Below are positions 1 to 64,000 of a DNA stretch of 64,000 nt, piece by piece. The DNA is from an uncultured Oligoflexia bacterium. GTDB lineage: Bacteria > Bdellovibrionota > Bacteriovoracia > Bacteriovoracales > Bacteriovoracaceae. The stretch's first letter is position 1, and every line of letters begins with the position of its first letter. A model generated the notes under the pieces. It was given only the letters and a program-made list of their open reading frames with translations, ran no database searches and was not told where the DNA came from. The stretch covers positions 1 to 64,000 of the forward strand of contig CAJXPQ010000014.1 of assembly GCA_913058265.1 (NCBI GenBank), read 5' to 3'. A program made the position numbers and the translations under genes.

Positions 1-47
1 CTACACGTAAGGAGTCGTCGGCAGCGTCAGATGTGTATAAGAGACAG
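1..47 (+). other. Illumina Nextera i5 adapter and Tn5 mosaic end (synthetic contamination)
   Basis: These bases are not genomic. Positions 1-6 are the end of the P5 tail (CTACAC), 7-14 are GTAAGGAG (an i5 index of the Nextera set), 15-28 are the read-1 linker TCGTCGGCAGCGTC, and 29-47 are the 19-bp Tn5 mosaic end AGATGTGTATAAGAGACAG. The order and spacing match the Nextera i5 oligonucleotide exactly. Genomic sequence starts at about 48, so this is an untrimmed contig end. Confidence 0.98.
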
Positions 48-98
48 ATATAAGATTATCTAATATTATTACAAATGGAAACTTTACTAGGTGTTTTA

Positions 99-3000
99 AT
101 GTCTGAGAAAAATACTCTGATGAATTATCTTTTTCAATCTCGATCACAGTTTATCAATATAGATTATAAAGATCTTGCTTCGTTATTCTTGCATCGTTTT
201 GCACAACGAGACAAACAGGATTACAAAGTAATATTCGTTTTCAATGAAGAAGATAATGCAAATCAGTTTTCAGATTTTATTGACTCTGCACTGTTATATC
301 CGGGGATCGGCTCTGAAATCTATTCTTCAATGAATTCTTCAACCACCAACCTCACACAACGGTTTAGTATCCTCCAAAAAATCTTACAGGGTACTGCAAG
401 TACAATTGTGACTACTCATGAAGCAATAGCGCTTCATACACCACCGACACAGTTTTTTGGAAATAGTAATATTCTGATTGTTAAGGATAATATTTACCCA
501 CCCGATCAATTAGCTCAAGATTTAGTTAAGTGTGGGTACTCTAGGACCTTAACGGTAGAAGAGGAAGGCACCTTCGCACTAAAAGGCGAAATTTTGGATA
601 TTTATCCTATTGGCTCTAACCCTATCAGAATATCCTACTTTGATGAAATCATAGAAGCCATTTTTCCTATTGATATCTCCACTCATAAATCTATAAGAGA
701 CTCAGAGATCATTGAGGCCGAGATTAATTCTTCTCCCAAGTCGCTTTTTAGTGATCAGAGTATACAGCTCTTTAAACAAAATATACCGAGGGTTCACTAT
801 TCTGAGTCTGACCTATATGAACACCGTAAACAAATCATTTCAAACCTCAATAACCAATCACTGTTTGACGATTATCCACTATTTCTTTCATTTTTCTTTG
901 ATGATAAGGCAACAATTCATGATTATTTAAAAGATAAAGATTTCACCTTTATTTTTGTAAATGATTCTCTTAATACTTTTGAAGAGTATACTAATGACTT
1001 AACACAACAATTTAATCTTTTTTCAGATGAAGGCATAGGACTATTTAAGCCTAAGCCTGAGGATATTTATAGTTTTAATGGCCATTTCTCTGAAACTTCA
1101 CTTCAGTTAAACAGACCTTCTTTAGGTACTGATAAGGCTCAGCAAATAAAATCATTTCAATACTTACTTCACGAATTAGAACCTTTATTTAATCAATCCC
1201 TTGAACAGCGTTTTACATCAATTAGTAATATCATAAATAGTTTTCAGAAAAATGATCATGAGATTTGTGTCTACTATTCCAGTGAAAAAACTCTTAATGA
1301 AATTAAGTTCATTCTACAAAGTAAAATGGAATACCTTGATCTTCTGAAAATCAAATATATACATAAAAAGATTCCTACTTCTTTTATTCTTGAAGATGAA
1401 AAAGTTATTGTTTTATCCGACTCTCTATTTTTTGCTCATAAGTCTAATAAAGTTAAGAAAGCATCTAAAATGCTTGATAGTAACCTTTTTGCTGAGCAAC
1501 TATCAACCCTAGAGGTTGGTGATTATGTTGTTCATAAGGATCATGGAATTGGTAAATACCTTGGAACAGAGTCCTTATCTTTAAATAATTCTACCTCTGA
1601 TTATATTGTTTTATCTTATAAGGATGAAGACAAGGTTTATGTTCCTGTCTATAAAATGAGCTTACTACAGAAACATTCTACTTCAGCGGCGCAAGTTGCC
1701 GTTGCTAACCTGAAAACAAATAAATTCGATCAAATCAAAAACAAGGCAAGGCAGGCCATAAAAAAACTTGCCTTTAATCTTCTTGAACTTGAGGCTAAAA
1801 GACGCTCTAGAGAGGGTTTTCAATATTCTGAACCAGGTCATGACTATAATGACTTCGAGCTTTCTTTCCCCTACGAAGAAACACCTGACCAGAAAACTGC
1901 AACTGAAAATGTTATCTCCGACATGACATCTACACGACCAATGGACAGACTGATTTGTGGAGACGTTGGTTTTGGGAAAACCGAAATTGCAATGCGTGCT
2001 TGTTTTTTAGCCGTTGTTGATTGCAAGCAAGTCGCAATCTTAGTCCCCACAACTGTTCTTGCTTATCAGCATTTTAATAGCTTCAAAGAGAGATTCAAAA
2101 ATTTTCCAGTCAATGTCGAGTTTATATCACGCTTCAAGACTGCAAAGCAGTCCAATATTATTGCCGAAAAACTACAAACGGGTCAAATTGATATACTAAT
2201 TGGTACTCATAAAATCTTATCTGATAAGTTTAAGTTTAAAGATTTGGGTTTAGTAATAATTGATGAAGAACAGAGGTTTGGCGTTTCACACAAGGAGAAA
2301 TTGAAACTACTTCGTGAGACTGTTGACTCTCTAACTTTAACTGCCACACCAATTCCAAGAACATTGCATCAGTCATTTCTTGGAATTAAAGAATTATCCC
2401 TTATAAAGACACCTCCACCTAGGAGACAGTCTATAAAAACATATGTCATCAAAGAAGATGCTTCTACCTTAAGAATGGCTCTTGAAAAAGAACTCGCTAG
2501 GGGTGGGCAAGTTTTTGTCGTTCATAATAGGGTTAATGATATTGAAAATTATACGGCGAAGATTAGAAAACTTGTACCAAAGGCGCGTGTTGTTTTTGCT
2601 CACGGACAAATGGGTGAGCGAGACTTAGAGCGTATCATTTCTGAGTTTTATGAATATAAATTTGATATTTTGGTTTCCACAACAATCATTGAATCTGGTA
2701 TTGATATTCCTCGCGCAAATACTATGATAATTGATCAAGCAAATAACTACGGCCTATCTCAACTGCACCAACTCCGAGGCCGTATTGGAAGATCTGATAA
2801 AAAAGCATATGCCTATTTCGTTATTCCTTCTCAACATAAATTATCTGAAGTTGCTGCGAAAAGACTACGAGCTATTCAAACATACGCAGAGCTCGGGTCT
2901 GGATTTTCTCTAGCAAGTACAGATTTGGAAATTAGAGGATCTGGAGATGTATTAGGTGCCGAACAATCTGGCCATATCAATAGTATCGGACTTGAACTTT

Positions 3001-3515
3001 ACACTGAGCTTTTAAGAGAAGCTGTTGCCGACCTTAAAGGGGAACCTGTTACTCTTCATGAAGAAATAGAAATAACAACTCCTTTTAATGCCTTTATACC
3101 TGAAACATATATTGAGGCTTCGAATATTAGACTCAAATATTACAAGATTCTTTCAAGTGCAAATGTAATAGAGGATTTAAACGAGACCTTAGAAATTCTG
3201 ACTGATCAATACGGAGCACTACCCTTAGAATTGCTAAATCTTTCAAATATTATTAAAAGCCGCGTTATCTTGTCAGGTATATGTTTAAAGTCTATTAGAG
3301 TTAAATCTAAGTCTATACTTCTTCAATTTGATCGACAGAAACTAGATAGTGATCACATCACTCGAGACAAAGTTATAAACTTATTTTCGCAGCGTCCCAA
3401 GATATATAAATTAAATCCAGATTACTCGATTAATTGTAATTTTAAGGATACAATTTTAATAGACACTTTACTTGAATTCTCTACTTATATTTCAGCTGAA
3501 TTAAGTAAAAAGTAA
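99..3515 (+). CDS. mfd: Transcription-repair coupling factor Mfd
   Basis: Mfd is an ATP-driven translocase that removes RNA polymerase stalled at DNA lesions and recruits UvrA for nucleotide excision repair. The 1138-aa length is typical. Counting from the upstream ATG at 75, a CarD-like RNA-polymerase-interaction domain starts near residue 479 (GDYVVHKDHGIGKY). The helicase core follows, with Walker A GDVGFGKTE near 628, DEEQ near 728, TATPIPRT near 758 and RGRIGRS near 904. A C-terminal TRCF domain completes it. The in-frame ATG at 75 has no ribosome-binding site, whereas the ATG at 99 follows AGGTG at a good distance, so 99 is preferred. The gene lies close to the contig end, so nothing upstream can be judged. 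A 23-nt gap leads to the next gene. Confidence 0.96.
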   Translation: MSEKNTLMNYLFQSRSQFINIDYKDLASLFLHRFAQRDKQDYKVIFVFNEEDNANQFSDFIDSALLYPGIGSEIYSSMNSSTTNLTQRFSILQKILQGTASTIVTTHEAIALHTPPTQFFGNSNILIVKDNIYPPDQLAQDLVKCGYSRTLTVEEEGTFALKGEILDIYPIGSNPIRISYFDEIIEAIFPIDISTHKSIRDSEIIEAEINSSPKSLFSDQSIQLFKQNIPRVHYSESDLYEHRKQIISNLNNQSLFDDYPLFLSFFFDDKATIHDYLKDKDFTFIFVNDSLNTFEEYTNDLTQQFNLFSDEGIGLFKPKPEDIYSFNGHFSETSLQLNRPSLGTDKAQQIKSFQYLLHELEPLFNQSLEQRFTSISNIINSFQKNDHEICVYYSSEKTLNEIKFILQSKMEYLDLLKIKYIHKKIPTSFILEDEKVIVLSDSLFFAHKSNKVKKASKMLDSNLFAEQLSTLEVGDYVVHKDHGIGKYLGTESLSLNNSTSDYIVLSYKDEDKVYVPVYKMSLLQKHSTSAAQVAVANLKTNKFDQIKNKARQAIKKLAFNLLELEAKRRSREGFQYSEPGHDYNDFELSFPYEETPDQKTATENVISDMTSTRPMDRLICGDVGFGKTEIAMRACFLAVVDCKQVAILVPTTVLAYQHFNSFKERFKNFPVNVEFISRFKTAKQSNIIAEKLQTGQIDILIGTHKILSDKFKFKDLGLVIIDEEQRFGVSHKEKLKLLRETVDSLTLTATPIPRTLHQSFLGIKELSLIKTPPPRRQSIKTYVIKEDASTLRMALEKELARGGQVFVVHNRVNDIENYTAKIRKLVPKARVVFAHGQMGERDLERIISEFYEYKFDILVSTTIIESGIDIPRANTMIIDQANNYGLSQLHQLRGRIGRSDKKAYAYFVIPSQHKLSEVAAKRLRAIQTYAELGSGFSLASTDLEIRGSGDVLGAEQSGHINSIGLELYTELLREAVADLKGEPVTLHEEIEITTPFNAFIPETYIEASNIRLKYYKILSSANVIEDLNETLEILTDQYGALPLELLNLSNIIKSRVILSGICLKSIRVKSKSILLQFDRQKLDSDHITRDKVINLFSQRPKIYKLNPDYSINCNFKDTILIDTLLEFSTYISAELSKK

Positions 3516-3538
3516 CAACTATAAATATAGGAATTTTT

Positions 3539-4351
3539 ATGAAATCACTCTTGTTCGTTTTGACTTTTGTTTTATCAACAACTGTACTTGCCAATGATCC
3601 TATTGTTGCTGAAGTAAATGGCACAACAATTAGAAAATCTACACTTATTCAATATCATCAACAGAATATGAATTTTGTTCAAGCTAATAAAGAGACAACT
3701 CTTGAATCATCTCTAAATCAGTTACTTGATAGGGCAATTGGTATCCAAGCAGCAAAGAAAAAAGGGATTCATAAAACACCTGAAGTTGTAAAAAAGATGA
3801 ATGATATTGTTTATCATGCATATGTTTCAGATCAACTGACTGATAAATTAAATGCAATTAAAGTTACAGATACTGATGTTAAAAATTACTTTAACAAGTA
3901 CCCTGAGTATAAGTCCTCTCAAATTCTTTTAAGATTAAGAACCACTCCTTCTCCGGATGAAGTTGGCTCAACTCTTAACTTAGCTAACAAAATTTATAAT
4001 GATGCTAAAAAAGATCCAAAAAACTTTGCCGGTCTTGCTAAGAAATATGGACAAACGACAACGGCGCTTACGGGTGGGGATATGGGTTTTCAACCAAGGT
4101 CACGTCTTTCAAAAGAATACTATAATGCTATTAAAGGTAAAAGAATTGGCTTTATTTCTAAGCCTGTTAGATCTCAGTATGGGGTTCATATTGTTAAGCT
4201 CACTGGTATAAAGAAATTTTCTGAGATAGACACAACTCTTTACAAAAGCATTGTAAGGGACCAGAAAAGAGATAAAATTATGCAAGATTATTTCAAAGCA
4301 CAAAGAAAATCTGCAAAAATTAAAATCAATAAAGAACACTTAAAGTTTTAA
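3539..4351 (+). CDS. Parvulin-type periplasmic peptidyl-prolyl isomerase (PpiC/SurA-like)
   Basis: This is a 270-aa exported foldase. Residues 1-18 form a signal peptide cut near VLA-ND. An N-terminal helical chaperone region (about 20-115) is followed by one rotamase domain (about 120-225), which has the parvulin patterns GGDMGF, an LSKEYYNAIKG helix and SQYGVHIVKL. Family knowledge: such proteins isomerise prolyl bonds and chaperone outer-membrane proteins in the periplasm. It sits 2 nt before a second SurA-like gene, so the two probably act as a pair in envelope assembly. TATAGGA precedes the ATG. Whether it is orthologous to SurA, PpiD or PrsA cannot be settled from sequence alone. Confidence 0.85.
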   Translation: MKSLLFVLTFVLSTTVLANDPIVAEVNGTTIRKSTLIQYHQQNMNFVQANKETTLESSLNQLLDRAIGIQAAKKKGIHKTPEVVKKMNDIVYHAYVSDQLTDKLNAIKVTDTDVKNYFNKYPEYKSSQILLRLRTTPSPDEVGSTLNLANKIYNDAKKDPKNFAGLAKKYGQTTTALTGGDMGFQPRSRLSKEYYNAIKGKRIGFISKPVRSQYGVHIVKLTGIKKFSEIDTTLYKSIVRDQKRDKIMQDYFKAQRKSAKIKINKEHLKF

Positions 4352-4353
4352 TT

Positions 4354-5271
4354 ATGAAAAATATTTTACTATTGGCTTTAATTTTAGGCTCTCTATCTTC
4401 TCATGCAAAACTTATAGATAAAATTGCAGGTGTTATTAATGATAATGTCTTCACTTTATCAGAAATTAACAGAGTAAGAGGAACACTTAAGTTTAGAGCT
4501 GAAATTGCACCATTTATTTATACTAAAAAATCTTATACAAAGTCAGATATTCTTCACTTACTACAAAATAACTTTATTATTAAAGATAAGCTTGCTGAAT
4601 TAGGTTTTGTTATATCCGATGACTCTGTTGAGTCTAGAATAACAGACACTGAAAAAAACCTTGGACTTAATAGAACTGAGCTTCACTCCTTCTTAAAGTC
4701 TAAAAGTGTAAGTTTCAATGAGTACTTTGAGCTTATTCGAGAGGCAATGGAGTTCAATATATTTAACTCTAGAATTATTTCTCCCTTGGTTACAATTACA
4801 GATCAGGAATTAAAAAATTTCTATATTACGAAGTTTGCTACCAAGAACTCAAAGGCTTTATCTTTTAAGTATAAAATTGTTGGCTTTACTATAAGCAAGT
4901 CTAAAATATTAGATAGTGATCTTAAAAGATTCCCTGGAATACTAAAAGAGTACAAGAAGTCTGGTAACATTCCTTCTATATATAGTTCTCTAGCAACTAG
5001 TGACCTAGGGACTCTTGCAGCAGATGATCTGCCAACAGTTTTCGCTAAAGCGCTTAAAAATACTACTGATAATACTTTTACAAAGGCCATCGTTAAAGAT
5101 GGTACAGTTCATGTCTTCTATGTTGTTAAAAGAGAGCTTGCTGAGTCTGCTGACTTCCTTAAGAAGAAGCCGCTTATTTATAACCAATTATTTCAAACCA
5201 GATCTCAATCAATTATTTCTGCCTGGTTTTCAAAAGAATCACTAAATTACTATATCGTTAATAACTTATAA
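4354..5271 (+). CDS. SurA-like periplasmic chaperone with a degenerate rotamase domain
   Basis: The protein has 305 aa, and its signal peptide ends near SSHA-KL. The mature N-terminus (KIAGVINDNVFTLSEINRVRG) is the SurA N-terminal chaperone pattern. The C-terminal half keeps the spacing of a parvulin fold (LGTLAADDLPTVFAKAL, then KDGTVHVFYVVKRE) but lacks the usual GGDLG and GxHI residues, so it is probably inactive as an isomerase (inference). The start lies 2 nt after the preceding foldase stop, which indicates one operon. It ends 24 nt before a strong hairpin terminator. The likely role is chaperoning of outer-membrane proteins. Confidence 0.8.
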   Translation: MKNILLLALILGSLSSHAKLIDKIAGVINDNVFTLSEINRVRGTLKFRAEIAPFIYTKKSYTKSDILHLLQNNFIIKDKLAELGFVISDDSVESRITDTEKNLGLNRTELHSFLKSKSVSFNEYFELIREAMEFNIFNSRIISPLVTITDQELKNFYITKFATKNSKALSFKYKIVGFTISKSKILDSDLKRFPGILKEYKKSGNIPSIYSSLATSDLGTLAADDLPTVFAKALKNTTDNTFTKAIVKDGTVHVFYVVKRELAESADFLKKKPLIYNQLFQTRSQSIISAWFSKESLNYYIVNNL

Positions 5272-5290
5272 TCTTTATTTTTTTCAAAAA

Positions 5291-5326
5291 GAAAAGCCTC
5301 ACAATTTGTGAGGCTCTTCTTTTTTA
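5291..5326. terminator. Bidirectional Rho-independent terminator
   Basis: A 9-bp inverted repeat GCCTCACAA / TTGTGAGGC (5296-5304 and 5306-5314) is flanked by A-rich sequence on the left and a T-rich run (5315-5325) on the right. It lies between the convergent SurA-like gene (+) and atpE (-) and can serve both. Confidence 0.9.
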
Positions 5327-5350
5327 ATTATTTCTAAAACTAATTAATAA

Positions 5351-5602
5351 TTAAATTTTACCTTGAATCATGAATGCAATAACGAATGCTAGAATTACTA
5401 GTGACTCGATAAGTGCCATACCAAGAATCATTGGTGTAAAGATTTTACCTTGAGCTTCTGGGTTTCTTGCAATACCTTCAAGAGCTGCTGACGCTGCTTT
5501 ACCTTGAGCCATTGTTCCACCAAGTGCTGCTAATCCGATTGCGATTGCTGCTGCAATTGCGATGTAACCTTGTGCTGCTGCTGTTGCTGTTTCTGTTTCC
5601 AT
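5351..5602 (-). CDS. atpE: ATP synthase F0 subunit c
   Basis: This is an 83-aa hairpin of two membrane helices that forms the rotor ring of F0. The polar loop ARNPEAQGK (45-53) is the family signature, and E66 in ALIES is the ion-binding carboxylate. Q33 and S67 match two ligands of sodium-type rings, but the threonine and tyrosine positions are leucines (L68, L71). Proton coupling is therefore the safer reading. AAGGAG lies just upstream of the ATG. It is the last gene of the (-) atpZ-I-B-E group and abuts the bidirectional terminator. The start is alanine-rich and slightly longer than usual. Confidence 0.96.
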
Positions 5603-5626
5603 TTTAAATCTCCTTAAAAAATTATA

Positions 5627-6394
5627 CTAGTGCGCGTGTTCTTCATGATCGTGAGTTTCTACGGCCATAGCGATATATATCATTGTTAATAATGTGAATA
5701 CGAATGCTTGCATAAAACAAACAAAGATACCTAGACAATAAAATGGAATAGGCACGATGTATGGAACTAGATCAGTAAAGATAGCAAGAACAGTATGATC
5801 TCCTAACATATTCCCTCTAATTCTTAATCCTAAAGTAAGTGGTCTCATAGCATGTGAAATTACTTCTAAAACAAAAATTAGTGGTGCCATGTAAATCATT
5901 GGTCCCATAAAGTGTTTAATATGTCCCCAAAGACCCTGAACCTTTATTCCCTGACCGTTATAATATAAAAATATAAATAAACCTAAGGCCAAACCAGTAT
6001 TAAAATTTTCTGTAGGAGGTAAGAATCCAGGAATTAATCCAATTATGTTATTTAAAAATATAAAACCGAAATAAAAAATTATTAGAGGGTAGTAGGTTTT
6101 AGCTGGCCCTTTACCCATTGTTTCTTTTGCTAGGTTATAAAAGAACTCACTTATTGCTTCTATAATATTTCTAAAAGATATGCCTTTGTCTGGCACAAGA
6201 CTTTCGTCTACATTACTCGTTTTGAATCTATAGACTAGTCCACCAAGTATAAAAATAATTGATGTTAGTAAAAATGTAACCGTATGTTCAGCAAGGTTAA
6301 CTTTTTGAGAAAATCCAGATAGCCAAGTAAACCCACCAGCCGCAAGTGCTGAATTAGAAACACCTAATAAAGTAATCGTACTTAGTATTTTCAT
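5627..6394 (-). CDS. atpB: ATP synthase F0 subunit a
   Basis: A 255-aa integral membrane subunit forms the ion half-channels against the c ring. The essential arginine is R191 in TLGLRIRGNMLGDH, equivalent to E. coli R210. About six membrane segments are visible. Residues 1-19 look like a cleavable signal (SNSALA-AGG), and the C-terminus is histidine-rich (HDHEEHAH). AAAGGA precedes the ATG. It lies 24 nt upstream of atpE and 9 nt downstream of the AtpI-like gene. The b, delta and F1 subunits are encoded separately at 25.4-31.2 kb. Confidence 0.96.
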   Translation of the reverse strand: MKILSTITLLGVSNSALAAGGFTWLSGFSQKVNLAEHTVTFLLTSIIFILGGLVYRFKTSNVDESLVPDKGISFRNIIEAISEFFYNLAKETMGKGPAKTYYPLIIFYFGFIFLNNIIGLIPGFLPPTENFNTGLALGLFIFLYYNGQGIKVQGLWGHIKHFMGPMIYMAPLIFVLEVISHAMRPLTLGLRIRGNMLGDHTVLAIFTDLVPYIVPIPFYCLGIFVCFMQAFVFTLLTMIYIAMAVETHDHEEHAH

Positions 6395-6403
6395 TTAAAT
6401 CCT

Positions 6404-6757
6404 TTAATTTTTTTTCACAGTTGTTTTAATACTTAAACTAAAGATAATCAATTGAAATATGTAAATTCCAACCCAAAATAACTCTTTGTTTAATGAATTG
6501 CGTGATGCATAATAAAATGCCGCTATAATGATAAGAAGTTTAAGCGCACCGTATATTGCCGTTGGTATATATGTTGTATTAACTTCAATTCCTAACGCAT
6601 ATAGTCCGAATCTCATCAAGAATATTTGGTTGAGTATTATTCCTGCAATAAATATAAACATTAAGACCGGATCATTAATATAATAGTTAAATAGAAAGTA
6701 ATTAATAGCTGTACCTATCAAGTACCATTTAATCTTAATCTTGTTTTTTAATAGCAT
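6404..6757 (-). CDS. AtpI-like ATP synthase accessory membrane protein
   Basis: A 117-aa, very hydrophobic protein with four predicted membrane spans. Primary sequence conservation is low. The call rests on its place directly before atpB, its size and its topology, which match subunit I proteins (assembly factors of the c ring). It overlaps the end of the AtpZ-like gene by 23 nt, which suggests translational coupling. The function is inferred from context and only moderately certain. Confidence 0.65.
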   Translation of the reverse strand: MLLKNKIKIKWYLIGTAINYFLFNYYINDPVLMFIFIAGIILNQIFLMRFGLYALGIEVNTTYIPTAIYGALKLLIIIAAFYYASRNSLNKELFWVGIYIFQLIIFSLSIKTTVKKN

Positions 6758-6956
6758 AGCGAATCATCAGGGTGAATGTGTAAATAATTATAACTAAAAT
6801 AATAACTAGGCCTGTTACCTCACTAATATAGCCTTTCTTACTAAGCATATATATAAGTGCAAATACTCCAAGAATACTTGAAGGCAATCCAACAGCAAGT
6901 CCCATAGCCTTTATGATATTTGATTTCTTATCTTTTTCTCGAGACTCGTCGCTCAT
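6735..6956 (-). CDS. AtpZ-like small membrane protein
   Basis: A 73-aa protein with a charged start (MSDESREKDKKSN) and two membrane helices (about 15-36 and 45-67). This is the size and topology of AtpZ/AtpI-family proteins at the head of atp operons, proposed to work with AtpI in ion handling or c-ring assembly. It overlaps the upstream lipoprotein gene by 29 nt and the downstream AtpI-like gene by 23 nt. Confidence 0.65.
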   Translation of the reverse strand: MSDESREKDKKSNIIKAMGLAVGLPSSILGVFALIYMLSKKGYISEVTGLVIILVIIIYTFTLMIRYAIKKQD

Positions 6957-7722
6957 ATAGAGTATTTAACCTATTCCTTATTACATCTGGATTTGGATAT
7001 TCACCAAGTATTGAATAATAATAGTCGTATGCTTCTTTAAGTTTTTCGGAACTCTCATAGGCATTCGCTATTAAAAATTTTGTATCTGTTATTTTGTCGG
7101 CTCTTGTTTCACGTCTCAAATATTCATTCCACTGCGAAATAGCATTTTCCCAATCTCTTTTATAATAGTAGGCTAAACCTTTATAATAGTATGCCAGTAC
7201 TGAAAATTCTTTGTTATTTAACCTAATAACAGCATCAAGTTCTTTTATGGCTTCTTGGTATTCTTTATTATTTAAAACGCTTAAGGCGTACTTATAGGTA
7301 TACTGAGCCTGCTTTTTAAGCGGCGGCACAAAGTTTTTTAACTTATAAAATATGGCCTTTGATTTTTCATATTGATTTAAATTTTCAAAATATATTTCGC
7401 CAATTTTTTCAAGAGATTTTACCTGCCAAAGCGGTTCGTTTGAATCATTAACAATTGTTTCAAAGTGTTTAATACTCTTCTTATAATTACCTAAATAAAT
7501 TGAATATATTTCACCAAGTTGAAAATTTATCTTAATTCTTATATTTTTTGATGGTTTTTTGATCAGAATTTTTTCATAGATTTCTGCGGCTTCAGAATAT
7601 TTTTGTTCATTTATATGGTTATGAGCACTAATTATATCTTGATACAGGCCGGAAGAAAATCCACAGCCTGTAAGCAAGTATAGTAATATTATTAAAAGAA
7701 GATTATTCGTTTTCACCGTCAT
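6928..7722 (-). CDS. TPR-repeat lipoprotein
   Basis: The chosen start (ATG at 7722) gives MTVKTNNLLLIILLYLLTGC, a short charged n-region, a hydrophobic stretch and a lipobox LTGC with the lipidated cysteine at residue 20. GAAG precedes this ATG. A longer in-frame start at 7773 would bury the signal. The mature part is a row of tetratricopeptide-like helical pairs (KYSEAAEIYEKIL, YKKSIKHFETIV, YQEAIKELDAVI, WENAISQWNEYL) with a further repeat at the end, reminiscent of BamD/YbgF-type periplasmic scaffolds. It overlaps the end of gyrA by 20 nt. The specific partner is unknown. Confidence 0.8.
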   Translation of the reverse strand: MTVKTNNLLLIILLYLLTGCGFSSGLYQDIISAHNHINEQKYSEAAEIYEKILIKKPSKNIRIKINFQLGEIYSIYLGNYKKSIKHFETIVNDSNEPLWQVKSLEKIGEIYFENLNQYEKSKAIFYKLKNFVPPLKKQAQYTYKYALSVLNNKEYQEAIKELDAVIRLNNKEFSVLAYYYKGLAYYYKRDWENAISQWNEYLRRETRADKITDTKFLIANAYESSEKLKEAYDYYYSILGEYPNPDVIRNRLNTLYERRVSRKR

Positions 7723-10174
7723 CTTCAACGTCAGACTCAGCCATCTTTTCAACAGCAACAACAGCTTCGCCATCTTTTAGATTAATTAATCTAACCCCTT
7801 GAGTATTTCTTCCTAGAAGTGAGATACCAGCAATTTTTGTTCTAATAACCTGACCATTATTTGTAATAATCATTAGATCATCTGCTTCACTTACTGGCTT
7901 AATCTGCGCTAAATTCCCTGTTTTATCAGTTAATTTCATTGCGATAATACCTTTACCACCACGAGACTGTTTTCTATACTCAGAAGTTTGAGACCTCTTA
8001 CCGTAACCTTTTGAAGTTACTGATAGAAGTTCCATTCCATCATCAATAATCGCCATTCCAATTGCTCTTTCTTCATCTGTTAAAGAAATTGCTTTAACAC
8101 CCTGAGATACTCTACCCATTGGACGACAGTCAGACTCAGCAAAACGTATAATTTTACCAGAATCAGCACAAATTAATATGTCTTTCTTCCCATCAGTAAT
8201 TCGTACACCTAGTACAGCATCACCTTCATTAATTTTAATCGCTCTTATTCCAGATTGTTTAACATTTTTATATTCATCAAACTTTGTTTTCTTCACAAGA
8301 CCTTTCTCAGTTGCAATAACTAAGTATAGGTCTTCAAATGTTTTTGGTACTGGAATAATTTCAGTTACCTTTTCTCCTGGTTTAAGTGGAAGTAGGTTAA
8401 CAATATTTCTACCTTTGGCAGTTCTAGTACCTTCAGGTATTTCATAAACTTTAAGGGTAAATACGGTCCCAGTATTTGTGAAGAACATTAACTTATCATG
8501 TGTCTCTGCTGTGAATATTGATGTAAAGAAGTCATCATCATCCGAAGCACCCTTAACACCTTTACCACCTCTTTTTTGTGATTTGTAAGTATCTGTCGGC
8601 ATTCTTTTCAAGTAGCCTTTATGTGTAATTGTCACAATTACTTCTTCATTCTTAATTAAATCTTCAATAAATATTTCATCAGAGACTGCAACAATTTCAG
8701 TTCTACGCTCATCTCCAAAGTTTTCTAGTATTTCTCTGAGCTCAGTTCCTAGAATTATTTTAATTTCATTTTCTGAATCTAAAATTCCCTGTAACCTAAC
8801 GATCTCTTTCATTATTGCTTCGTAATCAGCAATAATTTTATCTCTTTCAAGACCTGTTAATCTTTGTAATCTCATATCTAATATAGCTTGTGCTTGAATA
8901 TCAGATAATTCATAAAAGGCAATTAGTTTTTCTTTAGCCTGAGCTGGTCCTTCAGACTTTTTAATCATATCAACAATTTCGTCAATATTTTCAACTGCTA
9001 TTTTGAGACCTTCTAAAATATGAGCTCTCGCCTTTGCTTTTTTAAGTTCATATATAGTTCTTCTAATAACTATTTCACGTCTATGCTCAATGAAACATTC
9101 AAGCTGCTCTTTAATGTTCATTACTTTCGGTTGACCATTTTTAATAGATAAGAAAATTATTCCAAAAGAAACCTGCATCTGTGTCATTTTATATAATTTA
9201 TTTAAAATTATATTTGCTGGTTCTCCACGCTTAATATCAATTGATATTCTCATACCTAGTTTATTAGATTCATCTCTAATGTCTGAGATACCTGTAAGAT
9301 CTTTATCAGATGCAAGTTTAGCAATTTTTTCTATAAGCTTAGCTTTATTTACTTGATATGGAATTTCTGTAACGATAATTCTTTCACGCTCTTGTTTTCC
9401 ATGTATTTCTATTTCCGCTTTTGCACGTACTTGAATAATACCTTTACCTGTATGATAAGCAGATTTTATTCCACTTGTTCCCTGGATAGATCCTGCTGTG
9501 GGAAAATCAGGTCCGGGAATAATTTGCATTAATTCGTCTATCGTAATTTCAGGATTATCTAAAGTTGCAAGTAAGCCGTTTGTAATCTCAGTCATGTTAT
9601 GAGGAGGTATATTTGTGGCCATACCGACTGCAATACCTGCTGATCCATTTACTAGTAGAGTAGGAACCTTTGATGGAAGTACTGTTGGTTCACTTAAGGA
9701 ATCATCATAGTTTGGCTGCCATTCAACTGTTTCTTTTTCAATATCTTTAAGCATTTCTTCGGCAAGCTTTTTCATTCTTACTTCTGTATATCTCATTGCC
9801 GCAGCGTTATCTCCGTCAATTGAACCAAAATTTCCTTGGCCATCAATAACCGGGTATCGCATAGAAAAACTTTGCGCAAGTCTAACTATTGCTTGATATA
9901 CAGATGAGTCTCCATGAGGATGATATTTACCAATAACATCACCAACAACTCTTGCTGACTTTAAGAAGGGCTTATTATGATAATTATTAAGCATATACAT
10001 GGCATACAGAACACGTCTGTGAACTGGCTTTAATCCATCTCTAACGTCTGGAAGTGCACGTCCAACGATTACACTCATAGCATAATCTAAATAACATTCT
10101 CTCATTTCATCTTGAATGAGTAGGGGTGCTATTGAACCGTGGTTATGATCGTCTGTATTGTTTTCATCGCTCAT
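7703..10174 (-). CDS. gyrA: DNA gyrase subunit A
   Basis: The 823-aa breakage-reunion subunit of gyrase, which introduces negative supercoils. Catalytic tyrosine is Y129 in AAAMRYTEVRM. The quinolone region reads GDSSVYQ, with S90 and S91, and Q94 where E. coli has D87. The GyrA box QKRGGKG opens the C-terminal beta-pinwheel, which confers wrapping and marks this as gyrase rather than topoisomerase IV. The tail is acidic (SDVEDDGENE). It follows gyrB by 15 nt and overlaps the downstream lipoprotein gene. Confidence 0.98.
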   Translation of the reverse strand: MSDENNTDDHNHGSIAPLLIQDEMRECYLDYAMSVIVGRALPDVRDGLKPVHRRVLYAMYMLNNYHNKPFLKSARVVGDVIGKYHPHGDSSVYQAIVRLAQSFSMRYPVIDGQGNFGSIDGDNAAAMRYTEVRMKKLAEEMLKDIEKETVEWQPNYDDSLSEPTVLPSKVPTLLVNGSAGIAVGMATNIPPHNMTEITNGLLATLDNPEITIDELMQIIPGPDFPTAGSIQGTSGIKSAYHTGKGIIQVRAKAEIEIHGKQERERIIVTEIPYQVNKAKLIEKIAKLASDKDLTGISDIRDESNKLGMRISIDIKRGEPANIILNKLYKMTQMQVSFGIIFLSIKNGQPKVMNIKEQLECFIEHRREIVIRRTIYELKKAKARAHILEGLKIAVENIDEIVDMIKKSEGPAQAKEKLIAFYELSDIQAQAILDMRLQRLTGLERDKIIADYEAIMKEIVRLQGILDSENEIKIILGTELREILENFGDERRTEIVAVSDEIFIEDLIKNEEVIVTITHKGYLKRMPTDTYKSQKRGGKGVKGASDDDDFFTSIFTAETHDKLMFFTNTGTVFTLKVYEIPEGTRTAKGRNIVNLLPLKPGEKVTEIIPVPKTFEDLYLVIATEKGLVKKTKFDEYKNVKQSGIRAIKINEGDAVLGVRITDGKKDILICADSGKIIRFAESDCRPMGRVSQGVKAISLTDEERAIGMAIIDDGMELLSVTSKGYGKRSQTSEYRKQSRGGKGIIAMKLTDKTGNLAQIKPVSEADDLMIITNNGQVIRTKIAGISLLGRNTQGVRLINLKDGEAVVAVEKMAESDVEDDGENE

Positions 10175-10189
10175 ATTTTATTCCTAAAA

Positions 10190-12658
<2,469 letters not shown>

Positions 12659-12668
12659 CTATAAATAT

Positions 12669-13760
12669 TTATGATATGTTTCCATCTTCAATAAATATCT
12701 TTTTAGCTTCTTCTATTTTTTCAAGTTCCTTCTTAAAATTATCGTTGGCAGTTGTAATTAATACTTGAAATTTTTTAGCTTCTAAATAGTTAATTAAATT
12801 CTTCCAACGACGCCCATCTAGCTCTCCAGAGACATCGTCTATAAGTACCATAGGATAGGTCTTAAATTTATACCGAAAAAGCTCTATATAAGCAAATATG
12901 AGGCTAAGAAAGCTCATCTTTTGTTGGCCTAAAGAGCAGTACTCAAACGAGTTATATCCATCAAATCTGAAGATATAATCATCGCGGTGCACACCCGCTC
13001 TTGTATGCCCAATAATCAGGTCTTTCTCTAGGGTAGACTGCAGATGTAATTCAATTTCTTCTTCTGTAGAATTCAAAAAAATTGAGTCTAATTCCAACTC
13101 TAAAGAATGCACCTCGTCAAATATAATTTTAAAGGTCAGTTCACAGTATTCTTTTAGTTCGTTTAAAAAGCTTTTTTTGTGCTTAATAATAATACATGAA
13201 TACTCTGCAATTTGTTTATCAATCACAGCAATTTGGTTTCTATAATCATTTGGTTTTTTTGATAATAGATTATTCCTAAACCTGAGTGCTGAATTATATT
13301 TATTTAGTATTTGCTTATATTCTTTAGATATAAACGATAGATGAGTATCTACCCAATTTCTTCTGAATGATGATGTTGTATGAAATGCGAAAGAGTCAAA
13401 GGGATTTATAAATATTTGCTTTAGTTCTACTTTCTTCTTTGTTGGTTCATTATTTTTAAACCACTCTGATTTTAAGTTATTTAGCCTTCCATTATAAGAT
13501 ACTATTTCTTCATTATTTGTGAATACAGAAGATAATATAATTTCTGGGTTTTCACATTCTACATTTATGAGTTGTTGAAAACTTGTGTTTTTACGAAATG
13601 ATTTATGCTGGACTAGATAATATATAGCTTCTAGTAAGTTTGTTTTACCGTTGCCGTTATCTCCAAATATACAATTTATTCCAGAATTAAAACTTATAAT
13701 TGAACTTTGTAGATTTCTAAAATTTGTTACTTGTAGCTTTGAAAGATACAGCTGATGCAT
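12669..13760 (-). CDS. recF: DNA replication and repair protein RecF
   Basis: A 363-aa SMC-like ATPase that helps load RecA at gaps with RecO and RecR. Walker A is GDNGNGKTNLLEAIYYL (near 34-50), the ABC signature is SLGQQKMSFLSL, and Walker B with D-loop is MVLIDDVSGELD. Its ATG shares one base with the dnaN stop (TAATG), so the two are probably translationally coupled. The order dnaA-dnaN-recF-gyrB is the classical origin cluster. Confidence 0.96.
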   Translation of the reverse strand: MHQLYLSKLQVTNFRNLQSSIISFNSGINCIFGDNGNGKTNLLEAIYYLVQHKSFRKNTSFQQLINVECENPEIILSSVFTNNEEIVSYNGRLNNLKSEWFKNNEPTKKKVELKQIFINPFDSFAFHTTSSFRRNWVDTHLSFISKEYKQILNKYNSALRFRNNLLSKKPNDYRNQIAVIDKQIAEYSCIIIKHKKSFLNELKEYCELTFKIIFDEVHSLELELDSIFLNSTEEEIELHLQSTLEKDLIIGHTRAGVHRDDYIFRFDGYNSFEYCSLGQQKMSFLSLIFAYIELFRYKFKTYPMVLIDDVSGELDGRRWKNLINYLEAKKFQVLITTANDNFKKELEKIEEAKKIFIEDGNIS

Positions 13761-14875
13761 TATATCTTAAGTGGCATTATAATACCCAGGAAGCTTTCTT
13801 CTTCATTTGAACGTACTATAACCGGACTTATTTCGTTATTAAATTCAAAAATTATTTCATTCACTTCCAATACATTTAATACGTCTAACATATACTTTGC
13901 ATTGAATCCGATTTCCATTTCTGCGCCATCATAGCTTACTGGTATAATTTCATTAGCATGACCAAGTGATGGATGGTTTGCTGAGAGTTGAATTTCATTT
14001 GCTGCAAATGTTACTTTTATTCCGTTTGTTTTTTCATTTGATAATAATCTGATTCTTCTAACAGAGTTTAGTAATGTATTTCTATCAAGCGTTATAGCAT
14101 ATGATGTCTTAGATGGTATTACTGTTTGGTATTTTGGATATTCTCTAGCTATGAGCCTAATTGATAGAAAATATTCATCATTTGCCGATATATATAAAAA
14201 TGATTCATCTAAAGCGAAATTTATTGTTGAATCAGAATATGAATCAGCTAACTTTTTAAGTTCTGCTATCCCTTTCTTTGGAACAATTACACCATCGCTC
14301 AAAGATTCATTCTCAGAACTAAAATCAAATAAATCTATAAGGGCCAATCTATGTCCATCAATTGCAACTGCTCTTAACTTTGTTTCTAATTGTTGGAAAT
14401 AAATTCCATTTAAATTTATTCTTGTTTCATCTAGTGAAATTGCATGTGATGTTTTTTGTATAATACTTAGAATATCTGATGATTTTATATTCATCTGTTT
14501 TGAACTATTTTCAAAGTTTAAATGTGGATATTCTTCTGAACTTGTTGTTAAAAGTGAATAACTTATATTTTTACAATTTAACTCTAAAAGATTCTTTGTA
14601 CGATCGATATTTATATTCAATAAGTTATCTGGTAATTCTCTTAAAATATCCGCTAAGTTCTTTGTGTGTATACAAAAACTTCCTTGTTCAGATATATCCG
14701 CTTTTAATATTACCTTTGCTGTTACTTCAAGATCTGTTGCTATTAATTCTAATTTATTATTTTCTGCATTTATCAAGCAATTTGTTAAAATTGGTCTTGA
14801 AGATTTTTTATCGATTACGGTTAAAATTTTATTTATCCCGTCTCTTAACAAATTTGCTTGTATTGATATATTCAT
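13760..14875 (-). CDS. dnaN: DNA polymerase III beta sliding clamp
   Basis: A 371-aa protein with the three-fold clamp architecture. The start MNISIQANLLRDGINKIL, the internal TRINLNGIYF and the end ESFLGIIMPLKI are family hallmarks. As a dimer it encircles DNA and tethers polymerase III. It lies downstream of the putative oriC, with a 440-nt gap to dnaA, and overlaps recF by one base. Confidence 0.97.
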   Translation of the reverse strand: MNISIQANLLRDGINKILTVIDKKSSRPILTNCLINAENNKLELIATDLEVTAKVILKADISEQGSFCIHTKNLADILRELPDNLLNINIDRTKNLLELNCKNISYSLLTTSSEEYPHLNFENSSKQMNIKSSDILSIIQKTSHAISLDETRINLNGIYFQQLETKLRAVAIDGHRLALIDLFDFSSENESLSDGVIVPKKGIAELKKLADSYSDSTINFALDESFLYISANDEYFLSIRLIAREYPKYQTVIPSKTSYAITLDRNTLLNSVRRIRLLSNEKTNGIKVTFAANEIQLSANHPSLGHANEIIPVSYDGAEMEIGFNAKYMLDVLNVLEVNEIIFEFNNEISPVIVRSNEEESFLGIIMPLKI

Positions 14876-15315
14876 AATTGTCCTGTATTTATATTTGTTA
14901 TTTCTAGCTTTTAAATTCTAATTAATCAAGCTCCCTACTTATACTTAATATATATATATTTATATTTAAATATACTACTTCTTCTAAGGGATAACTTAAT
15001 GTGTATAAAAGATAAAACTTTTTAATATTAATGGTTTAGCCTATTTAAATGAATGAATAACTTTTGGACTAAATTGTTTTTGAACTTTGCTCATACGTAT
15101 ATTATTTGTTTTGCAAACAAATAAAAATTTAATTATTTGTTTTCCACGGACTTATTAACTTTACATAATTTATTTATATTGTTTGTTGCTAATTTATGCC
15201 TCATCTTATGAGTTTTTAACAAAGTTATTCTTTTTGTTGATAAGTTTAAATGTATTTATGCTTATCAGTTTTCAACAGTATGTTAATTTGTGGAAATTGT
15301 TTTAAATAAATTTTT
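14876..15315. other. Putative chromosomal replication origin (oriC), dnaA-dnaN intergenic region
   Basis: This is the only gene-free stretch over 300 nt in the window. It holds a DnaA box TGTGTATAA at 15000-15008 (TTATACACA on the minus strand) and several near-matches: TTTTCCACG (15140-15148), TTTTTAACA (15213-15221), TGTTGATAA (15235-15243, TTATCAACA on the minus strand), TTTTCAACA (15269-15277) and TGTGGAAAT (15289-15297). An almost pure A/T tract at 14945-14973 is a candidate unwinding element. Gene direction switches nearby and parS-like sites lie about 6 kb away. The position between dnaA and dnaN is a common oriC location. The dnaN promoter probably lies here too, but no clear one was found. 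Confidence 0.75.
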
Positions 15316-16932
15316 TTAGAGCTTTGATTCTATTTCATATAGCTGGTGTGAGATTTTTGAGTCTTGTTTTGTAAGATTCTGTATCTTTTTAATACCATGG
15401 ATCACAGTTGAGTGATCTCTGTTATTAAAATATTCCCCTATTTCTTCTAGGGTTTTCTTTAGTATTTTGTGACACATATACATACTTATATGTCTTGCAA
15501 GGGCCACTTCCTTTTTACGTGACTTACCTTTGATATCGCCAATTGTTATTTTATAGTAGGAGGCTACAGCTTTTGAGATTGTATCAACTGTTATGACTTT
15601 ATCTTCGCTATTTTCAGATAGATTTAGTTGCTCTTTTGCTATCTCTAGGTCGATATCTACGTTCATTAAGTCAGAGTAAGCACCTAGTTTTACTAAGTTT
15701 CCTTCTAGCTCTCTAACATTTGTTTTAACACAAGTAGCAATGAGATTTATGACTTCATCATCAAGATATATATCTTTCTCTAAGGATTTTTTCTTAAGGA
15801 TTGCGATTCTAGTTTCTAGATCTGGTTGTTGAATATCAATTAGAAGCGCTGAGGATAGCCTAGTTCTTATTCTATCTTCAATACCGTTGATTTCCTTGGG
15901 ATGCTTGTCAGATGTGAATACAAGTTGTTTTCCCTTGCTTTGCAATTCATTAAATATATAGAAGAATTCTGATTGTGTTCTTGTTTTATTTTTAAGTTCA
16001 TGAATATCATCTATTATTAAGACATCTGTTAATTCTGTATATTTTCTTCTGAATACATTTGTTTCATTTTTTTGAATAGCTACAACCATCTCTGACATAA
16101 ATTCATTTGCATTTGTGTACTTTATTCTAAGAGTTGGTCTGGTTTCATTTATCATATTACAGATAGCGTATAGGAGGTGTGTTTTTCCTAACCCTGAGTT
16201 TCCATGAATATATAATTGAGGATATAGCACTCCTGGATCTTTTGCGGCTCCAAGAGAAAATGCGCATGCCATATTATTAGAGTGACCAGTAATGAAATTC
16301 TCAAACTTTTTTGTTTTATCTATTCTATAGTTTGTTTCTCTATACTTCATATAAGTACTTTCAACTGTACTTTTGATCTCATCTTCAGTGGTAATATGGT
16401 CATTTAGCTTAAACGAGTTAACTTTTTGCTTTGATACTTCTGTCTTTTTCGACAATATAGGCTGAGTACTCATTTTTATGCTGTTTTGAGTAGTCAATTC
16501 TTCATTTTTAGCTGTTGTTCCTAGTACGCTAACCTCAATATTATAACTCTTGCCTAAAACCATCAATAGTATTTGTTTAAATTGCTCTAAGTAGTGATTA
16601 TTTATCATTTTTTTAATGAAGTTAGTTGTTACATTAAAATATACAGTTTCGTTAGATATATTAGATACGGAGAGGTTGTTTTCAAAGAAAGCACTGTATT
16701 TCTCAGTACTTATGCTGTCTTTTAAGCTTATTAATACCTCTTCTGCAATTGAGGCTAATTCACCTGCTGAAAATATTGAACTTTGCTCAATTTCAACTGA
16801 TTTAGATTGTGACTTTTCTTCTTTTGTTTCAACTTTTGGAAACTGATAGTCTTCAATCTTTCCTTCTAAGTTGTTGTTTTTATTGTTGTTGTTGAAGTTG
16901 ATAAAATGATTGAATGGGAAATCATTGCTCAT
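15316..16932 (-). CDS. dnaA: Chromosomal replication initiator DnaA
   Basis: A 538-aa AAA+ protein that binds DnaA boxes and melts oriC. Domain I is near residues 60-140. A long Asn/Gln/Lys-rich linker precedes it and another follows. The AAA+ core has Walker A GNSGLGKTHLLYAI and Walker B LIIDDIHEL. C-terminal domain IV has the DNA-binding signature ALARHISMYM and the RDHSTVIHG box-recognition helix. An N-terminal extension (about 50 residues, NFNNNNKNNN) is unusual. GAGG precedes the ATG. The gene is divergent from rpmH. Confidence 0.97.
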   Translation of the reverse strand: MSNDFPFNHFINFNNNNKNNNLEGKIEDYQFPKVETKEEKSQSKSVEIEQSSIFSAGELASIAEEVLISLKDSISTEKYSAFFENNLSVSNISNETVYFNVTTNFIKKMINNHYLEQFKQILLMVLGKSYNIEVSVLGTTAKNEELTTQNSIKMSTQPILSKKTEVSKQKVNSFKLNDHITTEDEIKSTVESTYMKYRETNYRIDKTKKFENFITGHSNNMACAFSLGAAKDPGVLYPQLYIHGNSGLGKTHLLYAICNMINETRPTLRIKYTNANEFMSEMVVAIQKNETNVFRRKYTELTDVLIIDDIHELKNKTRTQSEFFYIFNELQSKGKQLVFTSDKHPKEINGIEDRIRTRLSSALLIDIQQPDLETRIAILKKKSLEKDIYLDDEVINLIATCVKTNVRELEGNLVKLGAYSDLMNVDIDLEIAKEQLNLSENSEDKVITVDTISKAVASYYKITIGDIKGKSRKKEVALARHISMYMCHKILKKTLEEIGEYFNNRDHSTVIHGIKKIQNLTKQDSKISHQLYEIESKL

Positions 16933-17033
16933 ATGTTTTATACCTCTAACTCAGTGTGAGTGATGTATCTAGCATGGCCATTTTTGTTTTTCAATAATGC
17001 AATTATAATTTACACGTCAATAAATATTTTTGT

Positions 17034-17062
17034 TTGACCCAGGGCCTAAAATTATGTATCTA
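17034..17062 (+). promoter_or_regulatory. Putative sigma70-type promoter of the rpmH-rnpA-yidC operon
   Basis: TTGACC (17034-17039) and TATCTA (17057-17062) are separated by 17 nt, close to the TTGACA/TATAAT consensus. They lie about 40 nt upstream of the rpmH start in the dnaA-rpmH divergent gap. Confidence 0.6.
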
Positions 17063-17102
17063 GTTCTATTAATTTTTATAATTTAACAACTAGGAATATG
17101 TT

Positions 17103-17255
17103 ATGAGTAAAAGAACTTGGCAACCAAAGAAGCTTAAAAGATTACGTAAACACGGTTTTCTAAAAAGAATGAGTTCACCTGCCGGTAAAAACATAATTAA
17201 AGCAAGAAGAGCTAAAGGTAGAAAGAACTTAACAGTAAGTACTGGTACCAAATAG
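17103..17255 (+). CDS. rpmH: 50S ribosomal protein L34
   Basis: A 50-aa basic protein starting [19 protein letters not shown], with the L34 pattern HGFLKRM and the following RRAKGRK. It is a structural protein of the large ribosomal subunit. TAGGAA lies upstream of the ATG. The gene is 4 nt before rnpA, the universal rpmH-rnpA arrangement. The end (SVSTGTK-like tail, here TVSTGTK) is a few residues longer than in E. coli. Confidence 0.95.
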
Positions 17256-17259
17256 TTTA

Positions 17260-17628
17260 GTGCTTTCTAAAAATAGTTTTACAAAAGATTTTAGATTATT
17301 AAATAAGAACGACTTTCAAAACTTAAGATTTGGAAGTCGTTTTTTAGTTTCAGATGTTTTACTTTTTTACACTAAGGCGAATGAGCACAATTGCACTAGA
17401 ATTGGCTTGGCCATATCAAAAAAGGTAGGAAAGGCTAATGTTAGAAATCGCATCAAGAGAAAGTTGCGTGAAAACTTTAGAACTTCAGATTCTAAAGTTT
17501 TAAATACTGACATTTTAATTACTTTAAATCATAAGTTAATTAATAAAAAAAAACTAGAACTTAAAGATATTGAAGGCCGTCTTTCGGATTCATTAATTTC
17601 AGGTTTTAAAAATATAGAGATCAATTAG
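17260..17628 (+). CDS. rnpA: Ribonuclease P protein component
   Basis: The 122-aa basic protein subunit of RNase P, which with the RNA subunit matures tRNA 5' ends. The family signature is ISKKVGKANVRNRIKRKLREN (near 51-71), carrying the RNR motif. The start is GTG at 17260, 4 nt after the rpmH stop. No ATG fits this frame upstream of the conserved part. No yidD was seen between it and yidC, which starts 11 nt later. Confidence 0.93.
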   Translation: MLSKNSFTKDFRLLNKNDFQNLRFGSRFLVSDVLLFYTKANEHNCTRIGLAISKKVGKANVRNRIKRKLRENFRTSDSKVLNTDILITLNHKLINKKKLELKDIEGRLSDSLISGFKNIEIN

Positions 17629-17639
17629 CGGAGCAAAGA

Positions 17640-19142
17640 ATGATAGATGATAATAAACAAAACAAAAATGCGATTTTAGCAGTAGTTCTTTCTGGAATTA
17701 TACTATTTGGCTGGAGTTATTTTTTTGCACCTACACAACCTTATGATGTCACTCCGACTAAAGAGTTGAATACTGCTGAGACTAAGAATGGAAGTAATTC
17801 TTCTGTTAATAATGTTTCTGCTGATTCAAATCCAGAGTTAAGTACTGATCGTAATCTTACAACAGTTGATTTTAAAAATGATAATGTTGTTATCTCTATT
17901 GATAACTATTTAAATGTCACAGAGTATTTAGCTTCAAATTCTAAGCTTTCAATTAATGACGCACTTGTTGCTCCTAAGACAAGAATCATTGTTGATAATA
18001 CTGAAATATTTTTTAACTTTAGTAACAAAACAAATAATTCTGTTGATGTTGTTTCTACAGATGGAAAACTTTCGGGAACAATATCTCTGACAGACAAGAA
18101 TTCTCTAAATGTTGCTTTAAACTCTTCTGCACCAATTAATCTAGGCTTTATGGTTTCTTCAACGGAGAGAAATGTAGATAATCAAACCTTTAATCAATTC
18201 GTATACCTTGCTGATTCACTTGAACCAATTCATGTTGGTGAAACCTCTGACTCTGTTGATTCAAAAGTCACTTGGTTCGGTCTTGATTTTAATTATCACT
18301 TATTCGCTTTCTTTTTTCCTGTTTCAGACCTATATCGGGTCGGGATTACTGCAACTGAATCCGCAAGTAGAGACTCTGATGGCGATGCTATTCTAAACGG
18401 AACACTTTTTCTTAATAGAGTTACGGCGGCATCAGTTTTTAATTACGATATTCTTTTCATGAAGAAAAACTATGACTCTTTAGCAGCATATGATGACAAG
18501 CTTAAATTAGCTGTTGATTTTGGTATTTGGTCAATCATTGCACTTCCGATACTTCGTGGATTACAGATTTTTTACGACTTCTTTCAAAACTATGGTTTAG
18601 CGATTATTTTCTTAACAATACTCATTAGATTTTTAACTTTTCCTCTTCAGTATAAATCATTTCAAAGTATGAAGAAAATGCAAGTTGTTCAACCTGAAAT
18701 TGCAAAAATTAAAGAAAAATACAAAGATGATCCTAAAAAGATGCAAACTGAAACCATGGCCTTATTTAAAAAAGCTGGAGCTAATCCAATTGGTGGCTGT
18801 CTTCCCATGATTCTTCAGATGCCAATATTCTTTGCTTTTTATAAGGTTCTCTATACTTCTGTTGAACTTGTAGATGCTCCATTCTATTTTTGGATTTTGG
18901 ATCTTTCAGCTAAAGATCCATATTATGTACTACCTGTTTTAATGGGTCTTGCAATGTTTTTAAATATGAAACTGACACCTTCTACGAGTATGGATCCTGC
19001 ACAACAAAAAGTTATGATGTTAATGCCTATTATGTTTACTTTTTTCATGGTGAATTTACCTTCTGGTTTAACTTTATATATTTTAGTATCCACAATAGTT
19101 GGAATGCTACAGCAGCTATTTGTTTATAAACGAACAACGTAG
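17640..19142 (+). CDS. yidC: Membrane protein insertase YidC
   Basis: The 500-aa insertase places and folds inner-membrane proteins, alone or with SecYEG. It has an N-terminal membrane anchor (about 12-29), a large periplasmic beta domain (about 30-300) and a C-terminal five-helix core. The core has the family patterns YDFFQNYGLAIIFLT, PLQYKSFQSMKKMQ and GGCLPMILQMPIFFAFY. GGAG precedes the ATG. ATP synthase c and a subunits are known YidC clients and are encoded on the other side of oriC. Confidence 0.96.
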   Translation: MIDDNKQNKNAILAVVLSGIILFGWSYFFAPTQPYDVTPTKELNTAETKNGSNSSVNNVSADSNPELSTDRNLTTVDFKNDNVVISIDNYLNVTEYLASNSKLSINDALVAPKTRIIVDNTEIFFNFSNKTNNSVDVVSTDGKLSGTISLTDKNSLNVALNSSAPINLGFMVSSTERNVDNQTFNQFVYLADSLEPIHVGETSDSVDSKVTWFGLDFNYHLFAFFFPVSDLYRVGITATESASRDSDGDAILNGTLFLNRVTAASVFNYDILFMKKNYDSLAAYDDKLKLAVDFGIWSIIALPILRGLQIFYDFFQNYGLAIIFLTILIRFLTFPLQYKSFQSMKKMQVVQPEIAKIKEKYKDDPKKMQTETMALFKKAGANPIGGCLPMILQMPIFFAFYKVLYTSVELVDAPFYFWILDLSAKDPYYVLPVLMGLAMFLNMKLTPSTSMDPAQQKVMMLMPIMFTFFMVNLPSGLTLYILVSTIVGMLQQLFVYKRTT

Positions 19143-19149
19143 AGTCTTT

Positions 19150-20601
19150 ATGGAATTATTATCTAATACATCAGACACTATAATTGCTTGTAGCAGTGGT
19201 AATAATTCCAATAGTGCAATTTCGATTATCCGTTTTAGTGGGTTGAATTTCTGCCCTGAACTTAATACTTTTTTTTCAATTGATACGACGACGCTTAAGC
19301 CACGCTATGCTCATTATTGTAATCTTTCATTTAACAACAAGATATATGATGATGTAATAATGACTTTTTTTCCAGGTCCTAACTCTTATAATGGTCAAGA
19401 CATCTTGGAAGTTTCAGTTCACGGAAATCGGCTTAGTGTGGATAGAATTATTAGACTCTTTGTTGATAATTCTTCAATCCGATTAGCAGAGCCCGGAGAA
19501 TTTAGTTTTAGAGCGCTTAAAAATAAGAAACTAACTCTTAATCAAGTAGAAGGTTTAGATTTACTTTTAAATGCCAGCAGTATCTTTTCTCTTGATCAGG
19601 GCTTTTCTCTCTTGTCAGGAAAATTAAAAAGCAGCTTTTTAAAATTGAACGAGTCATATCTTCGCCATAGATCTTCTTTAGAGCTTGGCTTTGATTTTCT
19701 TGATGATATTGGTGAAGAGCAATTTAGTGAACATTTTTCAAGTTCTTTTAATGATTTAAAATCTATTATTACTCAACTGTATAAACAGGTGAGTGGCATT
19801 AGTACAAATCTTATAAAGCCTGAGGTGGCACTTTTTGGATTACCAAATGCTGGGAAGAGTACTCTGTTCAATAAGATTCTTGTTGATGACAGGGCGATTG
19901 TTTCTTCTACACCTGGAACCACTCGTGATTATATTTCTGAAGATTTTCTTATCGATAATAATACATTTACTCTACTTGATACTGCTGGTCTCAGAGAAAC
20001 TTCGGACAGTATCGAAAAGTCGGGAATCGATAGGGCCATAACATTAACTAAAAACTCATTTTATAAAATATTAATAATTAATCCCTTTGATTTTACAGCG
20101 AAAGATATTGATTTCTTTAAATCTTTTCAATTTGATTTAATTGTTTTTACCCATTCGGACTTTGAGGGCTACGATGCTTCAGTTAGTAAGGTTAAATCTC
20201 TTTTTGCCCCGATAGGACCAAAAAAAGTTGGTTCTATAGAACCAGGTATTTCTGCCCCGATAGGACCACTTCAAAATGGTCCTATAGAACCAATTTATTG
20301 TAATCTTACTGATCACAATAGCACGTTAGAGGGTGTAAATAATATTTGTTCACAGGTGTCTGCTAAGTACCTGAAATTACTTTCTTTCGATCCCATTTTG
20401 ATTGAGAGGCATCGGGATACTATCCATAGGTTGCATAGCCTTTTCGAAATTTATTCCTCTGAAGTCGAGCTTAATTCTGACTTGGCAATTATATCCTCTG
20501 AATTAAATATAGTGGGTCATTGTATTTCTGAACTTATTGGTATAATTTCGCCGGACGACGTTTTGCATAATATTTTTGATAACTTTTGCATTGGCAAATA
20601 G
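19150..20601 (+). CDS. mnmE: tRNA modification GTPase MnmE with an inserted palindrome-derived repeat
   Basis: With MnmG this GTPase makes the C5 carboxymethylaminomethyl group of wobble uridine in tRNA. The ATG at 19150 gives MELLSNTSDTI, 483 aa. An upstream in-frame ATG at 19099 would overlap yidC by 44 nt and adds no homologous residues. G1 is GLPNAGKST, G2 TTRD, G3 DTAGLRE, and the terminal CIGK is conserved. Between G4 and G5, about residues 353-381 hold two copies of a 16-residue unit (APIGP...GSIEP and APIGP...GPIEP), encoded by a 48-bp tandem repeat. This insert is not part of the normal G domain. The stop overlaps a parS-like site. Confidence 0.95.
   Translation: MELLSNTSDTIIACSSGNNSNSAISIIRFSGLNFCPELNTFFSIDTTTLKPRYAHYCNLSFNNKIYDDVIMTFFPGPNSYNGQDILEVSVHGNRLSVDRIIRLFVDNSSIRLAEPGEFSFRALKNKKLTLNQVEGLDLLLNASSIFSLDQGFSLLSGKLKSSFLKLNESYLRHRSSLELGFDFLDDIGEEQFSEHFSSSFNDLKSIITQLYKQVSGISTNLIKPEVALFGLPNAGKSTLFNKILVDDRAIVSSTPGTTRDYISEDFLIDNNTFTLLDTAGLRETSDSIEKSGIDRAITLTKNSFYKILIINPFDFTAKDIDFFKSFQFDLIVFTHSDFEGYDASVSKVKSLFAPIGPKKVGSIEPGISAPIGPLQNGPIEPIYCNLTDHNSTLEGVNNICSQVSAKYLKLLSFDPILIERHRDTIHRLHSLFEIYSSEVELNSDLAIISSELNIVGHCISELIGIISPDDVLHNIFDNFCIGK
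20206..20292 (+). repeat. Two tandem 48-bp palindromic units inside mnmE
   Basis: Each unit is GCCCCGATAGGACCA, an 8-nt spacer, then a 16-mer. Copy A spans 20206-20244 and ends in the perfect palindrome TGGTTCTATAGAACCA (20229-20244). Copy B spans 20254-20292 and ends in TGGTCCTATAGAACCA (20277-20292). The outer arms can pair (GATAGGACCA with TGGTCCTATA). Both copies are in frame and free of stop codons. Confidence 0.85.
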
Positions 20602-20615
20602 TTCTACGTGGAACA
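20601..20615. promoter_or_regulatory. parS-like site 1
   Basis: GTTCTACGTGGAACA, a near-palindrome resembling the parS consensus TGTTTCACGTGAAACA (12 of 16 positions, read as TGTTCCACGTAGAAC on the other strand). It lies in the mnmE-mnmG junction, 2.5 kb upstream of parAB, and is the probable ParB binding site. Confidence 0.75.
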
Positions 20616-20622
20616 AAAAAAT

Positions 20623-22461
20623 ATGACTAATTTTGATATCATTATTGTAGGTGGTGGGCATGCTGGAGTTGAGGCAGCCTATATTGCATCACAATTCAAA
20701 AATTTAAACATTGCCTTAATTTCAATGCCGGGAGTAGGTTTAGCTTCTGCCCCTTGTAACCCAGCTGTTGGCGGTGTCGGTAAAGGCCAAGTTGTTAGGG
20801 AAATCGATGCACTGGGTGGTTTAATTGGTAAGCTTGCTGATAGAAATGGTATACAGTTTCGAACTCTAAATGATTCGAAGGGTTTTGCTGTTCAGTCTAC
20901 AAGAATCCAAATAGACAAAGACCTTTATACGATTGATGCTGAAGAGCTACTTAATAAGATAGAAAATTTAACTATAATCAAAGAAAAAATCAAGAAAATA
21001 TCAACTTCCGGTGGCACTTACAGTGTTTCATCTAAAAGTTCTACGTGGAACAGTAAAAAGCTAGTGCTTACTATTGGAACATTTTTAAATGGAAAAATGC
21101 ATACTGGCAGCAAGGTTTCATTGGGTGGTAGGGTTGATTGTGAAAGTTCTGACTCAATTAATGATATGTTCGAAGGAATTAAAACACTTAATACGCGTTT
21201 CAAGACAGGAACACCCGCAAGATTGGACAGTAAAACTATAGATTATGATTTACTGGAAGAGCAACCAAGTGATGATACTGTTGATACGTTTCATGTTCTA
21301 CATGGAACAAAAGAAAGATTTGTGAAGCAAGTATCTTGCTACCTTGCGTATACCAACTTGGATACAATGCAAATAATAAGAGATAATAGAGAGAAGTCAC
21401 CTCTGTTCAATGGTCAGATTGAAGGAGTTGGAGCAAGGTATTGCCCGAGTATAGAGGATAAGGCATATAGATATCCTGATAAAAATAAGCATCATGTCTT
21501 TATAGAGCCTGAGGGTCTAAGTACAAATACAGTATATCCAAGCGGTATATCGACATCACTGCCAGAAAAAAATCAGGAAGAATTAGTTCAAACTATAGTG
21601 GGACTAAGTAATTCAAAAATTGTTCAGCATGGATATGCTGTTGAATACGATGTCTTGGATACAACACAACTGGATCTAACCTTACAGATGAGAGATATGC
21701 CTGGTCTTTATTTTGCTGGGCAGGTGAATGGTACTTCCGGTTATGAGGAAGCTGCAGGACAGGGATATATTGCGGGTGTAAACGCTGCTTTATCAGTCCT
21801 AAGTCGTAAGCCCATGATTCTTTCTAGGAACGAATCATATATAGGGGTAATGGTAGAGGACCTGGTGTCAAATGTAAGAGATGAGCCTTATAGGTTATTT
21901 ACGGCAAGGTCTGAAAATAGACTTTTCATAAGAGAAGATAATGCCATAAATAGGATGTGCCCCCATAGAACCAATTTGGAGCTAGAGGAAGATATAGATA
22001 GGTATAGCGAGATTTATATGCAGGAATATCAGGCATTATTAGAGGTTATAAACTCCGTGTATATAGATTCAAGAGATGAATTTATTAAAAAAGAAAGTAT
22101 ATCTGTTCCACGTAGAATAAAAATTGCCGAGCTCATTAAGCAATCAAACTTGAACCCAATAACAACTTTGGTAGACTTCCTTGAATTCTATGGACTGAAT
22201 TACGATAGAAGAGTCGTAAGATCTATCGCTATAGCCACAAAGTATGAGGGTTATATAAATAAAAGCGATAGCAGTTTTGAAAGAATGAAAAAACTAGAAG
22301 AGAAGGTCATATCATGGTCGGAGATTGTAAGTTCTGAAAACATATCATTCGAGTGTAAACAAAGAATTGAAAAAATTAGGCCAGAAAATTTTGGACAGCT
22401 TAAGCGAATAGATGGAATAAGGCAGGCGACTTTAACAGCTGTTGTAGGAAGTTATTTGTAA
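20623..22461 (+). CDS. mnmG: tRNA uridine 5-carboxymethylaminomethyl modification enzyme MnmG
   Basis: FAD-dependent partner of MnmE in wobble uridine modification. The ATG at 20623 gives MTNFDIIIVGGGHAGVEAAY, the Rossmann FAD-binding start. A GTG 15 nt upstream is also in frame but lies inside the parS-like site. The hallmark ASAPCNPAVGGVGKGQVVREIDALGG and the later GQVNGTSGYEEAAGQG are present. The end carries the MnmG C-terminal helical domain (GIRQATLTAV). The stop overlaps rsmG by one base. Two more parS-like sites lie in the coding sequence. Confidence 0.96.
   Translation: MTNFDIIIVGGGHAGVEAAYIASQFKNLNIALISMPGVGLASAPCNPAVGGVGKGQVVREIDALGGLIGKLADRNGIQFRTLNDSKGFAVQSTRIQIDKDLYTIDAEELLNKIENLTIIKEKIKKISTSGGTYSVSSKSSTWNSKKLVLTIGTFLNGKMHTGSKVSLGGRVDCESSDSINDMFEGIKTLNTRFKTGTPARLDSKTIDYDLLEEQPSDDTVDTFHVLHGTKERFVKQVSCYLAYTNLDTMQIIRDNREKSPLFNGQIEGVGARYCPSIEDKAYRYPDKNKHHVFIEPEGLSTNTVYPSGISTSLPEKNQEELVQTIVGLSNSKIVQHGYAVEYDVLDTTQLDLTLQMRDMPGLYFAGQVNGTSGYEEAAGQGYIAGVNAALSVLSRKPMILSRNESYIGVMVEDLVSNVRDEPYRLFTARSENRLFIREDNAINRMCPHRTNLELEEDIDRYSEIYMQEYQALLEVINSVYIDSRDEFIKKESISVPRRIKIAELIKQSNLNPITTLVDFLEFYGLNYDRRVVRSIAIATKYEGYINKSDSSFERMKKLEEKVISWSEIVSSENISFECKQRIEKIRPENFGQLKRIDGIRQATLTAVVGSYL
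21038..21052. promoter_or_regulatory. parS-like site 2
   Basis: GTTCTACGTGGAACA inside mnmG, identical over 15 nt to site 1. Exact conservation of an asymmetric near-palindrome in an unrelated reading position argues for a binding site rather than codon chance. Confidence 0.75.
22104..22118. promoter_or_regulatory. parS-like site 3
   Basis: TGTTCCACGTAGAAT inside mnmG. It is the reverse-complement orientation of sites 1 and 2, with one end base changed. Confidence 0.7.
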
Positions 22462-23093
22462 TGAATAAATTTATTGAAGAATACTATGAGCTATTAACGA
22501 AAGAATATAGCGGAATAAACTTAACTCGAATTACAGATTATGAAGAATTCAAATTAAAGCAAATTTCAGATTCAATTGAACCATATGAACAAAGTCAGGT
22601 ATTCCAGGATTCCCTGGCAAAAACAGGTGTTATGGTTGATATAGGATTTGGTGGCGGTTTTCCTATTCTTCCTCTGGCAAGGCACGCTGGTCAGTATCGT
22701 TATTTCGGTGTGGAGACGAGGGCAAAGAAAGTTAAAGTTGTCGCGGAGATTGCTGAAAAGTTAGGTCTAAAAAATACTAGTTTTTTTCACTCGCGCATTG
22801 AGCAAATAATGATCGATATACCCGTTGTTTGTACCTTTAAGGCCGTTGGAAAAGTTAATGATTTTCTAAATAAAATATACACTACAGAAATAATACAGGT
22901 CTTCTTTTATAAGGGGCCAAACTTTTATGAGATAGAGTACGATCAAATAAAAGAGGCAAAAAAGCACTGGAAAATAATAGAAGAAAAAGAAATAAACCTA
23001 CCAGGCGTTGAGAAGAGAATATTAATTGGTTTTGAGAATAAACAAGCGCGTAAAGGGTTGAATAACCTTGTCAAACTAAGCGAATTAATTTAA
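22461..23093 (+). CDS. rsmG: 16S rRNA (guanine-N7)-methyltransferase RsmG
   Basis: A 210-aa SAM-dependent methyltransferase for G527 of 16S rRNA, a position tied to streptomycin susceptibility. The SAM-binding loop MVDIGFGGGFPILPLAR (near 54-70) is the family form of DIGSGAGFPG. The acidic ribose-binding end of beta2 is GVETRAKKV. The length and the mnmG-rsmG-parA order support the call. The start overlaps the mnmG stop as TAATG. Confidence 0.93.
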   Translation: MNKFIEEYYELLTKEYSGINLTRITDYEEFKLKQISDSIEPYEQSQVFQDSLAKTGVMVDIGFGGGFPILPLARHAGQYRYFGVETRAKKVKVVAEIAEKLGLKNTSFFHSRIEQIMIDIPVVCTFKAVGKVNDFLNKIYTTEIIQVFFYKGPNFYEIEYDQIKEAKKHWKIIEEKEINLPGVEKRILIGFENKQARKGLNNLVKLSELI

Positions 23094-23130
23094 AACTGAA
23101 AGTAATTTTCACAGAATACGAGAGGCATAA

Positions 23131-23988
23131 ATGGCTAAAATTATAGCAATTGCAAATCAAAAAGGTGGCGTTGGTAAAACAACAACGGCCGTTAATCTTG
23201 CAGCATCATTAGCAGCTGCAGAAAAGAGAACATTAGTAGTTGATCTTGATCCTCAGGGAAATGCAAGTATTGGCGTAGGGCTAGATAAATCTACCTTTAT
23301 AACTGCAAATGTATACCATGCAGTTATTGGTGAAGAGAATACTGAAAACTGTATTTATAATACAGAATTACCTCATTTAGATATCTGCCCATCTGATAAT
23401 AATTTAATTGGAGCAGAAGTAGAGTTGATGAATGCTTTTGCTAGAGAGGCAAAATTAAAAAATGCATTAGAAAGTATAAGAACCAAATATGATTATATAA
23501 TAATTGATTGCCCACCATCTTTAAGCTTATTAACCGTGAACGGATTAAATGCTGCAGATTCATATATAGTACCATTGCAGACAGAGTATTACGCAATGGA
23601 AGGACTAGCGCAGTTATTAAATACAGTTAAGCTTATCAAGCAAAATCTAAATCCAGAACTTGATATAGAGGGCATACTTCTTACTATGTACGACGGAAGA
23701 AATAATCTATCAAAGCTAGTTGCTGAAGAGATACAGTCAACATTTCCTGTGGAAACTTTTAAAACAATAATTCCTAGAAATGTAAAATTGTCTGAGTGTC
23801 CTAGCCACGGGAAGCCAATAATAATTTATGATATTACTTCAAAAGGATCTGAAGCATATTTGAACTTAGCTAGAGAGATTATTCTCAAGGAAAAAGTAAA
23901 GAACGAGATGTTAGAAGAGAAGGCGTCTTTGGTTGAGAGAGTTATTAACCGCGAAGAAATTCCAAGCTTTGATGAATATCAGCTTTAA
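23131..23988 (+). CDS. parA: Chromosome partitioning ATPase ParA
   Basis: A 285-aa deviant-Walker ATPase that binds the nucleoid and moves ParB-parS complexes. Walker A is KGGVGKTT (residues 11-18), A' is DLDPQGNAS and Walker B is YIIIDCPPSLSLL. The C-terminal 30 residues (from LEEKASLVERV) extend beyond the usual Soj core. GAGAGG precedes the ATG. It is cotranscribed with parB 11 nt downstream. Three parS-like sites lie just upstream. Confidence 0.95.
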   Translation: MAKIIAIANQKGGVGKTTTAVNLAASLAAAEKRTLVVDLDPQGNASIGVGLDKSTFITANVYHAVIGEENTENCIYNTELPHLDICPSDNNLIGAEVELMNAFAREAKLKNALESIRTKYDYIIIDCPPSLSLLTVNGLNAADSYIVPLQTEYYAMEGLAQLLNTVKLIKQNLNPELDIEGILLTMYDGRNNLSKLVAEEIQSTFPVETFKTIIPRNVKLSECPSHGKPIIIYDITSKGSEAYLNLAREIILKEKVKNEMLEEKASLVERVINREEIPSFDEYQL

Positions 23989-23999
23989 GAGAGGGTTAG

Positions 24000-24887
24000 A
24001 TGAGTAAAAATAAATTAGCACTAGGTAAGGGTATGAGTGCATTATTGTCAGGTAATAATGCTATATCTAATATGCATAAAAATGACGAATCTGGTCCTAT
24101 AGAACCAAATCAAGGTTCATTATTGGTACCAGTAGATAAAATATACGCTAATAAGGATCAACCCAGAAAGATCTTTAAAGATAAAGAGCTACTCGAATTA
24201 ACAAACTCAATAAAAGAGAATGGAATCATTCAGCCAATAACAGTCTCTGAAGAGTCTGGTCGTTACATGATCATTGCTGGTGAGAGACGATTTAGGGCCT
24301 CTAAACTTGCAGGACTTGAAAGAGTGCCAGTAGTAATCAAAAAGGTTACAAAGAAAGAATCAATGGTTATGGCGATCATTGAGAATGTACAAAGAAGTGA
24401 TCTTAATTGTGTTGAAGAAGCATTAGCATATTATCAACTAATGAATGAATATGAACTCACACAAGAAGAAGTAGCAAAAAAAATAGGCAAAGAAAGATCA
24501 ACAGTTGCAAACTTTTTAAGAATATTAAAACTACCAAGAGAAGTAATTCAGCATCTTCAGAAAGAAGAGCTTAGCTTTGGCCATGCAAAAGTATTAGCAG
24601 GTGTTAAGAATGATGAGTTCTCAAAAAGGTTAGCAAGATTAGCAATTGATGGAAATTTATCTGTTAGAGAGCTTGAGCAACAAATTAAAACAAAAAAAAC
24701 AGTCAAAAGGCCTAGATCAAATAACTTTTTTGATGAAAAGATTGATGCGCTGAAAGGTAAGTTAGAGGCCAAGACAGGATACCACTTTGATTTAAAGACA
24801 AAAAATAATGGATCTGGTACAATAAGTATTAAGTTTAGCAATGAAGCTGAGTTTAATGATGTATTTGAGTACTTAATCAATCGTTAA
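24000..24887 (+). CDS. parB: Chromosome partitioning protein ParB
   Basis: A 295-aa CTP-dependent sliding clamp that loads at parS. The N-terminus KNKLALGKGMSALL is the ParA-stimulating peptide. After a linker comes the ParB/Srx domain with GERRFRA (CTP-binding), then ENVQRSDLN and the HTH EVAKKIGKERSTVANFLR. A C-terminal dimerisation domain completes it. The linker contains the same palindrome-encoded GPIEP string that is found in MnmE. Its start follows parA by 11 nt with GAGAGGG as the binding site. Confidence 0.96.
   Translation: MSKNKLALGKGMSALLSGNNAISNMHKNDESGPIEPNQGSLLVPVDKIYANKDQPRKIFKDKELLELTNSIKENGIIQPITVSEESGRYMIIAGERRFRASKLAGLERVPVVIKKVTKKESMVMAIIENVQRSDLNCVEEALAYYQLMNEYELTQEEVAKKIGKERSTVANFLRILKLPREVIQHLQKEELSFGHAKVLAGVKNDEFSKRLARLAIDGNLSVRELEQQIKTKKTVKRPRSNNFFDEKIDALKGKLEAKTGYHFDLKTKNNGSGTISIKFSNEAEFNDVFEYLINR
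24092..24107 (+). repeat. Palindromic element copy in parB
   Basis: TGGTCCTATAGAACCA, identical to the 16-mer at 20277-20292 in mnmE and in the same codon phase. It encodes GPIEP in the linker between the ParB N-terminal peptide and the core domain. Confidence 0.8.
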
Positions 24888-24918
24888 ACTCTATTGAAGA
24901 TCATGGGAGATCTTTATC

Positions 24919-25254
24919 ATGAGTTCAAGTAATAAAATCTGTGCAATTATTGAAGAAGGCTGTCGCTTTGAAGGAAATCTTTCCTTTAATGGTGTTGTGC
25001 GAGTATCCGGAGTTGTTACAGGTAGTATTTTCTCAAATGACACTTTAGTAATTTCAGAAGCTGCAATAATTAATGCCGATATAAATGCAAACGTTATTCT
25101 AATATCTGGCACTGTCAAAGGTAATATTAAGGCCACTTCTCGAGTGGAAATAAGAAAGCCTGCACGCTTTGAGGGTACCATTACCTCTCCTAGCTTAGTT
25201 GTAGAAGAGGGGGTTATATTTCACGGCGTAACAAAAATGAAAGAGAAAAAATAA
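24919..25254 (+). CDS. Bactofilin
   Basis: A 111-aa cytoskeletal protein. The core shows the repeating pattern of a right-handed beta-helix (FEGNLSFNGVVRVSGVVTGSI, then short hydrophobic-G periods), as in bactofilins that polymerise without nucleotide. Basic, disordered tails flank the core. GGGAG precedes the ATG. In Myxococcus a bactofilin tethers ParABS, so its place next to parAB suggests a link with chromosome positioning (inference from that system). It could equally act in cell shape. Confidence 0.9.
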   Translation: MSSSNKICAIIEEGCRFEGNLSFNGVVRVSGVVTGSIFSNDTLVISEAAIINADINANVILISGTVKGNIKATSRVEIRKPARFEGTITSPSLVVEEGVIFHGVTKMKEKK

Positions 25255-25291
25255 TTCATAATAATACGGTGCAAATCTAACAAAATCTTCC

Positions 25292-25320
25292 TTGACTATA
25301 CTCTCTCAACAGAATATCAC
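25292..25320 (+). promoter_or_regulatory. Putative sigma70-type promoter of the atpF'FHAGDC operon
   Basis: TTGACT (25292-25297) and TATCAC (25315-25320) are 17 nt apart, about 38 nt upstream of the first atp start. AAGGA (25344-25348) is the ribosome-binding site. Confidence 0.6.
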
Positions 25321-25357
25321 ATATGGTTAAAATAACTTAAATTAAGGATTGTTTTCG

Positions 25358-25807
25358 ATGGAAATGTTTGTAGATATCTTTCAGCAGCTCGGAACTGATA
25401 AGAGTATAGTTCATCAGTTTATAATTATTATTGTTATGTTCTACTTAACAAAGTTTTTGTTTATAAATCACTTACATGAAATTATATCAAAAAGAGAAGA
25501 TAATACTGTTGGCCTTGAAGGTAATGCAGAAAAGCAATTTGAAGAAATTGATAAGATTCAAAATGAATATAAAGATAAGATTCAAAACGCAAATAAAGAA
25601 ATTAAATCTATGCTAGATAATGACAAGATGGTCATAGTTAAAACTCATGAAGCAAAATACAGAGAGCAAGAAACTGAGATAAATAAGTATATTGAAACTT
25701 CACGTAAGAAAATAGAAGAAGAGATAAACGAAAAGAAGTCTGAAGTACTGGGTCAAGCGGAAGAGCTATCATCAACTCTTGTTGGAAAAATCACTAAGGG
25801 ATTATAA
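25358..25807 (+). CDS. ATP synthase F0 subunit b'
   Basis: A 149-aa protein with one N-terminal membrane helix (about 20-36) followed by a long charged coiled coil, the stator-stalk layout. An earlier TTG at 25349 is possible, but the ATG at 25358 has AAGGA at 9 nt. A second b-type gene follows at once. The pair b' plus b is known from several proteobacterial and cyanobacterial F-ATPases. The stop and the next start overlap (TAATG). Confidence 0.85.
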   Translation: MEMFVDIFQQLGTDKSIVHQFIIIIVMFYLTKFLFINHLHEIISKREDNTVGLEGNAEKQFEEIDKIQNEYKDKIQNANKEIKSMLDNDKMVIVKTHEAKYREQETEINKYIETSRKKIEEEINEKKSEVLGQAEELSSTLVGKITKGL

Positions 25808-26334
25808 TGAAATATTTAGTTTTATTAATGTTGAATTCTGAAATAGTTCTTGCCGCTGGAAGTGGCCATGGTTCACCAATGGACCTTTTACCGTCGGCAG
25901 TAAATGTTCTTATTCTTTCCTCGTTAATTATATTTGGATTAAGAGGAAAACTAAGTACATTTTTTACTGCGAAATCCACAAGCATTACTGAGATGCTAGA
26001 GAGTGCATCAGCAAAAGCTAAAGAAGCTGAAATGATGATGGAAATGAATAAGAAGAAGATGGACGGAGCTGCCGCAGAAATAGCACAAAAAAAATCAGAT
26101 GCAACAGAAACGATTGCTAGCTTCGAGAAAGAATACAAGGCTGAAGTTGAGCTCAGAGTTAGTAAGATGAAAGAAGATGCTGGGCAAAAAATTGAAGCTG
26201 AAAAAGTTGAAATGTTAAGCGAGTTAAATGCAACTCTTTTAGATGAAGTAATAGCTAAGGCAAAGTCACAAATTAAATCTGATTCAAAACTAGGTGACAA
26301 TGCTGCTAAAAATCTAATTCAAGGACTACAATAA
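25807..26334 (+). CDS. atpF: ATP synthase F0 subunit b
   Basis: A 175-aa stalk subunit. Residues 1-17 look like a cleavable signal (EIVLA-AGSG), then a membrane helix (about 25-43) and a long charged coiled coil rich in K, E and A. This architecture occurs in the b subunits of Deltaproteobacteria-like lineages. The start overlaps the b' stop, and the stop overlaps atpH (TAATG). It forms the peripheral stalk with b' and delta. Confidence 0.9.
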   Translation: MKYLVLLMLNSEIVLAAGSGHGSPMDLLPSAVNVLILSSLIIFGLRGKLSTFFTAKSTSITEMLESASAKAKEAEMMMEMNKKKMDGAAAEIAQKKSDATETIASFEKEYKAEVELRVSKMKEDAGQKIEAEKVEMLSELNATLLDEVIAKAKSQIKSDSKLGDNAAKNLIQGLQ

Positions 26335-26876
26335 TGAAAGATAGTAATATTGCTAAAGTATATGCCAATACATTTATAGAGCTTGCTATTAGCGAAAATA
26401 TTGATGTTGCCAAGGAGTTAACTGACCTTACAGCAGTCATTAATATGTCAAGCGAGTTAGAGAATGTTTTATTCTTAGAAGTATTTACAGATGAAGAAAA
26501 GATTAGTGTCTTTTCAGATGTTTCGAAGAAGATTGGTTTGTCACAAACAATAGAATCTGCAGTTAAATATTTAATTAATGAAAAAAGAATCGGACTTCTA
26601 CCTTTAATATATAAAGAAGTAATAGTCCAAGATGATGCAAAGAAAGGTTTTTTGAGAGGTATCGTTGAAGGCTCAACTGATGACCTTTCAGGCGAATACA
26701 GAGATAAATTGATTGCAGCAATAAAGAAAGAAGTTGGTGATGTGAACCCAATTTTAAGCTATGAGAAAAATGAAAATATAACTGCAGGGTATAAAGTTAC
26801 AGTTGGAGACCTTCAACTGGATGCAACTGTGGATAACCAACTTAAAAGTTTTAAAGAGTCCATTTTAGGAAAATAA
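26334..26876 (+). CDS. atpH: ATP synthase F1 subunit delta
   Basis: A 180-aa subunit that joins the peripheral stalk to the top of F1. The start NIAKVYANTFIELA and the C-terminal sheet (EKNENITAGYKVTVGDLQLDATV) match the OSCP/delta family. Position between atpF and atpA is standard. Confidence 0.93.
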   Translation: MKDSNIAKVYANTFIELAISENIDVAKELTDLTAVINMSSELENVLFLEVFTDEEKISVFSDVSKKIGLSQTIESAVKYLINEKRIGLLPLIYKEVIVQDDAKKGFLRGIVEGSTDDLSGEYRDKLIAAIKKEVGDVNPILSYEKNENITAGYKVTVGDLQLDATVDNQLKSFKESILGK

Positions 26877-26912
26877 ATAAACAAAACTATAAACAAACTG
26901 AAGGATTTGCCA

Positions 26913-28424
26913 ATGAGCACAACAATGAGACCTGAAGAGATAACTGGGATTATTAAAGAAAGAATCGCAAATTTTGAATCAAAATTAAATGTTGATGAAG
27001 TGGGAACTGTATTAACTATTGGTGACGGTGTTGCCAGAGTTTTTGGTTTAAAGAATGTATTAGCTGGTGAGCTAGTAGAATTTGAAAGTGGCGTTAAAGG
27101 AATGGTTCTAAACTTAGAGTCTAATAACGTTGGTATTGCCGTACTTGGTGATGACTCTCAGATTAAAGAAGGATCAAGTGTTAAGAGAACTGAATCTATC
27201 GTTCAGGTTCCAGTTGGTGACGCTCTATTAGGTAGAGTTGTTAACGCAATTGGTGAACCAATTGATGGTCAAGGTGAAATTAAATCTTCAGAATTTAGAA
27301 ATATTGAAATAAAAGCTCCTGGTATTATCGCAAGAAAACCAGTTCACGAGCCTGTTCAAACTGGAATCAAGGCAATTGATTCAATGGTACCAATTGGACG
27401 TGGTCAAAGAGAGCTTATTATTGGAGATAGAAAAACTGGGAAGACTGCAGTTGCACTAGACACAATTATCAATCAAAAAGGTAAAGATGTTGTTTGTGTA
27501 TACGTAGCAATTGGACAGAAGCAATCTACAGTAAGACAAGTATATCAAAAACTAAAAGAAGCAGGAGCTCTTGAGTATACAATTATTGTATCCGCAACAG
27601 CATCTCACTCAGCCCCTCTTCAATACATTGCACCTTATACAGGTTGTACAATGGGTGAGTACTATAGAGATTCTGGAAAACATGCAGTTATCGTTTATGA
27701 CGATTTAACTAAGCAAGCTCAAGCATATAGACAATTATCACTTCTTCTTCGTCGTCCACCAGGACGTGAAGCATTCCCAGGGGATGTATTTTATGTTCAC
27801 TCAAGACTACTAGAGAGAGCAGCAAAGATGAGTGATGAGCTTGGTTCAGGTTCACTTACAGCACTTCCAATCATTGAAACTCAAGAAGGTGATGTTGCTG
27901 CATATATTGCAACTAATGTTATCTCAATTACAGATGGACAAATCTTTTTAGAGGCTGACTTATTTAATGCCGGTGTTAGGCCAGCAGTTAACGTTGGTGT
28001 TTCGGTATCAAGGGTTGGTGGTTCAGCACAAATTAAAGCAATGAAAAAAGTATCGGGTACACTTAGGCTAGATCTTGCTCAATATAGAGAACTTGCAGCA
28101 TTCTCTCAGTTTGCATCTGATTTAGATGAAGCAACTCAAAAACAATTAGCAAGAGGTGAGAGATTGGTTGAGCTACTCAAGCAAGGTCAATATTCTCCAT
28201 ACGATGTTGAAGATCAGGCTATTTCAATTTTTGCTGGAACGAAAGGTTACTTTGATCCAGTTCCAAGAAGTGGGATTGTTGAGTGTGAGAAAAGTTTACT
28301 TGCACATATTAAAACTAAGCACTCTGACCTTCGAGATGCGATTAGAAATGATAAGCAAATTTCTACTGAAAATGAAGTTAAACTTGTTGAAGCAATAACT
28401 TCATTTATTTCTACAAACTACTAA
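26913..28424 (+). CDS. atpA: ATP synthase F1 subunit alpha
   Basis: A 503-aa regulatory nucleotide-binding subunit of the F1 hexamer. Visible are [13 protein letters not shown], the P-loop [11 protein letters not shown] and the catalytic-arginine segment [18 protein letters not shown]. An in-frame TTG at 26907 adds two residues, but the ATG at 26913 with AAGGA upstream is preferred. No truncation or unusual residue was seen. Confidence 0.97.
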
Positions 28425-28442
28425 TCTTAAAAAGAGACTGTT

Positions 28443-30736
<2,294 letters not shown>

Positions 30737-30761
30737 TGCTTAATTAAAGAAAGGCTAACTT

Positions 30762-31169
30762 ATGAGTAATTTCAAATTAAATATTTATACACCACAGGGA
30801 GTTGTCGTTTCTGCAACTCCATGTGAGGAACTAACAATACCTACTGAAACAGGAATTATTAATGTTCTTAAAGGACATACTCACTTAATTTCCGAATTAG
30901 GAAACGGTGTGCTTAAAGTAAAAATTGGAAGTGGACAAACAAGACACTTCACGATTGCTGGTGGACTGTGTAAAGTTCTTGGTGATAATGTGACTATTCT
31001 CGCCAAAACATCAGAGTCATCTGAGTCGATTGATCAGGAAAGAGCAAAATCTGCACTGAGTAAGGCAGAGTCAAGACTTGCTACGGGTGTAGCAAGCGTT
31101 GAGCAGATTAAGTTCCAACGAAAAGTTGAAAGAGCAAAGAACAGATTAAAAATAGCAAATCTTAAATAG
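30762..31169 (+). CDS. atpC: ATP synthase F1 subunit epsilon
   Basis: A 135-aa subunit with an N-terminal beta-sandwich (LNIYTPQGVVVSA, TETGIINVLKGHTHLISELGNG) and a C-terminal helical hairpin rich in A, K and R. It couples the rotor to the c ring and inhibits hydrolysis. It closes the operon and is followed by a terminator. Confidence 0.93.
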   Translation: MSNFKLNIYTPQGVVVSATPCEELTIPTETGIINVLKGHTHLISELGNGVLKVKIGSGQTRHFTIAGGLCKVLGDNVTILAKTSESSESIDQERAKSALSKAESRLATGVASVEQIKFQRKVERAKNRLKIANLK

Positions 31170-31218
31170 TTAATTATTATCAAATAATTAAGGGCACGAC
31201 TTGATCGGGCCTTTTTTT
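31170..31218 (+). terminator. Terminator after the atp operon
   Basis: An A/T hairpin TTAATTATT/AATAATTAA (31170-31191) is followed by an imperfect GC stem AGGGCACGA/TCGGGCCT (about 31191-31212) and seven T residues. The second hairpin is the likely terminator. Confidence 0.75.
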
Positions 31219-31253
31219 GGTCCTTTGGTGCAAAATAGTTGAAATGAAAGTGA

Positions 31254-31294
31254 ATACTCACTTGGATACTCACTAAATGCACCGTGGTACTCAC
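31254..31294 (+). repeat. Three copies of (A)TACTCAC upstream of an envelope-protein gene
   Basis: ATACTCAC occurs at 31254-31261 and 31266-31273, and TACTCAC at 31288-31294, in the short gap before the 31356 gene. The spacing (12 and about 21 nt) could suit an activator or repressor binding array, but no matching factor is known. Confidence 0.4.
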
Positions 31295-31355
31295 AAAATA
31301 CATCAAATAAAGTGCAAACCCTTGGTTTATATTAGATTTATATTAAAATATAAGT

Positions 31356-33518
31356 GTGAAAAAGAATTTCTATACTCATATTACTCTAAGTATTCTGGTA
31401 CTAATGGCATTGGTTTTATGCGTGGAAAAATCTTTAAAAAGCGAAGAGTATAGTGTTGGGTTTAAGCCATTAGAATTAAAGCAAACCCCAAGTAAAACAT
31501 CATTGAATAAAAAGCCAACCGTTGCGGTATATGCTCCGATAGCGAAAGTTGAGTTACTAGAAGAAACATTAGATTTCACTCCAAATAAAAGTAAATTAAT
31601 TGAAGAAAAGAAAGTCTTAACAGGGACTCAAGTTGTAGAAAAAATTAAGTATATAGAAGTAAATAAAAAAGTAATTCAAACAAAAGTAAACTTGAAAAAG
31701 ATAAGTTTTAAAGAAAAGACTAAAAAAGATAAAACTATAAACGGTAAAGTTAAAGAAGAGATAAGTTTAGAATTAACATATAATGATATTGAAATTGAAA
31801 ATGACTATTCAAATATTATAATTAAAAAAGTGGCATGGGAAGATCATGCTATAAATGCAATGGATTATAATAAAGATGTATATATTGCAAGCACAGAGAA
31901 AAAAATTAATACAGCAAGAATTTCAAACCCTGAAAAGTCTAGCAAGAGAGCACAAAATAAAGAAAAAGAAGTCGATGAACTTGTCTTTTTTAACTATTCA
32001 GATAGTAATGAAAGTAATGAGAAGGTCACACTTACTGAACAAAAAATTGAAAGCGTAAAACTAGCCGATGAAGTTAAGCCAATAACCAAGGGCATAACGT
32101 CTGAAGAAGTGCCAAGTTTAGCCAGTGTAAAAGAAAGCACGGTTCAATTTGCTGGAGTTAGTTTCAAACCTTCGACTGAAGATATAAAAATGGATATTCA
32201 AAAAAATATCCGAGAAACAGGCCTTGATAAAGTAAAAACAAAAATGGCTGCAAATAAAAAAGAAAGAAATCAAAGAGATCCGATTGTTGATCCATTTATA
32301 GATCCCAAAAAAGATGATGACAATGTCATTGTTAAGCAAGCTGACTATACATGTTTAGAAGAAAAAATGAGTGAAGAGAAGTACGAATCTGAATATAGTA
32401 TTAAGCTGACATCAGTAGGAAGAGAAGTAAAAGACCTCAATAACTTCGAAATTAGATTTCAAGATAATGTAGATGATATAAGAGAAGACTTTGGAGCAGG
32501 CATTATTGAAATAAAAGATGAGTTAGCTGGTTCAATGAATACAAGAAGAGGACTCTTTTTAAATGCAGGACATTACCCAACTTCGAGTGACCTTATATTT
32601 GAAAACTTAAAAATAACAGCAAACTATCCACTCTTTACAAGAGGCTATATAGAAGAGGTAATGACTACTCAAAACCTTAGAGGAATGGGCGGGCAACTAT
32701 TAGTAGAACTAGATGAAAGTACTGAAGACGTAGACCTTGATATTGCAAATCAATATGAGGCAAAATTATTTTTAGATAAAAACTTCAGGGTTATTAATAG
32801 AAACGATTCAGACTTCTCATACATATTATTTATTGGTGTTAAACCTGGAAATGTTTTAGTGAGTTATATGGATATTAATAGTGATATCGTTTCAAGGATT
32901 ATACATATCGCAAGTGAAGAGATGTACTACGATGCTAACTTCTATGCTGAAATAGGTGCAGAAAGTATAAGTTTATACTCAGAAGGCCTGCTTAGCCAAT
33001 GTAAGTCGATACTAAATGTCCCCGCGACAAAACTTACAACTTGGAACTCATCAAACGTTAAAATTTCTAAAGAGAAGTTAAATTCCTTTAGAGTCAAAAA
33101 AGCAAAATATGCACTTGGATCTCGTAAATATTTAAAGCTAGATCACTTGGGTGAAAGTGTTTATGTTGGCCGTTGGAAAAATAAAAATCTAGTTATACCT
33201 TCAGAGGATTATATATCTCACGTGCTTGGTATGTTTAATACTAGCGGTGGTGAATGTCTTGTTCAGTTGAACTTAGATCGCACAGTAACAGAATTTAATG
33301 TAAATGGAATGTCTGAAGAAAACTCTATGAGAGTAGATGTTAGAGTTCTAGATTCAGACGGAAAGTTCTATTCTGAAATGAGTGAAAAAACAAAGAAGAT
33401 ATTTATTACCGGTGAAGAGCAAGGTATCATAAATATTGAACTCAAATATGACGACGGTAGTAAAAGCTATCTTCAGACATACTGCTCAGCCAATACATAC
33501 CTCGTAGAGCAAATATAA
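31356..33518 (+). CDS. Large exported or membrane-anchored protein of unknown function
   Basis: A 720-aa protein that I do not recognise. Residues 1-23 are a basic start and a hydrophobic stretch (ITLSILVLMALVLCVE) that may be an uncleaved anchor. Residues about 30-330 are lysine- and glutamate-rich, low in structure and look like a flexible linker or stalk. From about 345 a folded region begins (NFEIRFQDNVDDIREDFGAG, then GVKPGNVLVSYMD, and a C-terminal beta-rich part) that suggests two or three beta-sandwich modules. The start is GTG with no clear binding site. It ends 3 nt from a convergent gene. The stalk may span the periplasm (inference). Confidence 0.7.
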   Translation: MKKNFYTHITLSILVLMALVLCVEKSLKSEEYSVGFKPLELKQTPSKTSLNKKPTVAVYAPIAKVELLEETLDFTPNKSKLIEEKKVLTGTQVVEKIKYIEVNKKVIQTKVNLKKISFKEKTKKDKTINGKVKEEISLELTYNDIEIENDYSNIIIKKVAWEDHAINAMDYNKDVYIASTEKKINTARISNPEKSSKRAQNKEKEVDELVFFNYSDSNESNEKVTLTEQKIESVKLADEVKPITKGITSEEVPSLASVKESTVQFAGVSFKPSTEDIKMDIQKNIRETGLDKVKTKMAANKKERNQRDPIVDPFIDPKKDDDNVIVKQADYTCLEEKMSEEKYESEYSIKLTSVGREVKDLNNFEIRFQDNVDDIREDFGAGIIEIKDELAGSMNTRRGLFLNAGHYPTSSDLIFENLKITANYPLFTRGYIEEVMTTQNLRGMGGQLLVELDESTEDVDLDIANQYEAKLFLDKNFRVINRNDSDFSYILFIGVKPGNVLVSYMDINSDIVSRIIHIASEEMYYDANFYAEIGAESISLYSEGLLSQCKSILNVPATKLTTWNSSNVKISKEKLNSFRVKKAKYALGSRKYLKLDHLGESVYVGRWKNKNLVIPSEDYISHVLGMFNTSGGECLVQLNLDRTVTEFNVNGMSEENSMRVDVRVLDSDGKFYSEMSEKTKKIFITGEEQGIINIELKYDDGSKSYLQTYCSANTYLVEQI

Positions 33519-33521
33519 TTC

Positions 33522-34910
33522 TTATCTACATTTATAATTTCTTGAAAATCTCGAATATTTCTTAGGAAAAACTTTGGTTAGTTCTTTGTTTGATAATTTG
33601 TAATATCGCTTTGATGTTAGCTTAATGTCACTTACAAATAATGTTCCCTTAGGGAACACTTTATTCTTATAGTTAAAGTGAGAATTTATATCTTTAATAT
33701 ACAACTTTGAACTTTTCATCGCTTTGAAGAAAGTATTAGGTCGTACAGGACACTTTGAAACATAAACACCTATATCATTAGGATTTTGGAATAAAAGATT
33801 AGTTTTTAGGCCCTTAAGTGGATAGATAACATCTTTGTATGCAAGTGTATGTACAAGCGCAAGGAACGAAGAGTAGAAGTTTTGAGAGGCAAAGCCGATG
33901 TGTGCATGCTTATAGTTTTGTAAAACATAGGCCAGTGAAAAGTCTTTCTTTTTTCTAAACTTCTTTCTCGCTCTAACAAGATGCTTCGTACCTGAGTTAT
34001 AAGCTGGAACCGCAAGGTCCCACCTTTTGAGAATCATTTTATTTTGCTTGAGTAGATGTAGAGCTCCAAGAGTTGAGATAATTGGATTTTGCCTGTAGTC
34101 GACACTTTTATCCATTCTAGGTAGAAACAAATTCCCTATATAGGGCATGAATTGCCAAACACCAGAAGCGGCGACTTTCGAGATTGCCTTTGGATTGAAA
34201 CTTGATTCAAGAAAAGAGATCGCAAGTAACTCTCGAGGAAGTTTAAAGTTATCAACCTGTGCATTTAAAAAAGGTTGATAAGGTAGTGATCTAATAACTC
34301 CCTGGTAAACCATATCTCTTTGACCAGTTTGGGTTCTAATATTACGTGCCAAACCTAAAAAAAATTTCTTTCTTTTCTTCTTGTTCGCAGGAACTTTAAT
34401 ACCAGCAGCACGAATTTGCTTAATAGTGACCATATCTTGGTCGCTAAGTTTTTTGAAACTTTTAGTTGAAAGGGTGTGTAATGATTTCTTTAAACCTCTT
34501 GTATACTCAAGGGATAACTGTGTTTGAAGCTTTGACTTAGCAAACCTATGAATCTTCGACTGATGAAGTTGGTCAAAATCAATAACATGATAAACTAAGC
34601 TTAAATTTCCCTTGTCATGAATAACAACTTGTTTTGAATTATACTGTGTATAAATACTAAACCAAAATCGAACCGAAGGATCAAAGTACTTTGGGATTAT
34701 AAAATCATCAGAGATTTTGTTTTCATAGTCAGAGAGAATATTATTTACAAGCTTTGTGTTTAAAGCAGAGGTCGCGTTCTTTAGCTTACCCTTTATTGTT
34801 TCCGAATGAATGATTTCTTCAAGTTCAAAGTACGTTGAATCAAAAGTATCTGGAGTGGGAAAGGCTATCACCGAATTTACAATAAAAAGAGAAAGAATAA
34901 AGACTATCAT
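33522..34910 (-). CDS. Lytic murein transglycosylase (SLT domain, MltD-like)
   Basis: A 462-aa exported enzyme that cleaves peptidoglycan glycan strands without water to form 1,6-anhydromuropeptides. Signal peptide residues 1-16 (VNSVIA-FP). The SLT domain runs from about 224 to 320. The catalytic glutamate is E235 in LLAISFLESSFNP, followed by GVWQFMP and AVPAYNSG. The C-terminal part (about 370-462, rich in K and F) has no clear LysM, unlike classic MltD. It overlaps the patatin gene by 4 nt (ATGA), so the two are coupled. In a predatory lineage such enzymes can act on self or prey wall, and the sequence does not decide. Confidence 0.88.
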   Translation of the reverse strand: MIVFILSLFIVNSVIAFPTPDTFDSTYFELEEIIHSETIKGKLKNATSALNTKLVNNILSDYENKISDDFIIPKYFDPSVRFWFSIYTQYNSKQVVIHDKGNLSLVYHVIDFDQLHQSKIHRFAKSKLQTQLSLEYTRGLKKSLHTLSTKSFKKLSDQDMVTIKQIRAAGIKVPANKKKRKKFFLGLARNIRTQTGQRDMVYQGVIRSLPYQPFLNAQVDNFKLPRELLAISFLESSFNPKAISKVAASGVWQFMPYIGNLFLPRMDKSVDYRQNPIISTLGALHLLKQNKMILKRWDLAVPAYNSGTKHLVRARKKFRKKKDFSLAYVLQNYKHAHIGFASQNFYSSFLALVHTLAYKDVIYPLKGLKTNLLFQNPNDIGVYVSKCPVRPNTFFKAMKSSKLYIKDINSHFNYKNKVFPKGTLFVSDIKLTSKRYYKLSNKELTKVFPKKYSRFSRNYKCR

Positions 34911-36097
34911 AAGAACTCTGGCTGACTTAAGACTTCCATTGCTCTTTTATATCCAGCTTTAACTGCATGAGAGGCTACTTTCGGGTTAAGCGAAAAGGAA
35001 TTAGCAAAAAATAATTTATAGTCATGATGTGAAGGGTAAATATCAATTAATTTAACTTTTGGATTTAAGTGAAGCTTTCTCTCAAGGATCGCTAAGATAT
35101 CTCTTCGATGAGCCGAGGTGAAGTTTTCTTGCTTCATATACTCTGAAACAGTATCAAGAATATCTAATCCTGTTGCTCGTAAAGCTCTTGAGGCAACGAT
35201 CTTTTTTTGAATAAGAAGGTAAATAGATTGGATCGCAATTGAAGGCAGACCGTAGTTTACTAATGAGCCAACTTCATCATGATAATGGTAGGGAGTATGG
35301 GTCCAGGACGAAATGATGATATCGCAGCCATTATCCTCAGCAACATGTGTTGAAAGCGTTTCTCGAATTTCACCGTCAATATAATAATTAATTTCCTTGG
35401 ATGTTGGGTTCTTGATAGGAAAAGGAGCGTAAAATGGTGGTACAGACATACTGGCAGCTGTGGCATTTGAAACCTTAACACCTGTTTGATAAACAGCAGT
35501 AGAGTCATGTCCAGGATTTGGATAATTATATTTACCCCATATTGTTTTTTGAGAGTGATCTAGTTGAGTCCCTACAATAAAAACATCAGCCACAAAATCT
35601 TCAAAATTATCAACATCCAGTAGGCCGTCTAAAAGGTACTTGCGCACACCTTCTGTAGAAAATAAACCTGGAAAACGTAATAATGGCTCAGCAAACTTTC
35701 TAATAAAACCAGGAAACTCTTCAAGAGGGCTATATGCACCCTTAAACTTAGGCTTCATATTGATCTTATTTAAATGAAACATATGCATATATGTAAGCTT
35801 TTTCATCTCGCTCTTACTTAATCCGAAGGCACCATTGATAATTTCTTGCGGAGTATAACCACATGCAAGAAAGACAGAAATCATTGCACCTGCACTAGAT
35901 CCAACATATGTTCCAATTTCAAGGGAACTTTTTACATGATTATCTATAGAGGAGTTTCTGTTACCTACAAGTGTAAAGCCTAGCTCTTCAAGGGCCAACG
36001 TTACTCCAATATGCCACGCCGCAGCTTTGACAACACCACCAGAAAGTACGAGCGCTATTTTTTTGTTTTTAAATTCAGATAAATCATAAGTACTCAT
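34907..36097 (-). CDS. Patatin-like phospholipase
   Basis: A 396-aa hydrolase of the patatin fold. The oxyanion segment LSGGVVKAAAWHIG (18-31), nucleophile S68 in VGSSAGAMIS and catalytic D241 in YIDGEIRE form the Ser-Asp dyad set. The usual last glycine of the oxyanion motif is alanine. No signal peptide is seen, so it may act in the cytoplasm or at the inner leaflet, resembling RssA-type proteins, or leave by another route. Translational coupling to a lytic transglycosylase suggests joint envelope remodelling or lysis (inference). TATAAT lies just upstream of the ATG, with no clear ribosome-binding site. Confidence 0.88.
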   Translation of the reverse strand: MSTYDLSEFKNKKIALVLSGGVVKAAAWHIGVTLALEELGFTLVGNRNSSIDNHVKSSLEIGTYVGSSAGAMISVFLACGYTPQEIINGAFGLSKSEMKKLTYMHMFHLNKINMKPKFKGAYSPLEEFPGFIRKFAEPLLRFPGLFSTEGVRKYLLDGLLDVDNFEDFVADVFIVGTQLDHSQKTIWGKYNYPNPGHDSTAVYQTGVKVSNATAASMSVPPFYAPFPIKNPTSKEINYYIDGEIRETLSTHVAEDNGCDIIISSWTHTPYHYHDEVGSLVNYGLPSIAIQSIYLLIQKKIVASRALRATGLDILDTVSEYMKQENFTSAHRRDILAILERKLHLNPKVKLIDIYPSHHDYKLFFANSFSLNPKVASHAVKAGYKRAMEVLSQPEFL

Positions 36098-36223
36098 ATG
36101 AATATTATAGGTGAGTAGTTATCCAAAGAGAACTTTAAAACATAAATTTTGCACAATTAATGCGAATTCATTAGAATTAGAGAACGGTTTATTACAATCG
36201 AACGATAACAAAAGGTTCTTTTT

Positions 36224-36556
36224 ATGGATGGTAAATGGCTAAGTGTTTTGGAATATGCAGCATTTAAGAAGAAGTCTATTTCAACAGTCAGAAGATATAT
36301 TAAAGCAAATCGAGTTAAGCATAAAGATGAAAATGGTAAATATTTCATCTGGGTTAAGAACTACCTAGATTCTAAAAGTATAGAAGAGAGAAAGGGTATT
36401 GAAACTCTTTTTGAATTGGAAAGACTTAAAAAAGAAAATACAGAACTAAGGCAAGACTTAGCAGATGCAAAAATGTTGATAGAGTTATACGAGAATGGAA
36501 ATGTGCTATCAAAGAAAACAAATATGGACTTACCAGAGCTACCTATAAACTTATGA
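36224..36556 (+). CDS. Small HTH and coiled-coil protein
   Basis: A 110-aa protein. Residues 1-60 look like an excisionase/MerR-type winged helix (WLSVLEYAAFKKKSISTVRRYIKANRVK, then HKDENGKYFIWV). Residues 62-97 form a heptad-rich coiled coil (LFELERLKKENTELRQDLADAK). It is probably a DNA-binding regulator that dimerises. The ATG follows AAAAGG. It overlaps the downstream outer-membrane gene by 4 nt (ATGA), so it may be regulated with it. The target is unknown. Confidence 0.7.
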   Translation: MDGKWLSVLEYAAFKKKSISTVRRYIKANRVKHKDENGKYFIWVKNYLDSKSIEERKGIETLFELERLKKENTELRQDLADAKMLIELYENGNVLSKKTNMDLPELPINL

Positions 36557-38022
36557 AAAAAATACTAATACTTGTAACATGCGTTTTATTTGCGGCCTCA
36601 TTAAGAGCAGAATCTTTTAGTATGAGGGATTGTTTGCTTCTTCCAGTTTCGGATACGGCAGGTAACTCTTTTGGCTTCAAGGTATATGAAAACTTAGAAC
36701 GATATCTGAAGAGCAATAAGTGGTGTAACTTTAAACCAAGCTCTGATGTTCTTAGCATATTGAGCAAGTATCGAGATAAGTTACCTGAGTACCTAAAAGA
36801 TGAGAAGGTTCTTCAGACAGTAGCAAACAGATCTAAGGTCGGAACAATGTTTCGAGTGGAAATAGTTTATGGGGTAGATAGCCTAACTGTAAGCTTAGAT
36901 GTCATTGGTGAAAATGGATCTGACAAGTACCTCTCAGAGAAAACAGTTTTAAATAAAGTTGATGAAGACCTTGTTGTAACAACACTTCGTAATTGGTTAG
37001 AAACTTTTAGGGCGACAATCCCTTATCAAGGTAAAGTCGTAGGAGTGCTTGGTGATCAAATAACATTTACATTTTCAAAAGATAATAAAATCGACATTGC
37101 ACAAGATTATAAAATATCAAGACTGTTAAAAAAGAAGCAACACCCACTGCTTAAAAAAGTTGTTGAGTGGGATACAGTAGCAGTTGGACGTGGGAAAGTA
37201 TTTAACTTATCTCGAGGACAAGCACTGGGCGTAATGAAAGTATATATGAGTGATAAACAGGTCAGTGTCGGAGATTGGGTTAAGCTTGAAAAAGTACCGT
37301 TTAAAGAAAAACGAGGATCTGAAAGATTTAGTAAGTATGACGAAAATAGATACGGAAAACTTGGTGATTTATCGCTGTCTTTTTTACTTTCATCCCATAC
37401 AGCAAGTACAAGTGCTTCAACGGGAAATAATAAGATGGATGGACTAATTTATGGTGTTTCAGCAGAAGCTGAAGCATGGATTACGAGAAATTATTTTGTA
37501 ATGGGCGAATTTGCTAAAAGAATTGGCTCTTTGGATTCAAGCAGTGGTAGTCCTAGTTCAGATACAAGTGGACAAAATACTGGGACATTGAAAGTTGGAG
37601 GCGGATACAAATATCTTCCTATGGGGTTTTTCTATGGGCCACAAGTTAATGCGTATACAGGTTGGGCACAGTACTCATATATAATGGATGAATCGTCTGA
37701 AGATGGCTTTGGGTCAAATTCCTTTGGTGGTATTATTTTGGGTCTCGGAGGAAGTATTCCTCTCCAAAAAGGACTTCGCTTATATGGAAGTGGTGAGGTC
37801 ATGCCTTTTCCTGAATTTGAAGATGAAAGTAATATATTTGGAAGTAGTAAGTCTATTTCATCAATGGTATTTGAAATTGGCGCTCAGTACAACTGGAGCT
37901 CTGGTTTGAAAATTATGGGTGCTTTTGAGTCAATTAGCAACTCTGGAAAATTTAAGGGTTCAAACTCAGATGTTACTTACCGAGACGCAACCATTAAGCT
38001 TGGTGGAGTTTTCACTTTTTAA
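36553..38022 (+). CDS. Outer-membrane beta-barrel protein with a FlgT-like periplasmic region
   Basis: A 489-aa protein with a signal peptide (residues 1-19, SLRA-ES). Residues about 20-240 form an alpha/beta region with a pattern like the FlgT/LpoB-type periplasmic domains (DCLLLPVSDTAGNSFG, then GKVVGVLGDQITFTF and VGRGKVFNLSRGQALGVM). The rest is amphipathic beta-strand sequence that ends in phenylalanine (GGVFTF), the C-terminal signature of outer-membrane barrels. A Ser/Gly-rich loop lies near 318-337. The FlgT likeness is a pattern-based inference. The role is unknown. Confidence 0.7.
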   Translation: MKKILILVTCVLFAASLRAESFSMRDCLLLPVSDTAGNSFGFKVYENLERYLKSNKWCNFKPSSDVLSILSKYRDKLPEYLKDEKVLQTVANRSKVGTMFRVEIVYGVDSLTVSLDVIGENGSDKYLSEKTVLNKVDEDLVVTTLRNWLETFRATIPYQGKVVGVLGDQITFTFSKDNKIDIAQDYKISRLLKKKQHPLLKKVVEWDTVAVGRGKVFNLSRGQALGVMKVYMSDKQVSVGDWVKLEKVPFKEKRGSERFSKYDENRYGKLGDLSLSFLLSSHTASTSASTGNNKMDGLIYGVSAEAEAWITRNYFVMGEFAKRIGSLDSSSGSPSSDTSGQNTGTLKVGGGYKYLPMGFFYGPQVNAYTGWAQYSYIMDESSEDGFGSNSFGGIILGLGGSIPLQKGLRLYGSGEVMPFPEFEDESNIFGSSKSISSMVFEIGAQYNWSSGLKIMGAFESISNSGKFKGSNSDVTYRDATIKLGGVFTF

Positions 38023-38034
38023 TAAAGAGATATT

Positions 38035-38430
38035 ATGTCGATGTTTTTCGCAATAGTTGCAATAATCCACTTCTCAATGTTTGTATTTGGGATATATTTC
38101 TTCGTGATAATTGCAAAACGATCAGGATATAAAAGACAGAACTATATAAATTTTCTTGGATATTTTCTATTCTATTTAATAGTCAGTTTAGTCGTGACAC
38201 ACGGACTATCTTACATCACAAATAATGCTAAGATAGGGTCCATCGCATATGCTGCTTTTCCTTTTATGATATTGCTATTGTCTGTGATCAGTTATGCTGT
38301 AAACGAAATTTTTGCATTGAAAGGAAGATTTCTATCTATGATGTTTGCCATCATAATTTCCACACCTGTTACACTTCTTATAAACCTCGTCTTACATGAC
38401 TACCTACTTGAATTGTCTCACGGATTATGA
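38035..38430 (+). CDS. Four-helix inner-membrane protein of unknown function
   Basis: A 131-aa, strongly hydrophobic protein with four predicted membrane spans and no charged catalytic motif. It lies 12 nt after the outer-membrane gene and 1 nt before ligA, so it is likely cotranscribed with both. No family was recognised. Confidence 0.7.
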   Translation: MSMFFAIVAIIHFSMFVFGIYFFVIIAKRSGYKRQNYINFLGYFLFYLIVSLVVTHGLSYITNNAKIGSIAYAAFPFMILLLSVISYAVNEIFALKGRFLSMMFAIIISTPVTLLINLVLHDYLLELSHGL

Positions 38431-38431
38431 C

Positions 38432-40324
38432 ATGACATTAAAGATAAAGTCATTAGAGGAAAAGATCCTAAAGCATAAAAACCTCTACTATCAAGGTAAG
38501 CCTGAAATATCTGACTTTGAATATGATGCTATTGAAGATGAGCTTCGTACAATTGATCCAGAAAATGAAATTCTACAAATTGTTGGAGAAAAGATCTTCT
38601 CACAAGATAAAATAGAGCATGAAACTAAAATGCTTTCATTAAATAAAACATATAAGCTTGAAGAGTTATTAAAGTGGAGTGATGAAAAAGATGTTCTATC
38701 GACATTCAAAATCGATGGATCAAGCTGTTCAATAATATATGCTGAGGGTATCTTGCAGCTAGCAAAAACAAGGGGTGATGGGCGCTTTGGTGAAAATATT
38801 TCTAGTAAAGTGGCATTTATACCACATGTTCCAAAGGTCATAAAAAATAAAAAGAGTCTCGAGGTAAGGGGTGAAGTTTACTGTACTGAAGAGAATTTTG
38901 TTAAACTATCTGTGAAAATGGAATCCATGGGGTTTGATAAGCCGACATCACAACGAAATATAGTTGCTGGTCTATTAGGGCGAAAAGAAAACATTGAACT
39001 TTGTAAATATCTAAGCTTTCAAGCTTTTGAACTCATTAGTGAAAAAATTGAGTGTAAGCTTGAATCAGAAAAATTTTTATTACTTCAAAGTATTGGATTT
39101 GAGACACCTGAGTTTAATATTAATAAATCAAAAGAAGATCTATCTGAAAGACTTGAAGAGACAAAAATTTTTATGACTGAGGGAGATTATTTAATCGATG
39201 GGCTTGTTCTCTCGTATAACGATCTAAGTCTACATGACAAATTAGGTGAAACAGCACATCACCCTCGATATAAAATGGCCTTTAAGTTTCAGGGCGACAC
39301 AAAGAAGACAAAAATTAATAGCATCTCATGGCAGGTATCAAGAAATGGGTACTTAACCCCTGTCGCGAATGTAGAGCCAGTCGAACTTAGCGGTGCAATG
39401 GTGTCGCGAGTAACTTTGCATAACTATGGAATTGTTAAACAGAATAATTTAAAAATTGGTGATGAGATCGAAATTGTAAGATCTGGGGAAGTCATACCAA
39501 AGTTTTTGAATGTCTCGATAGCAAGTAATAATGATTTTATAAAGCCCGAGGTGTGTCCAAGCTGTAAAAAAGAAGTATATGAAGAAGAAATTCGACTAGT
39601 GTGTAAAAACTCTATATGTCCGGATAAAGTAAGAGACGAGATTCTAAACTTTATACAGAAAGTTGGTATTGAAGACTTAAGTACAAAGCGCCTTGAAGAA
39701 ATGATTAGATTAGGCTTCGTTAGAGAAATTTCCAACCTCTACGAGTTGAGTAGAGATCAACTTATGTCTATGGAGAAAGTTAAGGACAAGCTGGCAGATA
39801 AAATTTTAATTAATATTGAAAACTCTAAACAATCAAAACTAGCAACTGTTTTAGCTGCTCTTGGAATAAGCGGCGGTGCGATTAATAAATGTGAAAAAAT
39901 AGTACAAAATGGATATAATACTATTGATAAGGTTATAGAGCTTACAGCTGATGACTTACAGCAAATAGAATCTTTTGCGGAAAAATCGGCCAACGACTTT
40001 GTTAATTCATTGCAAAGTAAGTTGCCAACGATAGTTAAATTAAGAAGTTACGGCTTTTCCTTTGAGCCAGAACTTGCACAAGATAATGACAGTAATATTG
40101 CAGGACTTAAATTCTGCATAACAGGGACATTATCAATGAAAAGAAGTGAATTACAAAAACTAGTTAAAACAAATGCCGGAATTCTTCAGTCTGGAGTAAG
40201 TAAAGATACAGACTACTTAGTTACAAACGATACTGAAAGCACATCAAGCAAGTTCATAAAAGCTCAAACACTGAATATTCCCATTATAAATGAAGAGTCC
40301 TTTCTTAAGTTAATTGGCCTATAA
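38432..40324 (+). CDS. ligA: NAD-dependent DNA ligase
   Basis: Seals nicks during replication and repair with NAD as cofactor. The ATG at 38432 gives a 630-aa protein. An upstream in-frame ATG at 38396 only adds residues unrelated to the family. Domain Ia (YYQGKPEISDFEYD), adenylated lysine K93 in FKIDGSS, and TRGDGRFGENI mark the adenylation domain. A four-cysteine zinc finger (CPSCKK...CKNSICP) precedes the helix-hairpin-helix region and a C-terminal BRCT domain (GLKFCITGTLSMKR). It is about 40 aa shorter than E. coli LigA. AlphaB-type spacing is otherwise normal. Confidence 0.95.
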   Translation: MTLKIKSLEEKILKHKNLYYQGKPEISDFEYDAIEDELRTIDPENEILQIVGEKIFSQDKIEHETKMLSLNKTYKLEELLKWSDEKDVLSTFKIDGSSCSIIYAEGILQLAKTRGDGRFGENISSKVAFIPHVPKVIKNKKSLEVRGEVYCTEENFVKLSVKMESMGFDKPTSQRNIVAGLLGRKENIELCKYLSFQAFELISEKIECKLESEKFLLLQSIGFETPEFNINKSKEDLSERLEETKIFMTEGDYLIDGLVLSYNDLSLHDKLGETAHHPRYKMAFKFQGDTKKTKINSISWQVSRNGYLTPVANVEPVELSGAMVSRVTLHNYGIVKQNNLKIGDEIEIVRSGEVIPKFLNVSIASNNDFIKPEVCPSCKKEVYEEEIRLVCKNSICPDKVRDEILNFIQKVGIEDLSTKRLEEMIRLGFVREISNLYELSRDQLMSMEKVKDKLADKILINIENSKQSKLATVLAALGISGGAINKCEKIVQNGYNTIDKVIELTADDLQQIESFAEKSANDFVNSLQSKLPTIVKLRSYGFSFEPELAQDNDSNIAGLKFCITGTLSMKRSELQKLVKTNAGILQSGVSKDTDYLVTNDTESTSSKFIKAQTLNIPIINEESFLKLIGL

Positions 40325-40326
40325 AA

Positions 40327-41688
40327 ATGAAAAAATTAAAACTGAGTTACATCTGCATAAATTGTGGGTTTGTAACATATAAATGGATTGGAAAATGCAC
40401 GAGTTGTTTTGAATGGAACTGTATTGAGGAAAGCGAAAAAGATAAAGTTAAAGTAAGAATGAAGTCGGACCCTTTAGAGTCAGAAAATAAGCCCATAAGA
40501 GTCTACGATATAAAAAAAGGGAATTCCGTTAAATATATTTCAGGACTACGTGAATACGATCGAGTTATAGGTGGTGGAATATTTCCTGGATCCATTAATT
40601 TAATTGGTGGTGAGCCAGGAGTAGGTAAGTCCACATTAATAATAGATATCTGTAGAGGGCTATTAAATAATCTAGAAACGAAGGTATTGTATGTTTCTGG
40701 CGAAGAATCAGTGGAGCAAATTGGAAGTAGGTGCAATAGAATGAATATAGTATCTGAAAACTTATTTCTTCTTAATGAAACCTGTTGGGAGGAGGTAAGG
40801 TCTAATATAGATTTATTAGCACCATCCTTTATTGTGCTAGATTCAATTCAAACACTCTATTCAAGGGAGATCTCCTCACACATGGGCTCTCCATCTCAAA
40901 TTAAAGAGGTTGCAAGCGAACTTGTGGAGTATGCAAAATCAAAAAGGCTCACTTGCTTTGTAGTAGGACATATCACCAAAGAGGGAACCTTAGCAGGACC
41001 AAGATTCTTAGAACATATGGTCGATACAGTTGTATCTTTTGAAGGTGATAAGTCTACGCAAAATCGAAGTCTCCGAGTGATTAAAAATAGATTTGGTAGT
41101 ACTAATGAAACTGGGCTTTTTGAAATGACCTTTAATGGTTTAAAAGAGATAGGGAATAACTCCCATCACTTTCTGAAGAAATCGAGAAAGGGAAACTATG
41201 GTAGGACGATTACATGTGTTGTTGAGGGACGTAGACCTATATTTGTGGAAGTGCAGGCCTTAGTTGTCGAAAATAAATATGCACAAGGAAAAAGAGTTGC
41301 GGAGGGTATTGATAGTAATCGCTTGTTACTTCTAATTGCAATTATTAGTAAGTATCTCAATATACCTGTTGATAGCTACGACATATACATTAATATTGCC
41401 GGTGGTTACAGGCTCTCTGGTAGAGAAAGTGATCTCGCTTTAGTCGCAGCACTCTTAAGTTCTATTACAAAAAAAGTTATATCTAGTGATATCATATTTA
41501 TTGGAGAAGTTGGTTTAAACGGTGATATCAGAGACACAAAGAACTTCAATGATGTATTGAGGGAAGCCGTTCAGTATCAGTACGACAAGATATTTATTAG
41601 TAGAGAAGCTACAGTCGGGGCGAGCAGTAAAATTAATATTCAAAAGCTAGAAGATATTAATTGCCTAAAGAGTGAATTGTTTATGTAG
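40327..41688 (+). CDS. radA: DNA repair protein RadA
   Basis: A 453-aa RecA-like helicase that drives branch migration in recombination. The N-terminal zinc finger has four cysteines (CINCG...CTSCF). Walker A is GGEPGVGKST (near 94-103), the RadA-specific KNRFG is present, and a Lon-protease-like domain closes the protein (GGYRLSGRESDLALVAALLSS). It starts 2 nt after ligA. It converges on and overlaps the glpK end by 8 nt. Confidence 0.95.
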   Translation: MKKLKLSYICINCGFVTYKWIGKCTSCFEWNCIEESEKDKVKVRMKSDPLESENKPIRVYDIKKGNSVKYISGLREYDRVIGGGIFPGSINLIGGEPGVGKSTLIIDICRGLLNNLETKVLYVSGEESVEQIGSRCNRMNIVSENLFLLNETCWEEVRSNIDLLAPSFIVLDSIQTLYSREISSHMGSPSQIKEVASELVEYAKSKRLTCFVVGHITKEGTLAGPRFLEHMVDTVVSFEGDKSTQNRSLRVIKNRFGSTNETGLFEMTFNGLKEIGNNSHHFLKKSRKGNYGRTITCVVEGRRPIFVEVQALVVENKYAQGKRVAEGIDSNRLLLLIAIISKYLNIPVDSYDIYINIAGGYRLSGRESDLALVAALLSSITKKVISSDIIFIGEVGLNGDIRDTKNFNDVLREAVQYQYDKIFISREATVGASSKINIQKLEDINCLKSELFM

Positions 41689-43165
41689 TAAAAAGTCTTT
41701 TAATAAGTGATGACCATGACTTTGACTTCATTTGATAGTAGTTATCATTGATAGGATCAAATTGACAGTCTTCCTTCCAGAGTTCGTCGACCTTTGAAAG
41801 TGGAATTTCTCCCAGACCTACAACTGAGCCGAGTGCAACACCATAGGCAGTTGTCTCAATAACTTGGGGACGTATAATTTGTTTCTTAGAGAAGTTCGCC
41901 TGAATTTGCATTAAGAGATTATTTTGACAAGCACCACCATCTACGCGGATTTGATCTACAGGGTTTGGACTGTCGGCCACAATCGCCTGAATAGAGTCAT
42001 TAATTGAAAGAGCTATTCCATCAAGACAGGCCCTCGCAATATGTGATTTTTTTGTATCACGTGTTATACCTAGTATTGCGCCTTTGGCCTCAGCATTCCA
42101 ATATGGAGAACCTATGCCAGTAAAGAATGGCATAAACATTAAGTGCTCCATTTCCTCGAGAGACTTTACTTCCTCTGCTAATGCTTGCACTTCACTTGCA
42201 TCATTTATAATTTGTAAATTATCTCTTAGCCACTGAACCGCTGCGCCAGCGATATAGCTTGAACCCTCAAGAGCGTAGCACGGCTTACCATCCATCATAT
42301 AGGCAACTGTTGTAAGTAAACCATTAGAACTATATGTTTTGGTAGCGCCAGTATTTAAGAGAATAAATGCGCCCGTCCCATAGGTACATTTCAGATCGCC
42401 GGGTTTATGGCCGGCCTGTCCAAAAAGAGCGGCTTGTTGATCTCCAAGTAAGCATGTGATGGGAATTCCATCAGGAAGAAAACGAAGACCCTTTGTTAAA
42501 CCAAAGTGGCCAAACGACTCTTTGATCTCAGGGAGAAAATCTTTTTTGACATTGAAAAAGTCTAATAGATCCTGGTTCCATTTACATGTATCAAGATCCA
42601 TTAATAGTGTTCGTGACGCATTTGATGGCTCTGTCATAAAAGAGTTACCAGATGTCATTTTAAACAAGAGGAATGAATCTATTGTTGAAAGATTTAAATT
42701 ATTTTGCGTAGATGCATCTTGAACAGAGTCGTTGTTTTCTAACAACCATTTCATCTTTGTTCCAGAAAAATACGGATCTAGCGGAAGGCCAGTAACTTTT
42801 TGTAAATCGCTGTATTTTGATCTTACAGAATCACAGTAAGTCGAAGTTCTTCTATCTTGCCAAACGATAGCATTCGCCAGGGGATTTCCTTGTTTATCAA
42901 AGGCACAAGTTGTTTCACGTTGATTAGTGATTCCAATAGACTTAATTTGATTTGGATTAATATTAGTTTTGCCTAGTACGCTTAGAGTACTTTTTTGTAC
43001 TGTGTTCCATATATCGTTTAGGTTGTGCTCTACCCAACCTGGCTTTGGAAAAATCTGTGGGAATTCCATATTTACTTTATCTACAAGTTGAAAAGTATCA
43101 GCATCGATCAAAAGCGAAGTCGTACCGGTTGTACCTTGATCAATTGAAAGTATATATTTCTTCAT
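41681..43165 (-). CDS. glpK: Glycerol kinase
   Basis: A 494-aa FGGY-family kinase that makes sn-glycerol 3-phosphate for lipid synthesis or glycolysis. The phosphate-1 loop DQGTTGTTSLL, GWVEHNL, the FGGY segment GIGSPYWNAEAKGAILG and the adenosine motif RVDGGACQNNLLMQ are present. A glpF or glpD gene is not adjacent. It follows a pilin-like peptide gene by 10 nt. It overlaps the convergent radA by 8 nt. Confidence 0.96.
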   Translation of the reverse strand: MKKYILSIDQGTTGTTSLLIDADTFQLVDKVNMEFPQIFPKPGWVEHNLNDIWNTVQKSTLSVLGKTNINPNQIKSIGITNQRETTCAFDKQGNPLANAIVWQDRRTSTYCDSVRSKYSDLQKVTGLPLDPYFSGTKMKWLLENNDSVQDASTQNNLNLSTIDSFLLFKMTSGNSFMTEPSNASRTLLMDLDTCKWNQDLLDFFNVKKDFLPEIKESFGHFGLTKGLRFLPDGIPITCLLGDQQAALFGQAGHKPGDLKCTYGTGAFILLNTGATKTYSSNGLLTTVAYMMDGKPCYALEGSSYIAGAAVQWLRDNLQIINDASEVQALAEEVKSLEEMEHLMFMPFFTGIGSPYWNAEAKGAILGITRDTKKSHIARACLDGIALSINDSIQAIVADSPNPVDQIRVDGGACQNNLLMQIQANFSKKQIIRPQVIETTAYGVALGSVVGLGEIPLSKVDELWKEDCQFDPINDNYYQMKSKSWSSLIKRLFTT

Positions 43166-43175
43166 AACTAAGCCT

Positions 43176-43382
43176 TTATTGAATTTCTAGAGTTTGATTA
43201 GGATCATCTAGGATGATATTGGCGATTGAAGTCCATCTATTTGAAATATTTCCATTTATAATAGACATAAAACTAAAGGAAATAATGACGATGCCCATTA
43301 AAATTAAAATAAACTCAACAAGCGTCTGGCCTGATTGATTTTTGACTGTAATTTTAGTATCTTGCGATATTGTTTTAATCAT
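43176..43382 (-). CDS. Small pilin-like (Flp/TadE-type) peptide
   Basis: A 68-aa protein with a short basic lead, then SGQTLVEFILILMGIVIISFSFM. The G-Q junction followed by glutamate at position +5 and a hydrophobic helix is the class III prepilin peptidase pattern seen in Flp pilins and TadE-like pseudopilins. The tail is short. No tad genes lie nearby. It sits 10 nt before glpK. Confidence 0.6.
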   Translation of the reverse strand: MIKTISQDTKITVKNQSGQTLVEFILILMGIVIISFSFMSIINGNISNRWTSIANIILDDPNQTLEIQ

Positions 43383-43455
43383 TGGAATTTTATACCACGT
43401 TAAGTTCTAAAGCTGCTTATAGTATAATTTTCTACGGAGAACCAAATAAAGTAAA

Positions 43456-44007
43456 ATGAAGAAATTTTTACCGGCCATATTCATTTCGTTAGTATTTACA
43501 TTGATGATGATATCTCAGATGCTAATTAATGGACAAGAATTGTCTGCTTCTAGGATAGAGCAAAATCGTGAGCGATTCTCCCTATATGAAGCAAAATTTC
43601 ATAAGTTTAAAGCTGTTGACACTAAAAAGAACGAAATTGAGCTTACAAAAATAGAGACACCTATCATCATTGTAAATTTTTGGGCGTCTTGGTGTGCACC
43701 ATGTATTGCAGAGTTTGCTTCAATGAATAAACTAATCCAAAAGTATCCAAGTAAAATTACAGTAGTAGGGATTAATAACGACACTGACAACCCAGCAAAA
43801 GCTGTTCTTAAGATAGAAAGAAAGTATAAATTACTATTCAATTCAGTAATTGATCCAGAGGGAAAATTCGCCGAGGACTTTAACGTATCAAAGATACCGT
43901 CATCGATAATTTACCATAAAGGAAAAGTTATAAAATTTTCTGGTAAGGAGATGGACTTTATGGACTCTGACTTTCTTGCATTAATTGAAGCGAAGTTCAC
44001 TGAGTGA
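43456..44007 (+). CDS. TlpA/ResA-like membrane-anchored thioredoxin
   Basis: A 183-aa protein with an N-terminal hydrophobic anchor (about 4-24) and a thioredoxin fold. The active site is C80-A-P-C83 in NFWASWCAPC. KIPSSIIYHKGK holds the cis-proline region. TlpA/ResA proteins reduce disulfides on the periplasmic side, often to ready apocytochrome c for haem attachment. It lies about 2-3 kb from the cytochrome genes, so a role in their maturation is possible (inference). GGAG-like TACGGAG lies upstream. Confidence 0.85.
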   Translation: MKKFLPAIFISLVFTLMMISQMLINGQELSASRIEQNRERFSLYEAKFHKFKAVDTKKNEIELTKIETPIIIVNFWASWCAPCIAEFASMNKLIQKYPSKITVVGINNDTDNPAKAVLKIERKYKLLFNSVIDPEGKFAEDFNVSKIPSSIIYHKGKVIKFSGKEMDFMDSDFLALIEAKFTE

Positions 44008-44079
44008 AAGGTATATTCATAATACTATTAGTATCTTCTTGTTCTATTCCAAAGCTATAAATAGATAAGAATAAACTCT

Positions 44080-45306
44080 CTACTTATTTTTCGTATTATT
44101 TTTAATAGAAAAATTTCTTCCCCAAGAGTATGTTATCTCATCAACAGTATCACACTGAAAAATTGAAAATCTCGGAGATAAACCTGGAATAAGAGCTCCT
44201 TGGTTTTGGAGTCCTAGGGCATGACTTGCATTTAGGGTGATAGCACACCAAAGCTCGGTTAGGTTTATTTGCAAAGACTTTGCAGATATAGAAGCAACAA
44301 GCAGAAGGTTATCACAGTGAGAAGAGCCTGGGTTGTAATCTGATGCTAGTGCTACCTTGCATCCACCATCCAAAAAGGCTCTTGCATCGGCCAGTGGTTT
44401 ACCAAGAAAAAATGCAGTACCAGGCAATAGAGTTGCAACGGTCTGTGATTTGCTTAAGGCTTGAACTCCATCTGCAGTTGTGCAAAGAAGGTGATCTGCA
44501 GAAACGGCATTGTACTTTGATGCTAGAACGGCACCCTTATTATCATTAAACTCATCAGCATGAATTTTGATTTTAATGCCCAACTCTGACGTTCGTTGAA
44601 AAAGATATTCAGAATCAGAATAGTCAAAATATCCTTCCTCATGAAAAATATCGACAAAATCTATAACCTTATCTGAAGCAAACTCATTTAGAAGTGGCAT
44701 TACTATCTTATCTAAATAATCTCGTGAGTTCTTAAAACCACCGGGAACAGCATGGGCGGCCAAGTAAGTGTTAAGTATTCTTATATCTGGAGCAAAGTGT
44801 TTTTTGAGACGATCAATAACATTAGTGATTTTTCTTTCACTTTCTAGTGTAAGCCCGTAGCCACTTTTAATTTCAATCGTACCAACACCATATGAGTTAA
44901 TGCGCTCAATTCTTTGAACGGCATCGTTAAATAAAGAATCTGCCGAGGCGGTGATTGTTTTCTCCATTGTAGCTAAAATACCACCACCACTATTTGCTAT
45001 GTCTTGATAGTCAGCACCGTTTAGTCTCATAGAGTATTCTTTGGCCCTATTTCCACCAAAAACCAAATGGGTATGTGAGTCAACAATCTCGGGGAGTAAA
45101 ACTTTTCCTGAGCAATCAACCGTTTGAATGTTTTTATATTCCTTTGGAATTGAGTTTGAATTCCCAACCCAAAGAATCTTTTCGTCATCAAAAATAATGG
45201 CACCATTTTTAATTAGTGATAAGTCTTCGGGGAGTAGGCTTCGCCCATCTTTCTTGTGGGCCTTACTTAGAGTGATAATTTCATTGAAGTTTTGATAGCA
45301 TTTCAT
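44080..45306 (-). CDS. hutI: Imidazolonepropionase
   Basis: A 408-aa zinc hydrolase, the third enzyme of histidine degradation, converting imidazolonepropionate to formiminoglutamate. The metal-binding motif VDSHTHLVFGGNRAKEY, the substrate segment SGGGILAT, KIHADEF and the late SDYNPGS are family signatures. hutH is 11 kb away on the same strand. hutU and hutG are not in the window. Confidence 0.95.
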   Translation of the reverse strand: MKCYQNFNEIITLSKAHKKDGRSLLPEDLSLIKNGAIIFDDEKILWVGNSNSIPKEYKNIQTVDCSGKVLLPEIVDSHTHLVFGGNRAKEYSMRLNGADYQDIANSGGGILATMEKTITASADSLFNDAVQRIERINSYGVGTIEIKSGYGLTLESERKITNVIDRLKKHFAPDIRILNTYLAAHAVPGGFKNSRDYLDKIVMPLLNEFASDKVIDFVDIFHEEGYFDYSDSEYLFQRTSELGIKIKIHADEFNDNKGAVLASKYNAVSADHLLCTTADGVQALSKSQTVATLLPGTAFFLGKPLADARAFLDGGCKVALASDYNPGSSHCDNLLLVASISAKSLQINLTELWCAITLNASHALGLQNQGALIPGLSPRFSIFQCDTVDEITYSWGRNFSIKNNTKNK

Positions 45307-45308
45307 AA

Positions 45309-46364
45309 TTAATAATTTATAGCCGTGTTGAGGGAAAAGGTACTTTGAGTGCCGTATCTTCCAAGTTTAACCTGTAGTTCAAAAAGTGATAATTCATGGC
45401 CAGCTGTGAGTACGTAGCCAAAGCTAGTTTTCTTCATTTCATCAATAGAGAAACCGTCAGGTTCTGTGTATAAAGCAGATTTATATAAAACTGAAGCACT
45501 AATACCTAACCTGGTTTTATCATTATCGGGCTTCCAGAAGTATCCAAACTCGCTAATAAAGCCAGCGATTGGAACACCAGATTGCTTGTAGCTTTTTGAT
45601 CCGCCTTGGCTTTTCACCGTACTGTTGCCAGAGTAAACACAACCAGAGGCTTCATATCCTCTAAAAGCATTGGTGAGTCGAAGGCCACCGCCATAGCATA
45701 TAGAGGCATTATTAGAGAGAACTTCAATTTCTTCTGATGTCGTATCACTTGAAAGAATAAAGCTATCTTGATGTAAGAGACGACCACCATAGACAAAAAA
45801 TTCATAGCGATTTTTTTGTAATTCTAAGTTTTGTTCTTTGGTCACAATGAGATCTAGGATTTCATTACAAGTGTCACTGAAGTCTACGTCATTACATATT
45901 TTTAAATAGCGCTTTGTTTTACTTAGTAATGCGGGAGTATTCTTTTTAAGATAAAGTTTATAATATGCCAAACCCATGAAGTAATAAGCTTGCTTTAGAA
46001 TTTTGGGAATATTGTCTTCATCAATTTCATCTTTTTTAAGCGCTTTTAAAGTGAGTATGTGAGGTTTAATATACTTCTTTTTAATCATTAGATTGAAAAA
46101 GGTTATAGATCTACGATATTTTTTAAGCTTAAAATAGTTTTGCCCGGAAAGATAATATGCGATTGTTGGGGTCTTTCTAAGATTTTTGAAATTATATTTT
46201 TTTTGTAGAAGTTGGTTGCTCTTGGTGAATTGTTTATTTTTATGAAGTTTCGCAGCTGATTGTATGACAGATGATGATCTCTTGGACCTCTTCTTAGAAG
46301 ATGATTGTGATAAAGCGTATTGCGAAAAGCAAAGAGTAAATATTAAGAATAGTTTTAAAGCCAT
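45309..46364 (-). CDS. TPR-containing outer-membrane protein
   Basis: From the ATG at 46364 (MALKLFLIFTLCFSQYALSQ, signal cut near LSQ-SS) the protein has 351 aa. The longer ATG at 46391 adds nine residues in front of the signal. Residues about 30-180 are helical repeats (NKQFTKSNQLLQKKY, YFKLKKYRRSITFFN). The last 150 residues are beta-rich and end in an aromatic (NTAINY), as in outer-membrane barrels. It overlaps the end of the upstream heme-barrel gene by 10 nt, so they are probably expressed together. The function is unknown. Confidence 0.7.
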   Translation of the reverse strand: MALKLFLIFTLCFSQYALSQSSSKKRSKRSSSVIQSAAKLHKNKQFTKSNQLLQKKYNFKNLRKTPTIAYYLSGQNYFKLKKYRRSITFFNLMIKKKYIKPHILTLKALKKDEIDEDNIPKILKQAYYFMGLAYYKLYLKKNTPALLSKTKRYLKICNDVDFSDTCNEILDLIVTKEQNLELQKNRYEFFVYGGRLLHQDSFILSSDTTSEEIEVLSNNASICYGGGLRLTNAFRGYEASGCVYSGNSTVKSQGGSKSYKQSGVPIAGFISEFGYFWKPDNDKTRLGISASVLYKSALYTEPDGFSIDEMKKTSFGYVLTAGHELSLFELQVKLGRYGTQSTFSLNTAINY

Positions 46365-47500
46365 AGGTGTACTTGCCCCATAAAACTCCAAGTATCATCA
46401 GTAATACTGTTCGAATCATAAACTTTGGTGTTTTTAAATTCACCACGAAACTCTAATCTTTGCATTGGGAACCAGTTAATACCTGGCGCCAAGGAATGTA
46501 CTTCATTTGAGGTCGATATATCAGATGTTTTTTGATCGTAGGTCATCATAAAGTATAGACCGCGTCTAAGGTATATAAAGTTCTGTAAAAATATAAATTG
46601 GCTTGTGTTTGCCGTGCCATCAGTTTTAAGTTTAGAATCAGATAAACCATATTCGAATAGAATACTCGAGCCCTTTCCAATTCCAGCTTTAGCAAGAATA
46701 GATTTATCTTGGAATTTTTGTCCGGATTCAAGCTTCTCTTCTTCAGACTTGAACGAAATACCAGCTTTAATTCTATCAGTGACTAAATATTCAAACTTCG
46801 TCGAGAACCCTGAGCTTCTTTCATCCTCATCTCTTTGTTGATCACCAATGAAGTATTGTAGACCAAGATCAAAGTTTTCAGTATTAATGTGAACTAGTGC
46901 TGCGTGAGTTGCATCATAAATACCATTCTTTGTTAGCTTTCTTGCAGGGGACTCATGATCAGCAGAGCGAATACCAAACACCTTGTCCATTTTACCAAGA
47001 TAAATCCCCACTTTTTCTGTAGGACGATAGCCAATATAGTGTTCTCGAGAATAAGTATCATTATCTTTAAGTTGTCTTCTCTCAGTTGGAAGAGTTCCAT
47101 ATGTTACTGTGGCAGTAAATTGCTTTCTGGATCCGAATTGAGATGATAGCGAGAAATCATTCTGCATTTTAATTTCCATTTGAGATTCGTCTTTTTCACC
47201 ATAATTAGAAATAAAGTTTAGCTGTCTATAATCGTATGAAGGAGAAATAGGCCATGAGCTAGGATTATTAAAAAAGAAACTAGAACGTTCACCTAGAGTT
47301 TCATCTGTAACCGAGTCAGGGATAAAAAGCCTACCTGCTATTGCTACTGCAGAAACACCTCGACCATAGTCATTTAACGGACCATTACCAAATGGATTAT
47401 AATGACATGTAAGGCATTTGGTATAACCCTTACCTATGAACTGCGGATATGAGAAAGCGTTAGGGCTAAGTAGAGTAAATAAAACAATCAATTTAAACAT
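46355..47500 (-). CDS. Outer-membrane beta-barrel protein with an N-terminal c-type heme motif
   Basis: A 381-aa protein with a signal peptide (residues 1-17, NAFS-YP). One CxxCH (C29-H33, CLTCHYNPFGNGPLNDYGRG) lies at the mature N-terminus. A long run of alternating beta-strand sequence follows (for example SKFEYLVTDRIKAGISF), ending in MGQVHLWL, typical of porin-like barrels. A heme at the barrel mouth would suit transfer of electrons across the outer membrane (inference). It is divergent from the cytochrome operon at 47647. The GPLNDYGR segment recalls other bacterial barrel proteins that start with one heme motif. Confidence 0.78.
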   Translation of the reverse strand: MFKLIVLFTLLSPNAFSYPQFIGKGYTKCLTCHYNPFGNGPLNDYGRGVSAVAIAGRLFIPDSVTDETLGERSSFFFNNPSSWPISPSYDYRQLNFISNYGEKDESQMEIKMQNDFSLSSQFGSRKQFTATVTYGTLPTERRQLKDNDTYSREHYIGYRPTEKVGIYLGKMDKVFGIRSADHESPARKLTKNGIYDATHAALVHINTENFDLGLQYFIGDQQRDEDERSSGFSTKFEYLVTDRIKAGISFKSEEEKLESGQKFQDKSILAKAGIGKGSSILFEYGLSDSKLKTDGTANTSQFIFLQNFIYLRRGLYFMMTYDQKTSDISTSNEVHSLAPGINWFPMQRLEFRGEFKNTKVYDSNSITDDTWSFMGQVHLWL

Positions 47501-47646
47501 GCAGATATTCTAAGAAAAACTTTTAACAATGCCAAATGCTTAAAATCATTTAAAAATAAAAAAGCAAAGCACATTTGTCTAGTACTAATATATTGCAGCT
47601 AAGTTCCCGATAAGTAAGCGTCGACAATATAAAGAGCGGAGCTCAT

Positions 47647-49080
47647 ATGAATAGTAAATTACTGACCTTAATACTTATCCTGACCAGCTTAACTGCTTAT
47701 GGAGGGAATGAGAGGGAGCAATCGAAGCGATTATATTCCTCGCTCACAGGTGGGACTGCCAATAAAGCAATTGCTGATAAGTACGAGGCAAAACTAATAA
47801 GTGATGGCCCATTAGCTGCAGCAGAGGAAATCATAGAAAGTGGACAGGGGTTTTACTCTGCGACACTAAGAAATTTTTTCTCTCCAACTACAAATGAAAA
47901 CGGGTCACAATTTGTAGATTTTAACGATATGACAGCAACACTTATTGGAATGACTAGAGACTCAGATGGAACTACGGTCTATCCAGGTACATCTACGAAA
48001 ATTAGATTTTTTGACGTTTTTTATAAAAATATTATGTATCAGTATGATGCAAGAGATTTATCTGGAAGAGATAGTACTGCATTTACACTCGTTCGAGAGG
48101 ATGTCTCTAAAAGCAGTGGATGGGAAATGCCAGTTCGGTTTTGTGCAAGTTCTTTTATAAAGCCTGGTGCTGAAGCGGTATCTGCCAATTGTATTTCAAG
48201 AGAATATGCTCGAGATGAGTTTAAAGCTCGCGACCACATTTATTTTCCAGAATACGGAGTTGCTGTCCCTGAATACAATAGAACAAAGAACTATCATCAC
48301 AAAAAGCTTCAAGAATTTAACTTACCCTATAATCGAAAAGACCTTTTTGTTAATAGAGGACAAGTTCCTTATACAACAATATATGACGATGCTGTTGCGG
48401 GAGTTTTTTCAACAAGAGCTTTTGCCGTTGCTTATTATAAAGGTGGGACAAACAGAACACCATTTAAATTTTTCGCAAGAAATTTTTTGTGTCTAGAGAT
48501 GGAGCAGCTTAATGATACTTCAATCCCAGATGTTTATGTTAGGCGTGACGTTGATCGTAAGCCAGGTGAAGTAACGGATACATTTAAAAATTCATGTGTT
48601 GGTTGTCATGCAGGTCAAGATCCAATCGCAAATGCATTCTCATATTATGACTACGATGGGGAGACAATTGATGAAGGAACAATGGTATATCGTGATCATA
48701 AAGTTATGATTGATGGCTCAGAAGAAATTGTTGATGGTGTAGCCCCAAAAATTAATTTAAATAATATCTATTCTCAAGGAAGACCGGTTGTGAACAATAG
48801 CTGGATTAACCTTTGGAATCGAGGACAAAATAAATATATTGAGTGGGGTAGTGAAAGTTCTGGTAACGGAGCAAAGTCCCTTGGAAAAATGTTATCTGAA
48901 ACAAAACAAGTTAGAAAGTGTATGGCCAATAAAGTCTTTGAGTCTGTTTGTTATAAAAAAGCAGTGTCTGAGCTTGATAAAGAAGTTGTTAGTCAATATG
49001 CCAATGACTTTGATAAGGATGCAAATTTAAAGAAGTTATTTGCGAAAATAGCAGTATATTGCATGGGGAGTAACGCATGA
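47647..49080 (+). CDS. Exported monoheme c-type cytochrome, DUF1585-like end
   Basis: A 477-aa protein with a signal peptide (TAYG-GN). One heme motif is at C317-H321 (CVGCHAG). The tail (SLGKMLSETKQVRKCMANKVF, then LDKEVVSQYANDF) resembles the DUF1585 region of planctomycete-type (PSCyt) cytochromes by pattern, not by search. It opens a (+) operon and overlaps the next gene by 4 nt (ATGA). GGAG precedes the ATG. The redox partner and substrate are unknown. Confidence 0.72.
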   Translation: MNSKLLTLILILTSLTAYGGNEREQSKRLYSSLTGGTANKAIADKYEAKLISDGPLAAAEEIIESGQGFYSATLRNFFSPTTNENGSQFVDFNDMTATLIGMTRDSDGTTVYPGTSTKIRFFDVFYKNIMYQYDARDLSGRDSTAFTLVREDVSKSSGWEMPVRFCASSFIKPGAEAVSANCISREYARDEFKARDHIYFPEYGVAVPEYNRTKNYHHKKLQEFNLPYNRKDLFVNRGQVPYTTIYDDAVAGVFSTRAFAVAYYKGGTNRTPFKFFARNFLCLEMEQLNDTSIPDVYVRRDVDRKPGEVTDTFKNSCVGCHAGQDPIANAFSYYDYDGETIDEGTMVYRDHKVMIDGSEEIVDGVAPKINLNNIYSQGRPVVNNSWINLWNRGQNKYIEWGSESSGNGAKSLGKMLSETKQVRKCMANKVFESVCYKKAVSELDKEVVSQYANDFDKDANLKKLFAKIAVYCMGSNA

Positions 49081-49676
49081 TAAAGGTTCTTAGTTTTACA
49101 CTTATAGTTCTTTCACTTACATCATGTATAGAGCCTGAAGGAGCAGTTGAGGCCACAAAAAAAGAAGATATTAAAACTGAAGGTGGACTCTTTAAACGTA
49201 GTGCAAGCGGTGGTGTCGCGGCTAAAAATTTCACACAAATAAACTTAACATATTCCAATCTTACGAAGGTACCGACATATAATGAATCCGTCTTAGCTGA
49301 ATATAAAGCAATCGAATTGCAGCTTCCAGCATCTACAGACCCAGAATCATTAAATGGCTTTAACCAGTTATCTTCTACGAGACTTGCTTTTGCATATTGC
49401 GATGTTTTTTTAGATAAAGGTGAAGTGTATGGAATGTTTAGTTCTAATTCAGCAGATGTAAATTCAAAAGTGATGATCAACCTTTTCGCCGACTTAGACT
49501 TTGATAATAATGAAGCACATCAGGAGTTTAAATCTCATGTGGTCGAAATTTTGAATAATCGAGGAATAGACTCTACAGGAACAAATGTTCAATTAATCCA
49601 AGTATCAAATAAAAAAAGCTTATTAAAACTAGGTTGTGCAGCGGTACTATCAAGCTCATACCTAACATTAATATAG
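49077..49676 (+). CDS. Lipoprotein of unknown function in the cytochrome operon
   Basis: A 199-aa protein with a lipobox LTSC (cysteine at residue 17: SLTSCIEPEG). The mature part has no recognised domain. It includes a pair of internal cysteines (YCDVF and GCAAV) that could form a disulfide. It overlaps the upstream cytochrome by 4 nt and is 11 nt before the Tat-exported gene. It may be an accessory or anchoring factor of the complex. Confidence 0.7.
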   Translation: MIKVLSFTLIVLSLTSCIEPEGAVEATKKEDIKTEGGLFKRSASGGVAAKNFTQINLTYSNLTKVPTYNESVLAEYKAIELQLPASTDPESLNGFNQLSSTRLAFAYCDVFLDKGEVYGMFSSNSADVNSKVMINLFADLDFDNNEAHQEFKSHVVEILNNRGIDSTGTNVQLIQVSNKKSLLKLGCAAVLSSSYLTLI

Positions 49677-49687
49677 AGGAATAAGAT

Positions 49688-51265
49688 ATGTGTGCAAAAA
49701 AAACATTAACACCACTAGAGCAAGTACTCGCAAAAGGTCATAAACTTCCAAAAACGAGAAGAGAGTTTATTTCACATGGTCTTGTCAGTGGAGTCAGTAC
49801 TGTTGCGATGCCTTCAATTTTAACGATGATCGCGCGTTCAAATAATGCCTTTGCCGAAGAGCTTGCCTGTAAGACAGGTTCAACATTTGAAGCAGGTCTA
49901 CCCTATATTTGTATCGATGTTGGCGGCGGATGTAATATCGCTGGACAGAATGCCATCGTTTCAATGACAAAAGGTAGCAAGTTTCAAGAAGATGCTGCAA
50001 GTAGAGTTAAAACCGATTTTATTCGCCTCGGTATTACACCAGAGGAAGCTCCAGTCGGAGCAAACTATAGTACAAAAGTAGAAACAAAATACGGATTACA
50101 TTTTCATAGGGCCTCTGGAATCTTAGATGGCATGAGATCTGTTTTAGAACCAGCTGGTGCAGAGTTAACTGTAGGTGAAAAAGAGATACCAATATCAAAC
50201 TGTATCGACGGTTTAGTTTTTTGTACGCGAACAGATGATGACAGTGCAACAAACCCTATAAATACTGTCTACCAAGCAAATCTTGGTGGCGCTAAGGGAC
50301 AACTTGTTGAACTCGTGGGGACAAATACCACACTGACAGGTGCTAGGTCTGCCGCCGTAGCAAGCCAAATTGATACAAAACTGAGGCCTACGGCAATAAG
50401 AAGTTTTGATAATGCAAGGGGCTTATTAAGTTTAGGACCTAAATTATCATCAAATGAGTACCTTAATCAAAGCACTGAAAAAATCAAAGCTTTTATGAAT
50501 AGAGTTGCAATGATGAATACAGCGAAAGTGGATGAATTAAAAAATAAAGGATCTATTGGTCAACTTGAAACAGTTCTCAAGTGTTCAAGTCAAGAAGCGA
50601 GAAAGCTATTTGAAAAGTTCTCAAGTGCCGAACTCGATCCAGGAACAGACATAACAATAACAAATAATTTTACAAACGAATCTCAAGGTGCAGTTGCAAA
50701 ACTTGTCCTTGATAATATTGCTGGCGCCGGAACAATAAATCTTGGTGGCGGGGATTACCATGGTGGAAGTGCTATGGGCACACATGCAACTGATAGAAGA
50801 ACTGGCGAACTTATTGGAAGGCTGATTAAAACGGCCTCTGAGAAATCTAAAAACATGGTTATTCATTTGTACACTGATGGTGGTGTTGCAGGAGATGCCG
50901 GGGGACTGGCCGAAGCCGTAACTATTCCTGGTCAAGGTGATGTTCCTAAGGTCCGTTGGACCGGCGATTCTGGAACAAGATCAGCAGCATTAATGATTGT
51001 TTACAAGCATGAAAATGAAGACGGATCTCTTGTTAAAGAAACTGATGGTAAAGGAGAAAGACAAGTTGGCGGATTTGTGCCTGCGGGTGGAGTTGATTTA
51101 AGTACTACAATTGGAGATAGCACACAAAACCTTTGGAAAGCTATAATGATTAATTATTTAGCATTGCAGGGAAAGAACGTTGAGGAAGAATTTTCAAAAT
51201 CATTTAAAGGTGAAGAGCTTCCAAATAATTGGGAAGAACTCATTAGGTTTAAGGCAATAGCATAA
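49688..51265 (+). CDS. Tat-exported DUF1501-like protein
   Basis: A 525-aa protein. The N-terminus KTRREFISHGLVSG (RR at 24-25) is a twin-arginine signal, so it is exported folded. The rest resembles DUF1501 (a sulfatase-fold relative) only distantly. GGGDYHGGSAMGTHATDRR parallels the DUF1501 GGWDTH segment, and RWTGDSGTRSAALMIVY parallels the GTDHG-like end segment. Family knowledge: DUF1501 proteins are typically paired with PSCyt cytochromes, as here. AGGAA precedes the ATG. Ligands and activity are unknown. Confidence 0.68.
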   Translation: MCAKKTLTPLEQVLAKGHKLPKTRREFISHGLVSGVSTVAMPSILTMIARSNNAFAEELACKTGSTFEAGLPYICIDVGGGCNIAGQNAIVSMTKGSKFQEDAASRVKTDFIRLGITPEEAPVGANYSTKVETKYGLHFHRASGILDGMRSVLEPAGAELTVGEKEIPISNCIDGLVFCTRTDDDSATNPINTVYQANLGGAKGQLVELVGTNTTLTGARSAAVASQIDTKLRPTAIRSFDNARGLLSLGPKLSSNEYLNQSTEKIKAFMNRVAMMNTAKVDELKNKGSIGQLETVLKCSSQEARKLFEKFSSAELDPGTDITITNNFTNESQGAVAKLVLDNIAGAGTINLGGGDYHGGSAMGTHATDRRTGELIGRLIKTASEKSKNMVIHLYTDGGVAGDAGGLAEAVTIPGQGDVPKVRWTGDSGTRSAALMIVYKHENEDGSLVKETDGKGERQVGGFVPAGGVDLSTTIGDSTQNLWKAIMINYLALQGKNVEEEFSKSFKGEELPNNWEELIRFKAIA

Positions 51266-51267
51266 CT

Positions 51268-54200
51268 ATGAAGATTTTAAAAAACTATTTATTACTGTGT
51301 TTTGTATTACTCATTACATTTTCATGTAGTGAGAAAGTCGAAATGTCAGAGATGGAGTTTGAAGACAATAATATAATAAGTAGTGCTAATAAGGCTCAGT
51401 CCTTACAAGCATATAAAGATACCGTTTATCCGATTGTAAGAAAAAATTGTATTGAGTGTCATGGGGATGGCGGAAGTAGAGTAAATTTTGCCTCAAGTGA
51501 CCCACAAAAAGGTCATGACCTCTTAGTGAACTCAGGAAAGGTAAATCTAAGTTTATCCTCCCAATCAAGATTATACTTAAGATTAAAGAGCGATCGACAC
51601 GAGTGTTGGGATAACTGTGATGAAAATGCCGAAGAAATGCTGGCTGCAATAAAGTCTTGGCTAGCAAATATTTACAAAGAAAATACAGGAATTGAAACTG
51701 GAAATGTATACTTTAAAGATGGACTAAGAAAGAGTTCTAAAATGGTAAGAGGATCAATAGTTCTTGAAGCCGAAGAAGCAGTTCTATTAAATAAATCTGG
51801 AAATACAATTCCTGACAATGATTTTTTACAAGGTAGATACCTAGTAAACCATAATAGTGAAAATAACAAAGACTCTTATGCCTCGGGGTTAAGGTATGTG
51901 TCAGGGTATTTGCCTACTAACCATCCTTTTGAAGATACGCCGAGAGGAAACTTTATACTTGGTGGTGATAATAATAGTCTCGCATGTCAAAGTGTTTCTG
52001 AAGGTTTGAGTATTACAAATAATACTCAAGGTCGTGTTCTTACAGTTGAAGGAAACAGACACCCAGACCAGGACGGACATAGACCATATGGTGTGTCCGT
52101 CAGGTACGAATATATACGTCCAGATAAAAGAGTTGAATACAAAACTTTATTAACATCCAATCCATCAGAAATTGAGCCAGCTTTACTAAGGATAGAAGAC
52201 TTTTTTATTATAACCGGTGAATTAGATGACGGCATGTATGATGGTAACCCTTTAGGTTCTGTTAATATGTTTATGCTATTACCAGACTATAAATCAGCAA
52301 GTGAATATGGTCGAGACGTGAGAGAGAATGGTTCAGAATATTCTAAAAATTTCTTTGCACCAAGATTTGGTGACCCGGCCACAAACTACTTTAGACCAAA
52401 AAATAATGAACTGCGATCAAACCTAGTCACATCTCAAAAGGAGCTTGTGTACAATCGTGTTGTCCCAGGCTTAAGAAGCTTGGTATTGGAACAAGATGGC
52501 ACACCAAAGAAACCGTCTGACGTTCTAGAGATGATACGTAATATGGATTTTCCTGGAAAGGGCAGTCGTAAATATCAACTATCTCAAGGGCAAAGTCGAT
52601 TGGCACTACAATCGCTTGCTGACGACTATGTAGATTTCTTTTTAAGTGGAATGACAAAAGATAATGTTTTAGATTATGTTGTTATATACTCAGATGCCAA
52701 TTCAAGAATGGTTTATCCAAACATTACAAACAATGGAACAGGCAATGTTGATCTTAGAGTAGATTTTGTAGCGTTGGATAACTCTTCAATATTTTCTTCG
52801 TCAGATGTTGATTACAGAAAAATAGCAACTAAGCACTACGGCAGTACAGTACATAAAATACAAAGGGCCAATGTCTGTATAAATTGTCACAGTGGTGCAG
52901 GTCCTGGGCCCGGTCACTCTAATCCAGATGTGGACCAAGCGTATAATCTAGCTGTACAACATATAAATCTTGTAAGCCCATTGGCTTCTAACTTTTATGA
53001 TAGAATGAAAAACGGAAGACATAATTGTGGCTCAAATGCTCAGTGTGATAAAATTGCAGATGACTTTGCAAATGAAATAGCAAAAATGAACTCCCTTGTA
53101 GCTACAGAATACGCTGCAGCACTGGCAAATCCTACGTTTATTCATACAAACCTTAGTCCTAGTGAAAGATCACCAGGAAGAATAAGGCTACCATTTACAG
53201 TTGTTGAAGCTGGAGATTACTCTCTATGGACAAGAACACGAAATGATGGAAACTTTAGAGTAAGACTTTTAGATGAGCAAGGTCGCGGAATTCAAAGATG
53301 TCGTGCAGACGATCTAGATTGTAAATATCCCGATGAGAGAGGTTACTCAGATTCAGCATCTTGTATTGACTGGAATAAACCCGACTCAGATAGCTGGGAA
53401 TGGTATACTGAAAATTATGATAATCCATCCGCAAGAATGGTTTGGAGAATTAAGCCTGGCAAATACACTATTGAAATAATTGAGTCTGAAGTTGGAAATG
53501 TACTACCTCAAATAGATCTTGTGGCATTCAGTAAAGACAATTTATTTGACCCAAGTACAAATATTTCTGATGAAGCCTTGGTACAATCCATTGATCCAAG
53601 AGAACTTAAATATGATTTAACAGAAATTCTTGGTGAAGAGGCATATTTCTCTGTAGAAGTTGATCGCTTTGGTGGTGACTCTTATCGCTTTAGAAATCCA
53701 AGAGTCATCGGGAATAAATCGAATGTTATTGTTTCTGGCATTTCAGTTTCAATAAGTGACGTTTATTCTAAAACAAACACAAGTTATGCTGATATTGACT
53801 TTATAGCTGGAACTGAGGGTGAACCGATAACCAATTCGAGTCTTTTGGCGCAAGAAATTTTTGGACCTGAGCAAGACTTCTTTAAGTTCTCATTTGAACT
53901 TATTAAAACTTCTTCTGGCGCTGAGAGTAATATTCCTAAAGAAGATCTTACACCTTTCAATAATCGTGAGTGTAAACATTTAGATCAATTTGAGAAGACA
54001 ATTTTTCCTATCTTAACTCAATTTAAACTCGTTTATCGTCATGAAGATGATGGAGACAATACATACAATTTCTATAGAATGCCAGGCAGCGGTAGGGCCG
54101 ATGCTACAAGTATGCAATTCTTTACATGTACTTCTTGTCATAATGAAGATCACCCATACTTTAAGATGACGACATTCTTTGAAAGAAATCAAGATGGATC

Positions 54201-54963
54201 ATTAAAAACTGAGAGCATTAAGAAACTTTGTTCACAGGCATTAAGTCGTGTTAAGTTTGATTCACCCGCGACATCACTTCTGTTAAGAGGGTTCGAAGGT
54301 AAGGCCAATCATAAGCGTTTACATATTGTTCAAGAGGCTACACCGACTAAGAGTGGTAACTACTATACTGGATATCAGGGTAAAACAAATTCAGTGGATG
54401 GCTATAAATCTGTATGGCGTGGTATGAGATTTCAAAAATACACAGCAGCGGACCTAAACTTATCAGCTTATTCGGGGTCTAATAGGGCATACCTTGAAAA
54501 ATTTGAGGGACTGTATAAGATTTATCGTTACAATAGAGTTAATGATCCAGCGGCGGTAGATAGCGACGGCAGAACAAGTATTAATGGTGATATTATGGTG
54601 CAGGGAGATGATGCAGGATTCACAACTTCAGTGAATATTGATGGTGTGTCAAATCATATATATCCTGAAGATAATACTCGAAATAAATACTATGTCTTTG
54701 ATCCGAGAAGTGAACTTTCAAAAAGTGCTGAGGATAGATTTAATCCAGCAAGGACTGTCTCTACTGATATGAATGCAAATAATAATAAAATTTTAATGGC
54801 GGATGGTTGTCAAAATACAAGAATGGCAATTGTAGATGGTGTAACAAGAGATCCATGTTTTGGTAATGCCGATGCTGATAAAGAGTTTGACGAGGTAAAG
54901 AATTCATACCGAGATGTAATTCTTAACTGGATAAACAGAGAGAAAGCCTCTGGCGGATATTAA
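51268..54963 (+). CDS. Large triheme c-type cytochrome, probable lipoprotein
   Basis: A 1231-aa protein, the largest gene of the window. A signal ends at TFSC (C20), a weak lipobox. Three heme motifs are visible: C61-H65 (CIECHG), near 537 (CINCHSG) and near 953 (CTSCHNED). Between the second and third, GDYSLWTRTRNDGNFRVRLLD starts a beta-sandwich, carbohydrate-binding-like segment. The N-terminal heme (YPIVRKNCIECHG) matches the planctomycete-type cytochrome C start pattern. It begins 2 nt after the Tat protein gene. It ends overlapping the convergent methyltransferase gene by 4 nt, and a terminator follows inside that gene. Confidence 0.75.
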   Translation: MKILKNYLLLCFVLLITFSCSEKVEMSEMEFEDNNIISSANKAQSLQAYKDTVYPIVRKNCIECHGDGGSRVNFASSDPQKGHDLLVNSGKVNLSLSSQSRLYLRLKSDRHECWDNCDENAEEMLAAIKSWLANIYKENTGIETGNVYFKDGLRKSSKMVRGSIVLEAEEAVLLNKSGNTIPDNDFLQGRYLVNHNSENNKDSYASGLRYVSGYLPTNHPFEDTPRGNFILGGDNNSLACQSVSEGLSITNNTQGRVLTVEGNRHPDQDGHRPYGVSVRYEYIRPDKRVEYKTLLTSNPSEIEPALLRIEDFFIITGELDDGMYDGNPLGSVNMFMLLPDYKSASEYGRDVRENGSEYSKNFFAPRFGDPATNYFRPKNNELRSNLVTSQKELVYNRVVPGLRSLVLEQDGTPKKPSDVLEMIRNMDFPGKGSRKYQLSQGQSRLALQSLADDYVDFFLSGMTKDNVLDYVVIYSDANSRMVYPNITNNGTGNVDLRVDFVALDNSSIFSSSDVDYRKIATKHYGSTVHKIQRANVCINCHSGAGPGPGHSNPDVDQAYNLAVQHINLVSPLASNFYDRMKNGRHNCGSNAQCDKIADDFANEIAKMNSLVATEYAAALANPTFIHTNLSPSERSPGRIRLPFTVVEAGDYSLWTRTRNDGNFRVRLLDEQGRGIQRCRADDLDCKYPDERGYSDSASCIDWNKPDSDSWEWYTENYDNPSARMVWRIKPGKYTIEIIESEVGNVLPQIDLVAFSKDNLFDPSTNISDEALVQSIDPRELKYDLTEILGEEAYFSVEVDRFGGDSYRFRNPRVIGNKSNVIVSGISVSISDVYSKTNTSYADIDFIAGTEGEPITNSSLLAQEIFGPEQDFFKFSFELIKTSSGAESNIPKEDLTPFNNRECKHLDQFEKTIFPILTQFKLVYRHEDDGDNTYNFYRMPGSGRADATSMQFFTCTSCHNEDHPYFKMTTFFERNQDGSLKTESIKKLCSQALSRVKFDSPATSLLLRGFEGKANHKRLHIVQEATPTKSGNYYTGYQGKTNSVDGYKSVWRGMRFQKYTAADLNLSAYSGSNRAYLEKFEGLYKIYRYNRVNDPAAVDSDGRTSINGDIMVQGDDAGFTTSVNIDGVSNHIYPEDNTRNKYYVFDPRSELSKSAEDRFNPARTVSTDMNANNNKILMADGCQNTRMAIVDGVTRDPCFGNADADKEFDEVKNSYRDVILNWINREKASGGY

Positions 54964-56249
54964 GAATCTAATGAACCTTCTAAAATCATTTTATAAAATA
55001 TCCCTGCATAATGCAGGGATTCTTTTTTATTAAAATCAAACTCAAGCTCTAGTCTCTTAGCTAATTCCTCAAGAGTCATGTCACTATTAATATGTTTAAG
55101 AATTTTAGAGAATGTATTTATCTTTTGCTTGTATGCATCAAGCTTAGCAGAATAAATGATTTTTTTAGGCTCGACATTTAAGCCTTTATTAGGAATGTTC
55201 TTAAATTTTGAACACGATGTGAATAGTATTTCTTCGATTCTTTGTTGGGACTTTTGGGCAGAATATAGATATGAAACACTGCCATTCGTAGTGTTTGTAA
55301 TTTCAAATTTTGATTCAAATATATCAATGATTTCTTCTCTACAGTATTGATCAAAAATATCTTTTTTATGGAAGTTTGCAGGTCCATAAAAAGCAAGTGT
55401 TCCATTGGAAGAAAGAAATTGCGAAATAATATTAAGTGAATCAGACAAATTAAAATCAATTATATCTAAAAACCATGGTGCAATCACTAAATCAAAAGAC
55501 TTTTTTCTAAAAGGTAAATCTGGAAAAGTGCCCAATATATTTTGGTGGTTTACAATTTTTGACTCTTCATCATTCCTTAGTAAGTATTCGCGTGCTGTCT
55601 GAGTAATTGAAGATGGATGATTAGTGTATTGATATAAACGAGCATCCCTTCCAGATATAAGGTCATGAGATAGAAAGGATAGGTAGGGATTATGCTCAAA
55701 AGAAACAAAGTTAACATGAGAGTTACTTTTAGCAAGGTTATAGCTCAATCCACCAGCACCAGAGCCTAGAATTAGAACGTTTTGAACCTTTGTTGTTAAC
55801 AAGCCTTGAATATATTCTATGTACGATAGGAGCTCTTTATTCTCAGGTATCCAATCCCTAAAAACCAAATCAAAATATGAGTGTATTTGTTGTGTGTCTG
55901 GAACCGTGTCAATAGCTTGTACTTCAGTGAATATTTTAAGTCTAGAGTACATATCTTCAAGGTTTGTCTTTCTTGCCTTGAGTATAAGTTCTACTCTTTG
56001 GGCGGTTAAGGCATTGACTTCATTCTTGTTAGAATTATATATTTCATTTAATTGACTTTCTTCTAGCTTGAAGTAAGTTTGTATTTTTGATGCCCATTCT
56101 AGAAACGCTTGTTCAGGATTTTTAAATAACCATGGAATGTCATTTAATATCGGGTAGGTACTCTCATTGCATGAAAGTTCATTATTTTTTAAAGATAATT
56201 GTTCTCCAGTCTCAGGACAACATAATAGATCGTATATCTTAGAATTCAT
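54960..56249 (-). CDS. Trm112-like zinc domain plus SAM-dependent methyltransferase
   Basis: A 429-aa fusion. Residues 1-50 have the Trm112/UPF0434 pattern (LLCCPETGEQLSL...CNESTYPILNDIPWLF). A class I methyltransferase follows, with motif I LILGSGAGGLSYNLA near 158 and FEHNPYL as the acidic motif II. The C-terminal 100 residues are helical and unassigned. The ATG directly abuts the hutH stop (TAAATG), so translation is coupled. Substrate is unknown. A role linked to histidine metabolism is only a positional guess. Confidence 0.8.
   Translation of the reverse strand: MNSKIYDLLCCPETGEQLSLKNNELSCNESTYPILNDIPWLFKNPEQAFLEWASKIQTYFKLEESQLNEIYNSNKNEVNALTAQRVELILKARKTNLEDMYSRLKIFTEVQAIDTVPDTQQIHSYFDLVFRDWIPENKELLSYIEYIQGLLTTKVQNVLILGSGAGGLSYNLAKSNSHVNFVSFEHNPYLSFLSHDLISGRDARLYQYTNHPSSITQTAREYLLRNDEESKIVNHQNILGTFPDLPFRKKSFDLVIAPWFLDIIDFNLSDSLNIISQFLSSNGTLAFYGPANFHKKDIFDQYCREEIIDIFESKFEITNTTNGSVSYLYSAQKSQQRIEEILFTSCSKFKNIPNKGLNVEPKKIIYSAKLDAYKQKINTFSKILKHINSDMTLEELAKRLELEFDFNKKESLHYAGIFYKMILEGSLDS
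55000..55028 (+). terminator. Terminator of the cytochrome operon embedded in the methyltransferase gene
   Basis: A perfect 10-bp inverted repeat ATCCCTGCAT/ATGCAGGGAT (55000-55009 and 55011-55020) followed by TCTTTTTT (55021-55028). It acts on plus-strand transcripts and lies 37 nt downstream of the large cytochrome stop, within the opposite-strand coding sequence. Confidence 0.85.
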
Positions 56250-57812
56250 TTAAAGCAGACTTCCAATTTCGTCTTCAACAACATCTAATATTTCAAAGTT
56301 AGATATCAGCTTTGTAATATTCTCGATATCTTTACTGAAAACTCTATCTTGATCAATGGTTTTAACATGTTGCCTTACAAGGTTATATACAGCTTCTAGG
56401 GCCTTATTGGATTTAAGAGGTCTAAGGAGATCAAGTCCTTGAGTGTTACAAAGAAACTCAATCGCCAAACAGTATTTAACATTTCTGACGACTTCGTGAA
56501 GTTTTCTACCAGAGGTCACGCCCATAGATACATGGTCTTCCTTGTCTGTAGAGGTTGGAATTGAGTCAACAGATGCTGGGTGCGAGAGATACTTATTTTC
56601 TGAGGCAAGAGCGGCCATCGTTACATGGGCAATCATTAGGCCAGAGTTGAGTCCAGATTCCTTAACTAAAAATGCAGGTAGTCCTGAGAATGTTGGATTC
56701 ATCATTTTTTCAACGCGTCTTTCAGATATACTTGCAACTTCACTCATTCCAATCGTTAGGTAGTCCATGCACATTGCAACTGCTTCCCCATGAAAGTTTC
56801 CACCAGAAATAACTTTTTTCTTATCCACAAAAATAAGAGGATTATCAGTCACAGAGTTAATCTCAACAGATAAGACTTCTTCTGCATGTTTTAATGTTTG
56901 TCTTATGGCTCCCTGAACTTGAGGTGAACACCTTAAAGAATAAGGGTCTTGTACCTTTCCACAGTCTATATGTGAGTCAGCAACTTCACTTTTTCCAGCA
57001 AGGAGATTTGTTAAATTTTTTGAAACAGCAATTTGCCCTGGAAGTGGCTTTAAAAGAGAAATATCAATATCAAAGGCAAGCTTTGTTCCTCGTACAGCTT
57101 CAAGGGTTAGTGCGGTCGCAATATCGACCATTTTAACAATCCGTTTTGATTCATAAAGAGCTAGTGAACCTAGTGCTGCCATTACAGCAGTTCCATTTAT
57201 AAGGGCCAAACCATCTTTTGCCTTTAGTTGTACTGGCTTCTTTCCAATTTGATCAATTGCAAAGTCAGACTTTACAACCTTACCGTCAAAAACAACATCT
57301 CCTTCACCAATTAAAGCAAGGGCTATATGTGATAGAGGAGCTAGATCACCAGAGGCACCAACAGATCCTTTTTCAGGAACAACCGGAATAATGTCGTGAT
57401 TAATAAAATCAAGTAAGAGTTCAATACACTCAATGCTTACACCAGAGTAACCAGAGCAAAGGCAGTTTGCTCTTAATAACATAACAGCTCTCGTTGTTAA
57501 TTTTGGAAATGGGCTACCAACTCCAGTACAATGAGAGCGAATAAGGTTATATTGTAATTGTGATAAGTCTTCCTCATCAATGAATTTATCTGAAAGTGCA
57601 CCAAATCCAGTATTTATACCGTAAACAGGATCACCTTTGGCAACAAGTTCATCAACGTAGGCCCTTGCAGCTAATATTTTTTTTCTTGAGTCATCAGTAA
57701 AAGATACTTTAATATCCCCAAGCTTTGCGACTGAAATTTCATAAATACTTTCGATTGTAAGGTTTGTACCATCGATTTTATATTCTTTTGCATTTGTAAG
57801 ATCAATTTTCAT
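56250..57812 (-). CDS. hutH: Histidine ammonia-lyase
   Basis: A 520-aa enzyme that removes ammonia from histidine to give urocanate. The MIO cofactor-forming triad is A153-S154-G155 in GSVGASGDLAPLSH. INTGFGALS and FHGEAVAMCMD are further family motifs. It lies between rpe and a methyltransferase gene, and hutI is 11 kb downstream. No hutU is present. AAGGAA precedes the ATG. Confidence 0.96.
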   Translation of the reverse strand: MKIDLTNAKEYKIDGTNLTIESIYEISVAKLGDIKVSFTDDSRKKILAARAYVDELVAKGDPVYGINTGFGALSDKFIDEEDLSQLQYNLIRSHCTGVGSPFPKLTTRAVMLLRANCLCSGYSGVSIECIELLLDFINHDIIPVVPEKGSVGASGDLAPLSHIALALIGEGDVVFDGKVVKSDFAIDQIGKKPVQLKAKDGLALINGTAVMAALGSLALYESKRIVKMVDIATALTLEAVRGTKLAFDIDISLLKPLPGQIAVSKNLTNLLAGKSEVADSHIDCGKVQDPYSLRCSPQVQGAIRQTLKHAEEVLSVEINSVTDNPLIFVDKKKVISGGNFHGEAVAMCMDYLTIGMSEVASISERRVEKMMNPTFSGLPAFLVKESGLNSGLMIAHVTMAALASENKYLSHPASVDSIPTSTDKEDHVSMGVTSGRKLHEVVRNVKYCLAIEFLCNTQGLDLLRPLKSNKALEAVYNLVRQHVKTIDQDRVFSKDIENITKLISNFEILDVVEDEIGSLL

Positions 57813-57827
57813 ATATTCCTTGATTTT

Positions 57828-58478
57828 TTATCTGAGTAGTCCAATTTGTTTTTGATAATCTTTGTTTTTTTCTTTAAAAATAAATGAACCGGCCACAAGG
57901 TTATTTGCCCCAATTTTTATCAGTTCTTTTGCATTCTCTTCATTAACCCCACCATCAACTTGAATTTGGAAGGTGTAGCCTTTGTCTTTTCTTAGCTCAT
58001 CAAGCTCTTTGATTTTATCCATACATCCCGTAATAAATGACTGACCTCCAAATCCTGGATTTACAGTCATAATTAAAATAAGATCAATTTTAGATAATAA
58101 ATATTCTGGAATAACAGATATAGGTGTTGATGGGTTTAAAGAAATTCCAACAGAAGGAAATTGTTTCTTTAGTTCACTGATTAACCTGTCATGGTGTCTT
58201 ACGGCTTCCCAGTGAAAGGTAAAGTTGTGCACGCAGATACTTTTGAGTGAGTCGATATATTCTTCAGGGTTTGTTACCATTAAGTGGGCGTCTAGTTTAT
58301 GATTTGTCACAGAGGATATGTTCTTTAAAACAGTGGCACCAAATGTGAGGTTTGGAACAAAGTGTCCATCCATAATATCTAGGTGGAGCCATATGTCTGA
58401 GGTGCTATCAAATCTTTTTATATCTTCTTCGAGATTTAAAAAATTTGCTGAGAGTAAGCTTGGAGAGATGATAGTCAT
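57828..58478 (-). CDS. rpe: Ribulose-phosphate 3-epimerase
   Basis: A 216-aa TIM-barrel enzyme that interconverts ribulose 5-phosphate and xylulose 5-phosphate in the pentose phosphate pathway. The metal-binding LHLDIMDGHFVPNLTFG, the loop MTVNPGFGGQSF, and QVDGGVNEENAKEL are present. It lies 7 nt after fmt. Confidence 0.95.
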   Translation of the reverse strand: MTIISPSLLSANFLNLEEDIKRFDSTSDIWLHLDIMDGHFVPNLTFGATVLKNISSVTNHKLDAHLMVTNPEEYIDSLKSICVHNFTFHWEAVRHHDRLISELKKQFPSVGISLNPSTPISVIPEYLLSKIDLILIMTVNPGFGGQSFITGCMDKIKELDELRKDKGYTFQIQVDGGVNEENAKELIKIGANNLVAGSFIFKEKNKDYQKQIGLLR

Positions 58479-58485
58479 ATGTTTC

Positions 58486-59421
58486 CTATGGGTTAATTAC
58501 AAAATCTTTTTTTAAGCCATTGAGAAGTTCAATGTCAGATGATCGCTTTTTACCTTCAAGTTGAAGCTCTTTAATTCTAATTGTTGCGTTAAGGCAACCG
58601 ATGAGAAGTGCCCCTGTCTCAACTGAGTGAGTGCCAGGGGGGATTGATTGCGGATCTTTTGCTATTGAAAAAACTTTAAGCCTTTTAGAGTCTAAAAAGC
58701 AGTAAGTACCAGGCCATGGAAATAGACCTCTAACCTTGTTATCAATTTCTTCAAAGTTAGAACTTTTAAAGTCTAGAAAACCATCTTCGCGCTTTAATGT
58801 TGGAGCAATACTTACTAGGGCTTCATCTTGTTTTTTGAATGTGAGTTCAGAGTTAAATAGTTTATGAACAAATGTATCAAGAGAAAGGGCCGCTTGATAC
58901 TTTAAACGGGTATAGAGTTGTCCTCCAGTTTCACTTGAAGAAATATCTACTGGATGTGATAGGCATACATCACCAGCATCCATTTTTTTCACCATTCTTT
59001 GTATACTTACACCTGTGCTTTTGTCACCGTTTAGTAGTGCATATTGGATGGGAGCTGCACCTCTGTATTTAGGTAGTAATGAAGTATGAATATTAAAGCA
59101 CCCAAGTTTTGGAAGATTTAGTAGTTTTTCACCTAAAAATTGTGCAAACGCGAGAACAATGAAGCCATCAATGTTTTTCTTCTCTAATTCATTTAAAAAT
59201 TCAGTTTCTTTATTTATATTTTCAGTTTGGAAGTATGGAAGCTTGTTTTTTTTAGCGTATTCTATAACTTCCGGTGAGCTTATATCCATTCCTCTTCCTG
59301 ATTTTCGATCTGGCATTGAGATGACATATTCTAAATTCACATGAGGGTGATTGTGGAGTATATCAAGCGAGGGAACTGCAAAGTCTGGAGTTCCAAAAAA
59401 AACAAGATTAAGTTTGCTCAT
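58486..59421 (-). CDS. fmt: Methionyl-tRNA formyltransferase
   Basis: A 311-aa enzyme that formylates initiator methionyl-tRNA with 10-formyltetrahydrofolate. The start VFFGTPDFAVPSL, the catalytic region NIHTSLLPKYRGAAPIQ, and SIQRMVKKMDAGDV are family motifs. It overlaps def by 4 nt (ATGA), the classic def-fmt pair. Confidence 0.95.
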   Translation of the reverse strand: MSKLNLVFFGTPDFAVPSLDILHNHPHVNLEYVISMPDRKSGRGMDISSPEVIEYAKKNKLPYFQTENINKETEFLNELEKKNIDGFIVLAFAQFLGEKLLNLPKLGCFNIHTSLLPKYRGAAPIQYALLNGDKSTGVSIQRMVKKMDAGDVCLSHPVDISSSETGGQLYTRLKYQAALSLDTFVHKLFNSELTFKKQDEALVSIAPTLKREDGFLDFKSSNFEEIDNKVRGLFPWPGTYCFLDSKRLKVFSIAKDPQSIPPGTHSVETGALLIGCLNATIRIKELQLEGKKRSSDIELLNGLKKDFVINP

Positions 59422-60005
59422 AAATTATGACTTTTTTCTTTCTTGGCCTTGATTAGTTTTTTCTTTAGAAATGTTTTCTTTAGCTGGCTAAGCCTTTCAA
59501 TAAATACAATCCCTTCTAGGTGATCATTTTCGTGTTGAATACAAATACTTAAGAGGTCGTCAGCTTTAATTTGCTGTTTTTCACCACTTAGATTTTGATA
59601 CTCAATTGTAATATTATCAAATCTTTTTACGTCTTCAAATATTCCAGGAAGAGAGAGACATCCCTCTTGATATGTTGTTTCACCTTCAGTTTCTATAAAC
59701 TTTGGATTAATAAAGATGCGAGGATTAAAATTACTAAGGTCATAAACCCCAGAGTCTTCTTCTGTTTCCTCTCTGTCGTAGTCAGTGTCTATGACAAAAA
59801 TTCTTTTACTTAGACCAATTTGTGGAGCTGCTAGACCGATTCCGGGTGCGTGATACATTGTATAAAGCATATTTAAGCAAAGAGTTTGTAGCTCATCGTT
59901 AAAGTCCGTAACTTCTTTCGCAACAGTAGTGAGGACCGGATCAGGGTAAGTGTGAATATTAAGTAATTCACCTTCTAATTTGTAATTTTCTAGTATTTTT
60001 TCCAT
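59418..60005 (-). CDS. def: Peptide deformylase
   Basis: A 195-aa metalloprotease that removes the N-formyl group from new proteins. Motif 1 GIGLAAPQIGL, motif 2 EGCLSLP (cysteine ligand) and motif 3 QHENDHLEG (HExxH) are all present. A 20-residue acidic insertion (DYDREETEEDSGVYDL) follows motif 1. It heads the def-fmt-rpe set, 37 nt after the permease gene. Confidence 0.95.
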   Translation of the reverse strand: MEKILENYKLEGELLNIHTYPDPVLTTVAKEVTDFNDELQTLCLNMLYTMYHAPGIGLAAPQIGLSKRIFVIDTDYDREETEEDSGVYDLSNFNPRIFINPKFIETEGETTYQEGCLSLPGIFEDVKRFDNITIEYQNLSGEKQQIKADDLLSICIQHENDHLEGIVFIERLSQLKKTFLKKKLIKAKKEKSHNL

Positions 60006-60042
60006 ACTTTTTTATAGCATAAGGGTTAAATTTTTTAAAACC

Positions 60043-61134
60043 TTATAACCTTTTATTTTTCTTGAATATATAGAGGATATAAGCGCAAAAAAGGGATGGA
60101 ATTCCAAGAGTTGCAAGTAGTACTGGTATTTTGGCATTATTCCCAAGTGAGACAACCCCTGTATGGGTTCCCCAGAAGACAATACTAAATAGGAGTGTTA
60201 TGACAATGCTTTGCCCAAGACCTGAGGCCCTTCTATTGGGATTGAAGATTCCTGCAGCTGGAAACAGAGCAAAAACAATACAAATAAGTGCAAGTGAGAT
60301 TTTTTCAAAATACATAATCTCATATTCAACAGAACTAATATCAGTCTCATTGAGACGAGTGATAAAATTACCAAGCTCAAAGAAATTCAATGTAGTAATG
60401 TCCGATTTGAACTGGTTAAAATCTTCTGGTGTTTCAGATAACTCAATGTCCAAACTCTCAATGCGCTGGGTTATTGGAAAATCAGTATTGTTCAGAGAGT
60501 GAATCTGATGCACGTTTTTCAGGCTCCATCGATTTAAGTCGACATTTATCGCCTCTTTAGCTTTATAAATGGAAGAAAGATTATTTGATTCACCTAGAAA
60601 GTAAATTGTTACATCCTTAAGTATATTCTTCTTTGTATCGAAAGCTTTAAATGAAGTGAAGTAATCATCTGTTTTATACCAAATCAGACCCGATTTTCCG
60701 AGCTTACTTCTGGCAAGATATTTACTTTCACTTTTCTGGCTTTTCTCTATTTGAATTCTTTTAATTTTATTTGCCATCGGAACTATAAAGCCAAGATTCA
60801 AAAACTGAATAGAAGCAATACTTAATGAGCATATTAAAAATAGTCGATAGATTTTTGTAGCAGAGTAACCACCAGCTAAAATTGCCATAAGTTCACTGTG
60901 ATTTTTAAGCTTATTAAGCGAAAAAAGTGTTGCTAGTAAGGCGCTTATGGGAAACATCTTTCCAGAAAGTTCAGGGAGTTTAAGTAGATACTCTATTAAG
61001 ACACGTTTCGCACCATAACTACGCATGAAACCATTTATAATATCTCCAATACTTACTAGTAAAAATAAAACAATTAAAGCTCCAATCAGAGATTTAAACC
61101 ATTCTTTAGCAATAAATTTTGAGAGTAATGACAT
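60043..61134 (-). CDS. LPS export permease LptF/LptG family
   Basis: A 363-aa inner-membrane permease of the YjgP/YjgQ family. Three N-terminal membrane spans, a periplasmic beta-jellyroll domain (about 130-250), and three C-terminal spans are visible. The start (KFIAKEWFKSLIGALIVLFLL) and NHSELMAILAGGYS are family hallmarks. Works with LptB to move lipopolysaccharide to the outer membrane. LptG-type features fit better, but LptF cannot be excluded, and the partner gene is not here. Confidence 0.85.
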   Translation of the reverse strand: MSLLSKFIAKEWFKSLIGALIVLFLLVSIGDIINGFMRSYGAKRVLIEYLLKLPELSGKMFPISALLATLFSLNKLKNHSELMAILAGGYSATKIYRLFLICSLSIASIQFLNLGFIVPMANKIKRIQIEKSQKSESKYLARSKLGKSGLIWYKTDDYFTSFKAFDTKKNILKDVTIYFLGESNNLSSIYKAKEAINVDLNRWSLKNVHQIHSLNNTDFPITQRIESLDIELSETPEDFNQFKSDITTLNFFELGNFITRLNETDISSVEYEIMYFEKISLALICIVFALFPAAGIFNPNRRASGLGQSIVITLLFSIVFWGTHTGVVSLGNNAKIPVLLATLGIPSLFCAYILYIFKKNKRL

Positions 61135-61137
61135 GAA

Positions 61138-61857
61138 CTAATTATACTTTCGATTAATGTATTTTGCCAATGTGTTGAGTAATGGCCTTAAGAAGAAATT
61201 AATTCCATTCTTTAGCATTTCGCTTCTTTCCACATATGAAACAAACTTAGGAGAATAGAGGTAATAATACTCAATAAACAGGCGTCCTAGATGGTACTTA
61301 CTTAGAATTGGCTTTAAGCTTCTAATCGTAATCGTAGTCGGATGGCTTGGCCCATAACACATAGTTGAAACATAACACTTTTTAGATTGAACAAAAATTT
61401 GTTGTAAAGCATCGTTAAGCAACGATATATGAGGGGTAACCTTCTGGTTCTTCTTAATAAACTTTCTAAGCATTTCAGCATTTAAAACCTGATAGGGCTG
61501 ATTAATTGTAAACTTCACAAATTGGGACAATGCTTGAACATATATATTTTTTAAACTTGGAGTCATCTCGTTAATGCGAGATAGTTCCCAGTATACATGA
61601 CTGATAAGAAGCATTTCTGTAACTTCTCTCTTACTGTCAAACATTGAGGGAGAAAGTTTGTAGATATCATCTATATCATTGAGCTGTGATAAAATACTAA
61701 GGTATTCATTATATTTTTTTGTTGCGTTGATATAGTCTTTTTGAAGAAATGCCTCGCGTGCTTGTCTGGCAATAGTAATACGCTGCCCATACTTCTTTTG
61801 TAAAGCAAGTTGCCTTTTCGCTTTGTTTTTATCAACTTCTTTTTTCTTACCAGTCAT
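61138..61857 (-). CDS. CFI-box domain protein
   Basis: A 239-aa protein. Residues 1-60 are basic and helical, with a TPR-like pair (AREAFLQKDYINATKKYNEYL). The C-terminus from about 160 reads KCYVSTMCYGPSHPTT, followed by LGRLFIEYYYLYSPKF and a hydrophobic end. This closely follows the CFI-box-CTERM pattern (C-F/Y-I-A-T-A-A-Y-G, then a short helix bundle). The role of that domain is unknown. The ATG follows the upstream barrel gene with a TAATG overlap, and the gene ends 3 nt before the permease start. Confidence 0.75.
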   Translation of the reverse strand: MTGKKKEVDKNKAKRQLALQKKYGQRITIARQAREAFLQKDYINATKKYNEYLSILSQLNDIDDIYKLSPSMFDSKREVTEMLLISHVYWELSRINEMTPSLKNIYVQALSQFVKFTINQPYQVLNAEMLRKFIKKNQKVTPHISLLNDALQQIFVQSKKCYVSTMCYGPSHPTTITIRSLKPILSKYHLGRLFIEYYYLYSPKFVSYVERSEMLKNGINFFLRPLLNTLAKYINRKYN

Positions 61858-62744
61858 TAAAATAAAACCACTATATTCATTGAAGATTCAAATACTTTTT
61901 CATCTCTATATATGATATCGGTTTTATTAGAAATAAGTTCAGATATTTTATTAGCGTATTCTAAAGAAAGTCGTGGTCCCATCCATGAGATACCCCAGGC
62001 TGTACCTTTTCTGTTTGCGTGAAAATTATGAAATCTTCCATACCGAATATAAACATCCTTAAAAGAGTTTAACTGGATTGCCCACTTATTAAATGATTCT
62101 TCCTCACGATTTGCCACATCACCGGAACCCATATCTGCAATAATATCTATAAATTCATTAATAGTGTATTGCACGCCTAGAGTGTATTGGAAGTACTCAC
62201 TATTCTCTTGGCTGGGGTCTATAGTTGTAAACCCTATAACTAGTTTCTCAGAGTATACATGGGTTAAGCCTACAACAACTTGATTATATACTTCATCATC
62301 TATAACGCTCGAGTTTTCCTCTGTTCGTCGCAGGATGAAACCAAGACCCGTTGACTCAGATATGGTTCCGGCCAAGGATGCAGAAAACCTAGTTCGATCT
62401 CCAGATTCAAGGTTTTGCTGTTGATAGCTTATGCCACCATTTATTCCAGATGAAGTATCTATTATTGTTGTGATATCTGTTTGACCATCAGAATATTTAC
62501 CAGAACGATCATCCGACTTATCTTGGAGAGATTCATTTGATCTTTGATAATAGAAACTTGATTTTCTGAAGAATACAACGGAGGCAGGGTTAAGTAGCGG
62601 AGCATCGTTGAGTGAAAGGGTCCCAACCCCAGCTCCGGCCGCTGACATTATCCTGGTAGATTCAGGTTCTGGCATTCCCATTAATGCAAAGGCATTAGTA
62701 TAGTAAAATAGTAAAGTAGCCACTAAAGAATAATATTTATTCAT
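61857..62744 (-). CDS. Outer-membrane barrel protein, FadL/PorV-like start
   Basis: From the ATG at 62744 the protein has 295 aa with a signal peptide (NAFA-LMG). An in-frame ATG at 62768 lacks a good binding site, while AAGGA lies 9 nt before 62744. The start of the mature part (AAGAGVGTLSLNDAPLLNPAS) is the pattern of FadL/PorV-type barrels. The rest is beta-rich. The last residues are SMNIVVLF, a typical aromatic end. It heads the long (-) run. The transported molecule is unknown. Confidence 0.75.
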   Translation of the reverse strand: MNKYYSLVATLLFYYTNAFALMGMPEPESTRIMSAAGAGVGTLSLNDAPLLNPASVVFFRKSSFYYQRSNESLQDKSDDRSGKYSDGQTDITTIIDTSSGINGGISYQQQNLESGDRTRFSASLAGTISESTGLGFILRRTEENSSVIDDEVYNQVVVGLTHVYSEKLVIGFTTIDPSQENSEYFQYTLGVQYTINEFIDIIADMGSGDVANREEESFNKWAIQLNSFKDVYIRYGRFHNFHANRKGTAWGISWMGPRLSLEYANKISELISNKTDIIYRDEKVFESSMNIVVLF

Positions 62745-62821
62745 GCTCGAAATCCTTATGTTATTCAAGTAATATAGTAATATAATTCTTCTAATAAGAA
62801 AAAAATGTTACTGAGGTTATT

Positions 62822-63805
62822 ATGAAATTATTTATATGTTTATGGCTACTTGTTATGAGTTCATCAGTTCTGCCCTATAAACCAACTTTTGAGTCTCTTT
62901 TACGAAATGGAAACAATATTAATATAGGGAAAAATACAGTTTTAGCTAATTTAACAATATCTGAAATAGATCCAATCTCAAATCAAAAGAGAACCTCAGA
63001 AGAAGGTATTATCAATAATAGCTTTGTTAAGTATGTCATCTTCAATGAGAATGAGAGATATCCGGAGATGACCCAATTAGAATTTTCTGCAAATTCGTTT
63101 CGAACGAATATGATGAAAAGAAAAAGTGTGTATAGATTCACATCGTTTAAGAGCCTAGGCTTAAATAATGAGCAGATAGAGGCAAAGCTATATTACTCAT
63201 TAATGAATATGCTCCTAGTTAATAAGAGTTCTATGTTTATGGATCTACTAAAGAGTATTGATCCAAATGTGCGAACAAATAAGGAGCTTATTAATCAGGA
63301 GAAGCTTGCATTACTAAGAAGCTATAAAACTTACTTAATAGCTATTAAGAATGATAAAGAATCTAACCTTGAAAACCCTCTTAAACCTAGCGCTGAAGAT
63401 AAAAAAGAAAAAGCAAAAAGTGTCTATAATGATGTCCTGTTAAAGAATGATAACCTAGTGAAGAGGCAGAAGGTGGGGGACGATTTCTTTTACTTAGTTG
63501 ATAGCGATAAGATTAAAGTGAAATTAGATGCTGACCATAACCTTCTTGAAATGACTCTCGAAACAAACTTGGGAAAATTATCTATTGTTCTTGGCAGTTT
63601 TTTAAAAATGGGATCAGGGTTAAGTTTTCCTGAGTACATTTGGATAACTGATCTTAGCGGTAAAAAATTCGAAATAAAAATGGAAAAATTTAGTATGTTT
63701 CCTGATAATCAAAACGCCCATAGAAATAGATTAAAGAAATATCAAAAATCTATAGAAACCAATAATATTACAGATGAAGCCATTCGGCCAAACTTTCTGC
63801 TGTAA
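62822..63805 (+). CDS. Exported protein of unknown function
   Basis: A 327-aa protein with a signal peptide (residues 1-18, SSSVLP-YK). I do not recognise a domain. It looks like a lysine-rich alpha/beta protein, with a mid-region of charged helices (KPSAEDKKEKAKSVYNDVL). The last third is beta-strand rich and asparagine-containing. GAGG precedes the ATG. It is divergent from the barrel gene at 62744 and followed by a terminator. Confidence 0.65.
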   Translation: MKLFICLWLLVMSSSVLPYKPTFESLLRNGNNINIGKNTVLANLTISEIDPISNQKRTSEEGIINNSFVKYVIFNENERYPEMTQLEFSANSFRTNMMKRKSVYRFTSFKSLGLNNEQIEAKLYYSLMNMLLVNKSSMFMDLLKSIDPNVRTNKELINQEKLALLRSYKTYLIAIKNDKESNLENPLKPSAEDKKEKAKSVYNDVLLKNDNLVKRQKVGDDFFYLVDSDKIKVKLDADHNLLEMTLETNLGKLSIVLGSFLKMGSGLSFPEYIWITDLSGKKFEIKMEKFSMFPDNQNAHRNRLKKYQKSIETNNITDEAIRPNFLL

Positions 63806-63827
63806 AAACAGGTTGTTACAGCTTTTT
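63799..63827 (+). terminator. Hairpin terminator overlapping the stop codon
   Basis: GCTGTAA (63799-63805) and TTACAGC (63816-63822) pair as a 7-bp stem around a 10-nt loop. TTTTT follows at 63823-63827. The left arm includes the TAA stop. Confidence 0.65.
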
Positions 63828-63892
63828 CAATCATTTAAGTTTTTTAGTCTAGTAGCCGATATAGAGGTTGTAAAAGATTAAAGGACTTTAAT

Positions 63893-64000
63893 ATGTTTAG
63901 ATTCTTAGTGACAGTTATGATGGTTGTACCCTTCTCTTCTATGCAAGCTATTGCAGGTGATCCCTTACTTGAGGCCGCTAGTAGTGGTGGATGGGGGAAT
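63893..64000 (+). CDS. Partial exported protein, runs off the window
   Basis: The first 36 codons of an open frame: MFRFLVTVMMVVPFSSMQAIAG followed by DPLLEAASSGGWGN. The start is a signal peptide (QAIAG). AAGGA (63881-63885) lies upstream at a good distance. The frame is open to the window end, so the product and length are unknown. Confidence 0.6.
   Translation, partial: MFRFLVTVMMVVPFSSMQAIAGDPLLEAASSGGWGN

Follow-up and report, generated by a model that had tools for sequence, protein, structure and literature searches.

The DNA stretch analysed here (the window, 64,000 nucleotides) starts at base 1 of contig C14, one of the 25 contigs of a draft genome of 3.23 Mb. Its first 47 bases read, in sequence, ctacac, gtaaggag, tcgtcggcagcgtc, and agatgtgtataagagacag, and are followed by native DNA carrying the gene mfd for transcription-repair coupling factor (Table 1).

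Table 1. Features at the beginning of the window
Feature	Position	Strand	Remarks
CTACAC, terminal bases of the P5 flow-cell portion in the i5 primer	1..6	+	Identical to the printed S505 oligonucleotide
i5 index S505, GTAAGGAG	7..14	+	Adjoins CTACAC; constant across all 5 i5-capped contig ends
i5 linker, TCGTCGGCAGCGTC	15..28	+	0 mismatches
Tn5 mosaic end, AGATGTGTATAAGAGACAG	29..47	+	Directly after the linker; 0 mismatches
Transposition joint	between 47 and 48		At the inner edge of the mosaic end
First 54 native bases	48..101	+	Same sequence as the native tip of C6, a contig end capped by i7
mfd, transcription-repair coupling factor	75..3515	+	Reading frame intact

Comparison of bases 1–47 with the Nextera i5 index primer S505 plus the mosaic end revealed identity at 47 of 47 positions, which confirmed the proposal of the initial annotation that this segment matches the Nextera i5 oligonucleotide in order. 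The final 28 bases of the S505 primer, as given in PMC7757419, correspond to the 5′ portion of the segment, and the S505 index, the linker, and the mosaic end are printed as a single oligonucleotide string in PMC10528933. The copy in the window is shorter than the Nextera S505 adapter, since on the 5′ side it lacks the first 23 of the 70 bases comprising the primer and the mosaic end. The GC fraction is 0.51 in bases 1–47 versus 0.34 over the following 500 bases, the latter value being equal to the mean for the window.

A search of the 64 kb window for the mosaic end with up to three mismatches revealed a single match, and in the shuffle control, the mean number of matches was 0.03, with at least one match found in 3 of 100 shuffles. 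By itself, this lone match is only modest evidence; chance is untenable because a mosaic end with zero mismatches adjoins both the index and the linker. No exact match to two TruSeq-type stubs, the reverse-complement mosaic end, or the i7 linker in both orientations was found in the window. Bases 1–47 are leftover laboratory adapter and not bacterial DNA; their coordinates are exact, and native DNA extends from base 48. These 47 bases hold no biology and are biologically not a real feature.

Distribution of adapter caps in the draft genome

An exact search of the whole genome revealed 14 copies of the mosaic end, of which 8 were in the forward and 6 in the reverse orientation, and the same search with the reversed mosaic end as a control returned none. 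All 14 copies are located no more than about 60 bases from a contig end and face inward, and none is internal. An 18-mer search allowing up to three mismatches recovered the same 14 copies, along with three internal sites with two to three mismatches, which look like chance matches (the reversed control gave one). The ends of the 25 contigs were examined over 300 bases on each side; after exclusion of two of the 50 ends, which read N, there were 48 ends, including 14 capped by the adapter and 34 uncapped.

The i5 linker was found on five of the 14 caps, each with the S505 index, and the i7 linker on the other nine, each with a single index, AGCGTAGC. The latter is named N709 in PMC10528933, and the same oligonucleotide appears as Ad2.9 in PMC10372461; in the main text of PMC7757419, N709 is not printed. 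Such a pattern of caps is characteristic of a single dual-indexed tagmentation library rather than a transposon. The interpretation of the segment as a sequencing artefact in the record, put forward in the initial annotation, is supported by the exactness of the adapter and by the occurrence of one i5 and one i7 index across the capped contig ends. Since the adapters recur at 14 ends of the draft, they represent an ordinary artefact that is to be trimmed.

The far end of the contig to which the window belongs (C14, positions 93194–93235, outside the window) is also capped by the S505 i5 adapter.

Overlaps of contig ends and native sequence at the junctions

The trimmed contig ends were compared inward from the adapter boundary. 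An exact match to another capped end was found for eight of the 14, which fall into four pairs, namely the end of C6, capped by i7, and the start of C14, capped by i5 (54 bases); the ends of C14 and C20 (41 bases) and the start and end of C23 (47 bases), both with the i5/i7 pattern; and the starts of C11 and C20, with i7 on both (20 bases). No overlap of at least 15 bases occurred in 182,000 pairs of the shuffled-end control. The remaining 6 of the 14 capped ends had no partner overlap of at least 6 bases among the capped ends, and the fragments at these sites may therefore not overlap at all. Comparison of capped with uncapped end pieces revealed no match to the first 15 native bases of any capped end.

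The uncapped ends are located mostly at repeats. In all eight anchored pairs of uncapped ends, the overlap was 55 bases, one pair additionally overlapping at 31 bases within a repeat, and 25 of the 34 uncapped ends, counted by hand, have a 25-mer in common with another uncapped end. Since the capped overlaps are all shorter than 55 bases, whereas the uncapped ones are exactly 55 bases long, the k of the assembler was most likely 55.

The identity of bases 48–101 with the native tip of C6 means that the native DNA upstream of base 48 is known and free of adapter: the window is preceded by the end of contig C6. The mfd gene may start at the ATG at position 75 or at that at position 99, and its product scored 963.9 bits against TIGR00580 (cut-off of 800). 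When C6 and C14 were joined in a script, a native in-frame stop was found upstream of mfd at positions 51–53; the frame is thus bounded upstream by a native stop, and the adapter neither shortens nor lengthens the gene. New relative to the initial annotation are the identity of the index, the distribution of the caps across the genome, the way in which they probably arose during assembly, and the native sequence adjoining the window.

The gene order upstream of mfd was compared in nine relatives. A gene on C6 located about 4.7 kb before mfd and coding for 982 amino acids has homologues in genomes G001 and G012 at a similar distance and in divergent orientation, and a homologue of the next C6 gene is present upstream of mfd in genome G002. 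Altogether, genes of the C6 tip occur upstream of mfd in three of the nine relatives with comparable orientation and spacing, in agreement with the joining of C6 and C14. No C6-tip gene was detected upstream of mfd in the other six relatives; since the compared mfd proteins are only about 30% identical, these misses may reflect low sensitivity. Joining C11 and C20 by their 20-base overlap restored one glutaredoxin 2 frame, with a match over positions 5–208. This frame scored 145.4 bits against NF007702 (cut-off of 133) and 135.9 bits against the related TIGR02182, which is below the cut-off of 186.65.

Origin of the caps

Bases 1–47 are almost certainly a library adapter retained through an untrimmed de Bruijn assembly in which fragments overlapped by less than k. 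Tn5 tagmentation would have cut the genome at base 48, and reads begun at the opposite end of a short fragment would continue through the insert into the adapter. If reads with untrimmed adapters entered a de Bruijn assembly whose final k was 55, adjacent Tn5 fragments overlapping by less than k in regions of thin coverage could not be bridged by the graph, and the adapter, as the sole remaining extension, would become the tip of the contig. It is also very likely that the caps mark Tn5 cut sites with thin coverage and that the sub-k overlaps reveal missed neighbours, giving the order C6-C14-C20-C11 and suggesting that C23 is a 13,366-base circle or tandem copy.

A single very short insert, that is, one 54-base molecule with i5 and i7 flanks assembled onto both C6 and C14, could also bring an adapter to these ends. 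The i7 at the end of C6 and the i5 at the start of C14 do surround the same 54 bases, as for one short molecule, and the i5/i7 arrangement is repeated in the C14/C20 and C23 pairs. However, i7 is present at both sides of the C11/C20 pair, which is unexpected from one molecule, and the fact that all four overlaps are shorter than 55 bases is predicted by the k limit but not required by short inserts. Moreover, on each contig the adapter is followed by the 54 bases and then by that contig's own native flank, an arrangement that would need two different molecules. Because one overlapping pair has i7 on both sides, the single short insert was set aside as very improbable.

The 19-base mosaic end derives from the ends of Tn5, and this ancestry speaks for a native Tn5/IS50-like transposon end of the bacterium. 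Against such an origin, the mosaic end is attached to a synthetic index and linkers, all 14 copies are confined to contig ends, and in the class-level search, an exact mosaic end was found in only 3 of 129 genomes, including the genome under study (14 copies here, 11 in genome G010, and 1 in genome G037). Among the 14 copies checked, no exact mosaic end inside a contig with native DNA on both sides was found. The Tn5-type transposase domain Tnp_DNA_bind (PF14706) had no matches genome-wide, E. coli being positive among the 14 control genomes, and a search of the genome for the IS50 outside end with up to three mismatches returned only the 14 adapter copies, each with three mismatches. The last two results support the warning of the initial annotation that the segment is not a native transposon; the index and linker sequences already rule this origin out, and its probability is negligible. 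Engineered transposon constructs employ mosaic ends as well, and an engineered Tn5-type transposon or vector in a mutagenised strain could carry them. However, the outer side of the 14 copies consists of sequencing indices or remnants of flow-cell primers, and at 8 of the 14 ends, native sequence that also occurs on a neighbouring contig appears directly behind the mosaic end, which makes an engineered construct hardly conceivable.

The importance of a library adapter retained through untrimmed assembly is limited to the quality of the record, from which bases 1–47 should be trimmed together with the adapter on the remaining 13 capped ends. Untrimmed caps could pass for a transposon end or for DNA common to unrelated genomes, and trimming combined with checks for sub-k overlaps would join several contigs of the draft.

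Adapter carry-over in other records and contig C23

According to the SKESA paper (PMC6172800), the 19-mer mosaic end ranked first among suspect k-mers for 199 out of 219 trimmed read sets from a 5000-set sample. Cases of Illumina adapter carry-over and the present draft have in common the same 19-mer or the same adapter in public records. Unlike in general adapter carry-over, the capped ends of the present draft retain their pairing, and the artefact thus records which contigs are neighbours. A search with the 47-base query at E ≤ 10 revealed matches in 61 plasmid and 109 phage records, only one plasmid and nine phage records having a query coverage of at least 80%; the other matches are partial, and the weakest of them may be due to chance.

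One public plasmid record titled as complete contains all 47 bases, including the S505 index, at positions 1001–1047 between genes. In phage records, pieces of the adapter lie beneath annotated genes, for example, those of a terminase and a portal protein. In genome G010, which belongs to the same family and contains 11 exact mosaic ends, the four forward mosaic ends are located no more than 50 bases from contig starts and one reverse mosaic end lies 31 bases from the end of its contig; this genome is probably a further draft in which Nextera adapters were left untrimmed.

Contig C23 (1–13510) carries adapter caps at both ends. Since both ends are capped and overlap by 47 bases after trimming, this contig is probably a circle of 13,366 bases or a tandem copy. 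Two adjacent genes of C23 (5856–6929 and 6926–9694) match the N-terminal (profile positions 11–286) and C-terminal (306–1212) parts of one PADLOC Dsr1 model, respectively, and form a predicted two-gene Dsr1-like defence locus. Further genes of C23 encode a C5 DNA methylase, a Schlafen-group-3 helicase, a MazG-like protein, and an integrase-core protein, and a tRNA scan of this contig found none. A 922-aa protein of C23 was found only in its own genome among 20 genomes searched (its own included), and one plasmid record contained a match to it with 23% identity.

Follow-up and report, generated by a model that had tools for sequence, protein, structure and literature searches.

A candidate envelope redox module joining a predicted heme-bearing porin, PSCyt-type cytochromes and a probable distant DUF1501 relative in Bdellovibrionota

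Genes for PSCyt and DUF1501/DUF1552 proteins are common and, to our knowledge, have lacked an agreed function ever since they were described in Rhodopirellula. In a contig (CAJXPQ010000014.1) of an uncultured Oligoflexia bacterium, from a lineage of Bdellovibrio relatives best known for predation, a first-pass annotation had placed genes of this kind opposite two putative barrel genes, which raises the question whether the set is one system and what such a system could do. The window analyzed here is the whole stretch of 64,000 nucleotides from the beginning of this contig.

Gene content, conservation and distribution

An ORF check of the sequence returned six genes at positions 45309-54963 with the coordinates and strands of the first-pass annotation, in two divergent groups separated by 146 bp; five CxxCH motifs, a Tat motif and two predicted lipoproteins were likewise confirmed from the sequence. 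The features are:

45309..46391, minus strand: TPRB, with a signal peptide, a repeat-like N-terminal part and a beta-rich C-terminal part; partner of HEMB
46355..47500, minus strand: HEMB, a predicted fused monoheme cytochrome-porin of Cyc2-like architecture (AF2, Foldseek and heme-flank comparison)
47402..47416, minus strand: HEMB heme site CLTCH (aa 29-33) in YPQFIGKGYTKCLTCHYNPFGNGPLNDYGR, kept in 19/19 relatives
47501..47646, no strand: divergent intergenic region, presumed site of both promoters; the layout recurs in several relatives
47647..49080, plus strand: CYT1, a periplasmic monoheme cytochrome of a divergent PSCyt3 type (DUF1549/DUF1588/DUF1585-related)
48595..48609, plus strand: CYT1 heme site CVGCH (aa 317-321), with C317, C320 and H321 invariant in 30/30
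49077..49676, plus strand: LIPO, a small predicted lipoprotein; Cys17 invariant
49688..51265, plus strand: TAT, twin-arginine exported, of predicted alkaline-phosphatase type, a probable distant DUF1501 relative
49757..49762, plus strand: TAT twin-arginine codons R24 R25, kept in 32/32
50753..50761, plus strand: TAT D356-Y-H358 (GGxDYH), D and H invariant in 32/32; paired with GGWDTH of DUF1501 in the profile alignment
51268..54963, plus strand: CYT3, a triheme predicted lipoprotein cytochrome of 1231 aa; lipobox Cys20
51448..51462, plus strand: CYT3 heme 1 CIECH (aa 61-65), the conserved one, invariant in 18/18
52876..52890, plus strand: CYT3 heme 2 CINCH (aa 537-541), within an apparent second copy of the heme-1 module
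54127..54141, plus strand: CYT3 heme 3 CTSCH (aa 954-958), from the motif scan

The five CxxCH motifs (one in HEMB, one in CYT1, three in CYT3) compare with a mean of 0.0095 and a maximum of 1 in 2000 trials with residue-shuffled versions of the same proteins, and none was found in a scan of the other kept ORFs of at least 90 aa in the window. Conservation of these sites, on which the proposed cytochrome island depended, is borne out for HEMB, for CYT1, where the motif is single, and for heme 1 of CYT3, with no exception among the relatives aligned. Hemes 2 and 3 of CYT3 are not universal: its relatives carry 1-5 hemes, most being short forms with one or two. Genes for TatC and for a protein of a c-type cytochrome assembly family are present in the genome. 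HutI/HutH-like genes (histidine utilization) flank the module.

TAT homologues were found in 119 of 291 genomes and 66 of 162 genera sampled from the phylum, members of the Bdellovibrio-like family among them, and the order CYT1-LIPO-TAT-CYT3 is kept in nearly all loci read. Its patchy distribution within the phylum marks the module as accessory, not as a general predation gene set; since single-contig Bdellovibrio-like genomes carry the set, a laboratory strain is probably usable. A contig scan with the single TAT protein gave no match. The 32-row TAT alignment was too diverse as a scan query, and a closer 11-row alignment was used; this profile found 27 named loci, nearly all with titles of Bacteriovoracia/Oligoflexia type and some titled merely proteobacteria or Deltaproteobacteria. 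Neither TAT nor HEMB was found on plasmids.

The cytochrome, lipoprotein, Tat-exported protein and heme-barrel genes make up a real conserved module, as had been supposed. HEMB and TAT are no more than 12 kb apart in 45 of the 73 genomes having both (0.7 expected). In 10 of 28, HEMB has a DUF1501 match within the same distance (0.24 expected); these sister modules consist of a CYT1-like protein, DUF1501, a protein of about 236 aa and a monoheme protein. Judging by gene neighborhood, HEMB would be the common outer-membrane partner of two alternative modules, one of the TAT type and one of the bona fide DUF1501 type. The port is not obligatory, since HEMB occurs without TAT in 76 genomes and TAT without HEMB in 21. 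Distance matrices correlate with that of TAT at r 0.92 for CYT1, 0.91 for LIPO, 0.88 for CYT3 and 0.78 for HEMB (Mantel, 0/500 each), a test that does not tell co-evolution from shared descent.

Affinities of the Tat-exported protein and the cytochromes

TAT had been called DUF1501-like. In Pfam, neither TAT nor any protein of its own genome matches DUF1501 (PF07394) above the gathering score, a single one of 32 TAT relatives has a match to this family (E 0.051), and Pfam, NCBIfam and PDB sequence searches with TAT gave no usable match. The relation nevertheless appears in profile-profile comparison: with the signal included, hhalign aligns TAT with DUF1501 at 95.7% over 341 columns, the controls staying below 1% except for HXXSHH, which aligned in the signal only; after removal of the Tat signal, the probability drops to 34% over 299 collinear columns, with controls at or below 0.6%. 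No profile link was seen with the 560-aa DUF1501 subgroup (0.3%). Of the DUF1501 signatures GGWDTH, SEFGRT and GxDHG, the DxH of the first is kept and invariant, while SEFGRT is replaced by TDGG and DHG by DSG. Assignment of TAT to DUF1552/HXXSHH was ruled out, the likeness being confined to the Tat signal.

In the AF2 model of TAT (pTM 0.76), the predicted core fold is that of the alkaline phosphatase (AP) superfamily. Nearly all of the top 50 Foldseek matches belong to it, both phosphatases and sulfatases, including a carrageenan sulfatase, and align over an AP core of about 125-135 residues at 3.3-5.3 A with probabilities of 0.75-0.99. In the 32-row alignment D397 is invariant, as are D356 and H358, and D427 nearly so; by inspection, some of the classical metal-binding His residues are not conserved. 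On the collinear profile alignment and the predicted AP-type fold, we mark TAT as a probable, very distant DUF1501 relative; it represents a separate family, without a Pfam match and with occurrences so far only in this phylum.

The PSCyt label of the cytochromes stood in part. Against the PSCyt3 (DUF1588-DUF1585) Pfam families the window CYT1 reaches only E 0.067 and 13.9 bits, below the cut-off of 27, but members of its family reach E 1.5e-5 (DUF1585) and 4.6e-4 (DUF1588), and a natural CYT1-LIPO fusion (locus L114) scores 25.6 bits against a cut-off of 25.8. In hhalign, CYT1 aligns with DUF1588-DUF1585 proteins at 96.9% over 294 columns (family controls at most 16%). By these profiles CYT1 is homologous to such proteins over its heme and C-terminal domains and counts as a divergent PSCyt3-type cytochrome. 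Profile matches do exist for the set. The view that PSCyt and DUF1501 occur together mainly in Planctomycetes was not supported in that form, and the pairs are not special to that group: bona fide DUF1588 + DUF1552, DUF1800 + DUF1501 and PSCyt-like + DUF1501 pairs are present in this phylum.

LIPO is fused to a CYT3-type heme domain in four loci (L038, L054, L085 and L086). Its origin as a split-off DUF1587/1592 piece was considered and found no profile support (0.8%). A carbohydrate-binding domain was sought in CYT3 and not supported, Pfam and PDB profile searches having revealed no carbohydrate-binding or glycoside-active domain.

The heme-bearing porin and its partner

HEMB (381 aa) had been described as a heme-bearing barrel. 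Its heme site and a predicted porin fold agree with this, but the Cyc2-like architecture had been overlooked. The AF2 model, of modest confidence (pLDDT 60.5, pTM 0.59), has 16 strands and matches porins in Foldseek at E 1e-7, a chitoporin leading the list and most others being general porins. HEMB thus resembles, in its model, the architecture of Cyc2, an N-terminal monoheme segment on a 16-stranded porin; Cyc2 is a fused monoheme cytochrome-porin acting as Fe(II) oxidase and is defined by AXPXFAR[Q/K][T/Y] upstream of CxxCH (PMC8406198). An AXPXF-like start is present in most of the 19 HEMB sequences, and the AR[Q/K][T/Y] part in none (0/19), its place being taken by IGxG or similar. A proline at -10 together with [LI][NTS]x[YF]GR after the heme was found at 36/40 HEMB sites, 6/6 Cyc2 sites and 0/300 other sites, patterns picked post hoc with both families in view and against null sites that are largely mutually related. 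Profile comparison aligned HEMB with the Cyc2 cytochrome domain at 75% over 47 columns, a link lost once CxxCH was masked, and detected no homology of the barrels (1.5%).

The neighboring gene had been named a TPR-barrel. The TPR label rests on Pfam matches all below cut-off (best E 0.13); the C-terminal part of TPRB may be a small outer-membrane barrel. TPRB homologues adjoin HEMB in 33 loci. An LspA-HEMB fusion occurs in L050, L097 and L098.

Possible function and comparison with known systems

We tentatively read the six genes as one envelope redox module, composed of an outer-membrane port, PSCyt-type cytochromes and a DUF1501-like protein, and put its chances slightly short of even. HEMB would be the outer-membrane porin, with its own monoheme segment plugging the periplasmic mouth; a single heme would then suffice to move electrons between the periplasm and a small solute inside the pore. 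Electron exchange with HEMB and with TAT would fall to CYT1, soluble in the periplasm, and to CYT3, a lipoprotein cytochrome acting with LIPO. TAT, exported folded by the Tat system and holding the place of DUF1501 in the sister modules, is likely the substrate-binding or catalytic subunit. Complex formation, the route and direction of the electrons, the substrate and the membrane side faced by the lipoproteins are what we infer from this arrangement. A more doubtful proposal is that HEMB represents a new phylum-wide Cyc2-like heme-porin family, serving as the common electron port of two PSCyt/DUF1501-type modules. With a DUF1501-like module tied to a heme-bearing porin, PSCyt/DUF1501 function becomes testable; if the proposals are true, these proteins would contribute to electron exchange across the outer membrane, and single-heme cytochrome-porins extend past known iron oxidizers.

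It is rather unlikely, though worth considering, that the products form an envelope redox enzyme acting on polymers, in which an anionic or sulfated glycan is the target that TAT binds or cuts, CYT1 and CYT3 accept the electrons that an oxidation step yields, and HEMB passes fragments in or out. Elsewhere PSCyt genes include carbohydrate-binding modules and lie near sulfatases and glycan enzymes (PMC5615132), and DUF1501-DUF1800 genes adjoin a bacterial chitin synthase (PMC5122149); the phosphatase and sulfatase matches of TAT and the leading chitoporin match of HEMB point the same way. However, CYT3 lacks a detected carbohydrate domain, a recurring glycan gene is not evident beside the loci read, the metal-binding His residues of TAT are incompletely conserved and most porin matches are general ones. 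Envelope assembly or lipoprotein maturation, in which a dedicated LspA paralogue processes LIPO and CYT3, TAT modifies or escorts both to the outer membrane and the hemes are structural or sensory, is improbable. Many relatives do have an LspA-family gene (Peptidase_A8 in 10/10) within the module or next to it, and the three loci above show it joined to HEMB, yet the window cluster has none, the only other match in the genome lies 20 kb off with no hemes around, and a processing enzyme near unusual lipoproteins is expected regardless.

An imported island of the ordinary planctomycete PSCyt/DUF1501 kind, with the minus-strand barrels as unrelated neighbors, would account for the kinship of CYT1 with PSCyt3 and the remote one of TAT with DUF1501; we regard it as quite improbable, given that TAT forms a separate family confined so far to this phylum and that HEMB linkage is far above chance. 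Least probable is a multiheme conduit of Mtr/Mto type across the outer membrane. Barrel, cytochromes and lipoproteins are all present, but the barrel has one heme and 16 strands against 26 (PMC8406198), and most clusters have few hemes. Typical relatives have three or four in the whole cluster, too few for a multiheme wire.

Compared with known systems, the proposed envelope redox module resembles the Mtr/Mto/Pio porin-multiheme complexes in pairing a porin with cytochromes at the outer membrane, and differs in far fewer hemes, a single fused heme and a smaller barrel. TAT resembles the AP superfamily in predicted core fold, Asp at strand ends and the D356/H358 pair, unlike it in the incomplete His metal ligands. 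In the DUF1800 + DUF1501 pair (PMC5122149), too, a DUF1501 protein exported by Tat is encoded together with a partner, although DUF1800, unlike CYT1, carries no heme. Locus L150 has such a pair about 5-7 kb from HEMB-TPRB, with no TAT-family protein there. Closer are the pairs of PSCyt2/PSCyt3 with DUF1501 or HXXSHH (DUF1552) in Planctomycetes/Verrucomicrobia (PMC5615132), which likewise join a DUF1588/DUF1585-related heme protein to a Tat-exported protein, those with DUF1501 having motif order and the predicted fold in common with TAT; here CYT1 is shorter and below the Pfam cut-off, LIPO and CYT3 come as additional subunits, TAT forms its own family and the cluster includes HEMB-TPRB. From Cyc2, HEMB differs in FIGxG for FAR[Q/K][T/Y], in GPLNDYGR for PxL, in its TPRB, PSCyt3-like and DUF1501-like neighbors and in its Bdellovibrionota host. 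Both have a signal peptide, a single N-terminal CxxCH, more than 365 aa, a predicted 16-stranded porin, a proline placed exactly 10 residues ahead of the heme and xL[TN]xYGR following it, and Cyc2 genes likewise have a c-type cytochrome gene nearby.

Gene layout and heme motifs of the cytochrome module

All six ORFs that the first-pass annotation had placed in the window were recovered at the same coordinates:

45309-46391, minus strand: TPRB, the neighbour of HEMB
46355-47500, minus strand: HEMB, the heme-bearing barrel
47647-49080, plus strand: CYT1, a cytochrome
49077-49676, plus strand: LIPO, a lipoprotein
49688-51265, plus strand: TAT, a Tat-exported protein
51268-54963, plus strand: CYT3, a cytochrome

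HEMB and CYT1, on opposite strands, are separated by 146 bp, and CYT1-LIPO-TAT-CYT3 form a close-set plus-strand run (4-bp overlap, then 11-bp and 2-bp gaps). The six ORFs contain five CxxCH motifs, in agreement with the earlier claim of at least five, whereas 2000 shuffling trials gave 0.0095 on average and at most 1; none was found in the other window ORFs scanned (at least 90 aa). The single CxxCH is retained in all aligned relatives of CYT1 (30/30) and HEMB (19/19), and the first one of CYT3 in 18/18, where the total varies from 1 to 5. The twin arginine of TAT is kept in 32/32 aligned relatives, and the lipobox cysteines C17 of LIPO and C20 of CYT3 are invariant. Genes for TatC and for a c-type cytochrome assembly protein are present in the genome, which therefore has the means for both export and heme attachment.

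A TlpA/ResA-like thioredoxin gene (43456-44007, plus strand; AhpC-TSA, E 4e-16), located 1.3 kb past TPRB, may be connected with attaching heme or controlling disulfides. The module has a HutI-like amidohydrolase gene (44080-45306, minus strand; named HutI by resemblance, the amidohydrolase match being tested) on one side and a HutH-like gene (56250-57812, minus strand; ASGDLAPLSH motif, also named by resemblance) on the other, and so looks like an insertion in a region for histidine utilisation. A convergent methyltransferase-like gene (54960-56249, minus strand; CARME, E 2.5e-9) has its stop in a 4-bp overlap with the CYT3 end.

Distribution and linkage in Bdellovibrionota

A single-protein search detected TAT homologues in 35 of 98 relatives, and a profile search detected them in 119 of the 291 phylum genomes sampled (66/162 genera). 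Within the family of the window's genome, most named relatives that carry the module are genomes from metagenomes, under the titles Bacteriovoracaceae, Halobacteriovorax or Oligoflexia; carriers also include many single-contig genomes of another family, probably Bdellovibrionaceae to judge by its size and genus depth. The module is accessory, since its distribution is patchy and TAT is missing from several complete genomes of the same family (G005, G051, G013).

Conserved co-occurrence of these genes was borne out: the order CYT1-LIPO-TAT-CYT3 is kept at nearly every locus read, and listed coordinates place HEMB no more than 12 kb from TAT in 45 of the 73 genomes with both, 0.7 being expected under random placement. 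Among the 291 genomes HEMB is present in 174 and both genes in 98 (Fisher odds ratio 5.9, p = 3e-11), and in the window's family all 42 TAT-bearing genomes have HEMB. Pairwise distances correlate with those of TAT for CYT1 (r = 0.92), LIPO (0.91), CYT3 (0.88) and HEMB (0.78), with 0/500 Mantel permutations as high. Genes passed on as one unit should behave in this way, although common descent by itself gives such correlations too. Natural fusions join CYT1 to LIPO (L114), LIPO to a CYT3-type heme domain (L038, L054, L085, L086) and an LspA-type protein to HEMB (L050, L097, L098).

A Pfam DUF1501 match likewise lies no more than 12 kb from HEMB in 10/28 genomes (expected 0.24), and HEMB is never near both TAT and DUF1501 (12 kb, listed coordinates). 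In Bdellovibrio-like genomes (L149, L151-L157) HEMB-TPRB accompany a CYT1-like monoheme protein, a Tat-exported DUF1501 protein of ~560 aa, a ~236-aa protein and a ~340-aa monoheme protein; these loci were chosen for adjacent-looking coordinates, with the Pfam check made on one pair, and the 12-kb counts are the less biased measure. Given this linkage and the parallel loci, genuine DUF1501 proteins and the TAT family appear to take equivalent places beside the same heme-porin. The neighbourhood supports the suggestion that TAT may work like DUF1501, and ties the heme-porin to PSCyt/DUF1501-type modules.

The window's genome holds a further HEMB-TPRB pair (L147, contig C3, ~122.4-125.6 kb), divergent from genes for a 124-aa monoheme lipoprotein-like protein and for a diheme protein of 294 aa that has a Haem_bd domain; TAT and CYT1 are absent beside it. 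One contig (L033, G039) carries two CYT1-LIPO-TAT-CYT3 sets near each other, of which one closely resembles the window's type and the other is divergent. Many relatives (including L041, L042, L044, L046, L047 and L049) encode, within the module or next to it (following CYT3 or alongside HEMB), an LspA-family (signal peptidase II) protein of ~280 aa that is extended at its C-terminus.

Relationships of TAT and CYT1

Sequence searches with TAT gave no matches in Pfam, NCBIfam or PDB. Profile comparison with a set of DUF1501 proteins of the phylum gave 95.7% over 341 columns with the Tat signal included, dropping to 34% over 299 collinear columns without it (best control 0.6%); the latter alignment sets the invariant GGxDYH of TAT on GGWDTH of DUF1501. 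Alignment with HXXSHH/DUF1552 proteins was confined to the Tat signal, the remaining families scored <1%, and profile comparison did not connect TAT with the 560-aa DUF1501 subgroup (0.3%). For the AlphaFold model (pLDDT 71.9, pTM 0.76), nearly all of the top 50 Foldseek matches were phosphatases, sulfatases, EptC, nucleotide pyrophosphatase and phosphoglycerate mutase (best E 3.8e-4; core of ~125-135 residues at 3.3-5.3 A, probability up to 0.99). The predicted fold, independently of the sequence profiles, recovers the alkaline phosphatase superfamily, which we take to be the Pfam clan of DUF1501; whole-length TM-scores are low, and the assignment is therefore at superfamily level. Of the earlier label "DUF1501-like", the distant likeness stands, in both profiles and model, but there is no Pfam match and the SEFGRT and DHG motifs are absent: TAT is a DUF1501-like protein outside DUF1501, with a putative enzymatic role.

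The window's CYT1 alone matched PSCyt3 (DUF1588/DUF1585-related cytochromes) below threshold (E 0.067). Among 30 family members, Pfam matches were obtained to DUF1585 (10/30, best 1.5e-5), DUF1588 (7/30, best 4.6e-4) and DUF1549 (3/30, best 0.001), and profile-profile alignment with DUF1588-containing proteins of the phylum reached 96.9% over 294 columns that span the heme site and C-terminal domain (unrelated families <=16%). On these grounds CYT1 is, judging by sequence, a divergent PSCyt3-type cytochrome; the proposed PSCyt relationship was upheld, but under the formal Pfam cut-offs.

Possible roles and known counterparts

The genes, motifs, conservation, CYT1 and TAT relationships and linkage observed here, with the predicted folds, point tentatively to an envelope redox module as the most likely reading. 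HEMB would be a one-heme port linking pore solutes with the periplasm, CYT1 and CYT3 would be its electron partners, and TAT would be a folded subunit binding or converting a substrate; the complex, the electron route and direction, the substrate and surface exposure are what we infer. A glycan-acting redox enzyme is a less likely alternative with grounds in the literature (PMC5615132, PMC5122149), but Pfam and PDB profile searches detected no carbohydrate-binding domain in CYT3. The LspA-type gene within or beside relatives' clusters would fit a role in lipoprotein maturation, an improbable reading, but this gene is missing from the window's cluster; an Mtr-type multiheme wire is unlikely, with too few hemes.

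HEMB was recognized earlier as a heme-bearing barrel but underrated in importance. Its AlphaFold model (pLDDT 60.5, pTM 0.59) has 16 strands behind a mostly helical N-terminal segment with the heme motif, and Foldseek matched general porins (E 1e-7). Cyc2, an outer-membrane Fe(II) oxidase, is reported to carry a single N-terminal heme joined to a porin of 16 strands (PMC8406198), and the predicted build of HEMB is like it. For comparison, six proteins from seven Cyc2-type loci on plasmids were used, fetched with a bait peptide composed from the published motif and general features of the family. HEMB reads AYPNFIGxGYxxCLTCHYNPxGNGPLNDYGR and Cyc2 AVPSFARQTGxxCxxCH...PELTxYGR. A proline exactly ten residues before the heme together with [LI][NTS]x[YF]GR after it occurs in 36/40 HEMB sites, 6/6 Cyc2 and 0/300 other heme sites of the loci, the patterns having been picked after both families were seen, the 300 sites being non-independent and the Cyc2 proteins having been fetched by the same region. 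The hhalign comparison gave 75% over 47 columns (score 47; column-shuffled controls <=18.8), a link lost when CxxCH was masked, and no barrel similarity was detectable by profile comparison. HEMB may work like Cyc2; it lacks one defining feature, the motif AXPXFAR[Q/K][T/Y], and a common ancestry is hypothetical.

No Pfam entry matches the combination, the TAT family, LIPO or HEMB, and no published description of such systems in this phylum was found in the open-access literature (preprints excluded). The two halves each resemble known kinds, PSCyt/DUF1501 modules and Cyc2-type heme-porins.
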